A stretch of 64,000 nucleotides of DNA, taken from positions 101,123-165,122 of the forward strand of contig JAFLDS010000009.1 in assembly GCA_017302295.1 (NCBI GenBank), given 5' to 3'. The notes under the pieces were generated by a model. That model searched no databases. It was not told the origin of the DNA and saw nothing but the letters and a program-made list of their open reading frames with translations. This document shows positions 1-64,000 of this stretch, one piece after another (positions within the stretch are counted from its first letter, which is position 1; every line of letters starts with the position of its first letter). The translations under genes and the position numbers were made by a program. Source of the stretch: Thauera sp. (GTDB lineage Bacteria > Pseudomonadota > Gammaproteobacteria > Burkholderiales > Rhodocyclaceae).

Positions 1-160
1 GGGCGCGAACATTCTCCAGCCCTCGGCGAATCTGACCGATGGTCACCACCGACAGATAGATCTCCTCCGCCGCCAATGTCGCGAAAAAAGCCGTCACACC
101 GTGATTGGCGCGCCCACCTTTGCGTAGTTCGCTGATGACGTTGGTGTCGAGCAGGTACAT
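1..160 (-). CDS. PIN-domain toxin, FitB/VapC type (3' end outside window)
   Basis: Only the N-terminal half is inside the window. It begins MYLLDTNVISELRK, the typical opening of a PIN-domain ribonuclease toxin, with the first metal-binding Asp in LLDTN. The visible 53 residues continue through a hydrophobic strand (YLSVVTIGQI) as in FitB. The ATG at 158-160 shares one base with the TGA of the upstream antitoxin, so the pair is translationally coupled. Family knowledge: such toxins cleave RNA and are held inactive by the partner RHH or AbrB antitoxin. The C-terminal acidic residues cannot be checked because the gene runs off the left edge. Confidence 0.8.
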   Translation of the reverse strand, partial: MYLLDTNVISELRKGGRANHGVTAFFATLAAEEIYLSVVTIGQIRRGLENVRA

Positions 161-372
161 CAGGCCTGCCTGAAGTTGAAGTCTTCGTCGGCCCCGACGT
201 CGGGCATTGAGGCCAGCACTTCCTTGAAGGATCGGCGTGCCGGTTGGGCGAGCGCCGCCCGGAGGATTTCCCGATGTTCCGCCTCAGCACTTCGCCCGTG
301 CCGCGCCGCAGCCTCTCGCAAGGCCTGTGCGACCGAAGGCTCGATGTTGCGAACGACAAGATTGGTCGCCAT
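160..372 (-). CDS. FitA-like ribbon-helix-helix antitoxin
   Basis: About 70 residues starting MATNLVVRNIEPSVAQAL, with the RHH core followed by AAARHGRSAEAEHREIL, a signature of FitA-type antitoxins. The ATG at 370-372 is chosen because GGAG lies six bases upstream; an in-frame TTG four codons further upstream (position 384) overlaps that Shine-Dalgarno and is less likely. The C-terminus (DEDFNFRQA) would wrap the PIN toxin. The protein presumably represses its own operon through the dyad at 386-432, which lies immediately upstream. Assignment rests on motif and gene order. Confidence 0.82.
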   Translation of the reverse strand: MATNLVVRNIEPSVAQALREAAARHGRSAEAEHREILRAALAQPARRSFKEVLASMPDVGADEDFNFRQA

Positions 373-385
373 CGCACGCTCCAAA

Positions 386-432
386 TGATTGCATTGCTTA
401 CATGCTAATCAAGAATGCAAGCATTGCAATCA
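386..432. promoter_or_regulatory. Operator dyad of the FitAB-like operon
   Basis: A long inverted repeat directly upstream of the antitoxin. The left half (386-406) begins TGATTGCATTGCTTACAT; the right half (412-432), read on the other strand, begins TGATTGCAATGCTTGCAT. The 21-base halves differ at only three or four positions and are separated by about 5 bases. This is what an RHH antitoxin dimer-of-dimers would bind, so autoregulation is inferred. The stretch is AT-rich relative to its surroundings and probably also holds the promoter for the leftward pair. Confidence 0.7.
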
Positions 433-678
433 CGGAAATCCTGACGCCGAACGACCCACCTTGACTCGCTACTGTGTGAGACACCGCCCAACGGAATGCC
501 AGTTCGGCTGCCCACCCGGCATCGTGGGCAGTGACGAGGTCGGGCTGCAGGCTGCCGCATCCACCGGGGCGCCTGCCCTCGTTAAATCTGCGACGGCCGA
601 CAGGGGGCATCCAGGCCATGACAAGTGCCTTCAGCCAGAGCCGGTACAATTACGCCATCAGCCCAAACCGACCGCGAA

Positions 679-2240
<1,562 letters not shown>

Positions 2241-2241
<1 letters not shown>

Positions 2242-3551
2242 TGATTTCTTTGCAGCTACTCGCAGACCTGATCACGATAAAACATGGGTACGCCTTTAAA
2301 GGCGAATTTTTCCGAGATGCTGGCGAGCAGATAGTCGTCACGCCTGGAAATTTTCATGAGGAAGGCGGATTTCGTTTTCGCCCCGGAAAGGAAAAGTTTT
2401 ACGCTGGCCCGATTCCGCCTGACTATGTCCTCAATCGAGGTGACGTGATTGTCGCTATGACAGAGCAAGGCGAGGGGTTGCTCGGAAGTACAGCCATAGT
2501 TCCCCAGAGCGATCGATTTCTGCATAACCAGCGACTTGGTCTGATTCGCCCCAAGGAAGGAGTCGAGTTAGATCTGCGTTTTATCTACTACCTCTTCAAC
2601 ACTCGACACGTTCGACAGCAGATTAGAGCGACCGCAAGTGGCGCGAAAGTTCGTCATACGTCCCCTTCACGCATTGGCGAGGTGAAGGCACCGATACCTT
2701 CCATCGATGTTCAGCGCCGCATCGCCTCCATCCTGTCCGCCTACGACGACCTGATCGAAAACAACACGCGACGGATCGCCATCCTTGAGGAGATGGCCCG
2801 GAGAATCTACGAGGAGTGGTTTGTCCGCTTCCGTTTTCCGGGGCATGAGCAGGTGAAGAGTGTGGAGTCGGAGCTGGGGTTGATTCCGGAGGGGTGGTCG
2901 ATTGAGAAACTTGGGAATCTTCTTGAGCATCACATAGGCGGAGGCTGGGGGGAGGAAAGTGAATCTGAGGATTTTCCTGTTGCTGCTTATGTGATCCGTG
3001 GAACTGATATTCCTGATGTTCGGGTTTCCACTCTTGGCCGTTCTCCTTTGCGCTACCACAAAGAGTCAAACTTCAGAACGCGAAAACTTCAGCCAAAGGA
3101 CATTGTTTTCGAGGTCTCCGGTGGGAGCAAAGATCAGCCAGTCGGGCGAGCTGTTTTGCTGACGAACAAGCTTTTTCAGTCGGTTGATCAGCCTATCATC
3201 TGTGCCAGTTTCTGCCGCTTGGTAAGAGCAAACCAGAAGGCTATTCTTCCTGAGTTGCTCAAGTTGCATTTCGAGCGAATTTACGAAAATCGGGAGATCA
3301 TGAGGTACCAAACCCAATCTACCGGGATCACGAACTTCAAATTCACGGTCTTTCTGGAAAAAGAGATGGTCTTGGTACCACCATCTAATCTCCAAGAGTA
3401 TTTCTCGAAGTCTGTCTTGCCTCTCTATGACTTGGCTTCAACCCTTGGGACAAAAAACACGAATCTTCGAGCTACCCGCGACCTCCTGCTCCCCAAGCTG
3501 ATCTCCGGCGAGCTCGACGTGTCCACCCTGCCGGAACCCGAAGCCGCCTGA
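2241..3551 (+). CDS. hsdS: Type I restriction-modification specificity subunit HsdS
   Basis: 436 residues with the usual two target-recognition domains separated by a conserved helical spacer (IPSIDVQRRIASILSAYDDL and the following residues through EEWFVRFRFPGHE) and ending in a second helical repeat (LRATRDLLLPKLISGELD). It dictates the bipartite DNA target of the complex. The ATG at 2241 overlaps the hsdM stop and sits behind GGGGAGG at 2227-2233. The two recognition domains have visibly lower GC than hsdM and hsdR, which is normal for HsdS because these domains are exchanged by recombination. The target sequence cannot be predicted from the protein alone. Confidence 0.94.
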
Positions 3552-3566
3552 ACGGGAGCGCTGAAC

Positions 3567-3836
3567 ATGCCCATCTTGTCCGTCTTCTTTGGCATCATCG
3601 TTCGCATGTGGCACGACGACCACCCGCCGCCGCACATCCATGTCGAATATCAGGGTTTCGAGGCGCTGGTGGAGGTCAGGACCGGCGAGATCAGCGAAGG
3701 CCGTCTGCCCCGCAAGGCCGCTGCTATCGTGAAAGAGTGGTGTCTGCGACATCAGGACGAACTGCTGGCGAACTGGGAGCACGCGCAACGGTTCGAACCC
3801 ATGGAACGCATTCCGGGAGCCGATCAGGATGATTAA
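3567..3836 (+). CDS. DUF4160 domain protein
   Basis: An 89-residue protein beginning MPILSVFFGIIVRMW, with the DUF4160 signature DDHPPPHIHVEYQG (His-rich) and a C-terminal helix KAAAIVKEWCLRHQDELLANW. DUF4160 genes are habitually followed by DUF2442 genes, and the pair has been proposed as a toxin-antitoxin-like module; its biochemical activity is not established. Here it starts 15 bases after hsdS and overlaps the next gene by 8 bases, so it is transcribed as part of the hsd operon. Function unknown. Confidence 0.8.
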   Translation: MPILSVFFGIIVRMWHDDHPPPHIHVEYQGFEALVEVRTGEISEGRLPRKAAAIVKEWCLRHQDELLANWEHAQRFEPMERIPGADQDD

Positions 3837-4080
3837 GATTCTTCAGGTTGAAGCCCTCGCCGATTTTCAGCTTCGGCTGATCTTTTCCGATGGCAGCCAA
3901 GGCGTGTTCGACGGCAAACCGCTGCTGCAACGTAGCGGGCCTTTGCTCGATCCACTGCGCGATCCCGCCTACTTCCGCCGCGCCTTCATCGATGCTGGCG
4001 CTCTGTGCTGGCCCAACGGTTTGGAGTTGTCGCCACGGCGGGCGCATGAGCAATGTCGACTAGAGACGTTGAGTGCATGA
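3829..4080 (+). CDS. DUF2442 domain protein, first copy
   Basis: 83 residues with the DUF2442 pattern: an N-terminal strand pair (LADFQLRLIFSDGSQGVFD), then LRDPAYFRRAFIDAGALCWP and NGLELSPRRAHEQ. DUF2442 proteins are small beta-rich partners of DUF4160 proteins. It overlaps the DUF4160 gene by 8 bases at its start and the second DUF2442 gene by 4 bases (ATGA) at its end, a tightly coupled arrangement. The pair could be an antitoxin and partner; this is an inference from gene order. Confidence 0.8.
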   Translation: MIKILQVEALADFQLRLIFSDGSQGVFDGKPLLQRSGPLLDPLRDPAYFRRAFIDAGALCWPNGLELSPRRAHEQCRLETLSA

Positions 4081-4400
4081 CCAAGGTCATCGCTGCCCAG
4101 CCCTTAGCGCACACTCAATTGCTCCTGAGTTTCAGCAACGGCGAACAGCGGCTCTTCGACGCTTCCGCCTATCTGGACAAAGGCATTTTCACCCAGCTTC
4201 GCGACCCCGATTACTTCGACCGGGTGCGCGTCGTGGCTGGTCATGTGGAATGGCCGGGCGGGCAGGACTTCAGTCCGGACACCCTGTATCTGCGCAGCGT
4301 GCCGACCGCCGCGCGTGAGCCCGGCCGTGCGCGAGGCACACTCGAGATCATTGCCGACGACGACGAGCATCTCAGGGATTTCGGGGACTACATGCCATGA
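4077..4400 (+). CDS. DUF2442 domain protein, second copy
   Basis: 107 residues homologous in layout to the preceding gene: TQLLLSFSNGEQRLFD, LRDPDYFDRVRVVAGHVEWP and GGQDFSPDTLYLRS. It has an extra acidic C-terminal tail (IIADDDEHLRDFGDYMP) missing from the first copy. The ATG at 4077 forms a 4-base ATGA overlap with the stop of the first copy; an upstream in-frame ATG at 4053 would lie deep inside that gene. It overlaps hsdR by another 4-base ATGA. Two divergent DUF2442 copies in tandem suggest an old duplication or two different partners. Confidence 0.78.
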   Translation: MTKVIAAQPLAHTQLLLSFSNGEQRLFDASAYLDKGIFTQLRDPDYFDRVRVVAGHVEWPGGQDFSPDTLYLRSVPTAAREPGRARGTLEIIADDDEHLRDFGDYMP

Positions 4401-7400
4401 CCACCGTCCTCACCGCCCGCGAAGTCACCGCCACCTACGGCGAACTCGTGCTCGTCGAGTTGCCCGCGATGGACTGCTTCGCTTCCCTGGGGTGGGAGGT
4501 CGCCAACCTCTACGACGAAACCTTCGGCGTCGATGGCACCGAAGGGCGCAAGTCGTCCGCCGAGGTCATCCTGGTGCCGCGCTTGCGGCGGGCGCTGGAG
4601 CGCATCAACCCCGGCTACCCGGCCACGGCCTACGATCAGGCTATCGAGCAGCTCACCGAGGACCGCGCCAAGCAGATCCCGGTGAATGCCAACCAGGCTT
4701 TCTACACGCTGCTGCGTGACCGGGTGAAGGTGGAGATCGCCGACGACGAGGGCAACCCGCAGACGGTCGAGCTGTCGGTCATCGACTGGAGCGATCCGGA
4801 CAACAACGACTTCTTCCTCGCCCAGCAGATGTGGGTGTCGGGCGAGATGTACAAGCGCCGCGGCGATCTGCTCGGCTTCGTCAATGGCATCCCGCTGGTC
4901 TTCGTCGAGCTGAAGGGGCCGCATGTGCCGCTGAAGTCGGCCTACGACGACAACCTGAAGGACTACAAGGGCCAGAGCATCCCGCAGCTGTTCCACCCCA
5001 ACGCCTTCATCATCCTCTCGAACGGTTCGCAGACCCGCGTGGGGACTCTGACCAGTCCGTGGGAACACTTCTTCGAGTGGCGGCGGATCGACGACGAGAC
5101 CGAAGCGGGATCGACCTCGCTGGACACCGCGATCCGGGGGCTGTGCGACAAGCGGCGGCTGCTCGACCTCGTCGAGAACTTCACCGTGTTCGAGACGGCG
5201 CGGGGCGGGCTGATCAAGAAGGTGGCCAAGAACCACCAGTACCTCGGGGTGAACAAGGCCATCGCGCAGATGGTGAAGCTGCGGGAGTCCGGCGACCGCG
5301 AGGCGGCGAAGAAGCTCGGCGTGTTCTGGCACACCCAGGGCAGCGGCAAGAGCCTGTCGATGGTGTTCTTCACCCAGAAGGTGCTTCGAAAACTCCCCGG
5401 CAAGTGGACCTTCGTGATGGTCACCGACCGAGCCGAACTCGACGACCAGATCTACAAGACCTTCACCGCCACCGGGGCGATCACCGGGGCCGAGGTGCAG
5501 GCGACCAGCGCCGAGAACCTCAAAGCATTGCTGCGCGAGGACCACCGCTACGTCTTCAGCCTGATCCAGAAATTCCGCACCGACAAGGGCGAGGCCTACC
5601 CGAAGATCTCCGAGCGGGACGACATCATCGTCATCACCGACGAGGCCCACCGCAGCCAGTACGACGTGTTCGCGCTCAACATGCGCAACGCCCTGCCCAA
5701 TGCGGCCTTCCTCGGCTTCACCGGCACGCCGCTGATCGCAGGCGAAGAAGAGCGCACGCGCGAGGTGTTCGGCGACTACGTGTCGGTGTACGACTTCGCC
5801 CGCTCCATCGAGGACGGGGCGACGGTGCCGCTGTACTACGAGAACCGCACCCCCGAGCTGCAGATCATCAACGACAACCTGAACCGCGACATCGAGCGCC
5901 TGCTGGAAGAGGCGGAACTCGACGAGGAGCAGGAGAAGAAGCTGGAGCGGGAGTTCGCCCGCGAATACCACCTGATCACCCGCGACGACCGGCTGGAGAC
6001 CATCGCCGCCGATCTGGTGAAGCACTTCCTCGGTCGCGGCTACCGGGGCAAGGCCATGATGGTCTGCATCGACAAGGCCACGGCGGTGCGGATGTACGAC
6101 AAGGTCCAGGCGCACTGGAAGAAGCATCTGGCCGAGCTGGAAGCGCACCTGAAGACCGCCAGCGGGGACGCCAGGGAGACGCTCGCCGACAAGATCATGG
6201 TGATGCGGACCACCAACATGGCCGTGGTGGTGTCGCAGTCGCAGAACGAGATCGAGGAGCTGAAGGACAAGGGCCTCGACATCGTCCCGCACCGCCAGCG
6301 CTTGGTCAGCGAGAACCTCGACGAGCAGTTCAAGGATCCCGATGGCCAACTGCGGCTGGTCTTCGTCTGCGCGATGTGGATCACCGGCTTCGACGTGCCG
6401 ACCTGCTCCACGCTCTACCTCGACAAGCCGATGCGCAACCACACCCTGATGCAGACCATCGCCAGGGCGAACCGCGTTGCACCGGGCAAGACCGCCGGCC
6501 TCATCGTCGATTACGTGGGCATCTTCCGTAACCTTCAGGACGCCCTGCGCATCTACGCCAAGCCCAACCAGCCGGGGCAACTGCCGATCAAGGACAAGGC
6601 GGCGCTGGTCGAGCAACTGGAGGGGCTGCTGCGGGAGGCGCAATCTTTCTGCACGGGTCTCGGGATCGACCTGACGGGGATCGTAAACACCCCGCCCGCA
6701 CAGCGCCTGGAAGCCCTCCAGAAGGCCATGGACGTGATCCTCGAAGCCGGGGAGGACAAGACCAAGGCCTACCTGCTGCTCGCCGGTCAAGTGGCCCGGA
6801 CCTTCAAGGCCATCCTGCCCGACGCGGAAGCAAACGCCCACGCGCCGACCTCGGTGCTGGTCGCCTATCTCGGGGCGATGATCAAGGCCCTGCGTCCACC
6901 GCCGGACATCGCCGGGGTGATGAACGACCTGGATGCGCTGCTCGACGACTCGATTGCCACCGAGGGCTACCGCATCGGAGCGCGACCGGCGGCCGAGGCC
7001 CTGATCGACCTGTCGCAGATCGACTTCGCCGCCCTGCAGAAGAAGTTCGAGGACGGCAAGAAGGCCACCGAGACCGAGAAGCTGAAGGGGCAGATCGAGA
7101 AGAAGCTCGACACGATGGTCCGCGAGAACAAGGGCCGGATCGACTTCCTGGAGAAGTTCCAGAAGCTGATCGAGTCCTACAACTCATCCAGCCACAACCT
7201 GGAGGCCTTCTTCAAGGAGCTGATGCACTTCGCCCAGAACCTCACCCAGGAGGAACAGCGGGCCACCCGCGAGAACCTGAGCGAGGAAGAGCTGGCGATT
7301 TTCGACCTCCTGACCCAGCCCGAACCCGCGCTGACCGAGAAGGAGAAGGACGAGGTGAAGAAGGTGGCCAAGGACATGCTCGCCAAGCTGAAGGCCGAGA

Positions 7401-7603
7401 AGCTGGTGCTGGACTGGAAGCTGAAGACCCGGACCAAGGCGGATGTCGAGCGGACGATTCGGGACTTCTACATCAGGCTGCCGGGGGCGTACACGCCGGA
7501 GCTGAAGAGGGACAAGCGGGCGAAGACGTACGCGCACATTTACGAGAACTACTTCGGGGCGGGGCAGAGTGTGTATCAGGGGGTGGGGGCTGCGGCGCAT
7601 TAA
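4397..7603 (+). CDS. hsdR: Type I restriction enzyme endonuclease/translocase subunit HsdR
   Basis: 1068 residues, usual HsdR length. The N-terminal PD-(D/E)XK nuclease is visible as RRGDLLGFVNGIPLVFVELK (Asp, then E-x-K). The helicase motor follows with Walker A HTQGSGKS (around residue 316), DEAH box ITDEAHRSQYD (around residue 417), motif III LGFTGTPL and motif VI TIARANRVAPG. It cuts unmodified DNA after ATP-driven translocation by the M2S complex. The start overlaps the upstream DUF2442 gene by four bases, so all six genes hsdM, hsdS, DUF4160, DUF2442, DUF2442 and hsdR form one tight operon. No frameshift is seen; the system looks intact. Confidence 0.95.
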   Translation: MTTVLTAREVTATYGELVLVELPAMDCFASLGWEVANLYDETFGVDGTEGRKSSAEVILVPRLRRALERINPGYPATAYDQAIEQLTEDRAKQIPVNANQAFYTLLRDRVKVEIADDEGNPQTVELSVIDWSDPDNNDFFLAQQMWVSGEMYKRRGDLLGFVNGIPLVFVELKGPHVPLKSAYDDNLKDYKGQSIPQLFHPNAFIILSNGSQTRVGTLTSPWEHFFEWRRIDDETEAGSTSLDTAIRGLCDKRRLLDLVENFTVFETARGGLIKKVAKNHQYLGVNKAIAQMVKLRESGDREAAKKLGVFWHTQGSGKSLSMVFFTQKVLRKLPGKWTFVMVTDRAELDDQIYKTFTATGAITGAEVQATSAENLKALLREDHRYVFSLIQKFRTDKGEAYPKISERDDIIVITDEAHRSQYDVFALNMRNALPNAAFLGFTGTPLIAGEEERTREVFGDYVSVYDFARSIEDGATVPLYYENRTPELQIINDNLNRDIERLLEEAELDEEQEKKLEREFAREYHLITRDDRLETIAADLVKHFLGRGYRGKAMMVCIDKATAVRMYDKVQAHWKKHLAELEAHLKTASGDARETLADKIMVMRTTNMAVVVSQSQNEIEELKDKGLDIVPHRQRLVSENLDEQFKDPDGQLRLVFVCAMWITGFDVPTCSTLYLDKPMRNHTLMQTIARANRVAPGKTAGLIVDYVGIFRNLQDALRIYAKPNQPGQLPIKDKAALVEQLEGLLREAQSFCTGLGIDLTGIVNTPPAQRLEALQKAMDVILEAGEDKTKAYLLLAGQVARTFKAILPDAEANAHAPTSVLVAYLGAMIKALRPPPDIAGVMNDLDALLDDSIATEGYRIGARPAAEALIDLSQIDFAALQKKFEDGKKATETEKLKGQIEKKLDTMVRENKGRIDFLEKFQKLIESYNSSSHNLEAFFKELMHFAQNLTQEEQRATRENLSEEELAIFDLLTQPEPALTEKEKDEVKKVAKDMLAKLKAEKLVLDWKLKTRTKADVERTIRDFYIRLPGAYTPELKRDKRAKTYAHIYENYFGAGQSVYQGVGAAAH

Positions 7604-7643
7604 CGCGGATCTGCGCTTTGCCCCTATTGGTGTGCATGCCATG

Positions 7644-7664
7644 TACGGCAATTTGCCGTATACT
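7644..7664 (+). promoter_or_regulatory. Operator palindrome and -10 of the TacAT-like operon
   Basis: TACGGCA-ATT-TGCCGTA (7644-7660) is a perfect 7-bp inverted repeat 26 bases upstream of the antitoxin ATG. Its right arm runs into TATACT (7659-7664), a good -10 hexamer. No clear -35 element is found at 17 bases. An RHH antitoxin bound to the palindrome would block polymerase, the standard autoregulation of DUF1778/GNAT pairs; that is an inference from position. Confidence 0.55.
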
Positions 7665-7685
7665 TTCAGGCCGGAGGAACAAGTG

Positions 7686-7967
7686 ATGCCCACAGCTACC
7701 AATACCGCTCGGCTTGAAGCCCGGATAAGCACCGATCTGCATGCGCTGCTGAAGCGAGCTGCTGAACTTCAGGGGCGTACCATGACCGACTTTGTGGTCG
7801 ACGCCGTGCAAGACGCCGCTCAGCGCGCTATCGAGCAGGCAGAAGTCGTCCGTCTTTCGCTCGCCGATCAGGAGTGCTTTGCGCAGGCGCTGCTATCCCC
7901 CCCGCAACCAGCCCCAGCCTTGGAACGTGCTTTTGCTCGTCGCCGCAGGCTCTTGCGTGCTGAATGA
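7686..7967 (+). CDS. DUF1778 (TacA-like) antitoxin
   Basis: 93 residues. The RHH N-terminus (ARLEARISTDLHALLKRAAE) and GRTMTDFVVDAVQDAAQRAI are characteristic of DUF1778, the antitoxin family paired with acetyltransferase toxins. The ATG at 7686 lies behind GGAGGAA (7673-7679). The flexible C-terminus (ALERAFARRRRLLRAE) corresponds to the toxin-neutralising segment. The gene overlaps the toxin by 4 bases (ATGA). It follows hsdR by 82 bases and has its own palindrome, so it is probably an independent operon that stabilises the restriction locus. Confidence 0.88.
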   Translation: MPTATNTARLEARISTDLHALLKRAAELQGRTMTDFVVDAVQDAAQRAIEQAEVVRLSLADQECFAQALLSPPQPAPALERAFARRRRLLRAE

Positions 7968-8485
7968 GCAACGCACCGTTCCTCGTCGCGCCGCTTGATG
8001 CCGCGCATGAGCGTACTGGGTTCCACAGTGGTTCCGATCCGCTCGACCGGTACTTACGAGAGCAAGTCACCCAAGACATTCGGCGACGCATGGCGGCTTG
8101 CTTCGTGGCGCTGGCCGATCGGCAGCGCATCGCCGGCTACTACACCCTCGCTTCGGCAAGCCTGATGCTGGCCGATCTCCCGGATAGCATCAGCAAAAAG
8201 CTCCCACGCTATCCGACTGTGCCAGCCGTCCGCATGGGGCGCCTGGCTGTTGATGAGGCATTCAGTGGGCAGGGTCTCGGCGGTGCGCTGCTTGCCGATG
8301 CGCTCGAACGGGCTACCCATTCCGAGATTGCCGCGTATGCCTTGATGGTCGATGCCAAGGACGGCAAGGCGGCCGCTTTCTATGGGCATCACGGTTTCAT
8401 CGCTCTGCCTGACTCTCCGCTAACGCTGTTCCTTCCCTTGGCAACCGCCCTGCGATCTCGCAATCCGAGAAATCGAGCATGCTGA
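7964..8485 (+). CDS. GNAT acetyltransferase toxin, TacT-like
   Basis: 173 residues. The acetyl-CoA loop is DEAFSGQGLGGALLADAL (Q-x-x-G-x-G/A type), preceded by VRMGRLAVD and followed by KAAAFYGHHGFIALPDSP, which carries the conserved Tyr used by TacT-type toxins. Family knowledge: these enzymes acetylate the amino group of charged aminoacyl-tRNA and stop translation. Coupled to the DUF1778 gene by a 4-base overlap. The length and all visible motifs are normal, so it is likely functional. Confidence 0.88.
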   Translation: MSNAPFLVAPLDAAHERTGFHSGSDPLDRYLREQVTQDIRRRMAACFVALADRQRIAGYYTLASASLMLADLPDSISKKLPRYPTVPAVRMGRLAVDEAFSGQGLGGALLADALERATHSEIAAYALMVDAKDGKAAAFYGHHGFIALPDSPLTLFLPLATALRSRNPRNRAC

Positions 8486-8546
8486 CTGGCTGACTGCTGG
8501 ACCTCGAAACTTGACATTGCACCACCAAGACGGCGAATGACAGGAT

Positions 8547-8578
8547 CGACCCTTATGGAAAGTTTTCCATAAGGGTCG
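8547..8578. repeat. Perfect 15-bp inverted repeat with 2-base centre
   Basis: CGACCCTTATGGAAA (8547-8561), GT, then its exact reverse complement (8564-8578). A 15-of-15 arm match in an AT-richer patch is far beyond chance. No run of T follows on either strand, so it is not a standard Rho-independent terminator. It lies in the 377-base space between the TacT-like gene and the next gene. It may be an operator or a fused pair of element ends; no neighbouring gene identifies its owner. Confidence 0.75.
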
Positions 8579-8640
8579 CAACCGGCCCCTGACAGACGAG
8601 CAAATAAAAGACCTGATCCCGCAACCGCATCACCGGTTTG

Positions 8641-8790
8641 TGCCGGCGCGGCAGATTGCGCAGACGCTGTCAGCGCAATCTCGCGATAGGCCAGGTAAAA
8701 GCGGCGGTATTGCTCGAGGTTGCGGGAGTCCACAAGGTGCAGCAGGAGCTCGCCTGCAATTTCGGTGTCTTTCCGCAGCACCAAACTCCC
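8641..8790 (-). pseudogene. Remnant of a DUF1016 (YhcG-like) PDDEXK nuclease gene
   Basis: On the minus strand one frame reads VLRKDTEIAGELLLHLV, then RNLEQYRRFYLAYREI and ALTASAQSAAP. The second and third pieces match the conserved N-terminal block of DUF1016 proteins (R-N-L-x-x-x-R-x-F-Y-L-A-Y followed by L-x-T-x-S-A-Q). There is no start codon with a ribosome site and no C-terminal nuclease domain, so only a scar about 50 codons long remains. It shares the 8486-8862 gap with the 15-bp inverted repeat. The call rests on recalled family motifs. Confidence 0.45.
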
Positions 8791-8862
8791 CCGCGACCCC
8801 GCTGGTATGCTCACGCGCTCGGAATGGCATGCCCCCAAGCCACCGGGACCGGAGCGACCCGC

Positions 8863-9474
8863 ATGAAAAAATTCATCCGCGACAACCCGACCATCGCCTT
8901 CGGGCTCGGCCTGCCGCTGCTGCTCGTCGCGGTGTTCCTCGCCATCTCGGGCATTCCCGCGCTGCTGGTCGCGCCGCCGCAGTACGAGGTGCTTTACGCG
9001 ACCAATTACAACTTCTACAACAACGCGCATAACGCGATCCAGATCGCGGTCGTCGGTGATCGCGTGCAGGTCAGCTACGTCGGCAACACGCAGCCCTACC
9101 AGACCCCGCGGCTGTGGCGCTTCGACCCGAAAACCGGCGCGGTCAGGGAGATCGCCCTGCCCTTGCCGGCCGGCCTCGCCCCCAACAGCGGACGCCCGGT
9201 CGAGGCGGAGAAGACACCGAGCGTGATCCCCATCGACGTCCCCGACCTCGCCGAGCTCGCGGTCGATTCGTCGAGCCTGGCGCCCGACGGCTACACGTTC
9301 CGCAGCGGCGCCGACAGCTACGGCGGAAACGTCTTCGACGGCCTGTTCTTCGGTTCTTCGCGCTACCGGGTCCAGGCCGAGCTCGTCAAGGACGGGCGCA
9401 GCATCCGCCTGCCCAACACCGACGGCGCCCACTACGGCAACACGGTCCGCTTCGTCGGCTGGGTGCTGCCGTGA
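8863..9474 (+). CDS. Membrane-anchored protein of unknown function
   Basis: 203 residues starting MKKFIRDNPTIAFGLGLPLL at 8863, behind GGAGCG. One N-terminal transmembrane or signal-anchor helix (residues about 10-33) is followed by an extracytoplasmic beta-rich domain with several Tyr/Asn motifs (NYNFYNNAHNAIQIAVVGDR). No catalytic motif is recognised. It overlaps the next gene by 4 bases (GTGA), so the two are co-translated and probably form one membrane complex. Codon use is high-GC like the core genome. Confidence 0.7.
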   Translation: MKKFIRDNPTIAFGLGLPLLLVAVFLAISGIPALLVAPPQYEVLYATNYNFYNNAHNAIQIAVVGDRVQVSYVGNTQPYQTPRLWRFDPKTGAVREIALPLPAGLAPNSGRPVEAEKTPSVIPIDVPDLAELAVDSSSLAPDGYTFRSGADSYGGNVFDGLFFGSSRYRVQAELVKDGRSIRLPNTDGAHYGNTVRFVGWVLP

Positions 9475-10661
9475 TCTGGCTCCTGCTGCTGATCGTGCTG
9501 GTCGTCCTCGCCGGCGGCTGGTGGGGGTGGCCGCTGGCCGCGGCGCTGTTCGGCAGCCGCGCAATCAACGACAAGAGCAGCGCGCTCAGCAAGATCACCG
9601 AGCTGATGCGTGCCCATGACATCTCGCCGGCCGAAGTCGCTGCGGTATACCGCGATCCGACACTGATCTCGACCGCGGCCCCCAAACGCAGCAGCGGCGA
9701 GATTGCACGGACGCTCTTCATCTACCTCGGCGCGATCTTCATCCTTGCCGGCATCGGCACCTACATCGGCATGTTCTGGAACCGCATGGGCAGCGTCATG
9801 CGGATCGTCGTCACCCTCGGCGTCGCTTATGCGCTGCTGGTCGTGCTGGTCTCGGCGCTGCACGAGAGGAAGTTTCCCAGGCTCGTCCTGCCGCTGACGC
9901 TGGCGACGGCGTTCATGCTGACGAGCGGCTGGTTCGTCTTCATCGACGAGGTCTTTCCGCGCGGCGACGACTGGCGGCTGGCTGCGCTCGCCGTCTTCGG
10001 CACGATGGCGATTCATCAGGGCCTGCTGTTTCGCCAGTACGCGCTGAGCGTGCTCGCCTTCACCGCCCTGTGCTTCGTCTACGCCTTTCTGTCGGTCGGC
10101 CTCGACCTGCTCGACGTGCCGGCGGGCTTCAGCGCGATCATGCTCGGCGCCTCGCTGTTGCTGGTCGCCAGCGGGCTCGAGAAGTCGCCGCAGCGCAGCC
10201 TCGCCGAGTTTGCCTACCTGATCGCGCTGTGCTGGTTCAACGCCGGCTTGTTCGACCGCGTCGCCATCGCTGCCGCGGCCGACTGGGCCGCGCTGCTGAC
10301 CGGCGCCTCGGTCGTGTCCGCCGCCTACGGCCTGCACAAGGACGGGCGCCAGCTCCGGCTATCGGGCCTCGGCTACCTGATCGGCTCGGCGCTCGCCTAC
10401 AGCGGCCTCTTCGACCTGCTGCGCCAGACCCCGGCCGAGCTGCTCTACTTCGCCGTCACCGCGGCGATGCTCTACGCCTGCGTGCGGCTGCAGAGTCGCG
10501 CGCTGCTCCTGACCACGGTGCTCGCCATGCTCGGTTTCATCGGCTACTTCACCGCCGAACACTTCGTGGATTCGCTCGGCTGGCCGGTCTCGCTGGTCCT
10601 CATGGGCGTCGCCTTCATCGGCGTCGGCACCCTGGCGATGCGGATCAAGCGGCAGATCTGA
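9471..10661 (+). CDS. Polytopic membrane protein, DUF2157-like
   Basis: 396 residues from the GTG at 9471, which overlaps the previous stop. The N-terminus is a hydrophobic helix (WLLLLIVLVVLAGGWWGW), followed by a short soluble stretch (SKITELMRAHDISPAEV) and then about ten transmembrane helices, including IYLGAIFILAGIGTYIGMFW, which recalls DUF2157 proteins. The domain name is a tentative match by pattern. No substrate can be proposed. The open frame extends upstream without a plausible start, so the overlap GTG is preferred. Confidence 0.65.
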   Translation: MIWLLLLIVLVVLAGGWWGWPLAAALFGSRAINDKSSALSKITELMRAHDISPAEVAAVYRDPTLISTAAPKRSSGEIARTLFIYLGAIFILAGIGTYIGMFWNRMGSVMRIVVTLGVAYALLVVLVSALHERKFPRLVLPLTLATAFMLTSGWFVFIDEVFPRGDDWRLAALAVFGTMAIHQGLLFRQYALSVLAFTALCFVYAFLSVGLDLLDVPAGFSAIMLGASLLLVASGLEKSPQRSLAEFAYLIALCWFNAGLFDRVAIAAAADWAALLTGASVVSAAYGLHKDGRQLRLSGLGYLIGSALAYSGLFDLLRQTPAELLYFAVTAAMLYACVRLQSRALLLTTVLAMLGFIGYFTAEHFVDSLGWPVSLVLMGVAFIGVGTLAMRIKRQI

Positions 10662-10673
10662 GGGCGCTGCCTG

Positions 10674-10806
10674 GAAGGGGCTGTACCGGCCGGCCGTTTC
10701 CTCGCCGTACTGGCCGAGGATCCCTTCCACAAGCGCCCGCCCGACGAGAGACTCGTGGGCGATCTTGCCGGGCCACGACGCCGCGCCCTTGATTGATTCA
10801 CTTTCA
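10674..10806 (-). pseudogene. Coding-like fragment, identity unknown
   Basis: The minus strand between the DUF2157-like gene and the RHH/RelE pair holds an open stretch that reads IESESIKGAASWPGKIAHES followed by LVGRALVEGILGQYGEE. Nearly every third codon base is G or C, as in true genes of this genome, and the frame enters the neighbouring gene antisense without a natural end. Only a GTG is available as a start (10813-10815 region). I read it as the broken 5' part of a lost gene. The product is not recognised. Confidence 0.35.
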
Positions 10807-10850
10807 ATCACTATGATTTTTTCAGCATCGCATTGATTACACGAAGCGGC
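10793..10850. promoter_or_regulatory. AT-rich control region of the RHH/RelE pair
   Basis: An AT-rich island in otherwise GC-rich sequence, about 50-100 bases upstream of the antitoxin start. It contains TGATTGATTCACTTTCAATCA, whose outer arms TGATT and AATCA are inverted, plus a second TGATT element near 10842. It is the only plausible site for promoter and operator of the downstream toxin-antitoxin genes. No confident -35/-10 pair was assigned. Confidence 0.4.
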
Positions 10851-10898
10851 TCGGCAGGGCCGCTTCCCTACACCCGCTCCCGACCGACCAGCCTCCAG

Positions 10899-11168
10899 AT
10901 GACACAAGCCGCAACCAAAGTGCTCACCGCCCACGTGCCGCTCCCGCTCGCGGAAAAGGTCGATCAGATGGCCGCGAGGCTGGAGCGCTCGCGCGGCTGG
11001 ATCATGAAGCAAGCGCTCTCCGCCTGGATCGCCCAGGAGGAAGAGCGCGATCGCCTGACCCAGGAGGCGCTCGCCGACGTGGACGCCGGTCTCGTCGTCG
11101 ACCCTCTCGCGGTGCAGGCCTGGGCCGACAGCCTGGGCACGGACCAGCCCCTGCCGCTGCCACGCTGA
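10899..11168 (+). CDS. Ribbon-helix-helix (CopG/ParD-like) antitoxin
   Basis: 89 residues. The N-terminus VLTAHVPLPLAEKVDQMAAR with LERSRGWIMKQALSAWI is a clear RHH DNA-binding fold; the C-terminal half (EEERDRLTQEALADVDAGLV) is the acidic helix that covers a RelE/ParE toxin. The ATG at 10899 is chosen because the RHH begins 11 residues later; the frame remains open upstream without homology. The TGA shares its last base with the toxin ATG at 11168. It is expected to repress from the AT-rich region upstream. Confidence 0.85.
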   Translation: MTQAATKVLTAHVPLPLAEKVDQMAARLERSRGWIMKQALSAWIAQEEERDRLTQEALADVDAGLVVDPLAVQAWADSLGTDQPLPLPR

Positions 11169-11446
11169 TGGAGCTGAAGTGGACCAGCAAGGCGCTTGCC
11201 GATCTGGCGCGCCTGCATGAGTTCCTGGCGACGGCGAACAGGCAGGCCGCCGCAAAGGCGGTACAGGCGCTGACCAAGCCCCCGACCATCCTGCTGACCA
11301 ATCCGCGCATCGGGGAACAGCTCTTCCAGTTCGCGCCGCGCGAGGTCCGGCGGATCCTGGTCGCGCAGTACGAGGTGCGCTACGAGATCCGCGACTCGGT
11401 CATCTACGTCCTGCGGCTGTGGCACACCCGAGAGGACCGTGCCTGA
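11168..11446 (+). CDS. RelE/ParE-family toxin
   Basis: 92 residues with the RelE/ParE fold pattern: MELKWTSKALADLARLHEF, then two amphipathic helices (ANRQAAAKAVQALTKPP), PRIGEQLFQFAPREVRRILV, and the C-terminal strands YEVRYEIRDSVIYVLRLWHT with RED. The Arg and His placement at the end is that of active family members. Family knowledge: either ribosome-dependent mRNA cleavage or gyrase inhibition; which one applies is not decidable here. Only three bases separate it from a truncated jetA gene. Confidence 0.87.
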   Translation: MELKWTSKALADLARLHEFLATANRQAAAKAVQALTKPPTILLTNPRIGEQLFQFAPREVRRILVAQYEVRYEIRDSVIYVLRLWHTREDRA

Positions 11447-11449
11447 CCC

Positions 11450-11960
11450 ATGCCCCTCGACTTCGCCACCCTCGACGCCCTGCGCACCCACCACCCCGCC
11501 TGGCGCCTGCTGCGCTCGGACCATGCGGCGCTGGTGGCGAGCTTCCTGCATCGGGTCTTCGTCACCCCCAACGTGCGCGGCATGCCGGCGGCGGACCTCG
11601 CCGAGGCGCTGGAGGACGAGCTCTACGCGCTGCGCCTCACGCGCGGCGAGGACGCCTTCCCCAAGCCGGCGATCGACTACCTCGACGACTGGGCCGCGGC
11701 CGACAAGGCCTGGCTGCGCAAGTACTACAAGCCCGGCACCGACGAAGCGCAGTTCGATCTCACCCCGGCCACCGAGAAGGCGCTCGCCTGGCTGGCGCAG
11801 CTGAGCGAACGCCAGTTCGTCGGCACCGAGTCGCGGCTGCTCACCCTCTTCGCCCTGCTCAAGCAGATGGGCGAGGGCAGCGAGACCGACCCCGCGCGGC
11901 GCATCGCCGAAGAGATCGAGAGTACCCTGGCCGGAGTCTGGGAAATCGAGGCCAGCAAAC
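11450..11960 (+). pseudogene. jetA: Truncated Wadjet component JetA (DUF3375)
   Basis: Begins MPLDFATLDALRTHHPAWRL at 11450 and continues through SFLHRVFVTPNVRG, YLDDWAAADKAWLRKYY, FDLTPATEKALAWLAQLSER, FVGTESRLLTLFALLKQM and SETDPARRIAEE. This is the N-terminal third of DUF3375, the MukF-like kleisin JetA of Wadjet anti-plasmid systems (normally about 480 residues). Homology stops near 11940; the frame then reads unrelated residues to a stop at 12286 inside the next gene. No jetB, jetC or jetD follows, so the system is dead and has been cut away up to the pseudouridine synthase. Confidence 0.75.
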
Positions 11961-12141
11961 ACCGCGCCTTCCGACATCCGACATTGAGAAGACGAACTCC
12001 TGCGGGAAGCAGTATGAGTCCGTCTTTGTTCGAAGCAGATCGACCAGCACGCGAACCCGTCACGAACACACGGGCGCCTTGCATGGAGGCGGGCCGGTCA
12101 AACGATCTGCGGCAGACTTTCATCAAAACTTGGTTGCACCC

Positions 12142-12780
12142 ATGCCCGCCCTCACCATCCTCCACCTCGACACCGACCTGCTCGTCGTCGACAAGCCCGC
12201 CGGCCTGCTATCCGTTCCGGCCGGGGGTACCGACCGTCAGGACTGCCTGGCGGTGCGTGTGCGGGCGCTGCACGACGATGCGCTGATCGTGCATCGGCTG
12301 GATGCGGCGACGTCAGGCCTGGTGCTGTTTGCCCGCGGCCTGGAGATGCTGCGCCGCATGAGTCTGGCTTTCGAGCAGCGCATGGTGGGCAAGCAGTATG
12401 TGGCCCTGGTACAGGGCCACATGGCCGAGGCGGAAGGCGAGATCGACCTTCCGCTGGGCGAGGATGCCGGCAACCGGCCGCGCCAGATCGTCGACCCGGT
12501 GCGCGGCCGGCGCGCACTGACGCGCTATCAGGTGCTGGAGCGTCTGGGCGACGGCGCGGACGCCCGCACGCGCGTGGCCCTGAAGCCGGTCACCGGCCGC
12601 GCGCACCAGTTGCGCGTGCATCTGCTGGCGCTCGGCCACCCCATCCTCGGTGATCCGCTCTACGCACCGCGCGACAGCGCGGCGCGTTTCCCGCGCATGC
12701 ACCTGCACGCCACCCGCATCGCCTTCATCCATCCGCGGACGCGGGTGCCGATGCAGTTCGAGAGCCGGGTGCCGTTCTGA
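12142..12780 (+). CDS. RluA-family pseudouridine synthase
   Basis: 212 residues starting MPALTILHLDTDLLVVDKPA at 12142. The catalytic motif HRLDAATSGLVLFARG carries the invariant Asp (around residue 55), followed by KPVTGRAHQLRVHL and HPILGDPLY, all standard for RluA-type enzymes that isomerise uridine in rRNA or tRNA. It lacks an S4 domain and is short, like RluA/TruC-sized members. The exact RNA site is not predictable. It starts about 180 bases after the jetA truncation point and marks the return to core sequence. Confidence 0.9.
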   Translation: MPALTILHLDTDLLVVDKPAGLLSVPAGGTDRQDCLAVRVRALHDDALIVHRLDAATSGLVLFARGLEMLRRMSLAFEQRMVGKQYVALVQGHMAEAEGEIDLPLGEDAGNRPRQIVDPVRGRRALTRYQVLERLGDGADARTRVALKPVTGRAHQLRVHLLALGHPILGDPLYAPRDSAARFPRMHLHATRIAFIHPRTRVPMQFESRVPF

Positions 12781-12886
12781 CCGACGGGGCATGCCAGACG
12801 GAACGCTTTCGCAGAATGCGTCGCAGGATCACACGATTCCTGGACTATCCTTCGCAGTTCACAACACACACATAGGAGACTTCACC

Positions 12887-13231
12887 ATGGTCCAGCGATT
12901 CGATGTCGGTGCGCGCATTTCGGAAATGGCGGTGCACAACAGCACCGTTTACCTTGCCGGCCAGATCGCCAAGGATGCCAGCCAGGATATCCGCGGCCAG
13001 ACGCGCCAGATCCTGGACAGCATCGACGCGCTGCTCGCGCGCGCCGGGTCCGACAAGTCGAAGATCCTGATGGCGCAGATCTTCATTGCCGACCTGAAGG
13101 ATTTCCCGGCGATGAACGAGATCTGGGACGCCTGGGTGGTACCGGGCCAGACGCCGCCTCGGGCCACGGTGCTGGCCGGCATGATCAACCCCGACTGGAA
13201 GCTCGAGATCGTCGTCACCGCTGCGCTCTGA
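12887..13231 (+). CDS. RidA/YjgF-family protein
   Basis: 114 residues from the ATG at 12887, with TAGGAGAC eleven bases upstream. RidA-family features include VYLAGQIAKDASQDIRGQTR, the subunit-interface segment LLARAGSDKSKILMAQIFI and the C-terminal PPRATVLAGMINPDWKLEIV, in which the Arg corresponds to the substrate-carboxylate-binding residue of imine deaminases. The family hydrolyses reactive enamine/imine intermediates. Subgroup not determined, so a specific deaminase function is inferred only. Confidence 0.85.
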   Translation: MVQRFDVGARISEMAVHNSTVYLAGQIAKDASQDIRGQTRQILDSIDALLARAGSDKSKILMAQIFIADLKDFPAMNEIWDAWVVPGQTPPRATVLAGMINPDWKLEIVVTAAL

Positions 13232-13263
13232 GCGGCGATGGAGAGCCGGATCGGGCGTCTCGC

Positions 13264-13305
13264 TTGACCCGGCTCAAGACGATGGCATCGTCCCCTGCCT
13301 ATACT
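13264..13305 (+). promoter_or_regulatory. Candidate FNR/Anr-dependent promoter of the bacteriohemerythrin gene
   Basis: TTGACCCGGCTCAA at 13264-13277 matches the FNR consensus TTGAT-N4-ATCAA in 8 of 10 specified positions. TATACT at 13300-13305 is a good -10. With transcription starting about seven bases beyond it, the box centre lies near -41.5, the exact geometry of class II FNR activation. There is no -35 element, as expected for an activated promoter. The start codon follows 33 bases later. Confidence 0.45.
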
Positions 13306-13337
13306 TGCGCCGTCGCGCCACCAAGGAGGAAGTCATC

Positions 13338-13805
13338 GTGCCCATCACCTGGAGTCCCGAACTCGACACCGGCATAGACGTGATCGACCGGCAACATGGC
13401 CGCATCGTCGAATACATCAACGCGCTCGAGCTCGCGCATGCGGCCCACGACCGCGCCGCCGTCGGGCAAACGCTGGACGACCTCGTGGACTACACGATGT
13501 CGCATTTCGCCTTCGAAGAAAGCCTGCAGGAAGACGCCGGCTACCCCTTCGCCAAGGCGCACAAGCGGGTGCATGAACTGTTCGTGCGCAAGGTCGGTGA
13601 ATACGTCGAGCGCCACCGCCTGGGGGACGACGTGAGCGAGGAACTGCACAAGCTGCTCGCCACCTGGCTGATGAACCACATCAAGCGCGACGACGCCGAC
13701 TATGTGGGCGCGGTGAAAACCAGCATGATCGGCATCATCGCCGAGAAGCGCGAGAAGAAGGAGGAGGGCGGCTGGTTCAGCCGCTTCTTCAAGCGCTCAC
13801 ACTGA
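13338..13805 (+). CDS. Bacteriohemerythrin
   Basis: 155 residues from a GTG at 13338 with AAGGAGGA at 13323-13330. All diiron ligands of the four-helix hemerythrin fold are visible: His in IDRQHGRIVE, His and Glu in MSHFAFEESL, two His in KAHKRVHELF, and His plus Asp in MNHIKRDDADY. It reversibly binds O2 and in related bacteria delivers or senses oxygen for respiration. An unusual basic tail (EKREKKEEGGWFSRFFKRSH) extends beyond the domain and may contact membrane or partner protein. The upstream FNR-like box suggests induction when oxygen is low. Confidence 0.93.
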   Translation: MPITWSPELDTGIDVIDRQHGRIVEYINALELAHAAHDRAAVGQTLDDLVDYTMSHFAFEESLQEDAGYPFAKAHKRVHELFVRKVGEYVERHRLGDDVSEELHKLLATWLMNHIKRDDADYVGAVKTSMIGIIAEKREKKEEGGWFSRFFKRSH

Positions 13806-13872
13806 CCGCGCACGGCCTGCAAGGCCGGGGGTGCCGAAAGGCGCCTTCATGCAGCTTGAAAAACGACCAGCC

Positions 13873-14274
13873 TCAGGCCAGCCGGCACTCGTTGGCGATC
13901 GGCTTCTGCGTGCGGCCATCGAGCAGCAGCCCCTTCCACGGCAAGTCGATCCACACCAGGCTTTTTGCTGCGTCCTCGAAGCGCGGCAGGCCCGAGTTCG
14001 ACGGGTCGCGCTCCATCGAGTAGGTGTGGCCGTTCCAGCCGAGCTGGATGCGGTGGTTCACCTTGTCGCGCACCTCGCGGCCGATATGCAGCTTCACGCC
14101 CAGCTCGCAGCGGTAGTCGCCGCTGCCGAGCGCGAACTCGAACTGCCCGCCGTTCTGCACATAGCCGCTACCCGTCTCTGCGCCGGCAGACGGCGGGGGC
14201 GCGGGCGGCTGGCTGGTGCAGGCGGCCAGCACGAGGACGGACGCGAAGGCTGCGGCGAACGAATGGGGAGTCAT
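13873..14274 (-). CDS. Small lipoprotein with MliC-like domain
   Basis: About 133 residues starting MTPHSFAAAFASVLVLAACT; VLAAC is a lipobox, so the mature protein starts at Cys and is membrane-anchored. After a Pro-rich linker the domain reads DYRCELGVKLHIG, an SGLPRFED segment, LVWIDLPWKGLLLDG and a final NEC, a layout like MliC/PliC inhibitors of c-type lysozyme (paired Cys and a W-x-x-K-G loop). The match is by pattern and moderate. It ends 67 bases from the convergent hemerythrin gene. Confidence 0.55.
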   Translation of the reverse strand: MTPHSFAAAFASVLVLAACTSQPPAPPPSAGAETGSGYVQNGGQFEFALGSGDYRCELGVKLHIGREVRDKVNHRIQLGWNGHTYSMERDPSNSGLPRFEDAAKSLVWIDLPWKGLLLDGRTQKPIANECRLA

Positions 14275-14382
14275 GGACACGGGCCGGTTGCTGAAGTCGA
14301 TCCGCGATTCTAGATCGACGGCCGCAGCAGCCGGCGTGGGGCGCCGGCTGCAAAAACGTAAGCAGACTTTACAGGCGGCGGC

Positions 14383-16050
<1,668 letters not shown>

Positions 16051-16167
16051 GGTCACTTCCTGACGAAGAGAGGTGTTGGTGCCCGCCAGACACGACATAC
16101 CGCGACCGACGATCAGCGCGGAAGATAGCACCAAGACCGCAGCGCAGCATCCTGGAAACGTGGCGCG

Positions 16168-17205
16168 CTAGGAGCGCTCAGGCGGGCTTTGTGCCGGATC
16201 CGGCTGGCAGATGCGGCTGCCGAGTACCTCCTTGCGGATGTATTCGCGCCCATAGTGGTGGCCCGCGTCATGCCTGTCGGAGCCCTCGTCGAGAATGCGT
16301 GCGAGCATGCACGCCACGATGCGCATCGAATGCCCCGCGACGAGCGCCTTGCGATCGAACTGCAGGCCCAGGTCGTAGCGGTTGTAGCGGGTCGACGTAA
16401 ACGAGGTCGTGATGAAACGGACCTTTTCGAGGATCTCGCCGCCGTGGTAGATGCGGTAGATCAGCGGGTAGCGATTGCGCACCGCGCCGTCGAACTTCAG
16501 CCGCGTCCAGTTCGTGACCGGCGAAGTGTTGAAGGTCACGACCCGCGTCACCTCGGCAAACTGGTAGCCCGCCTGCTGCGCCAGGCCGCCGCCGAGGGAA
16601 TGTCCCACGGCATGGATGACGATCTCCGGGTTGGCATGACGCAGGCCCTTGATCAGATCCGGCATCATGCTGCGCGCGAGTGCGTATTGCGCCGGTTCGA
16701 AACCGAACAGCGCCGACAGATTCGTCGTCCAGTCGCTGATGAACTGGTCCTTGGTGTTCTCCGTGCCGCGAAAGGCGATCACCGCTTCCGACGGAGGCGC
16801 GTCGCCTTGCCTGAACACGTAAGTTTCATAGAAAAGACCTCGCCCGGGGTCGTCCACACAAGCGTTGCTGCCTCGCCAGCGCATCCAGCGCCCCGTCCCG
16901 TCCGAACTCTTCGGCATGCCGTACGTATCGTCGAAGCCCGTTTCGAGGTAGCCACACCCGCGTCCAATTTTGCGATCCTCGCGATAGACGACTTGGGCGA
17001 ATAGGGCCATGAGCCCGAAATCCTCCGCGATCGCCTGCACGAAAGCATCGTCGAACGCCTGGGGGTCGTCCTTCACCGCATCCCCGTAAGCGCTCAATGT
17101 CGCAATCGGGGTCAGCACGAGACCGCAGCCGCTCATCATGCAGACGACGACGAACGCCAACAGCGCCCGCGTCCAGGAAAAAACGATATGGGGATGCGTC
17201 TTCAC
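16168..17205 (-). CDS. Lipoprotein of the class 3 lipase / alpha-beta hydrolase type
   Basis: 345 residues. The N-terminus has a hydrophobic helix ending in MMSGC, a lipobox. The domain carries the nucleophile elbow VGHSLGGGLAQQAGY with Ser in GHSLG, preceded by EAVIAFRGTENTKDQFISDW, the usual beta-strand and oxyanion region of class 3 lipases. Likely an exported esterase or lipase attached to a membrane. The catalytic Asp and His cannot be fixed by eye; His-rich SDRHDAGHHYGREY near the C-terminus is a candidate. Divergent from the DUF3616 gene. Confidence 0.75.
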   Translation of the reverse strand: MKTHPHIVFSWTRALLAFVVVCMMSGCGLVLTPIATLSAYGDAVKDDPQAFDDAFVQAIAEDFGLMALFAQVVYREDRKIGRGCGYLETGFDDTYGMPKSSDGTGRWMRWRGSNACVDDPGRGLFYETYVFRQGDAPPSEAVIAFRGTENTKDQFISDWTTNLSALFGFEPAQYALARSMMPDLIKGLRHANPEIVIHAVGHSLGGGLAQQAGYQFAEVTRVVTFNTSPVTNWTRLKFDGAVRNRYPLIYRIYHGGEILEKVRFITTSFTSTRYNRYDLGLQFDRKALVAGHSMRIVACMLARILDEGSDRHDAGHHYGREYIRKEVLGSRICQPDPAQSPPERS

Positions 17206-17281
17206 GATTGCCCTCCTTCGCTCGTCCCTGTCAGGATACGCCTACGTCACATTTGCGACGCCCCGACCCGGACCTGAAACG

Positions 17282-18370
17282 ATGCCGAACACCCGAATCC
17301 CCAATGCCGTGCGGCTCGAATTCGCGCCCGGACAGCTGGTGCACACCAATCTCTCCGGCGCTGCCTTCAGCGGCGACTGGCTGTGGGTCGCCGGCGACGA
17401 ATCCTGCGGCGTCGATCGCCTGCGTCGACTCGAACCGACCGGCGCCGAAGCGCTGCGCTACGCCGAACCACATAGCTTCCTCCTGGCCGACTTGCTCGAT
17501 CTGCCGGATGCGGCCGATGTCGAGGCCGACCTCGAAGGCATGGCGCTCGCCGACGGCTACCTGTGGGTCGTCGGCTCGCACGGCCTGAAGCGCAAAAACG
17601 TCAAGCCGGGCCGCAGCGATGCCGACAACGCGAAGCGGCTGGCCAAACTTGCGCTGGATGGCAACCGCCGCGTGCTGGCTCGCCTGCCCGTCGAACATGA
17701 CGCCGACGGCGTGCCGCGCCTGGTGCGCGAAACCGAGGATGGCCGGTGCGCACTGAGGCTGAAGGGCGACGCGAACGACAACCTGCTGACCGAAGCGCTG
17801 GCGGACGATCCCCATTTCAGCCCCTTCCTGTCGATTCCCGGCAAGGACAACGGCTTCGACATCGAAGGCCTGGCCGTGGCAGGAAATCGGCTGCTGCTCG
17901 GCCTGCGCGGCCCGGTGCTGCGCGGCTGGTCGGCGATGCTGGAGGTCGCCGTCGAGGAGAAGGGCGGCCAGTTGCGGCTCGTCCCGCTCGACGACAACGG
18001 CACCCTGCTGCGCAAGCATTTCCTCGATCTGGAAGGCCTCGGCGTCCGCGACCTGCACTTCTGCGGCGACGACCTGTACATCCTCGCCGGCCCGACGATG
18101 GTGCTGAACGGCGAGATCCGCGTCTTCAAGTGGCCCGGCGCCCGCCAGACGCTGGATGCGAACCGCGAGCCGGTGCGCTTCGAATCCGCCCTGCGCGAAG
18201 CGGTCACCCTGCCGCACGGGCGCGGCACCAACCGCGCCGAAGCCATCTGCGCCCTGCCCTCCGGGCTGACCCAACACCCCCTGGCCTGGCTCGTGCTCTA
18301 CGACGCCCCGGGCGAAGACCGCAAGGACGGCGAATACACCGTGTTCGGCGACCTGCTCGCGCGCGACTGA
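17282..18370 (+). CDS. DUF3616 domain protein
   Basis: 362 residues from the ATG at 17282. Beta-propeller-like repeats are seen: FSGDWLWVAGDESCGVDRL, DLEGMALADGYLWVVGSHGL, GFDIEGLAVAGNRLLLGLRG and DLEGLGVRDLHFCGDDLYIL, each with an E-G-[LM]-A type turn. This is the DUF3616 pattern. No signal peptide, so it is cytoplasmic. Biochemical role unknown. It stands alone, 76 bases divergent from the lipase gene. Confidence 0.75.
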   Translation: MPNTRIPNAVRLEFAPGQLVHTNLSGAAFSGDWLWVAGDESCGVDRLRRLEPTGAEALRYAEPHSFLLADLLDLPDAADVEADLEGMALADGYLWVVGSHGLKRKNVKPGRSDADNAKRLAKLALDGNRRVLARLPVEHDADGVPRLVRETEDGRCALRLKGDANDNLLTEALADDPHFSPFLSIPGKDNGFDIEGLAVAGNRLLLGLRGPVLRGWSAMLEVAVEEKGGQLRLVPLDDNGTLLRKHFLDLEGLGVRDLHFCGDDLYILAGPTMVLNGEIRVFKWPGARQTLDANREPVRFESALREAVTLPHGRGTNRAEAICALPSGLTQHPLAWLVLYDAPGEDRKDGEYTVFGDLLARD

Positions 18371-18536
18371 CTGCTGCTGCCAGGTCCCGCAGAGACATCC
18401 GGCAGTGTCAAGACCGCGAGCAGGAGCGCGCACGCACGGCTACAGCGCAACGCGGCCCGCGATGCGGCGGCCGATGCGGGCTGGTGTTAGGATGAGATTC
18501 GCCTCTTCCAGCGACCCGACGTATCAGAGCCCCGCG

Positions 18537-19343
18537 ATGTCATCCTCGCCCGTTGCCCATGTCAGCCGGCTGGCTGTCCTGCTGTTGTCCGCGCTGTCCC
18601 TGCATGCCGCGCCGGCGCATGCCGATCGCCTGCAGGACATCGAGGCGCGCAAGACCCTGCGCGTCTGCGTCTGGCCCGACTACTACGGCATTTCCTTCCG
18701 CAACCCGAAGACCCAGCAGCTGGCGGGCATCGACGTCGACAACGCCGGCGAGCTCGCGAAGGCACTGGGCGTGCGCGCCGAGTTCGTCGACAGCTCCTTC
18801 GCCCGCCTGGTGGACGACCTCGCCGCCGAACGGTGCGACATCGCCATGTTCGCCATCGGCATCACCCCGCAGCGCCAGGAAAGACTGCGCTTCACCCTGC
18901 CCTATCTGGCAAGCGACATCTGCGCGATCACCACCCGGAGCAACCGCCGCATCCGCAACTGGGACGACATCGACCAGCCGGGCACGGTGGTTGCGGTCGC
19001 ACGCGGAACGCTGCACGAGTCGGTGATGCGGGCACGCCTCAAGTCCGCCGAGCTGCGCGTGCTCGACACACCGCAAGCGCGCGAGCAGGAGGTGGAATCC
19101 GGCCGTGCCGACGTGTTCATGACCGACTTCCCGTTCAGCCGGCGCATGCTGGACACCAGCGACTGGGCGCGCCTCGTGGCGCCGACCCAGACCTACCACG
19201 TCACCCCTTACGCCTGGGCGATGCTGCCTGGCGACGACCGCTTCCATGCCCGCGTCGAAGAGGTGCTGGCCACCCTGAAACGCGATGGGCGCCTGATGGA
19301 ACACGCCCGGCGCTACGGGCTCGAACCCATCGTCATCCGCTGA
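18537..19343 (+). CDS. Periplasmic amino-acid-type solute-binding protein (family 3)
   Basis: 268 residues with a signal peptide (MSSSPVAHVSRLAVLLLSAL through APAHA). The mature part shows family 3 signatures: LRVCVWPDYYGISFRN, LAGIDVDNAGELAKALGV, RCDIAMFAIGITPQRQERL and FTLPYLASDICAIT. There is no permease or ATPase gene next to it; 17 bases downstream lies a hybrid histidine kinase. It may therefore work as a ligand receptor for signalling. The start at 18537 is the only one giving a signal peptide without a long non-coding extension. Confidence 0.85.
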   Translation: MSSSPVAHVSRLAVLLLSALSLHAAPAHADRLQDIEARKTLRVCVWPDYYGISFRNPKTQQLAGIDVDNAGELAKALGVRAEFVDSSFARLVDDLAAERCDIAMFAIGITPQRQERLRFTLPYLASDICAITTRSNRRIRNWDDIDQPGTVVAVARGTLHESVMRARLKSAELRVLDTPQAREQEVESGRADVFMTDFPFSRRMLDTSDWARLVAPTQTYHVTPYAWAMLPGDDRFHARVEEVLATLKRDGRLMEHARRYGLEPIVIR

Positions 19344-19360
19344 GCGCCACAACCCACCCG

Positions 19361-21940
19361 ATGCCGCACGATCGCACCCTGCTCGGCCGCCGTGACCTCA
19401 TGGTCGCGCTGGCGCTCGCCCTGCTGGTGTGTGGCTGGCTCGGCGCCTTCGGTTTCACGCTGTGGCGGCTGCACGGCAACGCGCTCGCCAGCGGCCTCGC
19501 CGAAGCGCAGACGCACGCACGCAATTTCGAGGAACAGCTCACGCAGACGCTGAAGGTGATCGACATCACTGCCAGCACTTTCGAACCGAAAACCGACGCC
19601 GGCGGCGGCATCGATGCGACCGAGGCCGGCCAGCGGCTCGCCGTCGCCTTGCGCCCCACGCCGTATCTGCGCTCGCTGTCGCTGGTCGATGCCCGCGGGC
19701 GCATCGTCGCCAGCTCGAACCCGGACAACATCGGCATCACCTTCGATGCCGGCAGTTTCTACCCGGCCGCGGCGGACGCCCCCATCATGCGCATCGGCCT
19801 GCCCACGCCGGGCCGGGACTTCGCCAGCGCGGGCGGCGGGCTGCCCCGACCCGCCGATCTTGCCTTCATCCCGGTCATGCGCCGCCTGTCGACGGGGCAC
19901 GACCCGCTCTGGCTGCTGGCCGCGCTCAATCCCGACTATTTCATCAATCAGTTCGCCCAGTTCCTCGCCGCCGACAAGGGCGCGGTGCAATGGTTGCGCT
20001 ACGACGGCCCGCTGCTGGTCTCTTCGGCGCCCGCCGATCTTCCCGGCGCAGACGCCGCACACGGCCCGCTGGAGGAACACCTCGCGCAACACGAAGCCGG
20101 CCATTACTCTGGATCGCTGCCCGACGGGCAAGCCGCGTTGACGGCCTATCGCGCATCGCGGCTGTTTCCCGCCCTCGTCGTGGTGCATATCGATCGCGCC
20201 CGGGCCCTTGCTGGCTGGGAGGCAGAGTCGCGCCAGCTCGCCGCCATCGTCCTGCCCATTCTTCTGGGCCTGTGCCTGAGCAGCGCGCTGGTGTGGCGGC
20301 GGCAAAGGCATATCGGACAGCAACAGGCCGAACTCGACCGCGAAAGGCGCCGGGCGGCCAGCGTCTTCGATGCCAGTTCCGACTCCATCGTGGTGACCGC
20401 GCCCGACGGCGAGATCCTGGCCGCGAACCCTGCATTCGAGAAGCTCAATGGCTATGCCGCCGCGGAGGTGCTTGGGCAGAACCCCCGGTTGCTGAAGTCG
20501 GGCCTGCAGGACCGGGCGTTCTACCGTGCGATGTGGGACGCGCTCGGCAGCAGCGGACATTGGGAGGGCGAGATCCTCAACCGGCGCAAGGACGGCAGCA
20601 CCTACACCGGCCTGCTCACGATCAATGCGGTGCGGGACGAGGCGGGAGGGCTGCTGCACTATGTCGGCGCCACCATCGACATCAGCGCACGCAAACGCTA
20701 CGAAGCGCTGCTCGAGGAGCGCGCCACAGCGCTCGCCATCGCCAAGGAAGCGGCCGAAGCGGCCAATCGCGCCAAGAGCACCTTCCTCGCCAACATGAGC
20801 CACGAGTTGCGCACGCCGATGAACGGCATCATGGGCACCACCGCGCTGGCCCTGCTCGAGACCGACGATCCCAGGCTGCGCGAACAGCTCGGGACGATCG
20901 ATGAAGCCTCGCGGCATCTGCTCGCGGTGATCAACGACATCCTCGACATCTCCCAGATCGAAGCCGAGCGCCTGACGCTGGAGCAGGTCGATTTCACCCT
21001 CGGGGAAGTGCTCGAGAAGGTCGAGGGCCTGACCGGCGAGGTTGCCGCCGCGAAGAGCCTGCCGCTGCAGATCGACTCCACGCCCGACGCCGCAGCGCTT
21101 ACCCTGCGTGGCGACCCGTTGCGCCTGAGCCAGATCCTGCTCAACCTGACCGCGAACGCGGTGAAGTTCACCGAAGCGGGCCACGTTGCAGTGCGCATCC
21201 GCATCGACGAGGAGGGGGACGGCGACGTCCTGCTGCATGGGGAAGTCGAGGATACGGGCATCGGCATCTCCGCCACCGATCAGCGCCGCCTCTTCACCGC
21301 CTTCCAGCAGGCCGACGGCTCGATGACCCGGAAATATGGTGGCACCGGTCTGGGCCTGGCCATCACCAAGCGCCTGGTGCAGATGATGGGCGGCGAGATC
21401 GGCATCGACAGCCAGCCCGGCCAGGGCAGCACGTTCTGGTTCAAGGTGAGGCTGCGCAAGGCGGCGGCATCCGCTGCGCGCCCAGCGGACGCCACCGCGC
21501 CGAGCGCGAAGGCACGTCTCGCGGCCGGCTTCGCCGGGGCCCGCATCCTGCTCGCCGAAGACGAGCCCATCAATCGCAGTGTGGCGCTGGGGCTCATGCG
21601 GCTGGCCGGCCTCGCCGTGGATGCGGCCGAGGACGGCGTCGAGGCGGTGGAAAAGGCGCAGCACAATCGCTACGACCTGATTCTGATGGACGTTCAGATG
21701 CCCCGGCTGAACGGCCTCGACGCCACGCGCGCGATTCGTTCGACCGTCGGCGACACGCTCCCCATCGTGGCGATGACCGCAAACGCCTACAAGGAAGACC
21801 GCCAGCGCTGTCTCGACGCTGGCATGAACGATCACGTCGCCAAACCGGTACGGGCCGAATTGCTGTACGGCATGCTGCTGAAGTGGCTGTCGGCCACCCG
21901 AGCCGGCGCCGGAGACCGCAGCGGCGAGAGCGCCAACTGA
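19361..21940 (+). CDS. Hybrid sensor histidine kinase (sensor-PAS-HisKA-HATPase-REC)
   Basis: 859 residues. Two membrane helices (about 13-35 and 288-312) flank a periplasmic dCache-like sensor. A PAS domain (about 325-445; ILAANPAFEKLNGYAAAEVL) is followed by HisKA with phospho-acceptor His481 in NMSHELRTPMNG, an HATPase with the GTGLGLAITKRLV box, and a receiver with Asp777 in LILMDVQMP. There is no Hpt domain, so phosphate must pass to a separate Hpt protein. The gene starts 17 bases after the solute-binding protein and is most likely co-transcribed, suggesting the binding protein presents ligand to this sensor. Confidence 0.92.
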   Translation: MPHDRTLLGRRDLMVALALALLVCGWLGAFGFTLWRLHGNALASGLAEAQTHARNFEEQLTQTLKVIDITASTFEPKTDAGGGIDATEAGQRLAVALRPTPYLRSLSLVDARGRIVASSNPDNIGITFDAGSFYPAAADAPIMRIGLPTPGRDFASAGGGLPRPADLAFIPVMRRLSTGHDPLWLLAALNPDYFINQFAQFLAADKGAVQWLRYDGPLLVSSAPADLPGADAAHGPLEEHLAQHEAGHYSGSLPDGQAALTAYRASRLFPALVVVHIDRARALAGWEAESRQLAAIVLPILLGLCLSSALVWRRQRHIGQQQAELDRERRRAASVFDASSDSIVVTAPDGEILAANPAFEKLNGYAAAEVLGQNPRLLKSGLQDRAFYRAMWDALGSSGHWEGEILNRRKDGSTYTGLLTINAVRDEAGGLLHYVGATIDISARKRYEALLEERATALAIAKEAAEAANRAKSTFLANMSHELRTPMNGIMGTTALALLETDDPRLREQLGTIDEASRHLLAVINDILDISQIEAERLTLEQVDFTLGEVLEKVEGLTGEVAAAKSLPLQIDSTPDAAALTLRGDPLRLSQILLNLTANAVKFTEAGHVAVRIRIDEEGDGDVLLHGEVEDTGIGISATDQRRLFTAFQQADGSMTRKYGGTGLGLAITKRLVQMMGGEIGIDSQPGQGSTFWFKVRLRKAAASAARPADATAPSAKARLAAGFAGARILLAEDEPINRSVALGLMRLAGLAVDAAEDGVEAVEKAQHNRYDLILMDVQMPRLNGLDATRAIRSTVGDTLPIVAMTANAYKEDRQRCLDAGMNDHVAKPVRAELLYGMLLKWLSATRAGAGDRSGESAN

Positions 21941-21984
21941 GCGAATGCTGCTGCCGACCGGCAGCCTGCATCCGCCGTCAGCCT

Positions 21985-22940
<956 letters not shown>

Positions 22941-22944
<4 letters not shown>

Positions 22945-25900
22945 GATTCCAGCATGGCGATCAATTGAACTGCATTCTTGTGCGCAGCGGCAAAATCGAG
23001 CCGTGCGATGGCGTCCTCAAGAGGACGAAGCTGGTGCTGGAGTTCCGCCCCGGCTTCGTTCGCGAGTGTACCCACTCGTTCGATGGCGCGCATGTTCCGA
23101 TCGCGCAGCAGCATCTCCAGCTCCTTCAGGCGGGCGAGTGTCTCTGCCGTCGTGACGGAAGCCGCGGCGACCATCGTTCCGGCCTCGAACGTGTCGGCGC
23201 AGGTGCTGAATACCGCGAAGGCTTCGGCCAACCGGGCGTCGAGGCGCAGCATCACCGCCTCGGCTGCCCGGTCCTCGTCCCTCACTGCGTTCTCGGCCTC
23301 GGCCGCGACTTCCGCGAGCGCGCGCGCACCGAGCGCAGCGGCGAGCCCCTTCAGCGTATGCAGCTCGCGCGCCGCGTCGCCGCGCTCGCCGCGCTGCAGG
23401 TGGCGGGCGATGCGCGCGATGACATCGGACTGATCGCTCTCGAAGCGGCTGGCCAGGGTTGCGAACAGCGTCCGATTGCCGCCGAGACGCTGCAACGCCG
23501 GCCCGAACTCGAAGCCCCCATGCGGCGCCACGGGCTGGTCCGACAGGGGCGCTGGCAGCGGCCGCCGTGTTCCGGCCACGCCGTCCCGGCCGCAGTGCTT
23601 GAGCAGGGAACCGACCAGCGTGCTCATGTCGATGGGCTTGCCGACATGGTCGTTCATGCCCGCGGCGAGGCAGGCAAGGCGATCGGTCGGCAGCGCGTTG
23701 GCGGTCATCGCGATGATCGGCACGGTCACGCCCCTTTCCTCGCGCAGGACGCGGGTTGTCTCGTAGCCGTCCATGACCGGCATCTGGATGTCCATCAGGA
23801 TCGCGTCGAAGGGCAGCGCCGCAGCGGCCACCGCCTCCAGACCCTCGCTGCCGTTGTCGGCAACCTCGACCTGCGCTCCTGCCGACGTCAGAAGCTCGCG
23901 CGCCACCTGCTGGTTGAGAACGTTATCCTCGACCAGCAGCAGCCGAAGGCCTGCAAGCGGCGCCGATGCAGCCGACGACGCAGGCGCCTCGCTTGCGCAC
24001 GCAGCCGAGCCGACGGCCTTGGCGACCGCCTCGAACAGCATCAGGGGCGTGACCGGCTTGACGAGGTAGGCGTCGAAAGCGTCGTGATCGTCACTCAGGT
24101 TCAGCGCCAGCCAGTCGAGACCGTGCGGGGTGACCATCAGCACGACCGGCGCACGCTCGCCAAGCGGCCGCGCCAGAATCTGCCGCGCAACCGCCCATTC
24201 GGCCTCGCCGAGCAGGGTCCAGTCGACACAGATCACGTCGTAACGGCCCGCATCCTGCTGCAGCGCATGCACCACTTCCGCCGCGCTCGCGGTCAGCGTC
24301 GCCCGCCAGCCGAACGACGTGGCAGCGGCGGCCAGGGCCTCGCGCACCAGCGCATGGTCGTCGGCGATGAACGCACGCAGCGGCTGCGGCAGCCCCAGGC
24401 TCGCCATCTCCGTGCGAACCGCGCGCTCGGCGGCCAGGACCTCATCGTCGCGGACAAAGCCGAGGACGAAGCGGAAGGTGCTGCCCACCCCCAACACGCT
24501 TTCGACCGTCAGTTCGCCCCCCATCAGTTGCACCAGGCGCTGGCAGATCGGCAGGCCCAGGCCGGTGCCACCATAACGGCGCGTCGTGGAGGATTCGGCC
24601 TGGGAAAAGGCCTCGAACACCGCGTTGAGGCGCTGGGGCGCAATGCCGATGCCAGTGTCGCGCACCGAGAATTCGATGCGCGCAGCGTGCGCGCTCGAAG
24701 GCAACAGCCGCAGCCAGACGACGACTTCCCCATGCTCGGTGAATTTGATCGCGTTGCCCACCAGGTTGAGCAGCACCTGTCGCAGCCGCAAGGCGTCGCC
24801 GCGCACCACCCGTGGCACCTCGGGATCGACCTGGAAGAGCACCTCGACATCCTTGCTCCCCCCCTCGGTGGACAGCAGGCCCGACAGATTGCGCAGCAAC
24901 TCGTCAAGCCTGAACGGCACCTTGTCCAGCACCACCTTGCCGGCCTCGACCTTGGAAAAATCGAGGATGTCGTTGAGGATGGAGAGCAGCGCGTGCGCCG
25001 CCGAGCTGACCTTCTGCACGTAATCGCGCTGGCGGGCGCTGAGCGTCGTGTGCTGCAGCAGCTGCAGCAGCCCGAGCACCGCATTCATCGGCGTGCGGAT
25101 CTCGTGGCTCATGTGCGCCACGAATGCGGTCTTGGCCTCGCTTGCGGCTTCGGCGTCGACGCGCGCCTTCCTCAGCCGCAGTTCGTCCCGCAACCGCTCG
25201 GTCTGGTCGACGAAGGTCGCCAGGAAGCGCGCGCCGAACCCGACCCCGGAGATCGCCACATCGCGGACTTCGCCGCTGCGCACGCGGACGCGATACTCGA
25301 GCGCTGCGATCTCCTGTCCGGTTTCGGACGACTGCAGCAGCGCGCGTTTCCAGGCTGCCTGCGCCGCCTCGCGTTGCGCAGCATCGGGGAGCGCCACCTG
25401 CCACAGGTCTGCGACCGTCGGCACGACGTCCGCGTCATAGCCGAACAGCTCCAGAAATCGCCGGTTTCGGAACGAAATCGCGCCCGACGCCTCGATCTGG
25501 CACAGTGCCACCGGCATCTCCTGCAGCATGCTCCTCAGGGTGGCCTCGCTCTCGCGCAAGGTTTCGGTGAGTTGCCCGGCAATCCGCTCGGCCCGCCGCT
25601 GCGTGCTACGCAAAGCAAAGAGCACACCGAACAGCAGCAGGCCGATCACGCCTATCGCGGTGAATTCGATCCAGGGCGACTCGAAGCGGGTCGACGACAC
25701 GAAGCCGGACAGGGCGGTATAGCGCAGCGTCCACCGCCGCCCCTCCAGATCCAGCGCCGAGATCTGCGTGAAGACCCCTTGCGGCGCGCTGGCAGCGCTC
25801 GTCGCCGTATGCGCCGCACTGTCGTAGAGCAGGGTCTCCGGCCGGGGTTCGTCGCCATCGAAGATCTCCACCCGGATCATGCCCAGGTCAGGTCGAAGAA

Positions 25901-26594
25901 TCGGATCGAAGAGGTCGTCGGCGCGGTAGGGGCTGTACACCCAGCCGAGCAGTGCCGCGCGCCGCAGCGCAATCGTGTTCGGCCGCCCCCCGCCCCGATA
26001 GACGGGCTGATAGGCCAGAAACCCCGCCTGCACCCGCCCCTCGGTCTCCTGCATGAGCTTGACCTTGCCCGAGTAGGCAAGCCGTCCGGTGTCGCGCGCG
26101 CGCGCCATCGCCTCGTGCCGCACCGGCTCCGAAAGCATGTCGTAGCCAAAGGCATTCAGGTTGCGGCCCGAGAAAGGCTCCAGATAGACGATGCTGCTGT
26201 ATTCGTCGCGCACATGACCTGGCCTGACCGCGTAATCGGGAAAACCTTCGGCACGTATCGCTTGCACGTGGCGTCCCAGCTGCTCGCGCGGAATGTACTG
26301 GGCGAAACCCACGCCCTGGATGCCGTCATGCGCCCGCTTGAGATCGAGCATCTCGTAGAAGCGAGCCCATTCGGCACGCGAGACGCCGTCCGACGCCGCC
26401 ATCACGCCCGCTCCGGCACGCAGAATCTGCGCATAGGCCGCCATGCGCTCGCCGACCTTGGTCGTGAGGCGCTGCGTCTCGAGTTCGAAATGCCCGCGCA
26501 GATTCTGTTCGTGACGTTTGTGCAGCGTGAACCAGGAGGCCAGCAACGCGCCGATCACGGCGATCACCAACGCAATGGGAAGAAAACGACGCAT
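22941..26594 (-). CDS. Hybrid histidine kinase with CHASE sensor, two receivers and Hpt
   Basis: 1217 residues from the ATG at 26594; an in-frame ATG at 26681 is an alternative. A TM helix (FLPIALVIAVIGALLASWF) and CHASE domain (GIQGVGFAQYIPREQL, YSSIVYLEPFSGRN) are followed by a second TM, PAS, HisKA with His497 in AHMSHEIRTPMN, HATPase (GTGLGLPICQRLV), a first receiver (ICVDWTLLG), a second receiver (ILMDIQMPVMDG) and a C-terminal Hpt with His1079 in LHTLKGLAAALGA. It is a full phosphorelay in one chain. It is the only one of the three kinases here with an Hpt. Coupled to the diguanylate cyclase by a 4-base overlap. Confidence 0.92.
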
Positions 26595-26856
26595 CAGGAA
26601 GCGCTCGCCTTTGCGCACACCGGCGCACGCAGGGTTCGACGGAATGAGTTCGACACGGGGCTGCCGGCTGAATATCCGCATGCCAATGGTAAACCGATTG
26701 CCGTTGACCGGCACACCCCGACGATACCGCTCGACCCACGACATGCCTACTGCCGATGTCCGCAAAGGGGCAGGGAACCACGGCGTCCGATCCCTCGGTA
26801 CCGGATGGAGAATTGGCGCAGAATCGCGGTAATCCGGCCAGCAAGGAACGCATGTC

Positions 26857-29800
26857 ATGCCCAGGCAGAACAGCAGCGTCGGCTCCGACGGCGCGACGGC
26901 CCAGCGGATACGGTCGAAACTCGCCGCTCTGGGCTTGCTGCTGGCTGTCGTCGTCGTTGCCGCGCTGGTCACGCTCGCCATCGTCAACGAGTACCGCTTT
27001 CAGCGCGAACTGGCCCGTGAACGCCTGCGGGCGGTGTCGGACCTGCGCAAGGAGCAGGTCGAGACCTGGCTGGATGAGCGCATGAAGCAGGCCCGCTTCA
27101 TCGGCTCCAGCCCCTTCTGGGCCAGCCTCTTCCTGCAGAAGCAGGGCGGCGACCTCGCCAGCCACACCTTGCTGATCGACCGCATCACCGAATGGCGCAA
27201 GCAGAACGACTACGACGAGGCCCTGCTGCTCGGCGCCGATGGTGAGGCGCTCGCCCGGGACCTCGAAGGCGACGCAAGCATCTCGGCCGAACTGCGTGCC
27301 ATTGCCCCAAAGGCTTTCGCCGAGGGCGCGCCGCTGCGCACCGACATCTATTCCCGCAACGGCGCGGCCATTCCGCTCCGCCTCGACGTGCTGATTCCGC
27401 TGCAGCTCACCGGCACGCCGCCGCAAGCGGCGGTCGTGCTGCGCACCGACCCGCAGCGCTGGCTATTCCCCACGCTGCGGACCTGGCCGGTGCCGACGAC
27501 GAGTGGCGAGTCGGCGTTGTGGCGGCGCGATGGTGAAACCGTTGTGGCGATCAACCCTCTGCGTTTTGCCGGCACCGCCGCAGGCCAGAGGTTCCCGCTC
27601 GACATGCCGCAGCTTGCGCCCGCACGACTGATGCGCGGCGACGTGGCCGAGCGGGTCATGTTCGACGCGCGCGATTATCGCGGCGTCGCGACACTCGCAA
27701 TCGGGCAGCGGATCCCCGACACCGAGTGGTGGCTGGTGACCGAGATCGACGTCGACGAAGTCACCGCTCCAGCCAGACGCGCCGCGATCTGGATCGGCCT
27801 GATCGGTAGCGCAGTTCTTCTCGTCGTCTTCGCCAGTGCGCGCGCGCGGACGCAGCATCACGCCTTGCGCGAGCGCACGCAGCAACTGTCCCGCACCGAT
27901 CGCCAGCTCACCGCGATCGTCGACGCGGCTCCCGTGGGCATCCTCCTGGTGCGCGACCGGCGCATCCTGCGCTGCAACCGCAAGGCCGAGGAACTCTGCG
28001 GCTACGACCCCGGAGAGCTCGACGGCAAGCATGTTGGAAGCCTGTGCGCCGACGGCAGTGGCGACGCGGTTCAAGCCCTCATCCATCACCAGCTCGCGAG
28101 CGGCGGCACGGCGCAGGTCGAAACACAATGGGTCAGGAAGGACGCAACGCCCTTCCACGGACACCTCTCCGCGCGCGCGCTCGAAGCGGGAGATTTGGCC
28201 GAGGGCATCGTCTGCATCCTGCAGGACATGAGCGCCGAGCACACGGCGCGCGAGACGCTGATCCAGGCCAAGCGCGCCGCGGAAGCCGTCGCAAGGTCGC
28301 GACAGGACTTCCTCTCCAACATGAGCCATGAACTTCGCACGCCGCTGAACGCCATGATCGGCATGGCGCACCTCGGGCTCAAGACGGCAAGCGACGCACG
28401 CCAGCGCGACTACCTGCAACGCATCGTCGACGCCGGCGAGCGGCTCGCCAAGCTGGTCAGCGACATGATCGACTTTTCGCGCCACGACACGCCGCGGGTG
28501 AACATCGACCGCATCGACTTCAATCTCGAAGCCATGCTCTCGCAGCTGATCGACCAGTTCCGCGACCGCGTCGAGCGCAAAGGGCTGGAGCTGGTGCTGG
28601 ACATCGCGGCGGACGTCCCCTACGCCCTGGTCGGCGACTCGTTGCGCATCGGCCGGATCCTGCGCAACCTGCTCGACAACGCGGTGAAGTTCACCGCGCA
28701 GGGTGAAATCCGCCTCAGCGTGCGGGCCAAGGATCGCGGCACGAATGACATCACGCTCCAGATCAGCTTTGCCGACTCCGGCATCGGCCTCACTGACGAG
28801 CAGAAGCCGTATGTGTTTCAGGACTTCTGGCAGGCCGACCCCTCGGCATCGCGCCGCTTCGAGGGCCTCGGGCTGGGCCTGCCGACGGCGCAGCGCCTGG
28901 CGCGGCACCTGGGCGGCGAACTCGGATTCGACAGCGAAGCGGGCAAGGGCAGCCGCTTCTGGCTGTCGGTGCCGCTCGGCATCAGCCGGCATCAACCCGC
29001 GCAGCTGTTGCCCAACAGCGACCTGCGCGGCTGCCCGGTGCTGGTCGTCGACGACCACCCCTACGCCCGCGCGGTACTGGTCGACATGCTGACACGCATG
29101 TCGTTTGCCGTCGTCGAAGCATCCACCGGCGAGGCCGCCATCGACGAGATACAGCATGCCGCAGCGGGCGGCAAGCCAATCGCGCTGGTCTTCATCGATG
29201 CACAGCTACCGACGATGAGCGCGCTGGAAACCGCACGCCGAATCGCACTGCAGGGCTTGAGACCGGCACCCCGCGTCATCTTGATGAGCCCGACGGCAGG
29301 CGACAAGGACGACCGCCGCGCGCTGGACGCAGCCCTCGCAGGTACCCTGCTGAAGCCCGCCACGCCGTCGGCGCTGTTCGATGCCGCGGTCAACGCCCTG
29401 AGCGGCGAACTCCGTGCGCAAGAGGAAAGGTCGGCCAACACAGCCGATGCAGCGCCGGTCAGGGAGCGGCTCACGGACCTGCGCGGCAAGCGCTTGCTGG
29501 TCGTCGAGGACAACGAGTTCAGCCGCCTCGCCGCGATGAAACTGCTCACCCAGGCTGGCTTCGAGGTCGAGGGCGCGGAAACCGGCGAGGCCGCGGTCGA
29601 CAGGGTAGGCAACAGCCACTTCGACCTCGTCCTCATGGATCTGAACCTGCCCGTCATGGACGGCTTTGCCGCAACCCGCGCCATCCGCGCGCTGCCGGGC
29701 GGCGCCAGACTGCCGATCATCGCGCTGACGGCCAATGCCATGCCAGGCGACCGCGAGCGCTGCCTCGAAGGCGGTCTCGACGACCACCTGGCCAAGCCGC

Positions 29801-30114
29801 TGGACCGCGACCAGCTCTGGCAAGCGCTCGAGCGCTGGCTGCGTCCGCACGCCCAGCCTGCGCCGGCGGCGGCGACACCCGATGCGAAGTTGCTCGGCGA
29901 CACCTGCGGAAAACTGCTGCAGCTCCTGTCCGACGACTCGATCGAAGCGACCCACGTGCTCGAGCACAACAGCGCCCTGCTGCGCGCCGCCTTCCCCGAC
30001 GGCTACGCCGGCCTGGCCGGCGCGATCGAGGACTTCGATCTGGTGACCGCGCATCGCATCCTGCTGTCGCTGTGCCGCGAGCACGGCATCGCCACCTCGC
30101 GGACGAAAGCCTGA
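26857..30114 (+). CDS. Hybrid histidine kinase with two receivers, no recognisable Hpt
   Basis: 1085 residues. TM1 (LAALGLLLAVVVVAALVTLA), a periplasmic dCache-like domain, TM2 (AAIWIGLIGSAVLLVVFASA), PAS (about 340-460), HisKA with His491 in NMSHELRTPLNAMIG, HATPase (GLGLGLPTAQRLA), a first receiver (LVFIDAQLPTMS) and a second (LVLMDLNLPVMDGF). The C-terminal about 70 residues sit where an Hpt would be but lack the H-x-L-K-G motif. Divergent from the CHASE kinase; the 262-base space between them must hold both promoters, but no hexamers stand out. Cross-phosphorylation of the neighbour's Hpt is an inference. Confidence 0.92.
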   Translation: MPRQNSSVGSDGATAQRIRSKLAALGLLLAVVVVAALVTLAIVNEYRFQRELARERLRAVSDLRKEQVETWLDERMKQARFIGSSPFWASLFLQKQGGDLASHTLLIDRITEWRKQNDYDEALLLGADGEALARDLEGDASISAELRAIAPKAFAEGAPLRTDIYSRNGAAIPLRLDVLIPLQLTGTPPQAAVVLRTDPQRWLFPTLRTWPVPTTSGESALWRRDGETVVAINPLRFAGTAAGQRFPLDMPQLAPARLMRGDVAERVMFDARDYRGVATLAIGQRIPDTEWWLVTEIDVDEVTAPARRAAIWIGLIGSAVLLVVFASARARTQHHALRERTQQLSRTDRQLTAIVDAAPVGILLVRDRRILRCNRKAEELCGYDPGELDGKHVGSLCADGSGDAVQALIHHQLASGGTAQVETQWVRKDATPFHGHLSARALEAGDLAEGIVCILQDMSAEHTARETLIQAKRAAEAVARSRQDFLSNMSHELRTPLNAMIGMAHLGLKTASDARQRDYLQRIVDAGERLAKLVSDMIDFSRHDTPRVNIDRIDFNLEAMLSQLIDQFRDRVERKGLELVLDIAADVPYALVGDSLRIGRILRNLLDNAVKFTAQGEIRLSVRAKDRGTNDITLQISFADSGIGLTDEQKPYVFQDFWQADPSASRRFEGLGLGLPTAQRLARHLGGELGFDSEAGKGSRFWLSVPLGISRHQPAQLLPNSDLRGCPVLVVDDHPYARAVLVDMLTRMSFAVVEASTGEAAIDEIQHAAAGGKPIALVFIDAQLPTMSALETARRIALQGLRPAPRVILMSPTAGDKDDRRALDAALAGTLLKPATPSALFDAAVNALSGELRAQEERSANTADAAPVRERLTDLRGKRLLVVEDNEFSRLAAMKLLTQAGFEVEGAETGEAAVDRVGNSHFDLVLMDLNLPVMDGFAATRAIRALPGGARLPIIALTANAMPGDRERCLEGGLDDHLAKPLDRDQLWQALERWLRPHAQPAPAAATPDAKLLGDTCGKLLQLLSDDSIEATHVLEHNSALLRAAFPDGYAGLAGAIEDFDLVTAHRILLSLCREHGIATSRTKA

Positions 30115-30229
30115 GATCGGACCGCCGGCACCGACTTGCGCAGCCGGCGCATCGGGCCACCGTCGTGATCCGTGCTCTGCGTTTACACTTCCGGCTGGCC
30201 GCGAGCCGATGCGGCAGGGAGATCGAGCG

Positions 30230-31327
30230 ATGACGGGTTTGCCGGGGTGGGACCGATTCAAGGCGCTGGTACGCGCCGAACTGCGCCACCTGACCACCAT
30301 TACGCCCAGCAACCGGCGCTGGCAGATGCCCGCCGCCGCCGCGCTCGCTTCCGGCCTGCCGCTGCTCATCGGCGCCTGGTTCGGCCGCCTCGATTACGGC
30401 CTGATCTCCTCGCTCGGCGGACTCGCTTTCCTCTACCTGCCGAACACGCCGCTCTCCCACCGCATGGTCTGGATGATGGCCTGCGCCTTCGGCCTGGCGG
30501 CCTGCTATGCGCTCGGCGTGATGAGCCACTTCGTGCCGCTGGTGTTGATGTGGGTGATCACCTTCATCGCCATTCTCGTGACCATGGTGGTCCGCTTCTA
30601 CGGCCTGGGCCCGCCAGGCAGCCTGTTCTTCGTCATGGCGGCGGCGATCGGCGCCTATTCGCCCGGCACCGTGCTCGACGTGCCGCTCAAGGTCGGCCTC
30701 GTCACCATGGGCGCGCTGCTTGCGTCGCTGATCGCCTTCTTCTACAGCCTTTACGTCCTGCGCCTGCAGGCGCCCGATCCGGTGGCGCCGCCGCCTGCGC
30801 CGACCTTCGATTTCGTCATCCTCGACTCGATCGTGATCGGCGCCTTCGTCGGCCTCTCGCTGCTGCTGGCGCAGCTCCTCCAGCTCGAGCGTCCCTACTG
30901 GGTGCCGGTGAGCTGCCTGGCGGTGATCCAGGGCGTGTCCCTGCGCGCGGTGTGGAACCGGCAGCTGCACCGCATCGTCGGCACCGGCATCGGCATGCTG
31001 CTGGCCTGGGCGCTGCTGAGCCTGCCGCTCAACACCTGGGGCATCGCGGCGACGATGACCGTGCTCGCCTTCGTCATCGAAAGTACCGTGGTGCGGCACT
31101 ACGGCTTCGCCGTCATCTTCATCACCCCGCTCACCATCCTGCTGGCCGAGGCCGCCACGCTAGGCCACGGCGACCCCGCCGCGCTGATCCAGGCACGCTT
31201 CATCGACACGCTGGTGGGCTGCCTGGTCGGCCTGGTCGGTGGCATCTGCCTGCATAGCCCGCGCTTCAGGGAGGTGATGGGCCGGCAGATCCGCCGTCTC
31301 ACTCCCTCGCGCCTGCTGCGCCGCTGA
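30230..31327 (+). CDS. FUSC-family inner membrane protein
   Basis: 365 residues from the ATG at 30230 behind GGGAGATCGAG. Two blocks of about five transmembrane helices each are separated by a cytoplasmic loop (LQAPDPVAPPPAPTFD). The second block has ERPYWVPVSCLAVIQGVSLR and HRIVGTGIGMLLAWALLSLP, the FUSC (fusaric acid resistance/aromatic acid exporter) signature. No membrane-fusion partner gene lies beside it. It may export aromatic acids, by family resemblance only. Confidence 0.82.
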   Translation: MTGLPGWDRFKALVRAELRHLTTITPSNRRWQMPAAAALASGLPLLIGAWFGRLDYGLISSLGGLAFLYLPNTPLSHRMVWMMACAFGLAACYALGVMSHFVPLVLMWVITFIAILVTMVVRFYGLGPPGSLFFVMAAAIGAYSPGTVLDVPLKVGLVTMGALLASLIAFFYSLYVLRLQAPDPVAPPPAPTFDFVILDSIVIGAFVGLSLLLAQLLQLERPYWVPVSCLAVIQGVSLRAVWNRQLHRIVGTGIGMLLAWALLSLPLNTWGIAATMTVLAFVIESTVVRHYGFAVIFITPLTILLAEAATLGHGDPAALIQARFIDTLVGCLVGLVGGICLHSPRFREVMGRQIRRLTPSRLLRR

Positions 31328-31339
31328 GTTCGAACCGCG

Positions 31340-31981
31340 ATGCGCCCACTGACCCGCGCGCTCAGGCGTGAAACCTGCGCCCACGAGGCCGGGCATGCGG
31401 TGGCGTTCGCGCTCGCCGGGGTGCCGGTGCTGCGCCTTGCCGTCGCCCCCGAAGGTGCCGAGCGCTGGCGCACCGACATCCGCACCGGACGCTGCTGCAC
31501 CGATCTGTGGGGGCTGTGCGAGAAGGCCGACCTCGTGTTTCCGCGCCCGTTCATGCGTTGGCTCGGCAGCGAAGGCGTGCTGCATCCCGACGGCCGGGGC
31601 TTCGAGGAGATCGTCGACACACCGCTCGGTCAGGCCCAGCTCGGGGGCTTCGCGCCGGCACAGCGCCGCGACATCCGCGCGCATATCGTCGGCCTGCTCG
31701 GCGGCCCGGTCGCGACCTGCCTCTTCAACGGCGATGCAGCCGCCTTGCACACGCTCGCGGAACTCGACGACGTCGCCCGCGCCGCCCGACTCGGCCGCTT
31801 CTTGTGCGCGCCGGATGCCTTGCCCACCTGCTTCGCCCTCACTGCGCAGGTACTGCGCCAGGAGGACATATGGGAGCGGGTGATGCAGCTTGCCGATCGC
31901 CTGGAGCAGCACGGCGAGCTCAGGGCGAACCTGCGCAGCCTGCTGCCGCCCGCCCTTCCCGGCTGGCTCGACGACGATTGA
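31340..31981 (+). CDS. Small protein with HEAGH metalloprotease-like motif
   Basis: 213 residues beginning MRPLTRALRRETCAHEAGHA. The HEAGHAVAFALAG segment near residue 15 is the zinc-binding helix of M41-type peptidases such as FtsH. An Asp/Glu third ligand might be in LAELDD or NGDAA, as in the M41 layout where it lies far downstream. There is no AAA domain and no membrane helix. It follows the FUSC gene by 12 bases and may be co-transcribed. Whether it is an active protease is not known. Confidence 0.65.
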   Translation: MRPLTRALRRETCAHEAGHAVAFALAGVPVLRLAVAPEGAERWRTDIRTGRCCTDLWGLCEKADLVFPRPFMRWLGSEGVLHPDGRGFEEIVDTPLGQAQLGGFAPAQRRDIRAHIVGLLGGPVATCLFNGDAAALHTLAELDDVARAARLGRFLCAPDALPTCFALTAQVLRQEDIWERVMQLADRLEQHGELRANLRSLLPPALPGWLDDD

Positions 31982-32020
31982 TCCCGCAGTCAAATCGATG
32001 ACGCTGGAGTGGGCTCCCTG

Positions 32021-32100
32021 TTCCTCCCCCTTCAAGGGGGAGGTTGGGAGGGGGATGGGGACAAGCGGCGCCGGTGCGGCCCCATCCCCACCCCAACCCG
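32021..32100. repeat. GC-rich hairpin repeat (REP-like)
   Basis: A hairpin CTCCCCCTT-CAAGGGGGAG (about 32024-32042) is followed by TTGGGAGGGGGATGGGG and, 25 bases on, by the roughly complementary CCCCATCCCCACCCCAACC. The whole block can fold into two stacked hairpins. This sequence style is widely seen as dispersed intergenic repeats in GC-rich proteobacteria. It separates the HEAGH gene from the next gene. Only one copy is seen in this window. Confidence 0.6.
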
Positions 32101-32174
32101 CAGCTGCCGCCCGTATTGCCCTGCACACGCAGCAGGCCTTACAGTCGCGCCTCGATCGACACACGGAGCACAAC

Positions 32175-32543
32175 ATGGATTCCTACTGGAATGCGCCTCT
32201 TTACAAGGACCTGGGCCTGGACAAGGACAACTACGAGCTGGCCGAACCGCAGGACCCCGAGCGCGTGGCCGGCGTCACCGTGGTCGAAGTCTCGAGCGAA
32301 GGCGCCTTCTATCGCGGATCCTACGTCCATGGCCTGTTCGTCGTCGCCGACGCCGACCTGCAGGAACTGCCGAAGAACAGCGAGGAAGGCGTACCTGTGT
32401 TCTGCCGCTGGTTCGGCGGACGCGAGGAAGACGGCACGCCGCGGTTCCAGATCGACCCCAGGAAGGCGAAACTGATCCGTAACTACACCGGCTACGTCGT
32501 GACGAACCTGGCGGAATTCCGCATGAAGTCGAGCGCCCGGTAA
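32175..32543 (+). CDS. Conserved-looking protein of unknown function
   Basis: 122 residues from the ATG at 32175 (MDSYWNAPLYKDLGLDKDNY). No signal peptide or membrane helix; mixed alpha/beta composition with many charged residues. A PVFCRWFGGREEDGTPRFQI segment and RKAKLIRNYTGYVVTNLAEF near the end may be the conserved core. Codon use is typical for the genome, so I regard it as a real gene. Family not recognised. It lies 24 bases before a radical SAM gene and may be co-transcribed with it. Confidence 0.7.
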   Translation: MDSYWNAPLYKDLGLDKDNYELAEPQDPERVAGVTVVEVSSEGAFYRGSYVHGLFVVADADLQELPKNSEEGVPVFCRWFGGREEDGTPRFQIDPRKAKLIRNYTGYVVTNLAEFRMKSSAR

Positions 32544-32567
32544 GGGCCTCGCAGCACGGAACGCCCC

Positions 32568-33467
32568 ATGTCCGCCATCGTGCCGATCCGCTACGTCGAG
32601 CCGGTGTTCCGGCCGCCGAGCGAGGCCGAGTCGCTGATCCTGCCCGTCACCGACGGCTGCTCGTGGAACCAATGCACCTTCTGCGAGATGTACACCGCGC
32701 CGCAGAAGCAGTTCCGCGCACGCGACGAGGCCGAGGTCATCGACAGCATCCGCCGCACCGGGGAACGCTTCGGCAACCAGGTCAGGCGGGTGTTCCTCGC
32801 CGACGGCGATGCGCTGGTGCTGCCGACGCGGCGCCTGCTCGCCTACCTCGAGGCCATCCGCACCCACCTGCCGGCAGTGCATCGGGTGTCGAGCTACTGC
32901 CTCGCGCGCAACCTGAAGAAGAAGACCGTGGCCGAGCTCGAGGCGCTGGCCGCCGCCGGGCTGAAGCTTGCCTACCTCGGCGCCGAATCCGGCGACGACG
33001 AAGTGCTCGCGCGTGTCGACAAGGGCGAGAGCTTCGACTCCACGCGCGAAGCCCTCGACAAGCTGGGAGAGGCCGGCATCACGCGCTCGGTGATGATCCT
33101 CAATGGCCTGGGCGGCCAGGCCCTGAGCGAGCAGCACGCCGACAACTCGGCGCGGCTCGCCAACGCCACACAGCCCGAATATCTGTCCACGCTGGTGGTC
33201 ACACTGCACAACCAGGGCGCGCGCTTTCTCGCCGCCTGGCCGGACTGGAAGCCGCTGGCACAGGACGGCCTGTTCCGCGAGATGGAGCGCTTCCTGTCGG
33301 CACTGGAACTGGAGCGCACCGTGTTCCGCTCCGACCATGCCTCGAACCGGCTGGTGCTGAAGGGCACGCTCGGCGCGGACAAGGACAGGCTGCTGGCCCA
33401 GGTGCGGGCTGCGATCGAACACCCGGAGGCGGCACCGCTGCGCCCCGCATGGATGCGGGGCCTGTGA
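32568..33467 (+). CDS. Radical SAM protein
   Basis: 299 residues. The iron-sulfur site is TDGCSWNQCTFCEMY, a C-x4-C-x2-C spacing instead of the common C-x3-C-x2-C; this spacing occurs in one B12-independent Elp3-like subgroup. Further radical SAM features are VFLADGDALVLP (GGE-like turn), RVSSYCLARN and LAYLGAESGDDEVL. There is no extra iron-sulfur cluster domain. Substrate unknown. Length is near the minimal catalytic barrel plus a short tail. Confidence 0.88.
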   Translation: MSAIVPIRYVEPVFRPPSEAESLILPVTDGCSWNQCTFCEMYTAPQKQFRARDEAEVIDSIRRTGERFGNQVRRVFLADGDALVLPTRRLLAYLEAIRTHLPAVHRVSSYCLARNLKKKTVAELEALAAAGLKLAYLGAESGDDEVLARVDKGESFDSTREALDKLGEAGITRSVMILNGLGGQALSEQHADNSARLANATQPEYLSTLVVTLHNQGARFLAAWPDWKPLAQDGLFREMERFLSALELERTVFRSDHASNRLVLKGTLGADKDRLLAQVRAAIEHPEAAPLRPAWMRGL

Positions 33468-33482
33468 GCGCCAGCGCTACCC

Positions 33483-34874
33483 TCAGCGCTGCGCCCCCTG
33501 GCCCGAGATCACCCGGTGCGCGGCGGAGAGTCTTTCCATTTTCGCCGCGAGTTCGTCGGCGATCAGCTTGATCGACTCGATCGAGACGGTCGCCCTCGCC
33601 GAGCTTTCCTTCGACTGGTTGGCCAGCTCGAGACAGGTCGACAGCCCCGCCCTCGACTCCTGCGCCGTGCTCTGGGCGGCCTTGATCATCTCGCCGATGC
33701 GGCCGGCCTGGGTCGCGCTGCTCTCGGCCAGCTTGCGGACCTCGTCGGCGACGACCGCAAAGCCGCGTCCGCTCTCGCCCGCACGCGCCGCCTCGATCGC
33801 CGCGTTGAGCGCCAGCAGGTTGGTCTGGCTGGCAATCTCGCTGATCGCGGTGCTGAAACCGCCGATACGCTCGGCAATCTGGCCAAGACTGTCAGCCACC
33901 TCCGCCGAACACTGAACGGCGACGGCGAGTTGGCCCATCTTCTCCTCGGTGTCGCGGGCGACGTCCTCGGCGGCGCTCGCCCCTTCGCGCGAGCGGCGCG
34001 CCAGCTCGATGGATTCGGCAGCGATCTTCTCGTCCTCGATCAGCCCGAGCTGCTGTCGCGACACATCGCGCGCCAGCTTGACGATGCGCGTTACCTTGCC
34101 TTGCTCGTCGAGGATCGGATTGTAGGTCGCCTCCAGCCAGATCGAACGGCCTGTGCCGGTGACGCGCTCGAACGTCCCACCGATGAATTCGCCGCGCCCG
34201 AGGCGGGTCCAGAAATCGTAATACTCCTGAGATGCAGCGTAATCCCGGTTGCAGAACATCCGGTGGTGTTCACCGACAACCTTGTCGCCGCGCACTTCCA
34301 TCAGCCGCAGGAAGTTCTCGTTCGCAGACAGGATATGACCGTCAGGTGTGAATTCGATGATGCCCATCGAACGCTTCGCAGCATCGAAAGCCGCTTTCGC
34401 CAATATTTCTTCGGTAACGCGCTGCGTCACGTTATGCGCCGTCTTGATGATCGACATGACCGCGCCCGCTTCGCTGACGATCGGGTTGTACGACGCTTCC
34501 AGCCAGACATCCTGGCCGGTTGCGGTGCGCCGCCGGAACCGGCCCGACACGTACTTGCCCGCGGCGAGCTGCTGCCAGAAGTTCGAATACTCCAGACCCT
34601 TCGCGTAGCTGTCACTGCAGAAGATCCGGTGGTGCTTGCCGACCAGCTCCTCGAGCCGGTAACCCATGTCACGGCAGAAATTCTCGTTGGCCCACAGGAT
34701 TTCGCCGAACGGGGAGAACTCGATGATTTCCAGCGAGCGATCAAGTGCCTTGAACAGCCGCATGGCCTTGTCGGCTTGCGAAATTCCGTCCACCCGGGCT
34801 CCAACGGTCCAGGCCGCAGAAGCCGGCGCCGGCGAAGCCTGGCGTGCCGACTTGGAACGATTGAAGAAGCCCAT
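33483..34874 (-). CDS. Soluble chemoreceptor with two PAS domains (Aer-like MCP)
   Basis: 463 residues starting [12 protein letters not shown] at 34874 behind AGGACATC. Two PAS domains in tandem (about 50-160 and 172-285) have near-identical signatures: [20 protein letters not shown] and [21 protein letters not shown] short signalling hairpin follows with the conserved tip [20 protein letters not shown]. No membrane helix is present, so it is cytoplasmic and probably senses redox or an internal ligand through heme or flavin. The region 34920-35025 upstream is strongly AT-rich and should contain its promoter. Confidence 0.9.
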
Positions 34875-35025
34875 GATGTCCTGCCCTTTGATCGAAAAAT
34901 TGCGCGTCACTGCTTATCACGGCAAATCGCTGCGTTTCTGAATCAATTTTAACCCCGGTGCCGCGTTGTTATATTTAACAAATAAGACGATTTATTCAAT
35001 AAATTACAATAATTGTTCAATTAAA

Positions 35026-35060
35026 TTAAAAACCGGTGGCCCCGTCATGGGAACCACCGG
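35026..35060 (-). terminator. Rho-independent terminator of icd
   Basis: Read on the minus strand, CCGGTGG and CCACCGG (35054-35060 and 35033-35039) form a 7-bp stem with a 14-base loop that itself contains complementary CCC and GGG; five or more T residues follow at 35032-35026. It lies 39 bases after the icd stop. Confidence 0.75.
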
Positions 35061-35098
35061 CTTCCGGACTGCCATCGCCGGGCGCACCCGGCATTTCG

Positions 35099-37336
<2,238 letters not shown>

Positions 37337-37640
37337 TGATTTTCCCCTCAGTTTTGATCTTTTCTTGACGACACGATGGAGGTGTTCATGTGCGGGCGCC
37401 AGGCGTCACGCTCCGGCCTCTTCGCGCGTCGCGGGGAACATACCACTTATCCCCTTCGCTGGCATCGAAACGTGAGTTCGCATGGTGAAATCGCGCGAGC
37501 CGACAGGCATGCGGAATGGCCGGATGGCCCCGCCCGTCACAGGCTGGCGGGAAAGGAACGCGTGGCGGACGTGATTCGCGTGATCAACACTGAGGGCGGA
37601 AGACAAACGGCCATCCGCGCAGGATGGCCGTTCCGGAATC
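37337..37640. other. Intergenic region upstream of icd
   Basis: About 304 bases between the icd start and the 3' end of tRNA-Leu. It must contain the leftward icd promoter, but no hexamer pair is convincing; TTGACG near 37364 read rightward is not oriented toward icd. A 66-codon minus-strand open frame (37406-37606) has no ribosome site or recognised sequence and is not called. Confidence 0.5.
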
Positions 37641-37725
37641 TGGTGCCTTGGGCGAGACTCGAACTCGCACGTCTTTCGACACTACCCCCTCAAGATAGCG
37701 TGTCTACCAATTTCACCACCAAGGC
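37641..37725 (-). tRNA. tRNA-Leu (anticodon GAG)
   Basis: 85 bases including an encoded CCA (TGG at 37641-37643 on the plus strand). The acceptor stem GCCTTGG pairs with CCAAGGC, the D-arm has AATTGGTAGACAC, the anticodon stem CTATC/GGTAG encloses the loop TTGAGGG with anticodon GAG, a long variable arm marks it as class II, and the T-arm is GCGAG-TTCGAGT-CTCGC. It decodes CUC/CUU leucine codons, which suits a GC-rich genome. Confidence 0.95.
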
Positions 37726-37806
37726 ATCTGCACCCCCGATCCATGCCGGCATTGCGCCGCGGGACGGTGCGCGTCATCCGACGCGCGCAGGTACGAAAGG
37801 GGCCGG

Positions 37807-37837
37807 ATTATAGCCGGCCAGGCCAGACGCGCGTCAA
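37807..37837 (-). promoter_or_regulatory. Promoter of tRNA-Leu
   Basis: On the minus strand TTGACG (37837-37832), a 19-base spacer and a perfect TATAAT (37812-37807). Transcription would start about 75 bases before the mature tRNA. The spacer is two bases longer than ideal. The rest of the 37726-38074 gap shows no convincing gene; a short open frame from an ATG at 37927 lacks a ribosome site. Confidence 0.5.
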
Positions 37838-38074
37838 GCCTTGCCTGCCGGTTCGCAAGCCGGCGAGACGAAGTCGCCGCCCCGCCATTCCGAGGTCGGC
37901 GCGCCCGCAGTCATCGGCCAAGCGGCATGCACAAGAAGATTTCAGATTTGTTTCACAATTTGAGAAAATGCGGCGTTGCCACTTTCAAGGACGTGGTTGC
38001 GCAGCCGGTTTCCTTGCAGACCGGGGTGCGCCGCCCTGCGCAGACGGCCTCGCGCTCGCTGCCGGACTCCCCAC

Positions 38075-39550
38075 ATGATCCCATTCCTCAGCAGTCTCGA
38101 CCCCTGGCTGCTCACCAGCCTGCTCCTGGCACTCGGCTTCGTGCTTGCCTTCGAATTCATCAACGGCTTTCACGACACCGCGAACGCGGTGGCCACGGTG
38201 ATCTACACCCGGGCAATGCCGCCCTACCTTGCGGTGATCGCCTCGGGCATCTTCAACTTTCTCGGTGTGCTGCTGGGCGGTGTGGGCGTGGCTTACGCGA
38301 TCGTTCACCTGCTGCCGGTCGAACTGCTGATCGACACCGATACCGGGCGCGGGCTGGCGATGGTGTTTTCGCTGCTGACGGCAGCCATCGCATGGAACCT
38401 GGGCACCTGGTATCTCGGTATTCCGGCCTCGAGTTCGCACACCCTGATCGGCTCCATCCTCGGCGTCGGTCTGGCCAACGCGATGATCACCGACATCCCG
38501 GTCGCCGACGGGGTCAACTGGCAGAAGGCGATCGACATCGCCATCTCGCTCGTCGCCTCGCCGCTGGCCGGCTTCATGGTCGCCGGCCTGATCCTGATCG
38601 GCTTGAAGTGGGCCAGACCGCATTCATCGATGCACAAGACCCCGGAATACCGCCTCGGTGACGTCGGCAAAAAACATCCGCCGTTCTGGAATCGCCTCGT
38701 GCTGGTGCTTTCCGCCATGGGTGTGAGCTTCGTCCATGGTTCGAACGACGGCCAGAAGGGCATCGGCCTCATCATGCTGGTGCTGATCGGCATCGTGCCG
38801 GCGCAGTTCGTGCTGAACCTCGACAGCACCGGCTATGACATCAACCGCACGCGCGACGCCGCGACGCACCTGAGCGAGTTCTACGAACGCAACGCGCGCG
38901 AGCTAACCGACTACCTGGCCCTGGGCAAGGGCAACCGCGGCGACCTGCCGGCGAAGTTCCATTGCGATCCCGAGCAGACCGAGATCACGATCGCCGCCCT
39001 GCAGCGCTCGCTCGAGGGTGTGCGCCACTTCTCGGACATGCCCGAACAGTCCCGCATCGATGCACGCCGCTATCTGCTGTGTCTGGACGACACCGCGCGC
39101 AAGGTCTCCAAGCTCGCCTACCTGCCGGCATCCGAGCGCAAGGATTTGTCGAACCTGCGCAAGGACCTCACCCATTCGACCGAATACGCGCCGTTCTGGG
39201 TAGTGCTCGCGGTGGCGTTGGCGCTGGGTGTCGGCACCATGATCGGCTGGAAGCGCGTGGTGCTGACGGTGGGCGAGAAGATCGGCAAGCAGGGCATGAC
39301 CTACGCACAGGGCATGAGCGCGCAGATCACCGCGGCGATGGCGATCGGGCTGGCCAACATTTATTCACTGCCGGTGTCGACCACCCACGTGTTGTCCTCG
39401 GGCGTGGCAGGCACCATGGTGGCCAACCGCAGCGGCCTGCAACGCCAGACGGTGTTCCACATCCTGCTCGCCTGGGTGCTGACGCTGCCGGCGGCGATCG
39501 CGCTGTCTGCCGGCCTGTACTGGCTCGCCTACCGGACCTTCCTCGCCTGA
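38075..39550 (+). CDS. pit: PiT-family inorganic phosphate transporter
   Basis: 491 residues from the ATG at 38075. The duplicated PiT signature is present: FEFINGFHDTANAVATVIYT near the N-terminus and VSFVHGSNDGQKGIGLIML in the middle, plus a third GLANIYSLPVSTTHVLSSGV. About ten transmembrane helices with a long central cytoplasmic insert (about residues 255-385). Low-affinity proton-driven phosphate (metal phosphate) uptake. No PhoU-like partner gene is adjacent. Upstream residues back to 37976 lack family similarity and are excluded. Confidence 0.93.
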   Translation: MIPFLSSLDPWLLTSLLLALGFVLAFEFINGFHDTANAVATVIYTRAMPPYLAVIASGIFNFLGVLLGGVGVAYAIVHLLPVELLIDTDTGRGLAMVFSLLTAAIAWNLGTWYLGIPASSSHTLIGSILGVGLANAMITDIPVADGVNWQKAIDIAISLVASPLAGFMVAGLILIGLKWARPHSSMHKTPEYRLGDVGKKHPPFWNRLVLVLSAMGVSFVHGSNDGQKGIGLIMLVLIGIVPAQFVLNLDSTGYDINRTRDAATHLSEFYERNARELTDYLALGKGNRGDLPAKFHCDPEQTEITIAALQRSLEGVRHFSDMPEQSRIDARRYLLCLDDTARKVSKLAYLPASERKDLSNLRKDLTHSTEYAPFWVVLAVALALGVGTMIGWKRVVLTVGEKIGKQGMTYAQGMSAQITAAMAIGLANIYSLPVSTTHVLSSGVAGTMVANRSGLQRQTVFHILLAWVLTLPAAIALSAGLYWLAYRTFLA

Positions 39551-39569
39551 GCCACCGGGGCTCCGGCGG

Positions 39570-39872
39570 TCATTGGGGCGTCTCGTCGCGGCTTCGTACC
39601 TCGCGGATCACCTCGCCTTCGATGACCAGGCCGCCCGGCGGCCTGTCGCGCATCTGCTTGCGCAGATCGCGCGACTTCCACCACAGATAGCCCCAGGCGA
39701 CGGCGCCGACGGTCACCACGACGGCAAACAGCACCACCGAGAACATCAGGGCCACACCGAACACCAGCACCGCGGTCAGGCCGGCGACGATCTTCTGCAG
39801 CAAGCTGGGGGGCTGCGCCGCGCCACCGGCAACGGAGCGGAAAAGGCCGTAAAGCCTGTCGTCACTGCGCAT
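39570..39872 (-). CDS. Small membrane protein of unknown function
   Basis: 100 residues. A soluble N-terminus (MRSDDRLYGLFRSVAGGA) is followed by one or two membrane helices between residues 27 and 63 (LTAVLVFGVALMFSVVLFAV) and a charged tail (KSRDLRKQMRDRPPGGLVIE). Codon use is typical. It faces the pit gene tail to tail. Family not recognised. Confidence 0.65.
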   Translation of the reverse strand: MRSDDRLYGLFRSVAGGAAQPPSLLQKIVAGLTAVLVFGVALMFSVVLFAVVVTVGAVAWGYLWWKSRDLRKQMRDRPPGGLVIEGEVIREVRSRDETPQ

Positions 39873-39998
39873 GAGACTCCTCGATACGACCGCGTTGTCG
39901 CGGCGAATGGTTGAACTCTTCAGAGCGGCGCGCGGCGGAAAGATTCCCCGACCTGCGCGACGGTACCGTTCGCACGCGCCTGGCCGCCGCTGCGGGCG

Positions 39999-41849
39999 CT
40001 AGCGGCTCCAGCGCCCGCGCCCGCCGTTCTTGGCGCGGTACATCGCACGATCGGCGGCACTGATCAGCGCCTCGGCGCCCTGTCCGTCCTCCGGGAAGTG
40101 CGCAATGCCGACGCTGCTTCCGATCTCGAAGCTGCGTTCGTCAACCGCGAAAGGCTGCGACAGGCGGCGTACCACCTCGGCCGCGGCGCGCTCGCTGCCG
40201 GCGCCAAGCTCATCCCCCTGCATCACGACGACGAACTCGTCGCCACCGATACGCGACACCGTGTCCTCGCTGCGGAAGATCTCCAGCAGGCGGCGCGCGA
40301 CCTGGCGCAGCAACAGATCGCCCACGTCATGACCGAATTCGTCATTGACCGGCTTGAAGCGATCGAGATCAATGAACAACACCGCCACACGCAAGTCATG
40401 GCGGCGGGCATGACGCAGCATGCTCTCCATGCGGTCGATGAGGAGGGCGCGATTGGGCAGTTCGGTCAGACGATCGAAATTGGCCTGGCGCCAGATCTCG
40501 TCGTCGCGGCGGCGGCGCGCGGTGACGTCGGTGAGCAGCACGATGCGGTAGCCGACCTGCTCGTCCTCACCTTTCACGGAAGAGAGCACGACATGGCCGG
40601 TATAGGGTTCGCCGTCCGGGCGCACGCCGTCGAAATCGCCCTCCCAGCAGCTCCCATCGGGCAGGCCGTCGGACTCCGCCAGGGCACGCTCGACCGCACG
40701 ACTGACGGGCAGCATCAGTACGTGCCGTCCGACGACCTCTTCGCGGCGGTAACCGGTGATCGTGGAGAAAGCCGGATTGACGCTGACGATCTGATGACGC
40801 GTGTCGAGCACCATCAGGCCCTCGGCCATGTTCTCCAGCACCGTGCGGTGATGCTTCTCGCTGTCGCCAAGACGCTGGACGGCGCGCTCGTAGCGCATGA
40901 GCGCGATCAGCAGCGCGGCGAGGGCAAATGCGAGCAGGGAACTCGATACCACGCCGCGCGTGATGGTCCGCTGCCTCAGCTCGCGGAAGGGCGCCATGGC
41001 GCCCTCCAGCTCGATGCCCGACGCCATCACCAGACCCGACGACAGGCGCGACCATCCGTAGAGCCTCAATACGCCGTCCACCGACGCATGGGCGATGTAA
41101 TGGCCCTCCTGGCGGTCGGGATGCAGGCGGTATTCGCGCTCGATCGGAGCCTGCTTGCCATAATGCATGCCGCCATCGAGCGTGCGCAGCAGCACGTGGC
41201 CGTCCGCACTCAGCAGAGTCAGCGTGTCGTTCCTGCCCACCTCGAAGCGCGTCAGTTGCTCCGCCCAAACATCCGGCGACACCGCGATCGACACCACGCC
41301 CTCGAAAACCGTCCCACGCCGAATCGCGCGCGCAAACTGAATGCTCCACCGCTTGGTCAGCCTGCCGAGCACCGGCTTGCTCACCACGAGCCGGTCCTCG
41401 CCGGCTTCGGCCAGCTCGACGAAATACTCGCGGTCGCCAAGGAAGTTGCGCGGCGCCACACCCATCGACGAATAGGCGAGATAGCCGTCGCGACCGATCA
41501 GGAACAGCTGCAGCACCAGATCGGAAGGCAGTGTCGATGTCGCCATGCGGGCCTGAGCCTCCAGTGTTTCCGGTGCCTGGACCGCCGCGATGCGCACCGT
41601 CTTCAGCGCCGCGTCGTAACGTTCGATGAATGCCTGCACGGTATCGCCTGCGGCTCGCGCCTGCACGACGGCCTGCATGCGGATCCTGTCCAGGGCATCG
41701 CGCTCGGCCGTCTGAAGGCCTGAAAAAATGTCGTACCAGCCGATGGCGAGCGTGAACAGGCCGGCCGCGATGATCGCGACTCGAATCACGTGCAGGGGTC
41801 TGTGCAGGTGCAGTATCCGGGGTAATAACGATGCAATCTGCATCGGCAT
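39999..41849 (-). CDS. Membrane diguanylate cyclase (dCache-PAS-GGDEF)
   Basis: 616 residues. Two membrane helices (about 20-40 and 305-325) border a periplasmic dCache sensor. A PAS domain (MVLDTRHQIVSVNPAFSTIT) precedes a GGDEF domain with active site GGDEFVVVMQG. The I-site RSED stands five residues before it, so c-di-GMP feedback inhibition is likely. Start MPMQIASLL at 41849 has a weak GAG upstream; MQIASLL at 41843 is possible. No EAL domain. It is a second c-di-GMP source in this window. Confidence 0.92.
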   Translation of the reverse strand: MPMQIASLLPRILHLHRPLHVIRVAIIAAGLFTLAIGWYDIFSGLQTAERDALDRIRMQAVVQARAAGDTVQAFIERYDAALKTVRIAAVQAPETLEAQARMATSTLPSDLVLQLFLIGRDGYLAYSSMGVAPRNFLGDREYFVELAEAGEDRLVVSKPVLGRLTKRWSIQFARAIRRGTVFEGVVSIAVSPDVWAEQLTRFEVGRNDTLTLLSADGHVLLRTLDGGMHYGKQAPIEREYRLHPDRQEGHYIAHASVDGVLRLYGWSRLSSGLVMASGIELEGAMAPFRELRQRTITRGVVSSSLLAFALAALLIALMRYERAVQRLGDSEKHHRTVLENMAEGLMVLDTRHQIVSVNPAFSTITGYRREEVVGRHVLMLPVSRAVERALAESDGLPDGSCWEGDFDGVRPDGEPYTGHVVLSSVKGEDEQVGYRIVLLTDVTARRRRDDEIWRQANFDRLTELPNRALLIDRMESMLRHARRHDLRVAVLFIDLDRFKPVNDEFGHDVGDLLLRQVARRLLEIFRSEDTVSRIGGDEFVVVMQGDELGAGSERAAAEVVRRLSQPFAVDERSFEIGSSVGIAHFPEDGQGAEALISAADRAMYRAKNGGRGRWSR

Positions 41850-41968
41850 GATCTCGACAGTTTCCGATTCGCCCACGCTGGCAGCGCGACACCTGGCATC
41901 GCCCCTGGGGCGAGCCCGGATGCTACACCCCAGCCTGGCGGGCACGCATGACAATGACCAGACTTTAC

Positions 41969-42919
41969 CTAAATGAGCTGCAGCCCGCGCAGGATCATGA
42001 TCCCGAGGCTGGTGCCGAGGATCGAACCAAGCGTCGTCACCGCGACGATGTTGGCCGCCAGCGTCGCATTGCCACCCATCGCCCGCACCATCACATAGCT
42101 GGCCGCGGCGGTCGGCGCCGAGGACATCAGCAACAGCACGCCGAGCTCGATGCCGCGAAATCCCGCGGCGATACCGCCCAGCGCGAACAGCAGCGGCACG
42201 CCGACCAGCTTGCCCGCGCCGGCAATCAGGGTGCTGCGCATCTCGATTCGCAGGCTGCGGAAGTTCAGCGCGGCGCCGGTGCACAGCAGGGCCAGCGGCA
42301 ACGTCAGGTCAGCTAGGTATTTTCCCGACTGCAATGCGATCGCCGGCAGCGGGATTTGCAGCCACGACACCGGCAGCGCCAGCACGATGCCGATGATCAG
42401 CGGATTGGTGACGATGCCCTTCGCCATGCGCCCGAGACCCTGGCTGCGATGCAGCGAACGGCTCAGCGTCACCACCGACAGCACGTTGAACAGGATGGTG
42501 ATCAGGCCAAGGTAAAGCGACGACGCCACCAGCCCCGCCTCGCCATAGGCATTCACGCAATAAGCGAGGCCGATGACGCCCATGTTGGAACGGAACGCAC
42601 CCTGCACCACCACGCCGCGGTCCTGCGGCGGCTCTACCGTGCGCCGCGCCAGCCACTCGAGAAAGAGGAAGGAGACCAGCGTCGCGGCGGCACCAAAGGC
42701 AATCAGCGAAAGATTCGCCGCGTCGGCGATCCGCGTCCGGGCGATGCTGATGAACAGCAGCGACGGCAGCGCAATCGTAAAAACGAGTTTCGATCCGCTG
42801 TCGACGAAGCCGTCGCTGAGCATGCCCCGCCGGCGCAAGCCCACACCTAGCGCGAGAATGACGAAGATCGGCCCGGTGACCGAAAAGGAGAACGCAAGTG
42901 TCGCCAGGAAGCCGGACAT
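41969..42919 (-). CDS. AEC-family (auxin efflux carrier) transporter
   Basis: 316 residues starting MSGFLATLAFSFSVTGPIFV at 42919; an ATG eight codons upstream (42943) is also possible. Ten transmembrane helices in two five-helix bundles are visible, with RSNMGVIGLAYCVNAYGEAG and VTNPLIIGIVLALPVSWLQI typical of the AEC/MdcF group. Such proteins carry malonate, malate or similar organic acids. Substrate not predictable. Confidence 0.87.
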   Translation of the reverse strand: MSGFLATLAFSFSVTGPIFVILALGVGLRRRGMLSDGFVDSGSKLVFTIALPSLLFISIARTRIADAANLSLIAFGAAATLVSFLFLEWLARRTVEPPQDRGVVVQGAFRSNMGVIGLAYCVNAYGEAGLVASSLYLGLITILFNVLSVVTLSRSLHRSQGLGRMAKGIVTNPLIIGIVLALPVSWLQIPLPAIALQSGKYLADLTLPLALLCTGAALNFRSLRIEMRSTLIAGAGKLVGVPLLFALGGIAAGFRGIELGVLLLMSSAPTAAASYVMVRAMGGNATLAANIVAVTTLGSILGTSLGIMILRGLQLI

Positions 42920-43157
42920 CGGCGCAAGTGCCCCGCGATGCATGAGAGCCGCGCACTCTATGCCGCCACGCCGCGCGGGACAATTGTGGTCACTACGAAG
43001 CAGGGGTCTGCGCAGCGCCCGCCGTGACACAGCAGGAAACAAATCAGAGCGGGCCGCGCGGGAGCTTTCCGCCGCCGGTCGTGCTCATAATTCACGTCAT
43101 CCGGGAGCGCAGCGCGTTCCTGTTCAACCGGCGGCAGAGAGAAACAAGGAGAACACC

Positions 43158-43382
43158 ATGAAGATGCGCACCCTCATCCCCGCAATGCTCATCACCGTTG
43201 CCGCAACCGGCTGTGCCACCTGGGACAACATGTCCTCGCGCGAGAAGAGCGCAGCGACCGGTGCAGCAGTCGGCGGCGTGGCCGGCGCCGTGGTCACCGA
43301 TGGCGGCATCCTCGGCACGGTCGGTGGTGCGGCGATCGGCGGCGTGATTGGCGACCAGCTCGGCAAGGATCGCCGCCGCTGA
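43158..43382 (+). CDS. Glycine-zipper lipoprotein, OsmB-like
   Basis: 74 residues from the ATG at 43158 with AAGGAG ten bases upstream. A signal peptide ends in AATGC, a lipobox (MLITVAATGCATWDN). The rest is a glycine-zipper: GAAVGGVAGAVVTDGG, then GTVGGAAIGGVIGDQLGKD. Family members are stress-induced outer-membrane lipoproteins. A strong terminator follows. Confidence 0.85.
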   Translation: MKMRTLIPAMLITVAATGCATWDNMSSREKSAATGAAVGGVAGAVVTDGGILGTVGGAAIGGVIGDQLGKDRRR

Positions 43383-43440
43383 ACCGTCACGCAGGCCTTC
43401 ACTACTTTCCCTGCCGGTCGCCGATGCTGACCGGCACCCG

Positions 43441-43485
43441 AGCGAAGAACCCCTTACAGGCGAAACGGGGTTCTTCGCTTTTTTT
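43441..43485 (+). terminator. Rho-independent terminator
   Basis: AGCGAAGAACCCC (43441-43453) pairs perfectly with GGGGTTCTTCGCT (43467-43479) across a 13-base loop, followed by seven T residues. It terminates the glycine-zipper lipoprotein transcript. Confidence 0.9.
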
Positions 43486-43609
43486 CGTGGATCGGGAATC
43501 TAATCGGGCCTCTCTCGCATCTCGCGCCGGCATCGGTCTTCGCCTGCCGTGTGCCGTGGCGCAGCACAATATGCGTTAATACCGCCTTCCCAACACCCAC
43601 CAGACCACG

Positions 43610-44377
43610 ATGCTCGAATTCCTCGCCAGCCCCGAGCTGCTCATCGCCTTCTTCACCCTCACCGCGCTCGAGCTGGTGCTGGGCATCGACAACATCATCT
43701 TCATCTCCATCCTGGTGGACAAGCTGCCACCGGAGAAGCGCGCCTTCGCTCGCCGCATCGGCCTGTTCCTGGCGATGTTCATGCGCATCGGCCTGCTGAT
43801 GATCCTCGCCTGGCTCGCCGGCCTCACCAAACCACTGTTTGAGGTGCTCGGCCACGGCCTGTCGGGGCGCGACCTCATCCTGATCCTCGGCGGTCTGTTC
43901 CTGGTGTGGAAGAGCACCAGCGAGATCCATCAACTGCTCGAAGGCGAGGAGGGCGAGGCGTCCTCGGCGGTCAAGGCCACCTTCGCCGCGGTCATCATGC
44001 AGATCATCGTCATCGACCTGGTGTTCTCGCTCGACTCGATCATCACCGCCATCGGCATGGTCAACAACCTGCAGGTCATGATTGCCGCGGTGATCGCCTC
44101 GGTCGCGCTGATGATGGTCGCCTCGGCACCGATCAGCGACTTCGTCTCCGCGCACCCGACGGTCAAGATGCTGGCCCTGTCCTTCCTGATGGTGGTGGGC
44201 GTGGTGCTCGTCGCCGAAGGCTTCGGCCACCATGTGCCGAAAGGCTACATCTACTTCGCGATGGCGTTCTCGGTGGTCGTCGAGATGCTCAACATCCGCC
44301 TGCGCAAGCACGCCGCGAAGCCGGTGGATCTGCATGAAGCCTATGTGCCGGAGAAGGCGGTGCAGGAAAAAGCCTGA
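43610..44377 (+). CDS. TerC-family integral membrane protein
   Basis: 255 residues with seven to nine transmembrane helices. TerC signatures are LVLGIDNIIFISILVDKLP near the N-terminus and IVIDLVFSLDSIITAIGMV in the second half, each with acidic membrane residues thought to bind metal (GIDN and SLDS). It has no C-terminal CBS or transporter-associated domain, so it resembles YgaP/YoaE-sized stand-alone TerC proteins linked to manganese handling. The start lacks an obvious ribosome site. Confidence 0.88.
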   Translation: MLEFLASPELLIAFFTLTALELVLGIDNIIFISILVDKLPPEKRAFARRIGLFLAMFMRIGLLMILAWLAGLTKPLFEVLGHGLSGRDLILILGGLFLVWKSTSEIHQLLEGEEGEASSAVKATFAAVIMQIIVIDLVFSLDSIITAIGMVNNLQVMIAAVIASVALMMVASAPISDFVSAHPTVKMLALSFLMVVGVVLVAEGFGHHVPKGYIYFAMAFSVVVEMLNIRLRKHAAKPVDLHEAYVPEKAVQEKA

Positions 44378-44472
44378 TCGGATCGAGCTGCCTTCTTCCT
44401 CGGCGGTGCCTGTTCCAGCGGGCTCAGCCAGGGCTCGGCGCCGTGGCTTTCAGCTGCCCGCTAATTCCTTGA

Positions 44473-44526
44473 TATAATTACGCTTGTCCCGCCTCGCCCG
44501 GATCCGGGCGAGGCGGCTTTATTTTT
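44473..44526 (+). promoter_or_regulatory. prfC promoter -10 followed at once by a perfect hairpin (leader attenuator?)
   Basis: TATAAT at 44473-44478 is a perfect -10, with a weak -35. Immediately after the expected start site comes CCGCCTCGCCCG-GATC-CGGGCGAGGCGG (44489-44516), a perfect 28-base palindrome, and then TTTATTTTT. The hairpin plus T-run is a textbook terminator, yet it lies between the -10 and the prfC ATG. It either ends the terC transcript or attenuates the prfC one. Confidence 0.6.
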
Positions 44527-44540
44527 GCCGACGAGCGCTG

Positions 44541-46148
44541 ATGACCACCACCCCCTTTCCGCCCGAACTGCTGCGCGACGTCGAAAAGCGCCGCACCTTC
44601 GCCATCATTTCCCACCCCGACGCGGGCAAGACCACGCTGACCGAAAAGCTGCTGCTGTTCGGCGGCGCCATCCAGCTCGCCGGCACGGTGAAGGCGCGCA
44701 AGTCCGCCCGCCACGCCACCTCGGACTGGATGGAAGTGGAAAAGCAGCGCGGCATCTCGGTGACCAGCTCGGTGATGCAGTTCGAGTACCAGGGCCACAC
44801 CATCAACCTGCTCGACACCCCGGGCCACGAGGACTTCTCCGAAGACACCTACCGTGTGCTCACCGCGGTGGATGCCGCGGTCATGGTGATCGATGCCGCC
44901 AAGGGCGTGGAAGCGCAGACCATCAAGCTGCTCAACGTCTGCCGCCTGCGCAACACGCCCATCATCACCTTCGTGAACAAGCTCGACCGCGAGGTGCGCG
45001 AGCCCTTCGAGCTGCTCGCCGAGATCGAGGACGTGCTCAAGATCACCTGCGCGCCGGTCACCTGGCCGCTGGGCATGGGCAAGGCCTTCCGCGGCGTGTA
45101 TCACCTGCTGCAGCATCAGGTGCTGACCTTCACGCCGGGCGAGGAGCGCCGCAGCGACGGCGAGATCATCAAGGGCCTCGACAACCCCGAGCTGGACAAG
45201 CGCTTCCCGATGGAAGTCGGTCAGTTACGCGAAGATGTCGAGCTGATCGATGGCGCTTCGCCGCCGTTCGACCTCGACGACTTCCTCGCCGGCCAGCAGA
45301 GCCCGGTGTTCTTCGGCTCGGGTATCAACAACTTCGGCGTGCAGGAGATCCTGCAGTCGCTGATCGACTGGGCACCGCCGCCGCAAGCGCGCGACGCCGG
45401 CTCGCGCATGGTGCAGCCCGCCGAACTCGCCTTCACCGGCTTCGTGTTCAAGATCCAGGCCAACATGGATCCGAAGCACCGCGACCGCATCGCCTTCTTC
45501 CGCATCTGCTCGGGCCGCTACAGCGCCGGCATGAAGGTCAAGCACGTCCGCGCCGGGCGCGAGATGAAGCTCGCCAATGTGCTCACGTTCATGGCCAATG
45601 AGCGCGTGATCATGGAAGATGGCGTCGCTGGCGACATCGTCGGCATCCACAACCACGGCCAGTTGCAGATCGGCGACACCTTGACCGAAGGCGAGAACCT
45701 CGGCTTCAAGGGCATCCCCTACTTTTCGCCGGAAATGTTCCGTGCCGCCCGCCTGCGCGATCCGCTCAAATCAAAGCAGTTGCAGAAGGGTTTGCAGGAA
45801 TTGGGCGAAGAAGGCGCCATCCAGGTCTTCGAACTCGAAGGCGGCCAGATGCTCCTCGGCGCCGTCGGCGTGCTGCAGTTCGAGATCGTCGCCCAGCGTC
45901 TGAAGGACGAATACAAGGTCGATGCCATCTTCGAGCCCGCGGACATCCACACCGCGCGCTGGCTCACCTTCCCCGACGAGCTCACCCGCCGCAACTTCGA
46001 GCGCGAGCAGGCGCTGCGCCTGGGCAAGGACATCGACGGCAACCCGGTGTATCTGGCTACCAGCCGCTACAACCTGGAAGTAACGGCCGAGAAGTGGCCC
46101 AAGGTCACCTTCCACGCCACACGGGAACATGGGCAGGTCCTGAGCTGA
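44541..46148 (+). CDS. prfC: Peptide chain release factor 3
   Basis: 535 residues, normal for RF3. A translational GTPase that recycles RF1/RF2 after termination. The G-motifs are visible: G1 [17 protein letters not shown]2 around [13 protein letters not shown]3 [17 protein letters not shown]4 [10 protein letters not shown]. Domains II and III follow. The ATG at 44541 is preferred; the open frame extends to 44484 but that part lies in the palindromic leader. A separate hairpin-bearing leader may control it. Confidence 0.95.
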
Positions 46149-46170
46149 ACCCCGCGGGCGCGGCGGCCGT

Positions 46171-46431
46171 TCAGCCGCCGCCCGGTTCCTCGCCCGCTGC
46201 CGCGTCTTCCTCGGCCGCAGCCTCCACCCAGTAGTTTTGCTTATGTCCGCGCGCGGTGTAATCGCGCGCGGCCGCTTCCGCACATTCGCGCGACGCGAAA
46301 GTCTCCATCCTGAAGCGATTGCCGTTGTCGTCCAACCGCCACAGCGCCCAGCGCTGCGGCGAGCAGTCGCACGCCTTATCGACCGCCGTTTTCCCTGCTT
46401 CGTTGCCCTCTGAACGGTCATTACAAGGCAT
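46171..46431 (-). CDS. Small hypothetical protein
   Basis: 86 residues if it starts MPCNDRSEGNEAGKTAVDKA at 46431. The middle (RWALWRLDDNGNRFRMETFA with SRECAEAAARDYTARGHKQN) looks like a single compact alpha/beta repeat reminiscent of small SPOR-like or YXWGXW domains, but I do not recognise a family. There is no convincing ribosome site; the longer frame to 46494 would need a TTG start within DnaA-box-like sequence. It converges on prfC with 22 bases between them. Confidence 0.5.
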   Translation of the reverse strand: MPCNDRSEGNEAGKTAVDKACDCSPQRWALWRLDDNGNRFRMETFASRECAEAAARDYTARGHKQNYWVEAAAEEDAAAGEEPGGG

Positions 46432-46451
46432 GTTCGCTGCGCCCTGACATG

Positions 46452-46669
46452 CGTGGACAAGCTGTGATTCGACAGGGGCAGGATCTGTGGACAAAGCCGC
46501 CGAGAAGCCGATGACCGATTTTCATCAACAATCCGTCCCGAGTTTCCCGATGCCTTCTCCACGGCCTTTTCGCCAAACCAAGTGACTGTTTACGCAAAGG
46601 GAAAGAGGCTTATCCACAGAATTCTGTCCTACATGGTTTTTATAATCTTTTAAATACTTAAAATTTATG
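46452..46669. other. DnaA-box cluster with AT-rich tract
   Basis: The space between the small hypothetical gene and rdgC has a perfect DnaA box TTATCCACA (46610-46618), a one-mismatch box TGTGGACAA (46486-46494) and a weaker one (46452-46460). Adjacent, 46634-46669 is almost pure A/T (including TTTTTATAATCTTTTAAATA), unusual for this genome and similar to a duplex-unwinding element. It could be a DnaA-regulated promoter region or a titration site. No dnaA, dnaN or gyrB gene is near. Confidence 0.5.
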
Positions 46670-46719
46670 TACACGCAGAAGCATTCCCCCGCGATCCACA
46701 CCACCGGGGTCGATCAGAC

Positions 46720-47727
46720 TCAGAACGGCGGATCGTAGGCCGGCCTCGCCGTGGGTACGGCCTCACTCCCGGCCTTGCTTCCCGTTTCGGCAGGGATGGC
46801 GGCAACAGGTACCGCCTCGGCCTTTGCCTCGACGCCGGTCTCACCGCCAAGCGCCTCGACGATCGCCGGCAGAAGCAGCGCCAGCTCGCCGGTCATCAGC
46901 GCGAACTCGGCGTTGAACAGGGCTTCCTTGTCCTCCTGCTCGCCCTCGATCTGGTCGCGTACCACGTCGAGGAAGTCGAGGCGCTTGATCTCGAGCTTTT
47001 CGGTCAGCACGAAGCTGATGCGGTCATCGAAGGTCAGCGCAAGGCGTGTCGGCAGCTTGCCGGCTTCCAGATGGCCCTTCACCTCATCGCCTTCCAGAGG
47101 GTGGCGCACGTAGCGCACTGCGGCCTTGTCTTCAGAAACCGAGCGCAGTTCGCAGTCCTGGTCGATGCTGAAACCCGCCGGCGCCTCGTTGCCGGCCAGC
47201 CAGTCGGCCATTGCCGACATCGGCGAGCGTTCGGTACGCAGCAGCGTCAGCGGGAAGCTGTCGAGCGTGTGGCGCAGCTGCTCGAGCATGTCCTCGGCCT
47301 TGCTCTGGCTGGCAGCGTCGATCACCAGCCAGCCATTCACCGGATCGATCCAGGCGAACATGCGGCGGCGGCGGGTGAAGGCGCGCGGCAGCAACTCCTG
47401 CGTCACCTGCTCGCGCAGATCCTTCAGCTGCTTGCGGCCCAGCTTGTAGCCCTGCTGCTCGGCCATCTCCTCGGCGCGCTCGTCGGCTTCCTGCTTGACC
47501 ACCGCAGAGGGCAGCAGGCGGTGCTCGAAACCGAGCGCGACCAGCCATTGCTGGCCGACGGCATGCACCAGTACCTCATTGCCGAGCGGCGACAGCCAGC
47601 CGCGGCTTTCCATGTCCTGGCTGCCGCAGGGGTGGAAAGGCTTCTTCGCGAGTTGTTCCTCGAGACGCTCGAGCGTCATGTCCCAGTTGGCGGGCAGGCG
47701 ATAGATCTGCAGATTCTTGAACCACAT
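46720..47727 (-). CDS. rdgC: Recombination-associated protein RdgC
   Basis: 335 residues from MWFKNLQIYRLPANWDMTLE at 47727. RdgC forms a ring dimer on double-stranded DNA and limits RecA activity. Family features include FHPCGSQDMESRGWLSPLG, RRRRMFAWIDPVNGWLVID and a C-terminal MTGELALLLPAIVEALGG. A variable Ala/Glu-rich tail follows. The frame is open to 47763, but the family start is the M-W-F-K-N. It is oriented opposite to rsuA. Confidence 0.94.
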   Translation of the reverse strand: MWFKNLQIYRLPANWDMTLERLEEQLAKKPFHPCGSQDMESRGWLSPLGNEVLVHAVGQQWLVALGFEHRLLPSAVVKQEADERAEEMAEQQGYKLGRKQLKDLREQVTQELLPRAFTRRRRMFAWIDPVNGWLVIDAASQSKAEDMLEQLRHTLDSFPLTLLRTERSPMSAMADWLAGNEAPAGFSIDQDCELRSVSEDKAAVRYVRHPLEGDEVKGHLEAGKLPTRLALTFDDRISFVLTEKLEIKRLDFLDVVRDQIEGEQEDKEALFNAEFALMTGELALLLPAIVEALGGETGVEAKAEAVPVAAIPAETGSKAGSEAVPTARPAYDPPF

Positions 47728-47865
47728 GGAGGGGAGGCTTCCTGTTGCGTTGATCAATGACATCGACCCGCATCCATCTCGCGGCTAGCGGATGCGGGAA
47801 AAGCGAAAGGGGGATAGAGGGTGAAGCGGCCACGAACCCGCGCGCCTGGCGCCCGGGCGTGGCTC

Positions 47866-48336
47866 CTACTGCAGCTGGCTGGACTCGGCGATCATGCGGA
47901 TGACCCGCACCGTGTCGATATCGGACTGGTGGTAGGCGGAGCGCACGAAGCCGGCGTACTGCCCGTCCTCGTCGCCGGTGCCCTCGGGCAGGGTGGTCCG
48001 GTACTGGAAGCGCAGGAAGAAGGCGCCGTCCTGCGGCTCCTCGATGGTGATCCGCAGACTTCCGCCGGCGTGTTGCTCGTTCGCTTCGGATTCGAAGCAG
48101 ATCCAGTTCATCGGCTGGAAGGTGACGCGGTCGCGGATCACCGCGTTGCCGAAGTCCAGATCGCGCAGCAGATGCGTTTCGCTGCGTTCGATGATGTGGC
48201 AGGCCTCGAGACCGGGCAGAAAGGCGCGTGCGTCCTCTGCACGGCACAGCAGGCCGAACCACAGCTCCTCTCGCGTGAGCGGGTTCTGCAGCGGGTTGGC
48301 GAGGTCATTGACCTCGATCAGGTGTTCGAATTTCAA
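47866..48336 (-). CDS. DUF1857 (SRPBCC-type) protein
   Basis: 156 residues starting MKFEHLIEVNDLANPLQNPL, with LTREELWFGLLCRAEDARAF and ACHIIERSETHLLRDLDFG, the pattern of DUF1857, a START/SRPBCC-fold family proposed to bind hydrophobic ligands. Cytoplasmic. It lies 138 bases upstream of rdgC in the same direction and diverges from rsuA, with 81 bases between starts. Ligand unknown. Confidence 0.75.
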   Translation of the reverse strand: MKFEHLIEVNDLANPLQNPLTREELWFGLLCRAEDARAFLPGLEACHIIERSETHLLRDLDFGNAVIRDRVTFQPMNWICFESEANEQHAGGSLRITIEEPQDGAFFLRFQYRTTLPEGTGDEDGQYAGFVRSAYHQSDIDTVRVIRMIAESSQLQ

Positions 48337-48417
48337 GCGTGTTCTCCTCGGCCGTCCTTGGCCGGACGGTGCGACAGTTTACCGCGCGCGATCCTTCGCC
48401 CGGGATACCATCCGCCC

Positions 48418-49143
48418 ATGCAACTCGAACGCCTCCTCCATTCCCAGGGTTTCGGCAGCCGCAAGGAGTGTCGCGCCCTCATCCGTGCCGGCTACATCAG
48501 CATTGCCGGCACCGTTTGTGACAACCCCAACGCGGATTTCGATCCCGGCAGCATCGACGGCACGCCCGGCCTGGCATTCGAGGTCGATGGCGAGCCCTGG
48601 CGTTTTCGCGCCAAGGCCTACCTGATGCTGCACAAGCCATCCGGCTACGAGTGTTCGCACAAGCCTACCTTCCATCCCTCGATCTTCCGCTTGTTGCCCG
48701 AGCAGCTGCTGAACCGCGATGTGCAATGTGTCGGTCGCCTCGACCAGGACACCACCGGCTTGCTGCTGATGTCGGACGACGGCCAGTTCATCCACCAGTG
48801 GAGCTCGGGCAAGAAACGCACGCCCAAGGTCTATGAGCTCACCCTGGCCGATGCGGTCGATGCGACGGTGGTGCAGCAGCTTTGCGAGGGCGTGCAGCTC
48901 GAAGACGAGCCCGCCCCGATCGCCGCGGTGGCGTGCGAGCTGACGAGCCCGACCTCGCTGCGACTCACCATCGCCGAAGGCAAGTATCACCAGGTAAAGC
49001 GCATGATTGGCGCAGTGGGCAATCGCGTCGTGTCCCTGCATCGCAGCACGGTGGGCGGCCTGGCGCTGGATCCCGACCTCGAACCGGGTGAATGGCGCTG
49101 GCTCGAGCCGGCCGACTTCGAGGCGCTGACAAATTTCGACTGA
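48418..49143 (+). CDS. rsuA: 16S rRNA pseudouridine(516) synthase RsuA-type
   Basis: 241 residues. The N-terminal S4 RNA-binding domain (LERLLHSQGFGSRKECRALI) is followed by the catalytic domain with GRLDQDTTGLLLMSDDGQFI carrying the catalytic Asp, and EGKYHQVKRMIGAVGNRVVS, the K-x-x-x-[VI]-[KR]-R-M motif of the RsuA/RluB/E/F group. The overall size and the KPSGYECSHKP loop favour RsuA. A terminator follows. Confidence 0.88.
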   Translation: MQLERLLHSQGFGSRKECRALIRAGYISIAGTVCDNPNADFDPGSIDGTPGLAFEVDGEPWRFRAKAYLMLHKPSGYECSHKPTFHPSIFRLLPEQLLNRDVQCVGRLDQDTTGLLLMSDDGQFIHQWSSGKKRTPKVYELTLADAVDATVVQQLCEGVQLEDEPAPIAAVACELTSPTSLRLTIAEGKYHQVKRMIGAVGNRVVSLHRSTVGGLALDPDLEPGEWRWLEPADFEALTNFD

Positions 49144-49148
49144 CTTCC

Positions 49149-49180
49149 AGAAATCCCGTTTCGGCGGGATTTCTGCTTTT
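49149..49180 (+). terminator. Rho-independent terminator of rsuA
   Basis: AGAAATCCCG (49149-49158) pairs perfectly with CGGGATTTCT (49165-49174) across a 6-base loop, with GCTTTT after it. It begins six bases after the rsuA stop. Confidence 0.85.
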
Positions 49181-49296
49181 CAGGCCTTCCTTGTACAGGC
49201 TCTGCCGCAGATGCAGGCTCCTCCGCAGGTTCGGGTTTTGTTCTTCTGTTTTTCTTTTAATTTAAAAGATAAAGATGTAAACAGTGCCCCGTTTTC

Positions 49297-49537
49297 TGTG
49301 GATAACTGCCCGGTCCCCAGCAGCAGCAATGTTTTTCGCGAAGGATAAGCAGGTGGACAAGGACATGGACTGGTGTGCGCGGAATGTCCATCGTTTTCCC
49401 CTTGAGCGGAAAAGATCCGCTTGTCCACAAGCTTTCCAGCCTCTATCTCCAGACTTGTTCATAGACTCTGCCCAAATGGAAAACGCATCGATTCCGCTTA
49501 CCAGTCAATGGGAGATCTTCTGCCAGGTTGTGGATAA
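49297..49537. other. Second DnaA-box cluster with AT-rich tract
   Basis: Two perfect DnaA boxes TGTGGATAA (49297-49305 and 49529-49537, the latter inside the earP coding start) and one one-mismatch box TTGTCCACA (49421-49429). An AT-rich tract (TTTTCTTTTAATTTAAAAGA and onward, 49249-49277) lies on the left side. The layout mirrors the cluster at 46452-46669. Most of the 332-base gap between rsuA and earP is taken by this cluster and the rsuA terminator. Confidence 0.5.
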
Positions 49538-50654
49538 TTTTGGGGATATCGGCGTCTGCTGGCGGCTGGCGCGGGATCTGGCCGCCAGCCATCGCCTGCG
49601 CGTACGGCTCTGGGTCGATGACTGGCCCTCGTTCGCCCGTCTCTGCCCCCCTGCGGCTGCGGCCGATCCGGCGGAGGGCTTCGCGCATCTCGGGGTTGAA
49701 GCGAGGCTGTGGTGCAAGCCCTTTCCGCACGTCGAACCCGCCGACGTCGTGATCGAAGCCTTCGCCTGCGAGATTCCCGAATCACACCTGCAGGCGATGG
49801 CAGCGCGGGCGGTGAAACCGGTGTGGATCAACCTCGAGTACCTGTCCGCCGAGGACTGGGTGGGCGGCTGTCACCGCATGGCATCGCCGCATCCGCGCCT
49901 GCCGCTGGTCAAGCACTTCTACTTCCCGGGCTTCGATGCGACGACCGGCGGCCTGCTGCGCGAGGCCGGACTGCTCGCCGAGCGCGATGCCTTCCGCCAC
50001 GGCGGTCGAGCGCAGTGGTTGGCCGCGCGCGGGGGCGACGCGCTGCCGGCAGATGCCTTGCTCGTGTCCCTGTTCGCCTACGAGCAGCCCGACCTGCCGG
50101 CACTGCTGCGGGCCTGGGAGCGCGGCCCGCGCCCGGTGGTGGCCCTGGTGCCCGAAGGGCGGGTGCTGGGCGACGTTGCGCGGGCGCTGGGGCGCTTGGA
50201 CCTCACAGCCGGCGACCGCATCGAGACGGGGCGGCTCAGCGTCGTCGTGCTGCCTTTCTCCGACCAGCCCGGCTACGACCGGCTGCTCTGGGCCTGCGAC
50301 CTGAACTTTGTGCGCGGCGAGGACTCCTTCGTGCGCGCGCAATGGGCGGCCACGCCCTTCGTGTGGCAGATCTACCCGCAGCACGACCAGGACGGCGCGC
50401 ATCGCGACAAGCTCGAGGCCTTCCTCGCCCGCTACACCGCCGTGCTCGAGCCGCGGGCGGCGCAGGCGCTGCGGGATTTCTGGCTGGCGTGGAACGAGGA
50501 AGCGGGGCTCGCCGAATACTGGCCGGCGTTTGCCGCGAACCTGCCGGCGCTCGCCGAGCACGCGGTGCGCTGGTGCGAGGAGCTCACCGCCCAGCCGGAT
50601 CTTGCGACCGGCTTGACAAAATTCTGTTTCGACATTCTCGCTGCGCCGCGGTAG
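49476..50654 (+). CDS. earP: EF-P arginine rhamnosyltransferase EarP
   Basis: 392 residues from the ATG at 49476. EarP uses dTDP-rhamnose to rhamnosylate Arg32 of EF-P, relieving ribosome stalling at polyproline. Signature segments include [20 protein letters not shown] (with the catalytic Asp region), [34 protein letters not shown] and [17 protein letters not shown]. It stands just upstream of efp, its substrate. The longer frame to 49284 is not supported; it lies in the DnaA-box region. Confidence 0.94.
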
Positions 50655-50657
50655 AAT
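50628..50657 (+). promoter_or_regulatory. Possible efp promoter within the earP 3' end
   Basis: TTCGAC (50628-50633), an 18-base spacer and TAGAAT (50652-50657). It lies about 65 bases before the efp ATG, in the last codons of earP. The pair is moderate in quality and would allow efp to be expressed in excess over earP, as the substrate needs. Confidence 0.4.
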
Positions 50658-50721
50658 CCCGCGCCTAAATTTTTCAACGACATGCGGCACTTGCCGCGTC
50701 GCTCATAATCCAGGAAACAGC

Positions 50722-51279
50722 ATGAAAACCGCTCAGGAACTCCGCTCGGGCAACGTCGTGATGGTCGGCAGCGACCCGCTGGTGGTGCAGAAGGCCGAAT
50801 ACAACAAGTCCGGCCGCAACGCTGCGGTCGTGAAGATGAAGTTCAAGAACCTGCTCACCGGCGCGCCGTCGGAATCGGTCTACAAGGCCGACGACAAGTT
50901 CGAAGTCGTGGTGCTCGACCACAAGGAAGTGACCTACTCCTACTTCGCCGACCCGATGTACGTGTTCATGGACGCCGAGTACGAGCAGTACGAAGTCGAA
51001 GCGGACAACATGACCGACGCGCTGAAGTACCTGGAAGACGGCCTGCAGTGCGAAGTCGTGTTCTACAACGGCAAGGCCATCTCGGTCGAACTGCCCAACA
51101 GCGTGGTGCGCGAAGTCGTCTACACCGAACCTGCCGTCAAGGGCGACACGTCGGGCAAGGTCATGAAGCCGGCCAAGATCAGCACCGGTTTCGAGCTGCC
51201 GGTGCCGGCTTTCGTCGAGATCGGCGACAAGATCGAAATCGACACCCGCACCGACGAGTACAAGAACCGCGTCAAGTAA
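50722..51279 (+). CDS. efp: Translation elongation factor P
   Basis: 185 residues. EF-P binds between the P and E sites and speeds peptide bond formation at proline stretches. Residue 32 is Arg in [14 protein letters not shown], the form modified by EarP with rhamnose, not the Lys form. The three OB/KOW-type domains are complete, ending in [16 protein letters not shown] at 50722 with AGGAAAC upstream. A palindromic terminator follows. Confidence 0.97.
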
Positions 51280-51296
51280 TCCGCGTTTCGATGTCT

Positions 51297-51327
51297 GGCG
51301 AAAGGCCCCGCGGGGCCTTTCGCCGTT
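51297..51327 (+). terminator. Terminator of efp
   Basis: A perfect 28-base palindrome GGCGAAAGGCCCCG plus its mirror (51297-51324), followed by GTTT. It begins 17 bases after the efp stop. The T-run is short but the stem is very strong; it may work in both directions. Confidence 0.75.
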
Positions 51328-51339
51328 TATGATCGGGCC

Positions 51340-52509
51340 ATGGACAGCGTGCGCCCGATCCTGGTGGTTCCGCTGCGGGGCTGGCTCCTCGCCCTGCTGC
51401 TGGCGATGCTGCTGCCCTGGCAGGCGATCGCGGCGCTTGCAGCGGCCCCGCCGCCCGGCGAGGTGCAGGTGGGAGCTCCCGTGCTGGAAGTCTTCGTGCG
51501 CGAAGGCTGCCCGCACTGCGCCGATGCCAAGGTTTTTCTGGCCGAGCTGGCGGGCGAGCGTCCCGATCTGCAGATTCGCCTGCGGCCGGTCGATCGTGAC
51601 CCCGCCGCGCGCGACGACCTGATCCGCATCAGCCGCGAAGCCAATGAGTGGCCGCCCGGCGTGCCGACTTTCGTGTTCAACGGCAAGGTGCTGGTCGGCT
51701 TCGACGATGCCGGGCACAGCGGCGTCGAGCTGCGCGCGCTGATCGGCGAAGGGCCGCGTTCAGCTGCAGCCGAGGTCGAGACCTCGCTGTTCGGCACACT
51801 CAGCGTCTCGCGCCTCGGCCTGCCCGCCTTCACCCTGGCGCTCGGCCTGCTCGACGGTTTCAATCCCTGTGCGATGTGGGTGCTGCTGTTCCTGCTGTCG
51901 CTGCTGGTGCGCCTGCACGACCGCCGGCGCATGGCGCTGGTGGCTGGCACCTTCGTCGCCGCGAGCGGCGCGGTGTATTACGCCTTCATGGCGGCGTGGC
52001 TGAACGTGTTCCTGCTGGTGGGCTTTTCCGAGGCCTTGCGCATCGGGCTGGGTGCGCTGGCGCTGCTGATCGGCGCGATCAACGTGAAGGACTTCTTCGC
52101 CTGGGGGCGTGGCGTCTCGCTGTCGATTCCCGATGCGGCCAAGTCGGGGTTGTATGCGCGCATCCGCGCGGTGCTCAATGCGGAGGCGCTTCCCGCCGCC
52201 CTGGTCGGCGTGGCGGCGCTGGCCGTGGTGGTGAATTTCGTCGAGCTGCTGTGCACCGCGGGCTTTCCGGCGATCTACACCGCAGTGCTCGCGCAGCAGG
52301 GGCTGTCGGCCGCCGCGCATTACGCCTACCTGGGGCTCTACATCCTTGGCTATATCGCCGACGACACGCTGATGGTGGCCACCGCCGTGATCGCGCTCGG
52401 CAGCGGCAAGCTCACCGAGCGCGCAGGCCGTGTGCTCAAGCTCGCGGGCGGCGCGGTCATGCTCGCACTCGGTGGCGTGCTGCTGTTGCGTCCGGACTGG
52501 CTCGTCTGA
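51340..52509 (+). CDS. Glutaredoxin-like / CcdA-like membrane fusion protein
   Basis: 389 residues. After a signal helix (residues about 13-35) comes a thioredoxin-fold domain with the redox motif EGCPHCADAKVFL and PPGVPTFVFNGKVLVGF (cis-Pro loop). From about residue 155 six or more transmembrane helices follow with GLLDGFNPCAMWVLLF and VVNFVELLCTAGFPAIY, the two membrane Cys of CcdA/DsbD-type electron carriers. It would move reducing power across the membrane to the fused periplasmic domain. Physiological target unknown. Confidence 0.85.
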   Translation: MDSVRPILVVPLRGWLLALLLAMLLPWQAIAALAAAPPPGEVQVGAPVLEVFVREGCPHCADAKVFLAELAGERPDLQIRLRPVDRDPAARDDLIRISREANEWPPGVPTFVFNGKVLVGFDDAGHSGVELRALIGEGPRSAAAEVETSLFGTLSVSRLGLPAFTLALGLLDGFNPCAMWVLLFLLSLLVRLHDRRRMALVAGTFVAASGAVYYAFMAAWLNVFLLVGFSEALRIGLGALALLIGAINVKDFFAWGRGVSLSIPDAAKSGLYARIRAVLNAEALPAALVGVAALAVVVNFVELLCTAGFPAIYTAVLAQQGLSAAAHYAYLGLYILGYIADDTLMVATAVIALGSGKLTERAGRVLKLAGGAVMLALGGVLLLRPDWLV

Positions 52510-52521
52510 GCGCCCGCTGCC

Positions 52522-54198
52522 TCAGTCACTGCCCTGCCGCCACACCGCGGCGAAGGCTTTCACCTTGGTCCAGGTCGACAGGCGCTCGTCCGACACCGCG
52601 TCGATAAAGTCCGACAGCCTCTTCGACTTGACCATGGTGTACATCGTCAGCACGGTGGACACGATGAATACCGCGGCGAAATAGAACAGCCGCTCGCTCA
52701 TCGGCGATTCCGCCTCGGCGAGCAGGTTCATGCCCAGGAAGCCGGTGGTGATGGTGCCGATCAGGCCGAAGATCGTCACTACCGTCAGCCGCACCACGGT
52801 GTTGGCCTGGCGGCGCAGGCTGTCGGCGTCGAGGTAGCTGTTCATGTCGGCGGTGCGCTCCTTCACCTCGGCATACAGCGGGTCGATCTCGAGGTGGTCC
52901 ACCGTCATGCGGAACAGCGCGCGCGTCTGCGCCTGCTCGGCGATGTCGTGGAACCAGTAGCGGTGCGTGAAGCGCAGGAAGCCCTCGAAGCTGGCGCGGA
53001 TCGCGCGCTTGAAGCGCCGCACGCTCTCCGGGTCGGTGACGTGCAGCCGCTTCAGCGCCTCCACCAGGCGTTCGGAGAACATCAGCAGCGCCGCCTTCTG
53101 GAAATGCGCGATCAGGAACAGCAGGAACTGCTGATGGCGGAACTGCGCCAGCACGCCGCGATGGCGGTCGGTGAAGTAGGCCGACTTCGCATCGCCCACC
53201 ACTACCAGTGCATGGCCGCTGCACAGGTAGCGGGTGTTGGGCGCGGCCCCGGCGCTCGACCAGAAGCGGTCGTAGCAATAGCGGCGCTCGAAATCGGCCA
53301 GATGCGGTTCGCCATAGGGCAGGGCGTTGCCGCTGCCGTCGCGCACCGTCTCCGCATCGCGCCGCCCGGCGCCGGTCACCAGACCGAGGCGGATGAAGTC
53401 GTTGCGCGTCAGCGCCAGCGGATCGTCGAGGGCGAGGTAGGCCGTCAGCGGCATGCGGTGATACTCGATCTGACGGTAGCGCAGCGCGCCGGGCTCTTCC
53501 GAGTAGGCGCTCACCAGCGGCTGCATCAGCCAGGCCCAGTGCGACGCGATGCGCGGCGCCCGGTGGCGGCTCACATGCGCCATGAAGGCCTCGCGCTCGT
53601 GCGCATCGGTGCGCGCCAGCACCGTGCCATCGCGCCCGATCAGCTCCGACACGGCCAGGCTGTGCAGCGCGCGGCCGTGCTCATCCCAGCCCGACGGGTA
53701 GGCCCGGCCGATGCGGTACATCAGCTCCTGCACCTCGGATAATGGCAGGCCGCCGCCGGCAACCTCGACGTTGAGGATCACCACATCCACGTCGAAGAAG
53801 AAATACAGATGCACATGAACGACATCCAGCGTCACCGGCGTGTCGCCATCGCGGGCGGCGACCCTCAGCTTGGCGATGTCGCGGCGGCGGAACACCCGCA
53901 TCGCCGGCCCGGCGTCCGCCGCGCCGCCGTGCTGCGAGCGCCCCTCGCCGTACAGGAACTGCTGCACGTAAGGCAGGAAGGTCACGAACTCGTTGTAGTG
54001 GCGCTCCTGGAAGACGCTGCCCTCCACCTCCAGGTCGTGTTCCACCTCGCGCCACGGCGACGCCTCGCCCATGTCGCGCAACACCTGCCAGGGCCGCTGC
54101 TGCGGCCCTAACGCGCCCGTTGCGGTCAGCAAGCGCACTGGCCACAGCAGCGCGAGGCGGAAGTGCTGCACGACGGGCTCAGTCGTCGCTTCGGTCAT
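52522..54198 (-). CDS. CorA-like membrane protein with long cytoplasmic domain
   Basis: 558 residues starting MTEATTEPVVQHFRLALLWP at 54198; upstream in-frame Met at 54303 adds 35 residues of poor quality. A long soluble N-terminal part is followed by coiled helices and two C-terminal membrane helices. The first ends in TGFLGMNLLAE, which resembles the G-M-N signature of CorA cation channels. The soluble domain differs from standard CorA, so transport of Mg2+ is uncertain. Confidence 0.65.
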   Translation of the reverse strand: MTEATTEPVVQHFRLALLWPVRLLTATGALGPQQRPWQVLRDMGEASPWREVEHDLEVEGSVFQERHYNEFVTFLPYVQQFLYGEGRSQHGGAADAGPAMRVFRRRDIAKLRVAARDGDTPVTLDVVHVHLYFFFDVDVVILNVEVAGGGLPLSEVQELMYRIGRAYPSGWDEHGRALHSLAVSELIGRDGTVLARTDAHEREAFMAHVSRHRAPRIASHWAWLMQPLVSAYSEEPGALRYRQIEYHRMPLTAYLALDDPLALTRNDFIRLGLVTGAGRRDAETVRDGSGNALPYGEPHLADFERRYCYDRFWSSAGAAPNTRYLCSGHALVVVGDAKSAYFTDRHRGVLAQFRHQQFLLFLIAHFQKAALLMFSERLVEALKRLHVTDPESVRRFKRAIRASFEGFLRFTHRYWFHDIAEQAQTRALFRMTVDHLEIDPLYAEVKERTADMNSYLDADSLRRQANTVVRLTVVTIFGLIGTITTGFLGMNLLAEAESPMSERLFYFAAVFIVSTVLTMYTMVKSKRLSDFIDAVSDERLSTWTKVKAFAAVWRQGSD

Positions 54199-54333
54199 GG
54201 GGCTCGTCTCCGTCCTTGTTGTTCTTCGCGCGTGATGACGCGTGACAGGCGGAATCTTCCCGAAAGTGCGGGGCGTGTCCAGTGACGGGGTGCGCATGTG
54301 CATGGAGACCGTCTCGCCGGCGGGCCGTTACGG

Positions 54334-54406
54334 AATCGCGCCACGCAAATGGCGCGATTAAGTTAATCGCGCCATAATCGCGCCACAAAGTCGGTTAATC
54401 GCGCCA
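54334..54406. repeat. Five copies of AATCGCGCCA upstream of fic
   Basis: Four direct copies at 54334-54343, 54365-54374, 54376-54385 and 54397-54406, and one inverted copy at 54350-54359. The inverted copy and the third site make the palindrome TGGCGCGATTAA-G-TTAATCGCGCCA. The last copy ends nine bases before the fic ATG. The array must overlap the promoter and ribosome-binding region and looks like a multi-site operator for the N-terminal winged-helix domain of Fic or for another regulator. Confidence 0.85.
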
Positions 54407-54415
54407 CCTGCCCGT

Positions 54416-55777
54416 ATGCCATCCCCCCCCGACCAACTCCTCGGATTCCTTCGATCTGCTCCCGACGGTCTGTCGATCACCGACCTCCTGGAGCGCCGCC
54501 CCGGGCTTACCCGCCGCACCGTTCAGCGCTGGCTCAACGAACTGGTCGCGCAGGGACGGATCAACCCGCTGAGTGGCGGTCGATCGCGTCGCTATGTCCT
54601 GGCGGCCGAAGCCGTCGAGCCTACGACCGAGGCCAGGGATCGTTTTCCCGGGCACATCCCGCTGTCGGCCGACAGCCGCGACATCCTCGCGTATGTCGAT
54701 CAGCCACTCACTGCGCGCAAGCCCGTGGGCTACCAGCTCGAGTTCCTGGCCGCCTATCAGCCCAACCGGACCTGGTACTTGTCTGCGCCGCTGCGCCGCC
54801 AACTGCAAAAGATGGGCGATACCGGCCAGACACGACTGCCGGCCGGCACCTATGGCCGTGAAGTCCTTAACCGCCTGCTGATCGACCTGTCCTGGGCATC
54901 GAGCCATCTGGAAGGAAACACCTACAGCCGGCTCGACACCCGCGAGCTGATCGAGCATGGCCGCGTGGCACAGGGCAAGGCTGCGATCGAAACGCAGATG
55001 ATCCTCAACCACAAGGCGGCGATCGAACTGCTGGTGGAAAACGCCGACACCGCCGGTTTGAACCGCTTCACCTTGCTCAACCTGCACGCCGCCCTCTCCG
55101 AGAACCTCCTGCCCAACCCGGCCGACGAAGGCCGGCTGCGACAGCACGGCGTCGAGATCGGCAAGAGCGTCTATCGCCCGCTGGGCGTGCCGGCTCAGAT
55201 CGAAGAAAGTCTGGATCTCCTGCTCGACAAGGCGAACCGCATTCAGGATCCCTTTGAGCAATCCTTCTTCGTCATGGTGCACCTGCCCTACCTGCAGCCC
55301 TTTGCCGACGTCAATAAGCGGACCTCGCGACTGGCTGCAAACCTGCCGCTGATTCGTGCCAACCTGTGTCCGCTGACCTTTCTCGACGTCCCCGAGCAGG
55401 CCTACAGCCGTGCCGTGCTCGGCGTCTACGAACTCACCCGCATCGAACTGCTGCGTGACCTCTACGTCTGGGCCTACGAGCGCTCGACCCAGGAATACCT
55501 TGCCATCAAGCAGGACCTGACCGAACCCGATCCACTGCGCCTGGCTTGGCGAGAACTGATCAAGCAGTCGGTGCGCGAAGTGGTCCGCCAGCCCGAGCGC
55601 GCCCCGCTCGAAGTCATCGAAGCGTGTCTGGCAGGGCATGCGCTGGGTGAGGACAGGAACAGTGTCGAGTCACTGGTGATCGACGAACTGCGACGGCTGC
55701 ACGAAGGCGTGCTGGCACGTTACGGCCTGCGGCCTTCCGAGTTTGTTGAATGGCAGTCGAGACAGCGAGCCACATGA
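54416..55777 (+). CDS. Fic-family AMP/UMP transferase with N-terminal winged helix
   Basis: 453 residues. Residues about 5-60 form a winged-helix (LSITDLLERRPGLTRRTVQR). The Fic domain has the active-site loop HLPYLQPFADVNKRTSR with catalytic His289; it departs from H-P-F-x-x-G-N-G-R at the G-N-G-R end (D-V-N-K-R), a variant known in this large subgroup. An inhibitory helix motif SSHLEGN with Glu166 fits [S/T]-x-x-x-E-[G/N], so the enzyme is class II-like and self-inhibited. A C-terminal extension of about 120 residues follows. The operator array suggests autoregulation. Confidence 0.9.
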   Translation: MPSPPDQLLGFLRSAPDGLSITDLLERRPGLTRRTVQRWLNELVAQGRINPLSGGRSRRYVLAAEAVEPTTEARDRFPGHIPLSADSRDILAYVDQPLTARKPVGYQLEFLAAYQPNRTWYLSAPLRRQLQKMGDTGQTRLPAGTYGREVLNRLLIDLSWASSHLEGNTYSRLDTRELIEHGRVAQGKAAIETQMILNHKAAIELLVENADTAGLNRFTLLNLHAALSENLLPNPADEGRLRQHGVEIGKSVYRPLGVPAQIEESLDLLLDKANRIQDPFEQSFFVMVHLPYLQPFADVNKRTSRLAANLPLIRANLCPLTFLDVPEQAYSRAVLGVYELTRIELLRDLYVWAYERSTQEYLAIKQDLTEPDPLRLAWRELIKQSVREVVRQPERAPLEVIEACLAGHALGEDRNSVESLVIDELRRLHEGVLARYGLRPSEFVEWQSRQRAT

Positions 55778-55891
55778 TGGTCGGTGCCTTCGCGTCGCGC
55801 ATCGGCTGCACGGTATCGGATTTACCCCTTGAACGTTGCAAGTCAAGACTAGTCTGAGAAGCAGGGCTCACCACAGGATAAGAGGCCCATC

Positions 55892-56165
55892 ATGGCAACG
55901 ATCCCTCAAGATCGACGACACGCTGAAAAGTCGCGTTCAGCACCTGGCCGCACAGCGCCGCCGTTCGGCGCACTGGATCATGCTCGAAGCCATCCAGCAG
56001 TACGTCGAGCGCGAGGAAGCCCGCGAGCGCTTCACGCAGGAAGCCTTGGCATCGTGGGTTGCGTACACGGAAACGGGCAGTCATCTGACGGGCCAGGAAG
56101 TCCGTGCCTGGTTGAAAACCTGGGGCACTGATGAAGAAAGTGCGGTGCCAGCGTGCCACAAGTAA
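55892..56165 (+). pseudogene. Frameshifted RHH antitoxin
   Basis: From about 55905 the frame reads SLKIDDTLKSRVQHLAAQRR, then SAHWIMLEAIQQYVEREEAR and SHLTGQEVRAWLKTWGTDEE, a normal CopG/ParD-type antitoxin. The only suitable start, ATG at 55892 after a purine-rich stretch, reads MATIP and then falls out of frame; removing two bases from the expected A-T-C-C-C-x-C-T-C junction explains this. The homologous frame upstream has only a TTG (55836). So the antitoxin is probably not made, or is made poorly from a non-ATG codon. It overlaps the next fragment by 13 bases. Confidence 0.65.
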
Positions 56166-56820
56166 TCGTCACCGAGCGCGCGGCGGAAGGCTTGGAGCGC
56201 TGCCGACGCTTCCTGGGCGCGAAGGCTCCTGAAGCCGCCCGGCGGGCTGGACAGGCCATAGCGCGGCAACTTCTGTTGCTGGAGACGGCACCTGAGATTG
56301 GCCGACCGTTGCCCGAAACACCCGCGCTGTGCATCACCGTCGACGGGGTTGGTACGGTCGCCTTGCCGCTGCTGCCCCAGCAGGCGGCGGAACTGGCTGC
56401 GGTCGCCGAGCGGGCCCCCTATGGGCGTGGCCCGGACACCCTGGTCGATACCGAGGTGGCCTTTGCGGCCTTCTACGCCGACTGCTGGCACGAGGTCCGG
56501 CCCATCACCGCGGGCTGTCGCCTGGCGCTGGTCTACAACCTGGTCAGGTCAAGCCACGTCACCTGCCGCTGTCCGCACTGCTCCAGCTCGCCCACTTCCT
56601 GGCGGACCCGAAGCGCAAGCAGTGGGTGCTGAAGGCCGCCGAGGCGCAGCGCAGCCATGTCGAGGACTCCATCCGGCGCGATGCCTGTGATGTCGACACC
56701 GAGACCCTCCGCCACACCCGCCCGTACGAGCTGCGTTGTACCAAGAACCAGGCCAGCTACCAGCGCCGGGTCGAGCAGCGTGAACGAGATCTGCAGAATC
56801 ACGCACATCTGCTGGAATGA
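56153..56820 (+). pseudogene. Composite remnant: RelE/ParE N-terminus joined to a decayed 2OG-Fe(II) oxygenase
   Basis: From the GTG at 56153 the frame begins like a RelE toxin (VIVTERAAEGLERCRRFLGA, LLLETAPEIGRPLPE). It then changes abruptly to a segment of a large 2OG-Fe(II) oxygenase family (GRGPDTLVDTEV; FYADCWHEVRPITAGCRLAL). The oxygenase lacks its middle with the H-x-D motif, so at least one internal deletion occurred. Near 56550 the match moves to another frame and ends in CTKNQASYQRRVEQRERDLQ at 56819. Nothing functional remains; it records deletion between a toxin-antitoxin locus and an oxygenase gene. Confidence 0.6.
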
Positions 56821-56913
56821 GGTATCTACAAACTGGATCTTTATGGAGCAGGCGACACCGAAAGCGCCGTGCTCCCCCACCCACAACGCCGCACGCTGGC
56901 AGGACACGGACCC

Positions 56914-57537
56914 ATGGACAAACTCAGACTCACCTACTTCGACTTTTCCGGCGGACGCGCAGAGCCCGCACGCCTGGCCCTGCATATCGGCGGAATTCCC
57001 TTCGAGGACAACCGTTTTGCGTTCGGTGATTTCGGCGAGGTGCGCAAGACCACACCGCTGGGCCAGGTGCCGACGCTTCACGTCAACGACGTGCAGGTCA
57101 CCCAGAGCGACGCGATTACGCGCTATGCCGGAAAGCGGGCCGGGCTTTACCCCGAAGACGCCCTTCAGGCCTTGTTCTGCGACGAAGTGATGGGCGCGCT
57201 GGAAGACATCAACACAACGATCGGGGCGACCTTCGGCATGACCGGCGATGCGCTCAAGCACGCCCGCGAGGCCCTGGCGGCGGAAGTATTGCCGCGGTAT
57301 CTGCGATGGCTGCAGCACCAGCTCGAAGCCCACGGAGGCGAATTCTTTGCGGACCATCGCCTGACCGTTGCCGATCTCAAGGCCTTCGTCATCCTGCGCT
57401 GGCTTGGCTCCGGCAAGCTGGATCACATTCCAGCCGACCTGGTCGAGACCGTGGCGCCGAAGCTCGCGGCCTTCACCGACCGCATCGCCGGGATTCCCGC
57501 CATCGCCCAGTATTACGAGTCGCGCGGCGGGTCGTGA
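56914..57537 (+). CDS. Glutathione S-transferase
   Basis: 207 residues from MDKLRLTYFDFSGGRAEPAR at 56914. The Tyr at residue 8 fits the catalytic Tyr of sigma/mu/alpha-type GSTs; GRAEPARLALHIGGIPFEDN, TPLGQVPTLHVNDVQVTQSD (glutathione-binding cis-Pro and Ser-Asp) and LTVADLKAFVILRWLGSGKL follow. It conjugates or reduces using glutathione. Prokaryotic genes of this sigma-like type are often annotated as stress GSTs. Alone in its transcription unit. Confidence 0.88.
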   Translation: MDKLRLTYFDFSGGRAEPARLALHIGGIPFEDNRFAFGDFGEVRKTTPLGQVPTLHVNDVQVTQSDAITRYAGKRAGLYPEDALQALFCDEVMGALEDINTTIGATFGMTGDALKHAREALAAEVLPRYLRWLQHQLEAHGGEFFADHRLTVADLKAFVILRWLGSGKLDHIPADLVETVAPKLAAFTDRIAGIPAIAQYYESRGGS

Positions 57538-57965
57538 GCGGGATTGATTTCGCCGCCGATGCGCGGCCGGTATTGGCGGCGGACCGTGAGAACTCAATAG
57601 CCCGGCGCTGGCCCAAGTGCGCCGGCGCGTCACGCTTGGCGTTCGGGCACTTGGAGGTGTTCCGATTGGAATGCGTCCGGTAGGGGGCTGTCGTCTCGGT
57701 CGCTTCCGGCCTTCGCAGCCTTCAGGGCGGCCCCCGCCTGATCGCCACCGGCCGTTATGGGCACTCAGCCCGACCTCACACATTCGGCCAAAAGGAGTCG
57801 TTCGTCGGTCAAACCTATCGGGCCGGTTAGGCCCGGTAGCTGTAGCTCAGGTTCGGCGCTCCGATGTAGCTGGAGACGGAAAGCTGATGTTCATGAGTAA
57901 CCAACCGGCCTTGACTTGCTCTGGCATTTTTAGAAGGGGTGCTGCAGTCCGATGCAGCTGAAGCC
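57538..57965. other. 428-base gap, no gene seen
   Basis: Between the GST stop and the end of the large NTPase. GC declines from left to right. I see no start with family homology, no convincing terminator and no tRNA. It may contain the boundary of the accessory segment that carries the NTPase. Confidence 0.5.
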
Positions 57966-60900
57966 TCATCGGGCCTTCAGCATCTCAAGTTGGTCTTTGC
58001 TGGGCGCAAGGAACTCAGTCTTAGTGCCCAATGACCTTAGGATCCCTGCCTCCGTCGTGAAGGTGGTGGTGTGGTACAGGCTGCCACCGAACCCACCCGT
58101 AGAGACGCCCACGTCCTGGCCCGGATAAACGTTCTTCTCTCCGGCCAAGACCCATACGGGCTCTAGTCCAGCGCTGGCGAGCTTGCTCAAGAAGTAGTCG
58201 CGGGAGACCACTCCGGCTCCGGCTCCTCGCGTATGCAGCGAGGGGTCCTGCCACCGGAGAGAGCCGCCAGCGTCAACGTACTCCGGGGCCTTACCGCTGC
58301 GGAGGTGCAGGTCTAGCACCTTGATGACGCCTGACGAGGGAAGATAGAGCGAAAACCCGTCGTCGACCGAGTTGTCGTTGCCGTTGCCTTCAACGGTCAG
58401 TGATTCAACGATGCCAGCATACGGCGTTTTGATGCCAGCGCTGATGTTCTGTTCCAGCTCGATTTGCCGGGTGTCGCGCCACCCATGCTCTCCCAGGAAC
58501 GAGCCGACGGAGCCGCTTTCCCACAGGCGAGACGCGTCGCCGCGGTGCCTGCCGAGCAGTTCCTTTGCCAGCTGAGACCCGCTGCCTAGTACGGTGACCA
58601 GACAGCTTATGCGCGACCATGCATCTGCGTGGTTGCGCCTGCTCTGACCCGGCACCGTCCAGTGGCGAAAGCCGGACACCGTCAGCCATCGCTCGCCGTC
58701 GGGGCTGACCACCTCAATTTGACCGAGGTCGTTGCACAAGTCGCTCTCGACGCGCACCCATGCTAGGAGCAGGTCTGTATCTCCAGACGGCAGTCGGGGA
58801 GCAGACGGAGTCCACCATGTGACTGGCGTCGCCGCCCAGCGGGTTTCGAGGGTGCTTCGAACAAGGAGGGAGGGGTCCAAGTCCCGCTTCATGTCGCGAC
58901 CGCGAGGGCCTGGCTCGAACGCCCTTAGCTTGCCGTCGTCTTCCCACGAACACATTGCCAGGTTGTCGGTCATCCGCGCCGTCGCCTCAGCGAGCGCGAT
59001 GTACTGGTACTTCTTGCCGACGCGCTCTACCCGATGCTTGCCCATGCGGTCGTGGCTGATATGCCCACTCCCCTCGAAGTCATCGAAAAGCTCCTCGGTC
59101 CACCCGAGCTGGTGCGCGCGCTCGCAAATCCATCGCCTCACAGGGCCACGGGCGACCTCCGACGGGCGTCTGTTGTCGTCCCGCATGCGCGTTGACTCAA
59201 GAAGATGACGTTCCGCGAACTCGGTGTACTCCGTGCGTAGCTCCTCTGAAAGCGCGTCCTTGAAAGCTTGGTTGGCTTGCTCGATCTCGGCCCAGCGTTC
59301 GGACTCGCCGGAGATCTTCGTGGTGAGGGAAAAGTGCAGAGGCCGCTGGTGGTACTCGACCGTCAGCTGACGCAGCGCAAGGTAGGCTTCTTGCTGCTCG
59401 CGGTTTGCCTTGTCAAGCAATGCGTTTTGCCAGCGTTCGAAGAGCTCCTTGGTGGTGTTGCCGGCAAGGGAGCGCGGCACATTCACGATGTCATGCAACC
59501 AACTGCGCAGGGTGTAGTTGCCGAAGTCGCCGTGCTCGTTCGTGGACGAGCAAATCGCATCGCCATATCCCTTGCCTTGGTACTTCTTGAGTTCCTCTTC
59601 CGTTACAGGTTCCAGCGGCCACTCAGACTTGAACTTGGCCCTGCATGCGTCGAGGTCGACCTCCGCCGGCAACTGGCCTGCCGCCTGAGCGTAGAGTAGG
59701 ACACCGAAGGCATAGTCCCGGGCCATCAGGTTCAGCGGCGGCCGTCGGTCTTCTCCAAAGTAGTTCTTCCAGACCGAGACGGCGAGAACCCCGCAACGGG
59801 CACGGTCCGCGCATTGCATGGACGCGCCATAACAGGCAGCGAGGAGGCGCTCTGTGATGTACAGGTCGTCGACGTCGTTGAACTGGTCGACGAGGGCCGC
59901 AGCGAAACCCAGCTTGCAAGACAGCAGATTCACGAGTGCCTTGGTGGCGCGGTCGCGCACGGCACGGTTGCTGGTCGACAAGAACCATGTCAGCGTGACT
60001 GCGGCAAGCGAGAGGCGCTGTTCATCGACTTCGTTGGGATCAACCTCCCATGCCCAGTCGATGAGCGAGGCCACTGCGCCGCCCTCGGCTAAGTTATCGT
60101 GCGCCAGAAACACCGACCATGCCGCGTCTCTCTGCGGCATCAGACGCGGCCACAGGTCCTTGTGCAGCCAGTTGGCATTGAACTGGTTTTCGGGCTCGGT
60201 GCTCGCCAGCAGCATCAAGTCGTACTTCGAGCGGCCAGTGACCTCGCAGAGCTTTTCCACCCATCCAACCGTTCGGCTTGTGAACGCCGTTGGGCTCCGC
60301 CACGCCAGCGAACTCTCGAAAGCGTCGCAGAGTGACGGGTCGTCGATGGCATCCTTTGGCAGCACATCGAACAGCTCGAGGCCGAACTCCTCCGGCAGTT
60401 GCACCGCCAGGGCCTCAATGACGCCGGCAAATCGCCAGCTCTCGAACGGCTCAAAGTAGGCCGCCAGTGGTGCTCGTCGGAACGAGCCTTCGACGTCAGT
60501 TCGGTCAATCTGGCCGATGAGCCTTTGGGCACGCAGGTGGTCCGACAGCCGCTCGAAGGTGAACCTGATGACTTCTTTATGGCCCCCCCCTGGCTGCCAC
60601 TCGATGTCCTGGGTGAACACGCCCTCTGACAGGAACGCGGAAAAGAGACTGCGTTCCCTGTAGCTGCCCGAGTTGTGGATGCCTTCCAGCAGCTCTATGG
60701 TGTCCTCCATGGAAAGGCTTCCGCCGTCGCCATGGGTCGCGCAGACTTCCAGGAACTGCTCCAACGCCTTGCGCGGAATCTTCAACTCGGGGATGAGCTT
60801 CAGCTCCCTCTGGACCTTGTTTGTCACCGCCGTCAGGTAGAAGTCGAAGATGGCGGTGACGCCGTCCATGCCCTTTGGCAACTGCTTGAGGTTCTCAGTG

Positions 60901-62447
60901 TCGAGGTACTCGCAGCAGGTTCGAAGGAACAGTGGGTTCTCGAACTCCCTCGCCAGATTTGGAGAGCTCGGTCGCACGATGCCACGGGGATCGAGGTAGG
61001 CCTTTGCTGCGGCGCCGGCGTGGCCGGCAAAGCCGGGGTGCACAACGTGCTCAAGGCCCTCCAGGGGGAGGAAGTGGAAATACGTGCTGCGCACGGTCAG
61101 CACCAGCGCCAACCGAGGGAGTTTTTGAACCATCCGGATGAACCCCGGCAGGCGCGACTCCCAAAGTGCAATGCCCTGCCGCTCGTTGAGGGCGTCTATG
61201 GCTAGCACTGTCCGGCAGTCGGCGGCCTCTGCTGCAGCGTCGAGCGCGCCTAGGAAGTCTGCGGTTGTTATCTGGGACAGGTCCAGCTGGCCTCGGATTT
61301 GCTCCCAGGGGTCACCATCGGTAAGGCTTCCGCCGAGAATCAGAACAAAGGGGTGGCCTGCCTCAAGCAGCTTGTGGCCGAAGTCAGCAATAAGGTGCGA
61401 TTTTCCGATGCCGCCGGGACCAGAGATGACCAGCTCGCGCTTGTTCATGAGCTGCCAGCGCACGCTCGTAATCTCCTCGTTGACATGGTCCACCGCCGAA
61501 TAGAGGTCGAACAGATCCTTGCGGACGATGTAGCGGCTCTTCTCGGGGACCTTGTCCTCAACCTCGGTCAGCGCCTCGGAGATGCTGTCGACTGCTGTAG
61601 TCGCCAGGGTTGCCCAGCGCTCCAGTGGCACGGGCGCTTCCAAGGCCACGGGAGGGCCGGCAAGGTCTTGTAGCAGCGACTCGCAGGTTTGTCGTACTCG
61701 GTCGGCAGCAGACGATAGCTTTTCGCGCGACAACCTACCGACCGCGCCGTCCATCTTGTACGTAATCTCGGCTGCCCAGCTCGCTGGCACTGCTAGCAAT
61801 TCAGGGTTACGTGCCACTGCTTGCAAGGCCTGCTGGATGGGCAGCTCCACGTGGCTTTCGGGGCTGTAGCGCTCACCGAGGTTGTGGCGCTGCACGTCGA
61901 ACTTGTCGCGGAACCAGGCCGAGGTGAACCGGACGGTGTCGAACCAGTAGCGTGCACGTCCAGAGTAAGCCGAGTCGTCGCGCCCCAGTCGTTCGGCGAT
62001 GCTCGATGCGCTCCAGAGTTCGATTTCGATGGTGCGGCCCTTGGCGGCTGCGTCGTCGATGCTCTTCTCGCGCCACTTTTCGTAGCGCTGAACTTCGCTG
62101 GCCTTCTTGCCAGACCGGTTGTCACGCAGATCGATAGGCAAGCAAACGACAAATGCCTTCAACTGCGGATGGGAGCTGAGCGCACGCTGCAGCGAGTCGC
62201 TCAGGTTGTCTACTTGCCCGTCATCAAAACTGTTGATGAAGTACTTCGCTTGCCAGCCAACCTCGTGCCCGTCCGCGTAGGTCCGGTAGCACTCGAGGCC
62301 TTGGTCTGCCCCCGGACCTTTTCGGATGAACCGGGATCCCTTCGCCGGGTCCTCCAGGGCGGCCAGCTGACAGCAGAGCTCTTCGAAACCGCCGTTTTGC
62401 GTTCCGCGATGTTCCCGAATACGTTTGAAGTCCAAGGTCAATGCCAA
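57966..62447 (-). CDS. Large STAND-type NTPase with N-terminal PD-(D/E)XK-like nuclease (Avs-like)
   Basis: About 1493 residues. The start is taken as TTG at 62445-62447, five bases after GGGAGG (62453-62458); there is no better ATG, and residues upstream to 62699 look non-coding. N-terminal domain: NGGFEELCCQLA (Glu), GADQGLEC (Asp48) and VGWQAKYF (Gln-x-Lys68), the Mrr/Cap4-type nuclease pattern. STAND ATPase: Walker A SGPGGIGKS (343-350), Walker B TVLAIDALNE (413-422), sensor LVLTVRS (448-454). About 1000 further residues are helical, ending in a beta-rich C-terminal part. This is the architecture of Avs antiviral NTPases, in which the C-terminal half senses a phage protein and releases the nuclease. 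Subtype not assigned. Confidence 0.78.
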   Translation of the reverse strand: MALTLDFKRIREHRGTQNGGFEELCCQLAALEDPAKGSRFIRKGPGADQGLECYRTYADGHEVGWQAKYFINSFDDGQVDNLSDSLQRALSSHPQLKAFVVCLPIDLRDNRSGKKASEVQRYEKWREKSIDDAAAKGRTIEIELWSASSIAERLGRDDSAYSGRARYWFDTVRFTSAWFRDKFDVQRHNLGERYSPESHVELPIQQALQAVARNPELLAVPASWAAEITYKMDGAVGRLSREKLSSAADRVRQTCESLLQDLAGPPVALEAPVPLERWATLATTAVDSISEALTEVEDKVPEKSRYIVRKDLFDLYSAVDHVNEEITSVRWQLMNKRELVISGPGGIGKSHLIADFGHKLLEAGHPFVLILGGSLTDGDPWEQIRGQLDLSQITTADFLGALDAAAEAADCRTVLAIDALNERQGIALWESRLPGFIRMVQKLPRLALVLTVRSTYFHFLPLEGLEHVVHPGFAGHAGAAAKAYLDPRGIVRPSSPNLAREFENPLFLRTCCEYLDTENLKQLPKGMDGVTAIFDFYLTAVTNKVQRELKLIPELKIPRKALEQFLEVCATHGDGGSLSMEDTIELLEGIHNSGSYRERSLFSAFLSEGVFTQDIEWQPGGGHKEVIRFTFERLSDHLRAQRLIGQIDRTDVEGSFRRAPLAAYFEPFESWRFAGVIEALAVQLPEEFGLELFDVLPKDAIDDPSLCDAFESSLAWRSPTAFTSRTVGWVEKLCEVTGRSKYDLMLLASTEPENQFNANWLHKDLWPRLMPQRDAAWSVFLAHDNLAEGGAVASLIDWAWEVDPNEVDEQRLSLAAVTLTWFLSTSNRAVRDRATKALVNLLSCKLGFAAALVDQFNDVDDLYITERLLAACYGASMQCADRARCGVLAVSVWKNYFGEDRRPPLNLMARDYAFGVLLYAQAAGQLPAEVDLDACRAKFKSEWPLEPVTEEELKKYQGKGYGDAICSSTNEHGDFGNYTLRSWLHDIVNVPRSLAGNTTKELFERWQNALLDKANREQQEAYLALRQLTVEYHQRPLHFSLTTKISGESERWAEIEQANQAFKDALSEELRTEYTEFAERHLLESTRMRDDNRRPSEVARGPVRRWICERAHQLGWTEELFDDFEGSGHISHDRMGKHRVERVGKKYQYIALAEATARMTDNLAMCSWEDDGKLRAFEPGPRGRDMKRDLDPSLLVRSTLETRWAATPVTWWTPSAPRLPSGDTDLLLAWVRVESDLCNDLGQIEVVSPDGERWLTVSGFRHWTVPGQSRRNHADAWSRISCLVTVLGSGSQLAKELLGRHRGDASRLWESGSVGSFLGEHGWRDTRQIELEQNISAGIKTPYAGIVESLTVEGNGNDNSVDDGFSLYLPSSGVIKVLDLHLRSGKAPEYVDAGGSLRWQDPSLHTRGAGAGVVSRDYFLSKLASAGLEPVWVLAGEKNVYPGQDVGVSTGGFGGSLYHTTTFTTEAGILRSLGTKTEFLAPSKDQLEMLKAR

Positions 62448-62938
62448 CGCAGCCTCCCTATTTACATTTGGGCGCTGTCCTGGCGTTACCCGGAGCGCCC
62501 CTTCCCTGGCGCGAAAGTGTACAGGCGAGATTGAACTGCAAACTTCCCTGCATCTGCTACTACCACCGGCAGCAACCGCTGCACTCCGGTCATTCGGGCG
62601 AAAAACCCGAACGGCTGTTGCGGGTCGTCTGGAGACAGCCACACTCGACTCGCAGCGCCCCCGCACCGATCCGGGGGCTGGAAGTCTCAGCCCGGCCATC
62701 AGCCGTCACTGGTCACCCAATCCGGATAGCAGTCATCCCGGCGAGGCGGTATGCTAGCGGCCTGTATGCCAGATCGGTCGCATCGTCCCGCAAAGCTGTT
62801 GGCTGCCGCTTTTCCTGCCTTGTTATTCTGTGTTTAGCGTAATTTCTACCACTAAACAGTAACTTGTAGAACACGTAGGCGTCACAGATGCGCCTGCAGT
62901 ACATTGCCGGCATCAGCAGTCAACCCACGGAGGCCCAG
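62448..62938. other. 491-base divergent intergenic region
   Basis: It separates the leftward NTPase from a rightward membrane-protein gene and must contain both promoters. TGTTTAG (62832-62838) and CTAAACA (62853-62859) form a 7-bp inverted repeat in AT-rich sequence near the rightward gene. No gene seen. The AT content is clearly higher on the right half than in the core genome. Confidence 0.5.
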
Positions 62939-63307
62939 ATGGATTCGCAAACGCGAGAGAGCATGAAGAAGGAACTTCTGGAAGCTTCAGGCGACTTTGG
63001 TCGCGGCGTTGGCCTCGGGGTCTTTGCTGTGTTGGGGTTTGCAGGCACACTTGTTCCTGCGATTGATATCTTGATGAAGTCCGAGAACACTTGGTACTGG
63101 CCAATCGGGGTGTTCGCCGCCCTCAGCGGCTACGCTGGATACCGTGTGAATGCCAGTCGAAGGAAGAACTTGGAACAGAAGTTTGCGACCTGGGACGACG
63201 ACGGACTCAAGTTTGCCCACGATAAAGTGCGTGAGAAGAGAATTCTCAGCAAGATTGCGACATATCTTCTCATTGCGGTTGTTGTGCTTTACTTCGTTCT
63301 TCGCTGA
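62939..63307 (+). CDS. Small membrane protein of unknown function
   Basis: 122 residues from the ATG at 62939, with ACGGAGG at 62926-62932. Three membrane helices: GVGLGVFAVLGFAGTLVPAI, WPIGVFAALSGYAGYRV and a C-terminal IATYLLIAVVVLYFVLR; the loop between helices 2 and 3 is charged. No family recognised. Base composition is lower in GC than the core genome, so recent acquisition is likely. It diverges from the NTPase and could be a partner or an unrelated cargo gene. Confidence 0.65.
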   Translation: MDSQTRESMKKELLEASGDFGRGVGLGVFAVLGFAGTLVPAIDILMKSENTWYWPIGVFAALSGYAGYRVNASRRKNLEQKFATWDDDGLKFAHDKVREKRILSKIATYLLIAVVVLYFVLR

Positions 63308-63439
63308 TCAACCTGTTGCCCAGTGACGCCCCTCAAGAAAAAAAACGATAAGTAGTCGATATGCAATGAACTGTTCTTGAACCAAAAGCGGGCGCGCAGT
63401 ATTTCTTGAAAAACGATTGGGAGCGTCAGCTGCGATGAC

Positions 63440-63471
63440 GCCTAACTCTTCGCTCAGCTCAAACGTTAGGT
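63440..63471. other. Short attC-like recombination site
   Basis: GCCTAAC (63440-63446) fits the integron R'' box R-Y-Y-Y-A-A-C, and GTTAGGT (63465-63471) fits the R' box G-T-T-R-R-R-Y; they are inverted copies. The inner part TTCGCTCA and GCTCAAAC resembles L boxes, but the central stem is missing, so this 32-base site may be a collapsed attC. It ends three bases before the next start codon, as in integron cassettes. Confidence 0.55.
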
Positions 63472-63474
63472 GCT

Positions 63475-63885
63475 ATGAGCTTCTCAGACACTCTCGGCGT
63501 CATTGGAATTGTGCTCGCGGTGATCGGTCTCGTGTATGCCGTCTATCAAGCGCGCGAGAAGAAGAGGCTCGAAGAGTACGTTCGCTCGCAAGCCTGGTAC
63601 ATCTATTCGAAGGCGAATAACGTAACGGGTATCGCCCAGGCCGGCCTGGGCGCATACAAGCAGGCGCACGCTCAGAATTTGAACACGCAAGTCTTGGAAC
63701 TCATGGCCAAAACAGACGCGTTTGGGCAAGACCTGTTCAAAGAGACAATTCGCCAAATCCAGCTGGCCGAGCCCGAGTTCACGCACAGCCAAATCGATGT
63801 GTGGGTGTCTGACGGAAAACTGGACGAAGACCACGCTGCTCTCTTCAAAGCACTCTGTGTGTCGAGCACCGCACCCAACGATTAA
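63475..63885 (+). CDS. Integron-cassette-type protein with N-terminal membrane anchor
   Basis: 136 residues from the ATG at 63475, only three bases after the attC-like R' box, with no strong ribosome site of its own. One N-terminal helix (TLGVIGIVLAVIGLVYAVYQ) is followed by a soluble helical domain (ARLE-type basic helix, then IRQIQLAEPEFTHSQIDVWV). The stop lies inside the next attC-like site. This position, small size and lower GC fit a gene cassette cargo. Function not recognised. Confidence 0.7.
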   Translation: MSFSDTLGVIGIVLAVIGLVYAVYQAREKKRLEEYVRSQAWYIYSKANNVTGIAQAGLGAYKQAHAQNLNTQVLELMAKTDAFGQDLFKETIRQIQLAEPEFTHSQIDVWVSDGKLDEDHAALFKALCVSSTAPND

Positions 63886-63935
63886 GGTTAGATCGTGATC
63901 GCGAAGCGAGCCACGATCTGAACCGGTTGTTGAAC
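63873..63935. other. attC-like recombination site (63 bases)
   Basis: ACCCAAC (63873-63879, R'' box R-Y-Y-Y-A-A-C) and GTTGAAC (63929-63935, R' box G-T-T-R-R-R-Y) enclose an imperfect hairpin: GGTT-AGATCGTG pairs with CACGATCT-G-AACC, leaving one unpaired G, as typical for attC. The loop is ATCGCGAAGCGAGC. The upstream gene's stop TAA is inside it. The rest of the window (63936-64000) shows no gene. Confidence 0.55.
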
Positions 63936-64000
63936 AAGCCCGGTCCGTCTCCCTGGAAATAGCTTTCTGTTCCCGAGCCCGGGATCGGGCCGGTAGGTCC

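Follow-up and report, generated by a model that had tools for sequence, protein, structure and literature searches.

The window analysed here, a stretch of 64,000 nucleotides from Thauera sp., carries on its minus strand a gene, avs2, whose frame of 1493 residues runs without interruption in both the frame listing and the translation (Table 1). An earlier sequence-only reading had placed one large protein at exactly these positions and had picked out E22, D48, Q66-x-K68, GPGGIGKS and IDALNE, all of which stand in the translation at the residues it gave. In a full-length alignment of ten rows (A1; the partial loci L017, L019 and L023 were left out), E22, D48, Q66, K68, G343, K349, S350, D418 and E422 are invariant (10/10).

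Table 1. Features of the avs2 locus in window coordinates
Feature	Position	Strand	Basis
avs2	57966..62447	minus	1493 aa + stop; open frame and match to PADLOC PDLC02166 (residues 1-1492, 2879.3 bits)
TTG start codon	62445..62447	minus	Start position shared with 10 relatives; AGGGAGG just upstream (62453-62459)
N-terminal effector (putative), residues 1-170, Mrr/LmuA-type PD-(D/E)XK pattern	61938..62447	minus	Profile comparison, no structure
E22 codon, first acidic residue of presumed nuclease site	62382..62384	minus	E in 17/17 chosen domains
Codons 48-52 (D48-Q-G-L-E52), matching Mrr GDGGID	62292..62306	minus	Profile alignment and 17 domains
Codons 66-68, Q-A-K motif	62244..62252	minus	Q66 and K68 in 17/17 chosen domains
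Linker, residues 171-310, less conserved	61518..61937	minus	Mean pairwise identity 0.63, 9 close sequences
STAND ATPase core, residues 311-560 (edges approximate)	60768..61517	minus	Weak AAA/nSTAND matches; collinear with 9o4e
Walker A GPGGIGKS, residues 343-350	61398..61421	minus	Translation and full-length alignment
Walker B IDALNE, residues 417-422	61182..61199	minus	Translation and full-length alignment
C-terminal Avs2 sensor half, residues 561-1493	57969..60767	minus	Matches to 9o4e (to 1462), NF041813 (to 1444) and PDLC02166 (to 1492)
Inserted segment, ~4.9 kb, avs2 the sole large gene	57791..62698		Junction in sister genome G783
CGGCCA at both insert edges	57785-57790 and 62693-62698		Sequence inspection
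attC-like site GCCTAAC...GTTAGG	63440-63470		Just before a 136-residue frame

The mechanical frame of avs2 opens at 62699, 84 codons above the TTG that the sequence-only reading had taken as the start. Comparison with ten relatives bears this choice out: the codon at the aligned position is TTG in the window and in six of them, ATG in two and GTG in one, a GTG lies one codon above it in L021, and nine of the ten have an in-frame stop at most 40 codons upstream. The relative on an Azonexus plasmid (L024, 67% identical) has TTG at the conserved start as well; its annotated ATG lies 70 codons below (L024:10001-10213), and the annotated protein therefore lacks everything from E22 to K68, i.e. the whole presumed nuclease site. 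Such a miscalled start is a trap for the automatic annotation of genes that begin with TTG.

Judged by sequence comparison, the gene encodes a known type, Avs2 (AVAST type 2), of which it is an intact example and not a new kind. Six PADLOC models named Avs2 match the protein, and PDLC02166 fits it end to end (residues 1-1492 of 1493, profile positions 1-1495 of 1498, 2879.3 bits), ordinary sequence divergence being the only difference found. The NCBIfam model for Avs2, NF041813, matches residues 188-1444 (788.8 bits, E 1.2e-236), short of its curated equivalog cut-off of 1000 bits; as this is an NCBI naming threshold, membership is claimed for the broader PADLOC family and not for the NCBI equivalog. 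Three of the five relatives scanned also score below 1000 bits (L012, 795; L016, 762; the distant L003, 647), whereas L020, likewise distant (1301), and the NCBI-named Avs2 of Rhodothermus marinus (WP_144295528.1, 1424) pass the cut-off. The latter shares 29% identity with the window protein in a collinear alignment that begins at residue 3, and it carries the same N-terminal domain. With PDLC02166, L012 and L016 reach 2924 and 3148 bits. The window gene thus adds an intact member to Avs2, and the PDLC02166 subgroup, as far as the three proteins scored go (window, L012 and L016), lies beneath the NCBI naming threshold.

The solved structure 9o4e, also named Avs2, agrees with this placement: chain A aligns with residues 173-1448 of the window protein alone (E 1.2e-114) and, when a profile of ten family members is used, with residues 172-1462 (E 2.4e-236), a span that takes in the end of the linker, the STAND core and the sensor half. 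Because of this profile alignment we regard the C-terminal half as the known Avs2 sensor half. The sequence-only reading had proposed a possible new Avs subtype, reasoning that a C-terminal region so unfamiliar may sense something else. It is true that the C-terminal half draws no Pfam match at E 1 and that the NCBI Avs2 cut-off is missed, but the PADLOC Avs2 model fits from end to end and the sensor half matches 9o4e, which makes a new subtype with an unfamiliar sensor very improbable; apart from the reservation about the NCBI cut-off, the protein falls inside a named Avs subtype. Likeness to Avs4 is confined to one N-terminal stretch, as no Avs4 model matches over the full length and only residues 49-150 (NCBIfam NF041815) or 51-148 (PADLOC) are covered. 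One locus taken as a possible Avs4 by its length (L078) proved, by eye, to combine an Mrr-type N-terminus with a helicase-like remainder and was left out.

Over the whole gene, dN/dS is 0.12-0.29 against seven of eight relatives (L018 was saturated and not computable, and dS exceeds 1 for L016, L021 and L022), and avs2 is under purifying selection. Together with the end-to-end family match of 2879 bits, these values place the frame far beyond chance. They also bear on the idea that the window holds a decaying or inactive copy, which could appeal to a ParE-like frame ~1.3 kb away, whose C-terminal part is unmatched, and to the splitting of avs2 into two frames in the relative G584; yet the frame is intact, every motif residue checked is kept and the dN/dS values are low against all relatives for which they could be computed, so that we give decay hardly any credence.

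At its N-terminus the protein likely carries a nuclease-type effector; we accept this on the basis of profile matches to Mrr_cat, 8dgf, 4xqk and LmuA together with the motif residues, and the earlier description of an Avs-type STAND protein with such an effector is supported by this evidence and by the PADLOC Avs2 match. Seventeen diverse N-terminal domains, chosen by hand, all have E22, D48, G50, Q66 and K68; at position 52, 15 have E and 2 have D. The N-terminal alignment A3 leaves out L023, which has a stop in the stretch, and alignment A4 holds ten plasmid records hand-picked, about one per species, among the 60 listed of 61 matching. Compared with 15 Mrr_cat sequences (5 of 20 Mrr loci were left out owing to stops in the stretch), a profile of 16 of the 17 N-terminal domains gives an hhalign score of 31.3 over 53 columns with a probability of only 50%, while 32 controls (12 slices of the remaining protein and 20 column shuffles) score 7.6-17.1. 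In this alignment, E22 falls on the glutamate of the Mrr FE, D48 and E52 on GDGGID, and Q66-x-K68 on QAK. The Mrr-like motif of the sequence-only reading is thereby kept as regards Asp48, which is D in 17/17 domains and lies on the D of GDGG, and refined in that the GGID aspartate of Mrr nucleases corresponds to Glu52.

Searched against the PDB, the 17-row profile finds Avs4 (8dgf, E 7.4e-4; the D48 position is gapped) and LlaBIII (4xqk, E 8.9e-4), and three further matches (E 0.87-1.5) look like chance; in Pfam, residues 1-215 of the window protein match no family at E 1. The akin nuclease-type domain of Avs4 is also seen with NF041815 (E 1.3e-4, residues 49-150). A further likeness leads to Lamassu: the window's N-terminal domain picks up a Streptomyces LmuA at E 1e-6, and that protein, itself identified by PDLC03851 (E 1.2e-102), matches Avs2 models N-terminally (best E 5e-13). 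Unlike the Avs2 domain it is a separate protein of 305 residues, encoded next to LmuC and to a gene with a RecN annotation and not fused to a STAND sensor. The Streptomyces gene (L087:2956-3873), which has this N-terminal domain in common with Avs2, is annotated as a serine/threonine protein kinase. A domain common to Avs2, LmuA and, weakly, Avs4 illustrates the swapping of effectors between sensor systems. The N-terminal profiles of the window protein's family find no match in the first 163 residues of 9o4e; Avs2 proteins may therefore differ in their effectors, and that of the solved protein may be another one or one that has diverged strongly.

Behind the effector, all Pfam AAA and nSTAND matches to the STAND core stay under the Pfam cut-offs. 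Among nine close sequences, mean pairwise identity is 0.80 in the N-terminal domain and 0.79 in the STAND core, and within the sensor half residues 986-1107 show the lowest conservation of the seven regions compared (0.54).

Avs2 is a single-gene system. A search for a partner gene across the window and 12 loci yielded no conserved neighbour except one gene pair common to L018 and L024 and some antisense frames: the flanking frames held in common are avs2 itself, antisense or overlapping frames of the gene or its near flank, and that pair together with the frames antisense to it (frames of at least 70 aa within 8 kb, compared all against all, with some loci ending early at contig ends).

By analogy with studied Avs proteins, from which trigger, oligomerisation and DNA cutting are inferred here, the window's Avs2 would act alone in the infected cell. 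Its C-terminal sensor half would bind a phage protein that is conserved, with the large terminase subunit as the most likely candidate; the STAND ATPase core would then assemble the protein into an oligomer, which would switch on the N-terminal Mrr/LmuA-type PD-(D/E)XK nuclease, and the activated enzyme would cut phage and host DNA and thus abort the infection. We consider this reading, a solo Avs2 that couples phage-protein sensing through a STAND oligomer and an Mrr/LmuA-type nuclease to abortive infection, to be very probably correct, and nothing found here alters the picture of how Avs proteins act. The nuclease effectors of Avs1-Avs4 are reported to cut both phage and host genomes once the large terminase, the portal or Ksap1 has been recognised (PMC12931631), and C-terminal sensing, ATP-dependent trimerisation and activation of the N-terminal effector are reported for an Escherichia coli Avs2 (PMC12724215).

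The trigger is the part of the scheme for which an alternative carries some weight. A Klebsiella pneumoniae Avs2 is reported to bind terminase and, apparently, Ksap1 (PMC12724215), by which it is also triggered (PMC12931631, PMC12724215), and a plasmid with the lambda portal gene enters an avs2 deletion strain of Alcaligenes faecalis easily but not the wild type (PMC13141931). Since, according to that source, the A. faecalis protein responds to the lambda portal protein, terminase is not a certain trigger for the window's Avs2, and a portal or other phage protein is possible. An Avs2 by architecture whose subgroup sensor answers to such a protein instead of, or besides, the large terminase would fit the low conservation of residues 986-1107 and the scores of the window protein, L012 and L016 under the NCBI Avs2 cut-off; the sensor half nevertheless aligns along its length with 9o4e and the NCBI Avs2 model, and we hold this alternative to be unlikely, if a good deal less so than a new subtype. 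A narrower proposal, in which the PDLC02166 subgroup, with its fast-changing residues 986-1107, would sense a non-terminase phage protein and pair this sensor with an LmuA-shared effector that 9o4e would lack, appears somewhat less likely than this alternative. The large terminase is most likely the trigger.

The presence of avs2 is patchy, as a single-gene insert. A scan of genome contigs returned 12 loci, of which eight are full length (64-90% identity), two partial but close and two distant; the full-length ones come from records titled Rhodocyclaceae, Janthinobacterium, Comamonas, Rhodoferax, Pseudomonas, Undibacterium, Xanthomonas and Azotobacter. Counting the window's own genome, PDLC02166 finds a match (E <=0.001) in 5 of 369 genomes sampled from the class and in 9 of 399 from the order, three of the latter only at E 2e-4 to 9.5e-4 and more than 2000 bits being reached only in the window's genome and G584. 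In the genus, where 21 of the 29 genomes pass a completeness and contamination filter, only the window's own genome gives a match (1/29), in one copy. One of 14 control genomes matched (Haloferax volcanii). Among 72,556 plasmid records 61 match, and Burkholderia accounts for 38 of these; among phages a single record out of 50,697 does so, over 24% of the query, and in viral contigs none of the 27 stretches picked up was confirmed as an avs2 relative. In G584 (L025, L033), the close relative is split near its C-terminal end, giving two frames (1377 and 212 residues), and on the metagenome-assembled contig L019 avs2 matches in two separated pieces.

How the gene sits in its genome is best seen from the sister genome G783, which yielded no Avs2 in the genus search and in which the counterparts of window 57793 and 62693 lie next to each other, i.e. 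the insert is absent. The CGGCCA at both edges may be a target duplication or chance. DNA common to the window and L012 extends only from 57929 to 62595 (92.5%) and is thus limited to the gene with the DNA immediately around it. Parts of the left-hand flank can be found again elsewhere in the genus. The right-hand flank has no second copy in the window's genome other than one partial match of 78 bases; it was found in 2 of the 11 gst loci fetched from the genus, adjoining in G783 and lying ~3.8 kb from the gst match in G769. Between the gst match and the flank, G769 has two frames that match nothing in Pfam or PADLOC; beyond the flank comes a GmrSD restriction gene. In G771, gst is followed by an RT-Toprim defence-type reverse transcriptase, and the right-hand flank is absent from the 13 kb read. 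On these few genomes, the site downstream of gst (window 56869-57793 and 62693-62876; loci L046, L047 and L054) looks like a possible hotspot of the genus at which defence genes come and go.

The sequence-only reading had also described the surroundings as lower in GC and integron-like. The first holds only slightly inside the gene (0.62, compared with 0.64-0.68 across the four preceding 2-kb steps) and more clearly beyond its start (0.56 in 62001-64000). Of the second, one attC-like site remains (Table 1), found with a pattern that was written after the site had been seen and that has 0 matches in 100 shuffles; the genome has no integron integrase above the family cut-off of 265 bits, the best score being 78.7. 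An integron gene cassette was rejected as an account of avs2, the single attC-like site lying ~1 kb beyond the start of the gene and off the insert edges (one exact pattern was searched). Rfam gave nothing at gathering thresholds in 50000-64000.

Several further genes lie near avs2, here and in relatives. At window 55836-56632, a ribbon-helix-helix frame is followed by a ParE-like frame of which only residues 4-55 of 159 match ParE, as would fit a toxin-antitoxin pair that has decayed or become fused, and window 54416-55777 encodes a Fic-domain protein with weak likeness to PADLOC SoFic (E 8.8e-14). Beside the 90% identical Avs2 relative, L012:11792-13612 encodes a protein of 606 residues that joins an nSTAND_NTPase5 to a C-terminal RelA/SpoT domain, preceded by a 131-residue frame with no Pfam match; in PADLOC it has only a weak mad8 match (E 7e-4), and it is possibly a sensor with an alarmone-making effector. 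Near the Avs2 relatives of L018 and L024 (L018:12772-18647 and L024:14954-20880) lies a second large protein of 1477 and 1494 aa, respectively, which has an N-terminus resembling LmuA and is only weakly similar to Avs1b. Its partner, a protein of 480-481 residues, has no PADLOC match, and the two may, from their sequences, constitute an undescribed STAND-type defence pair.
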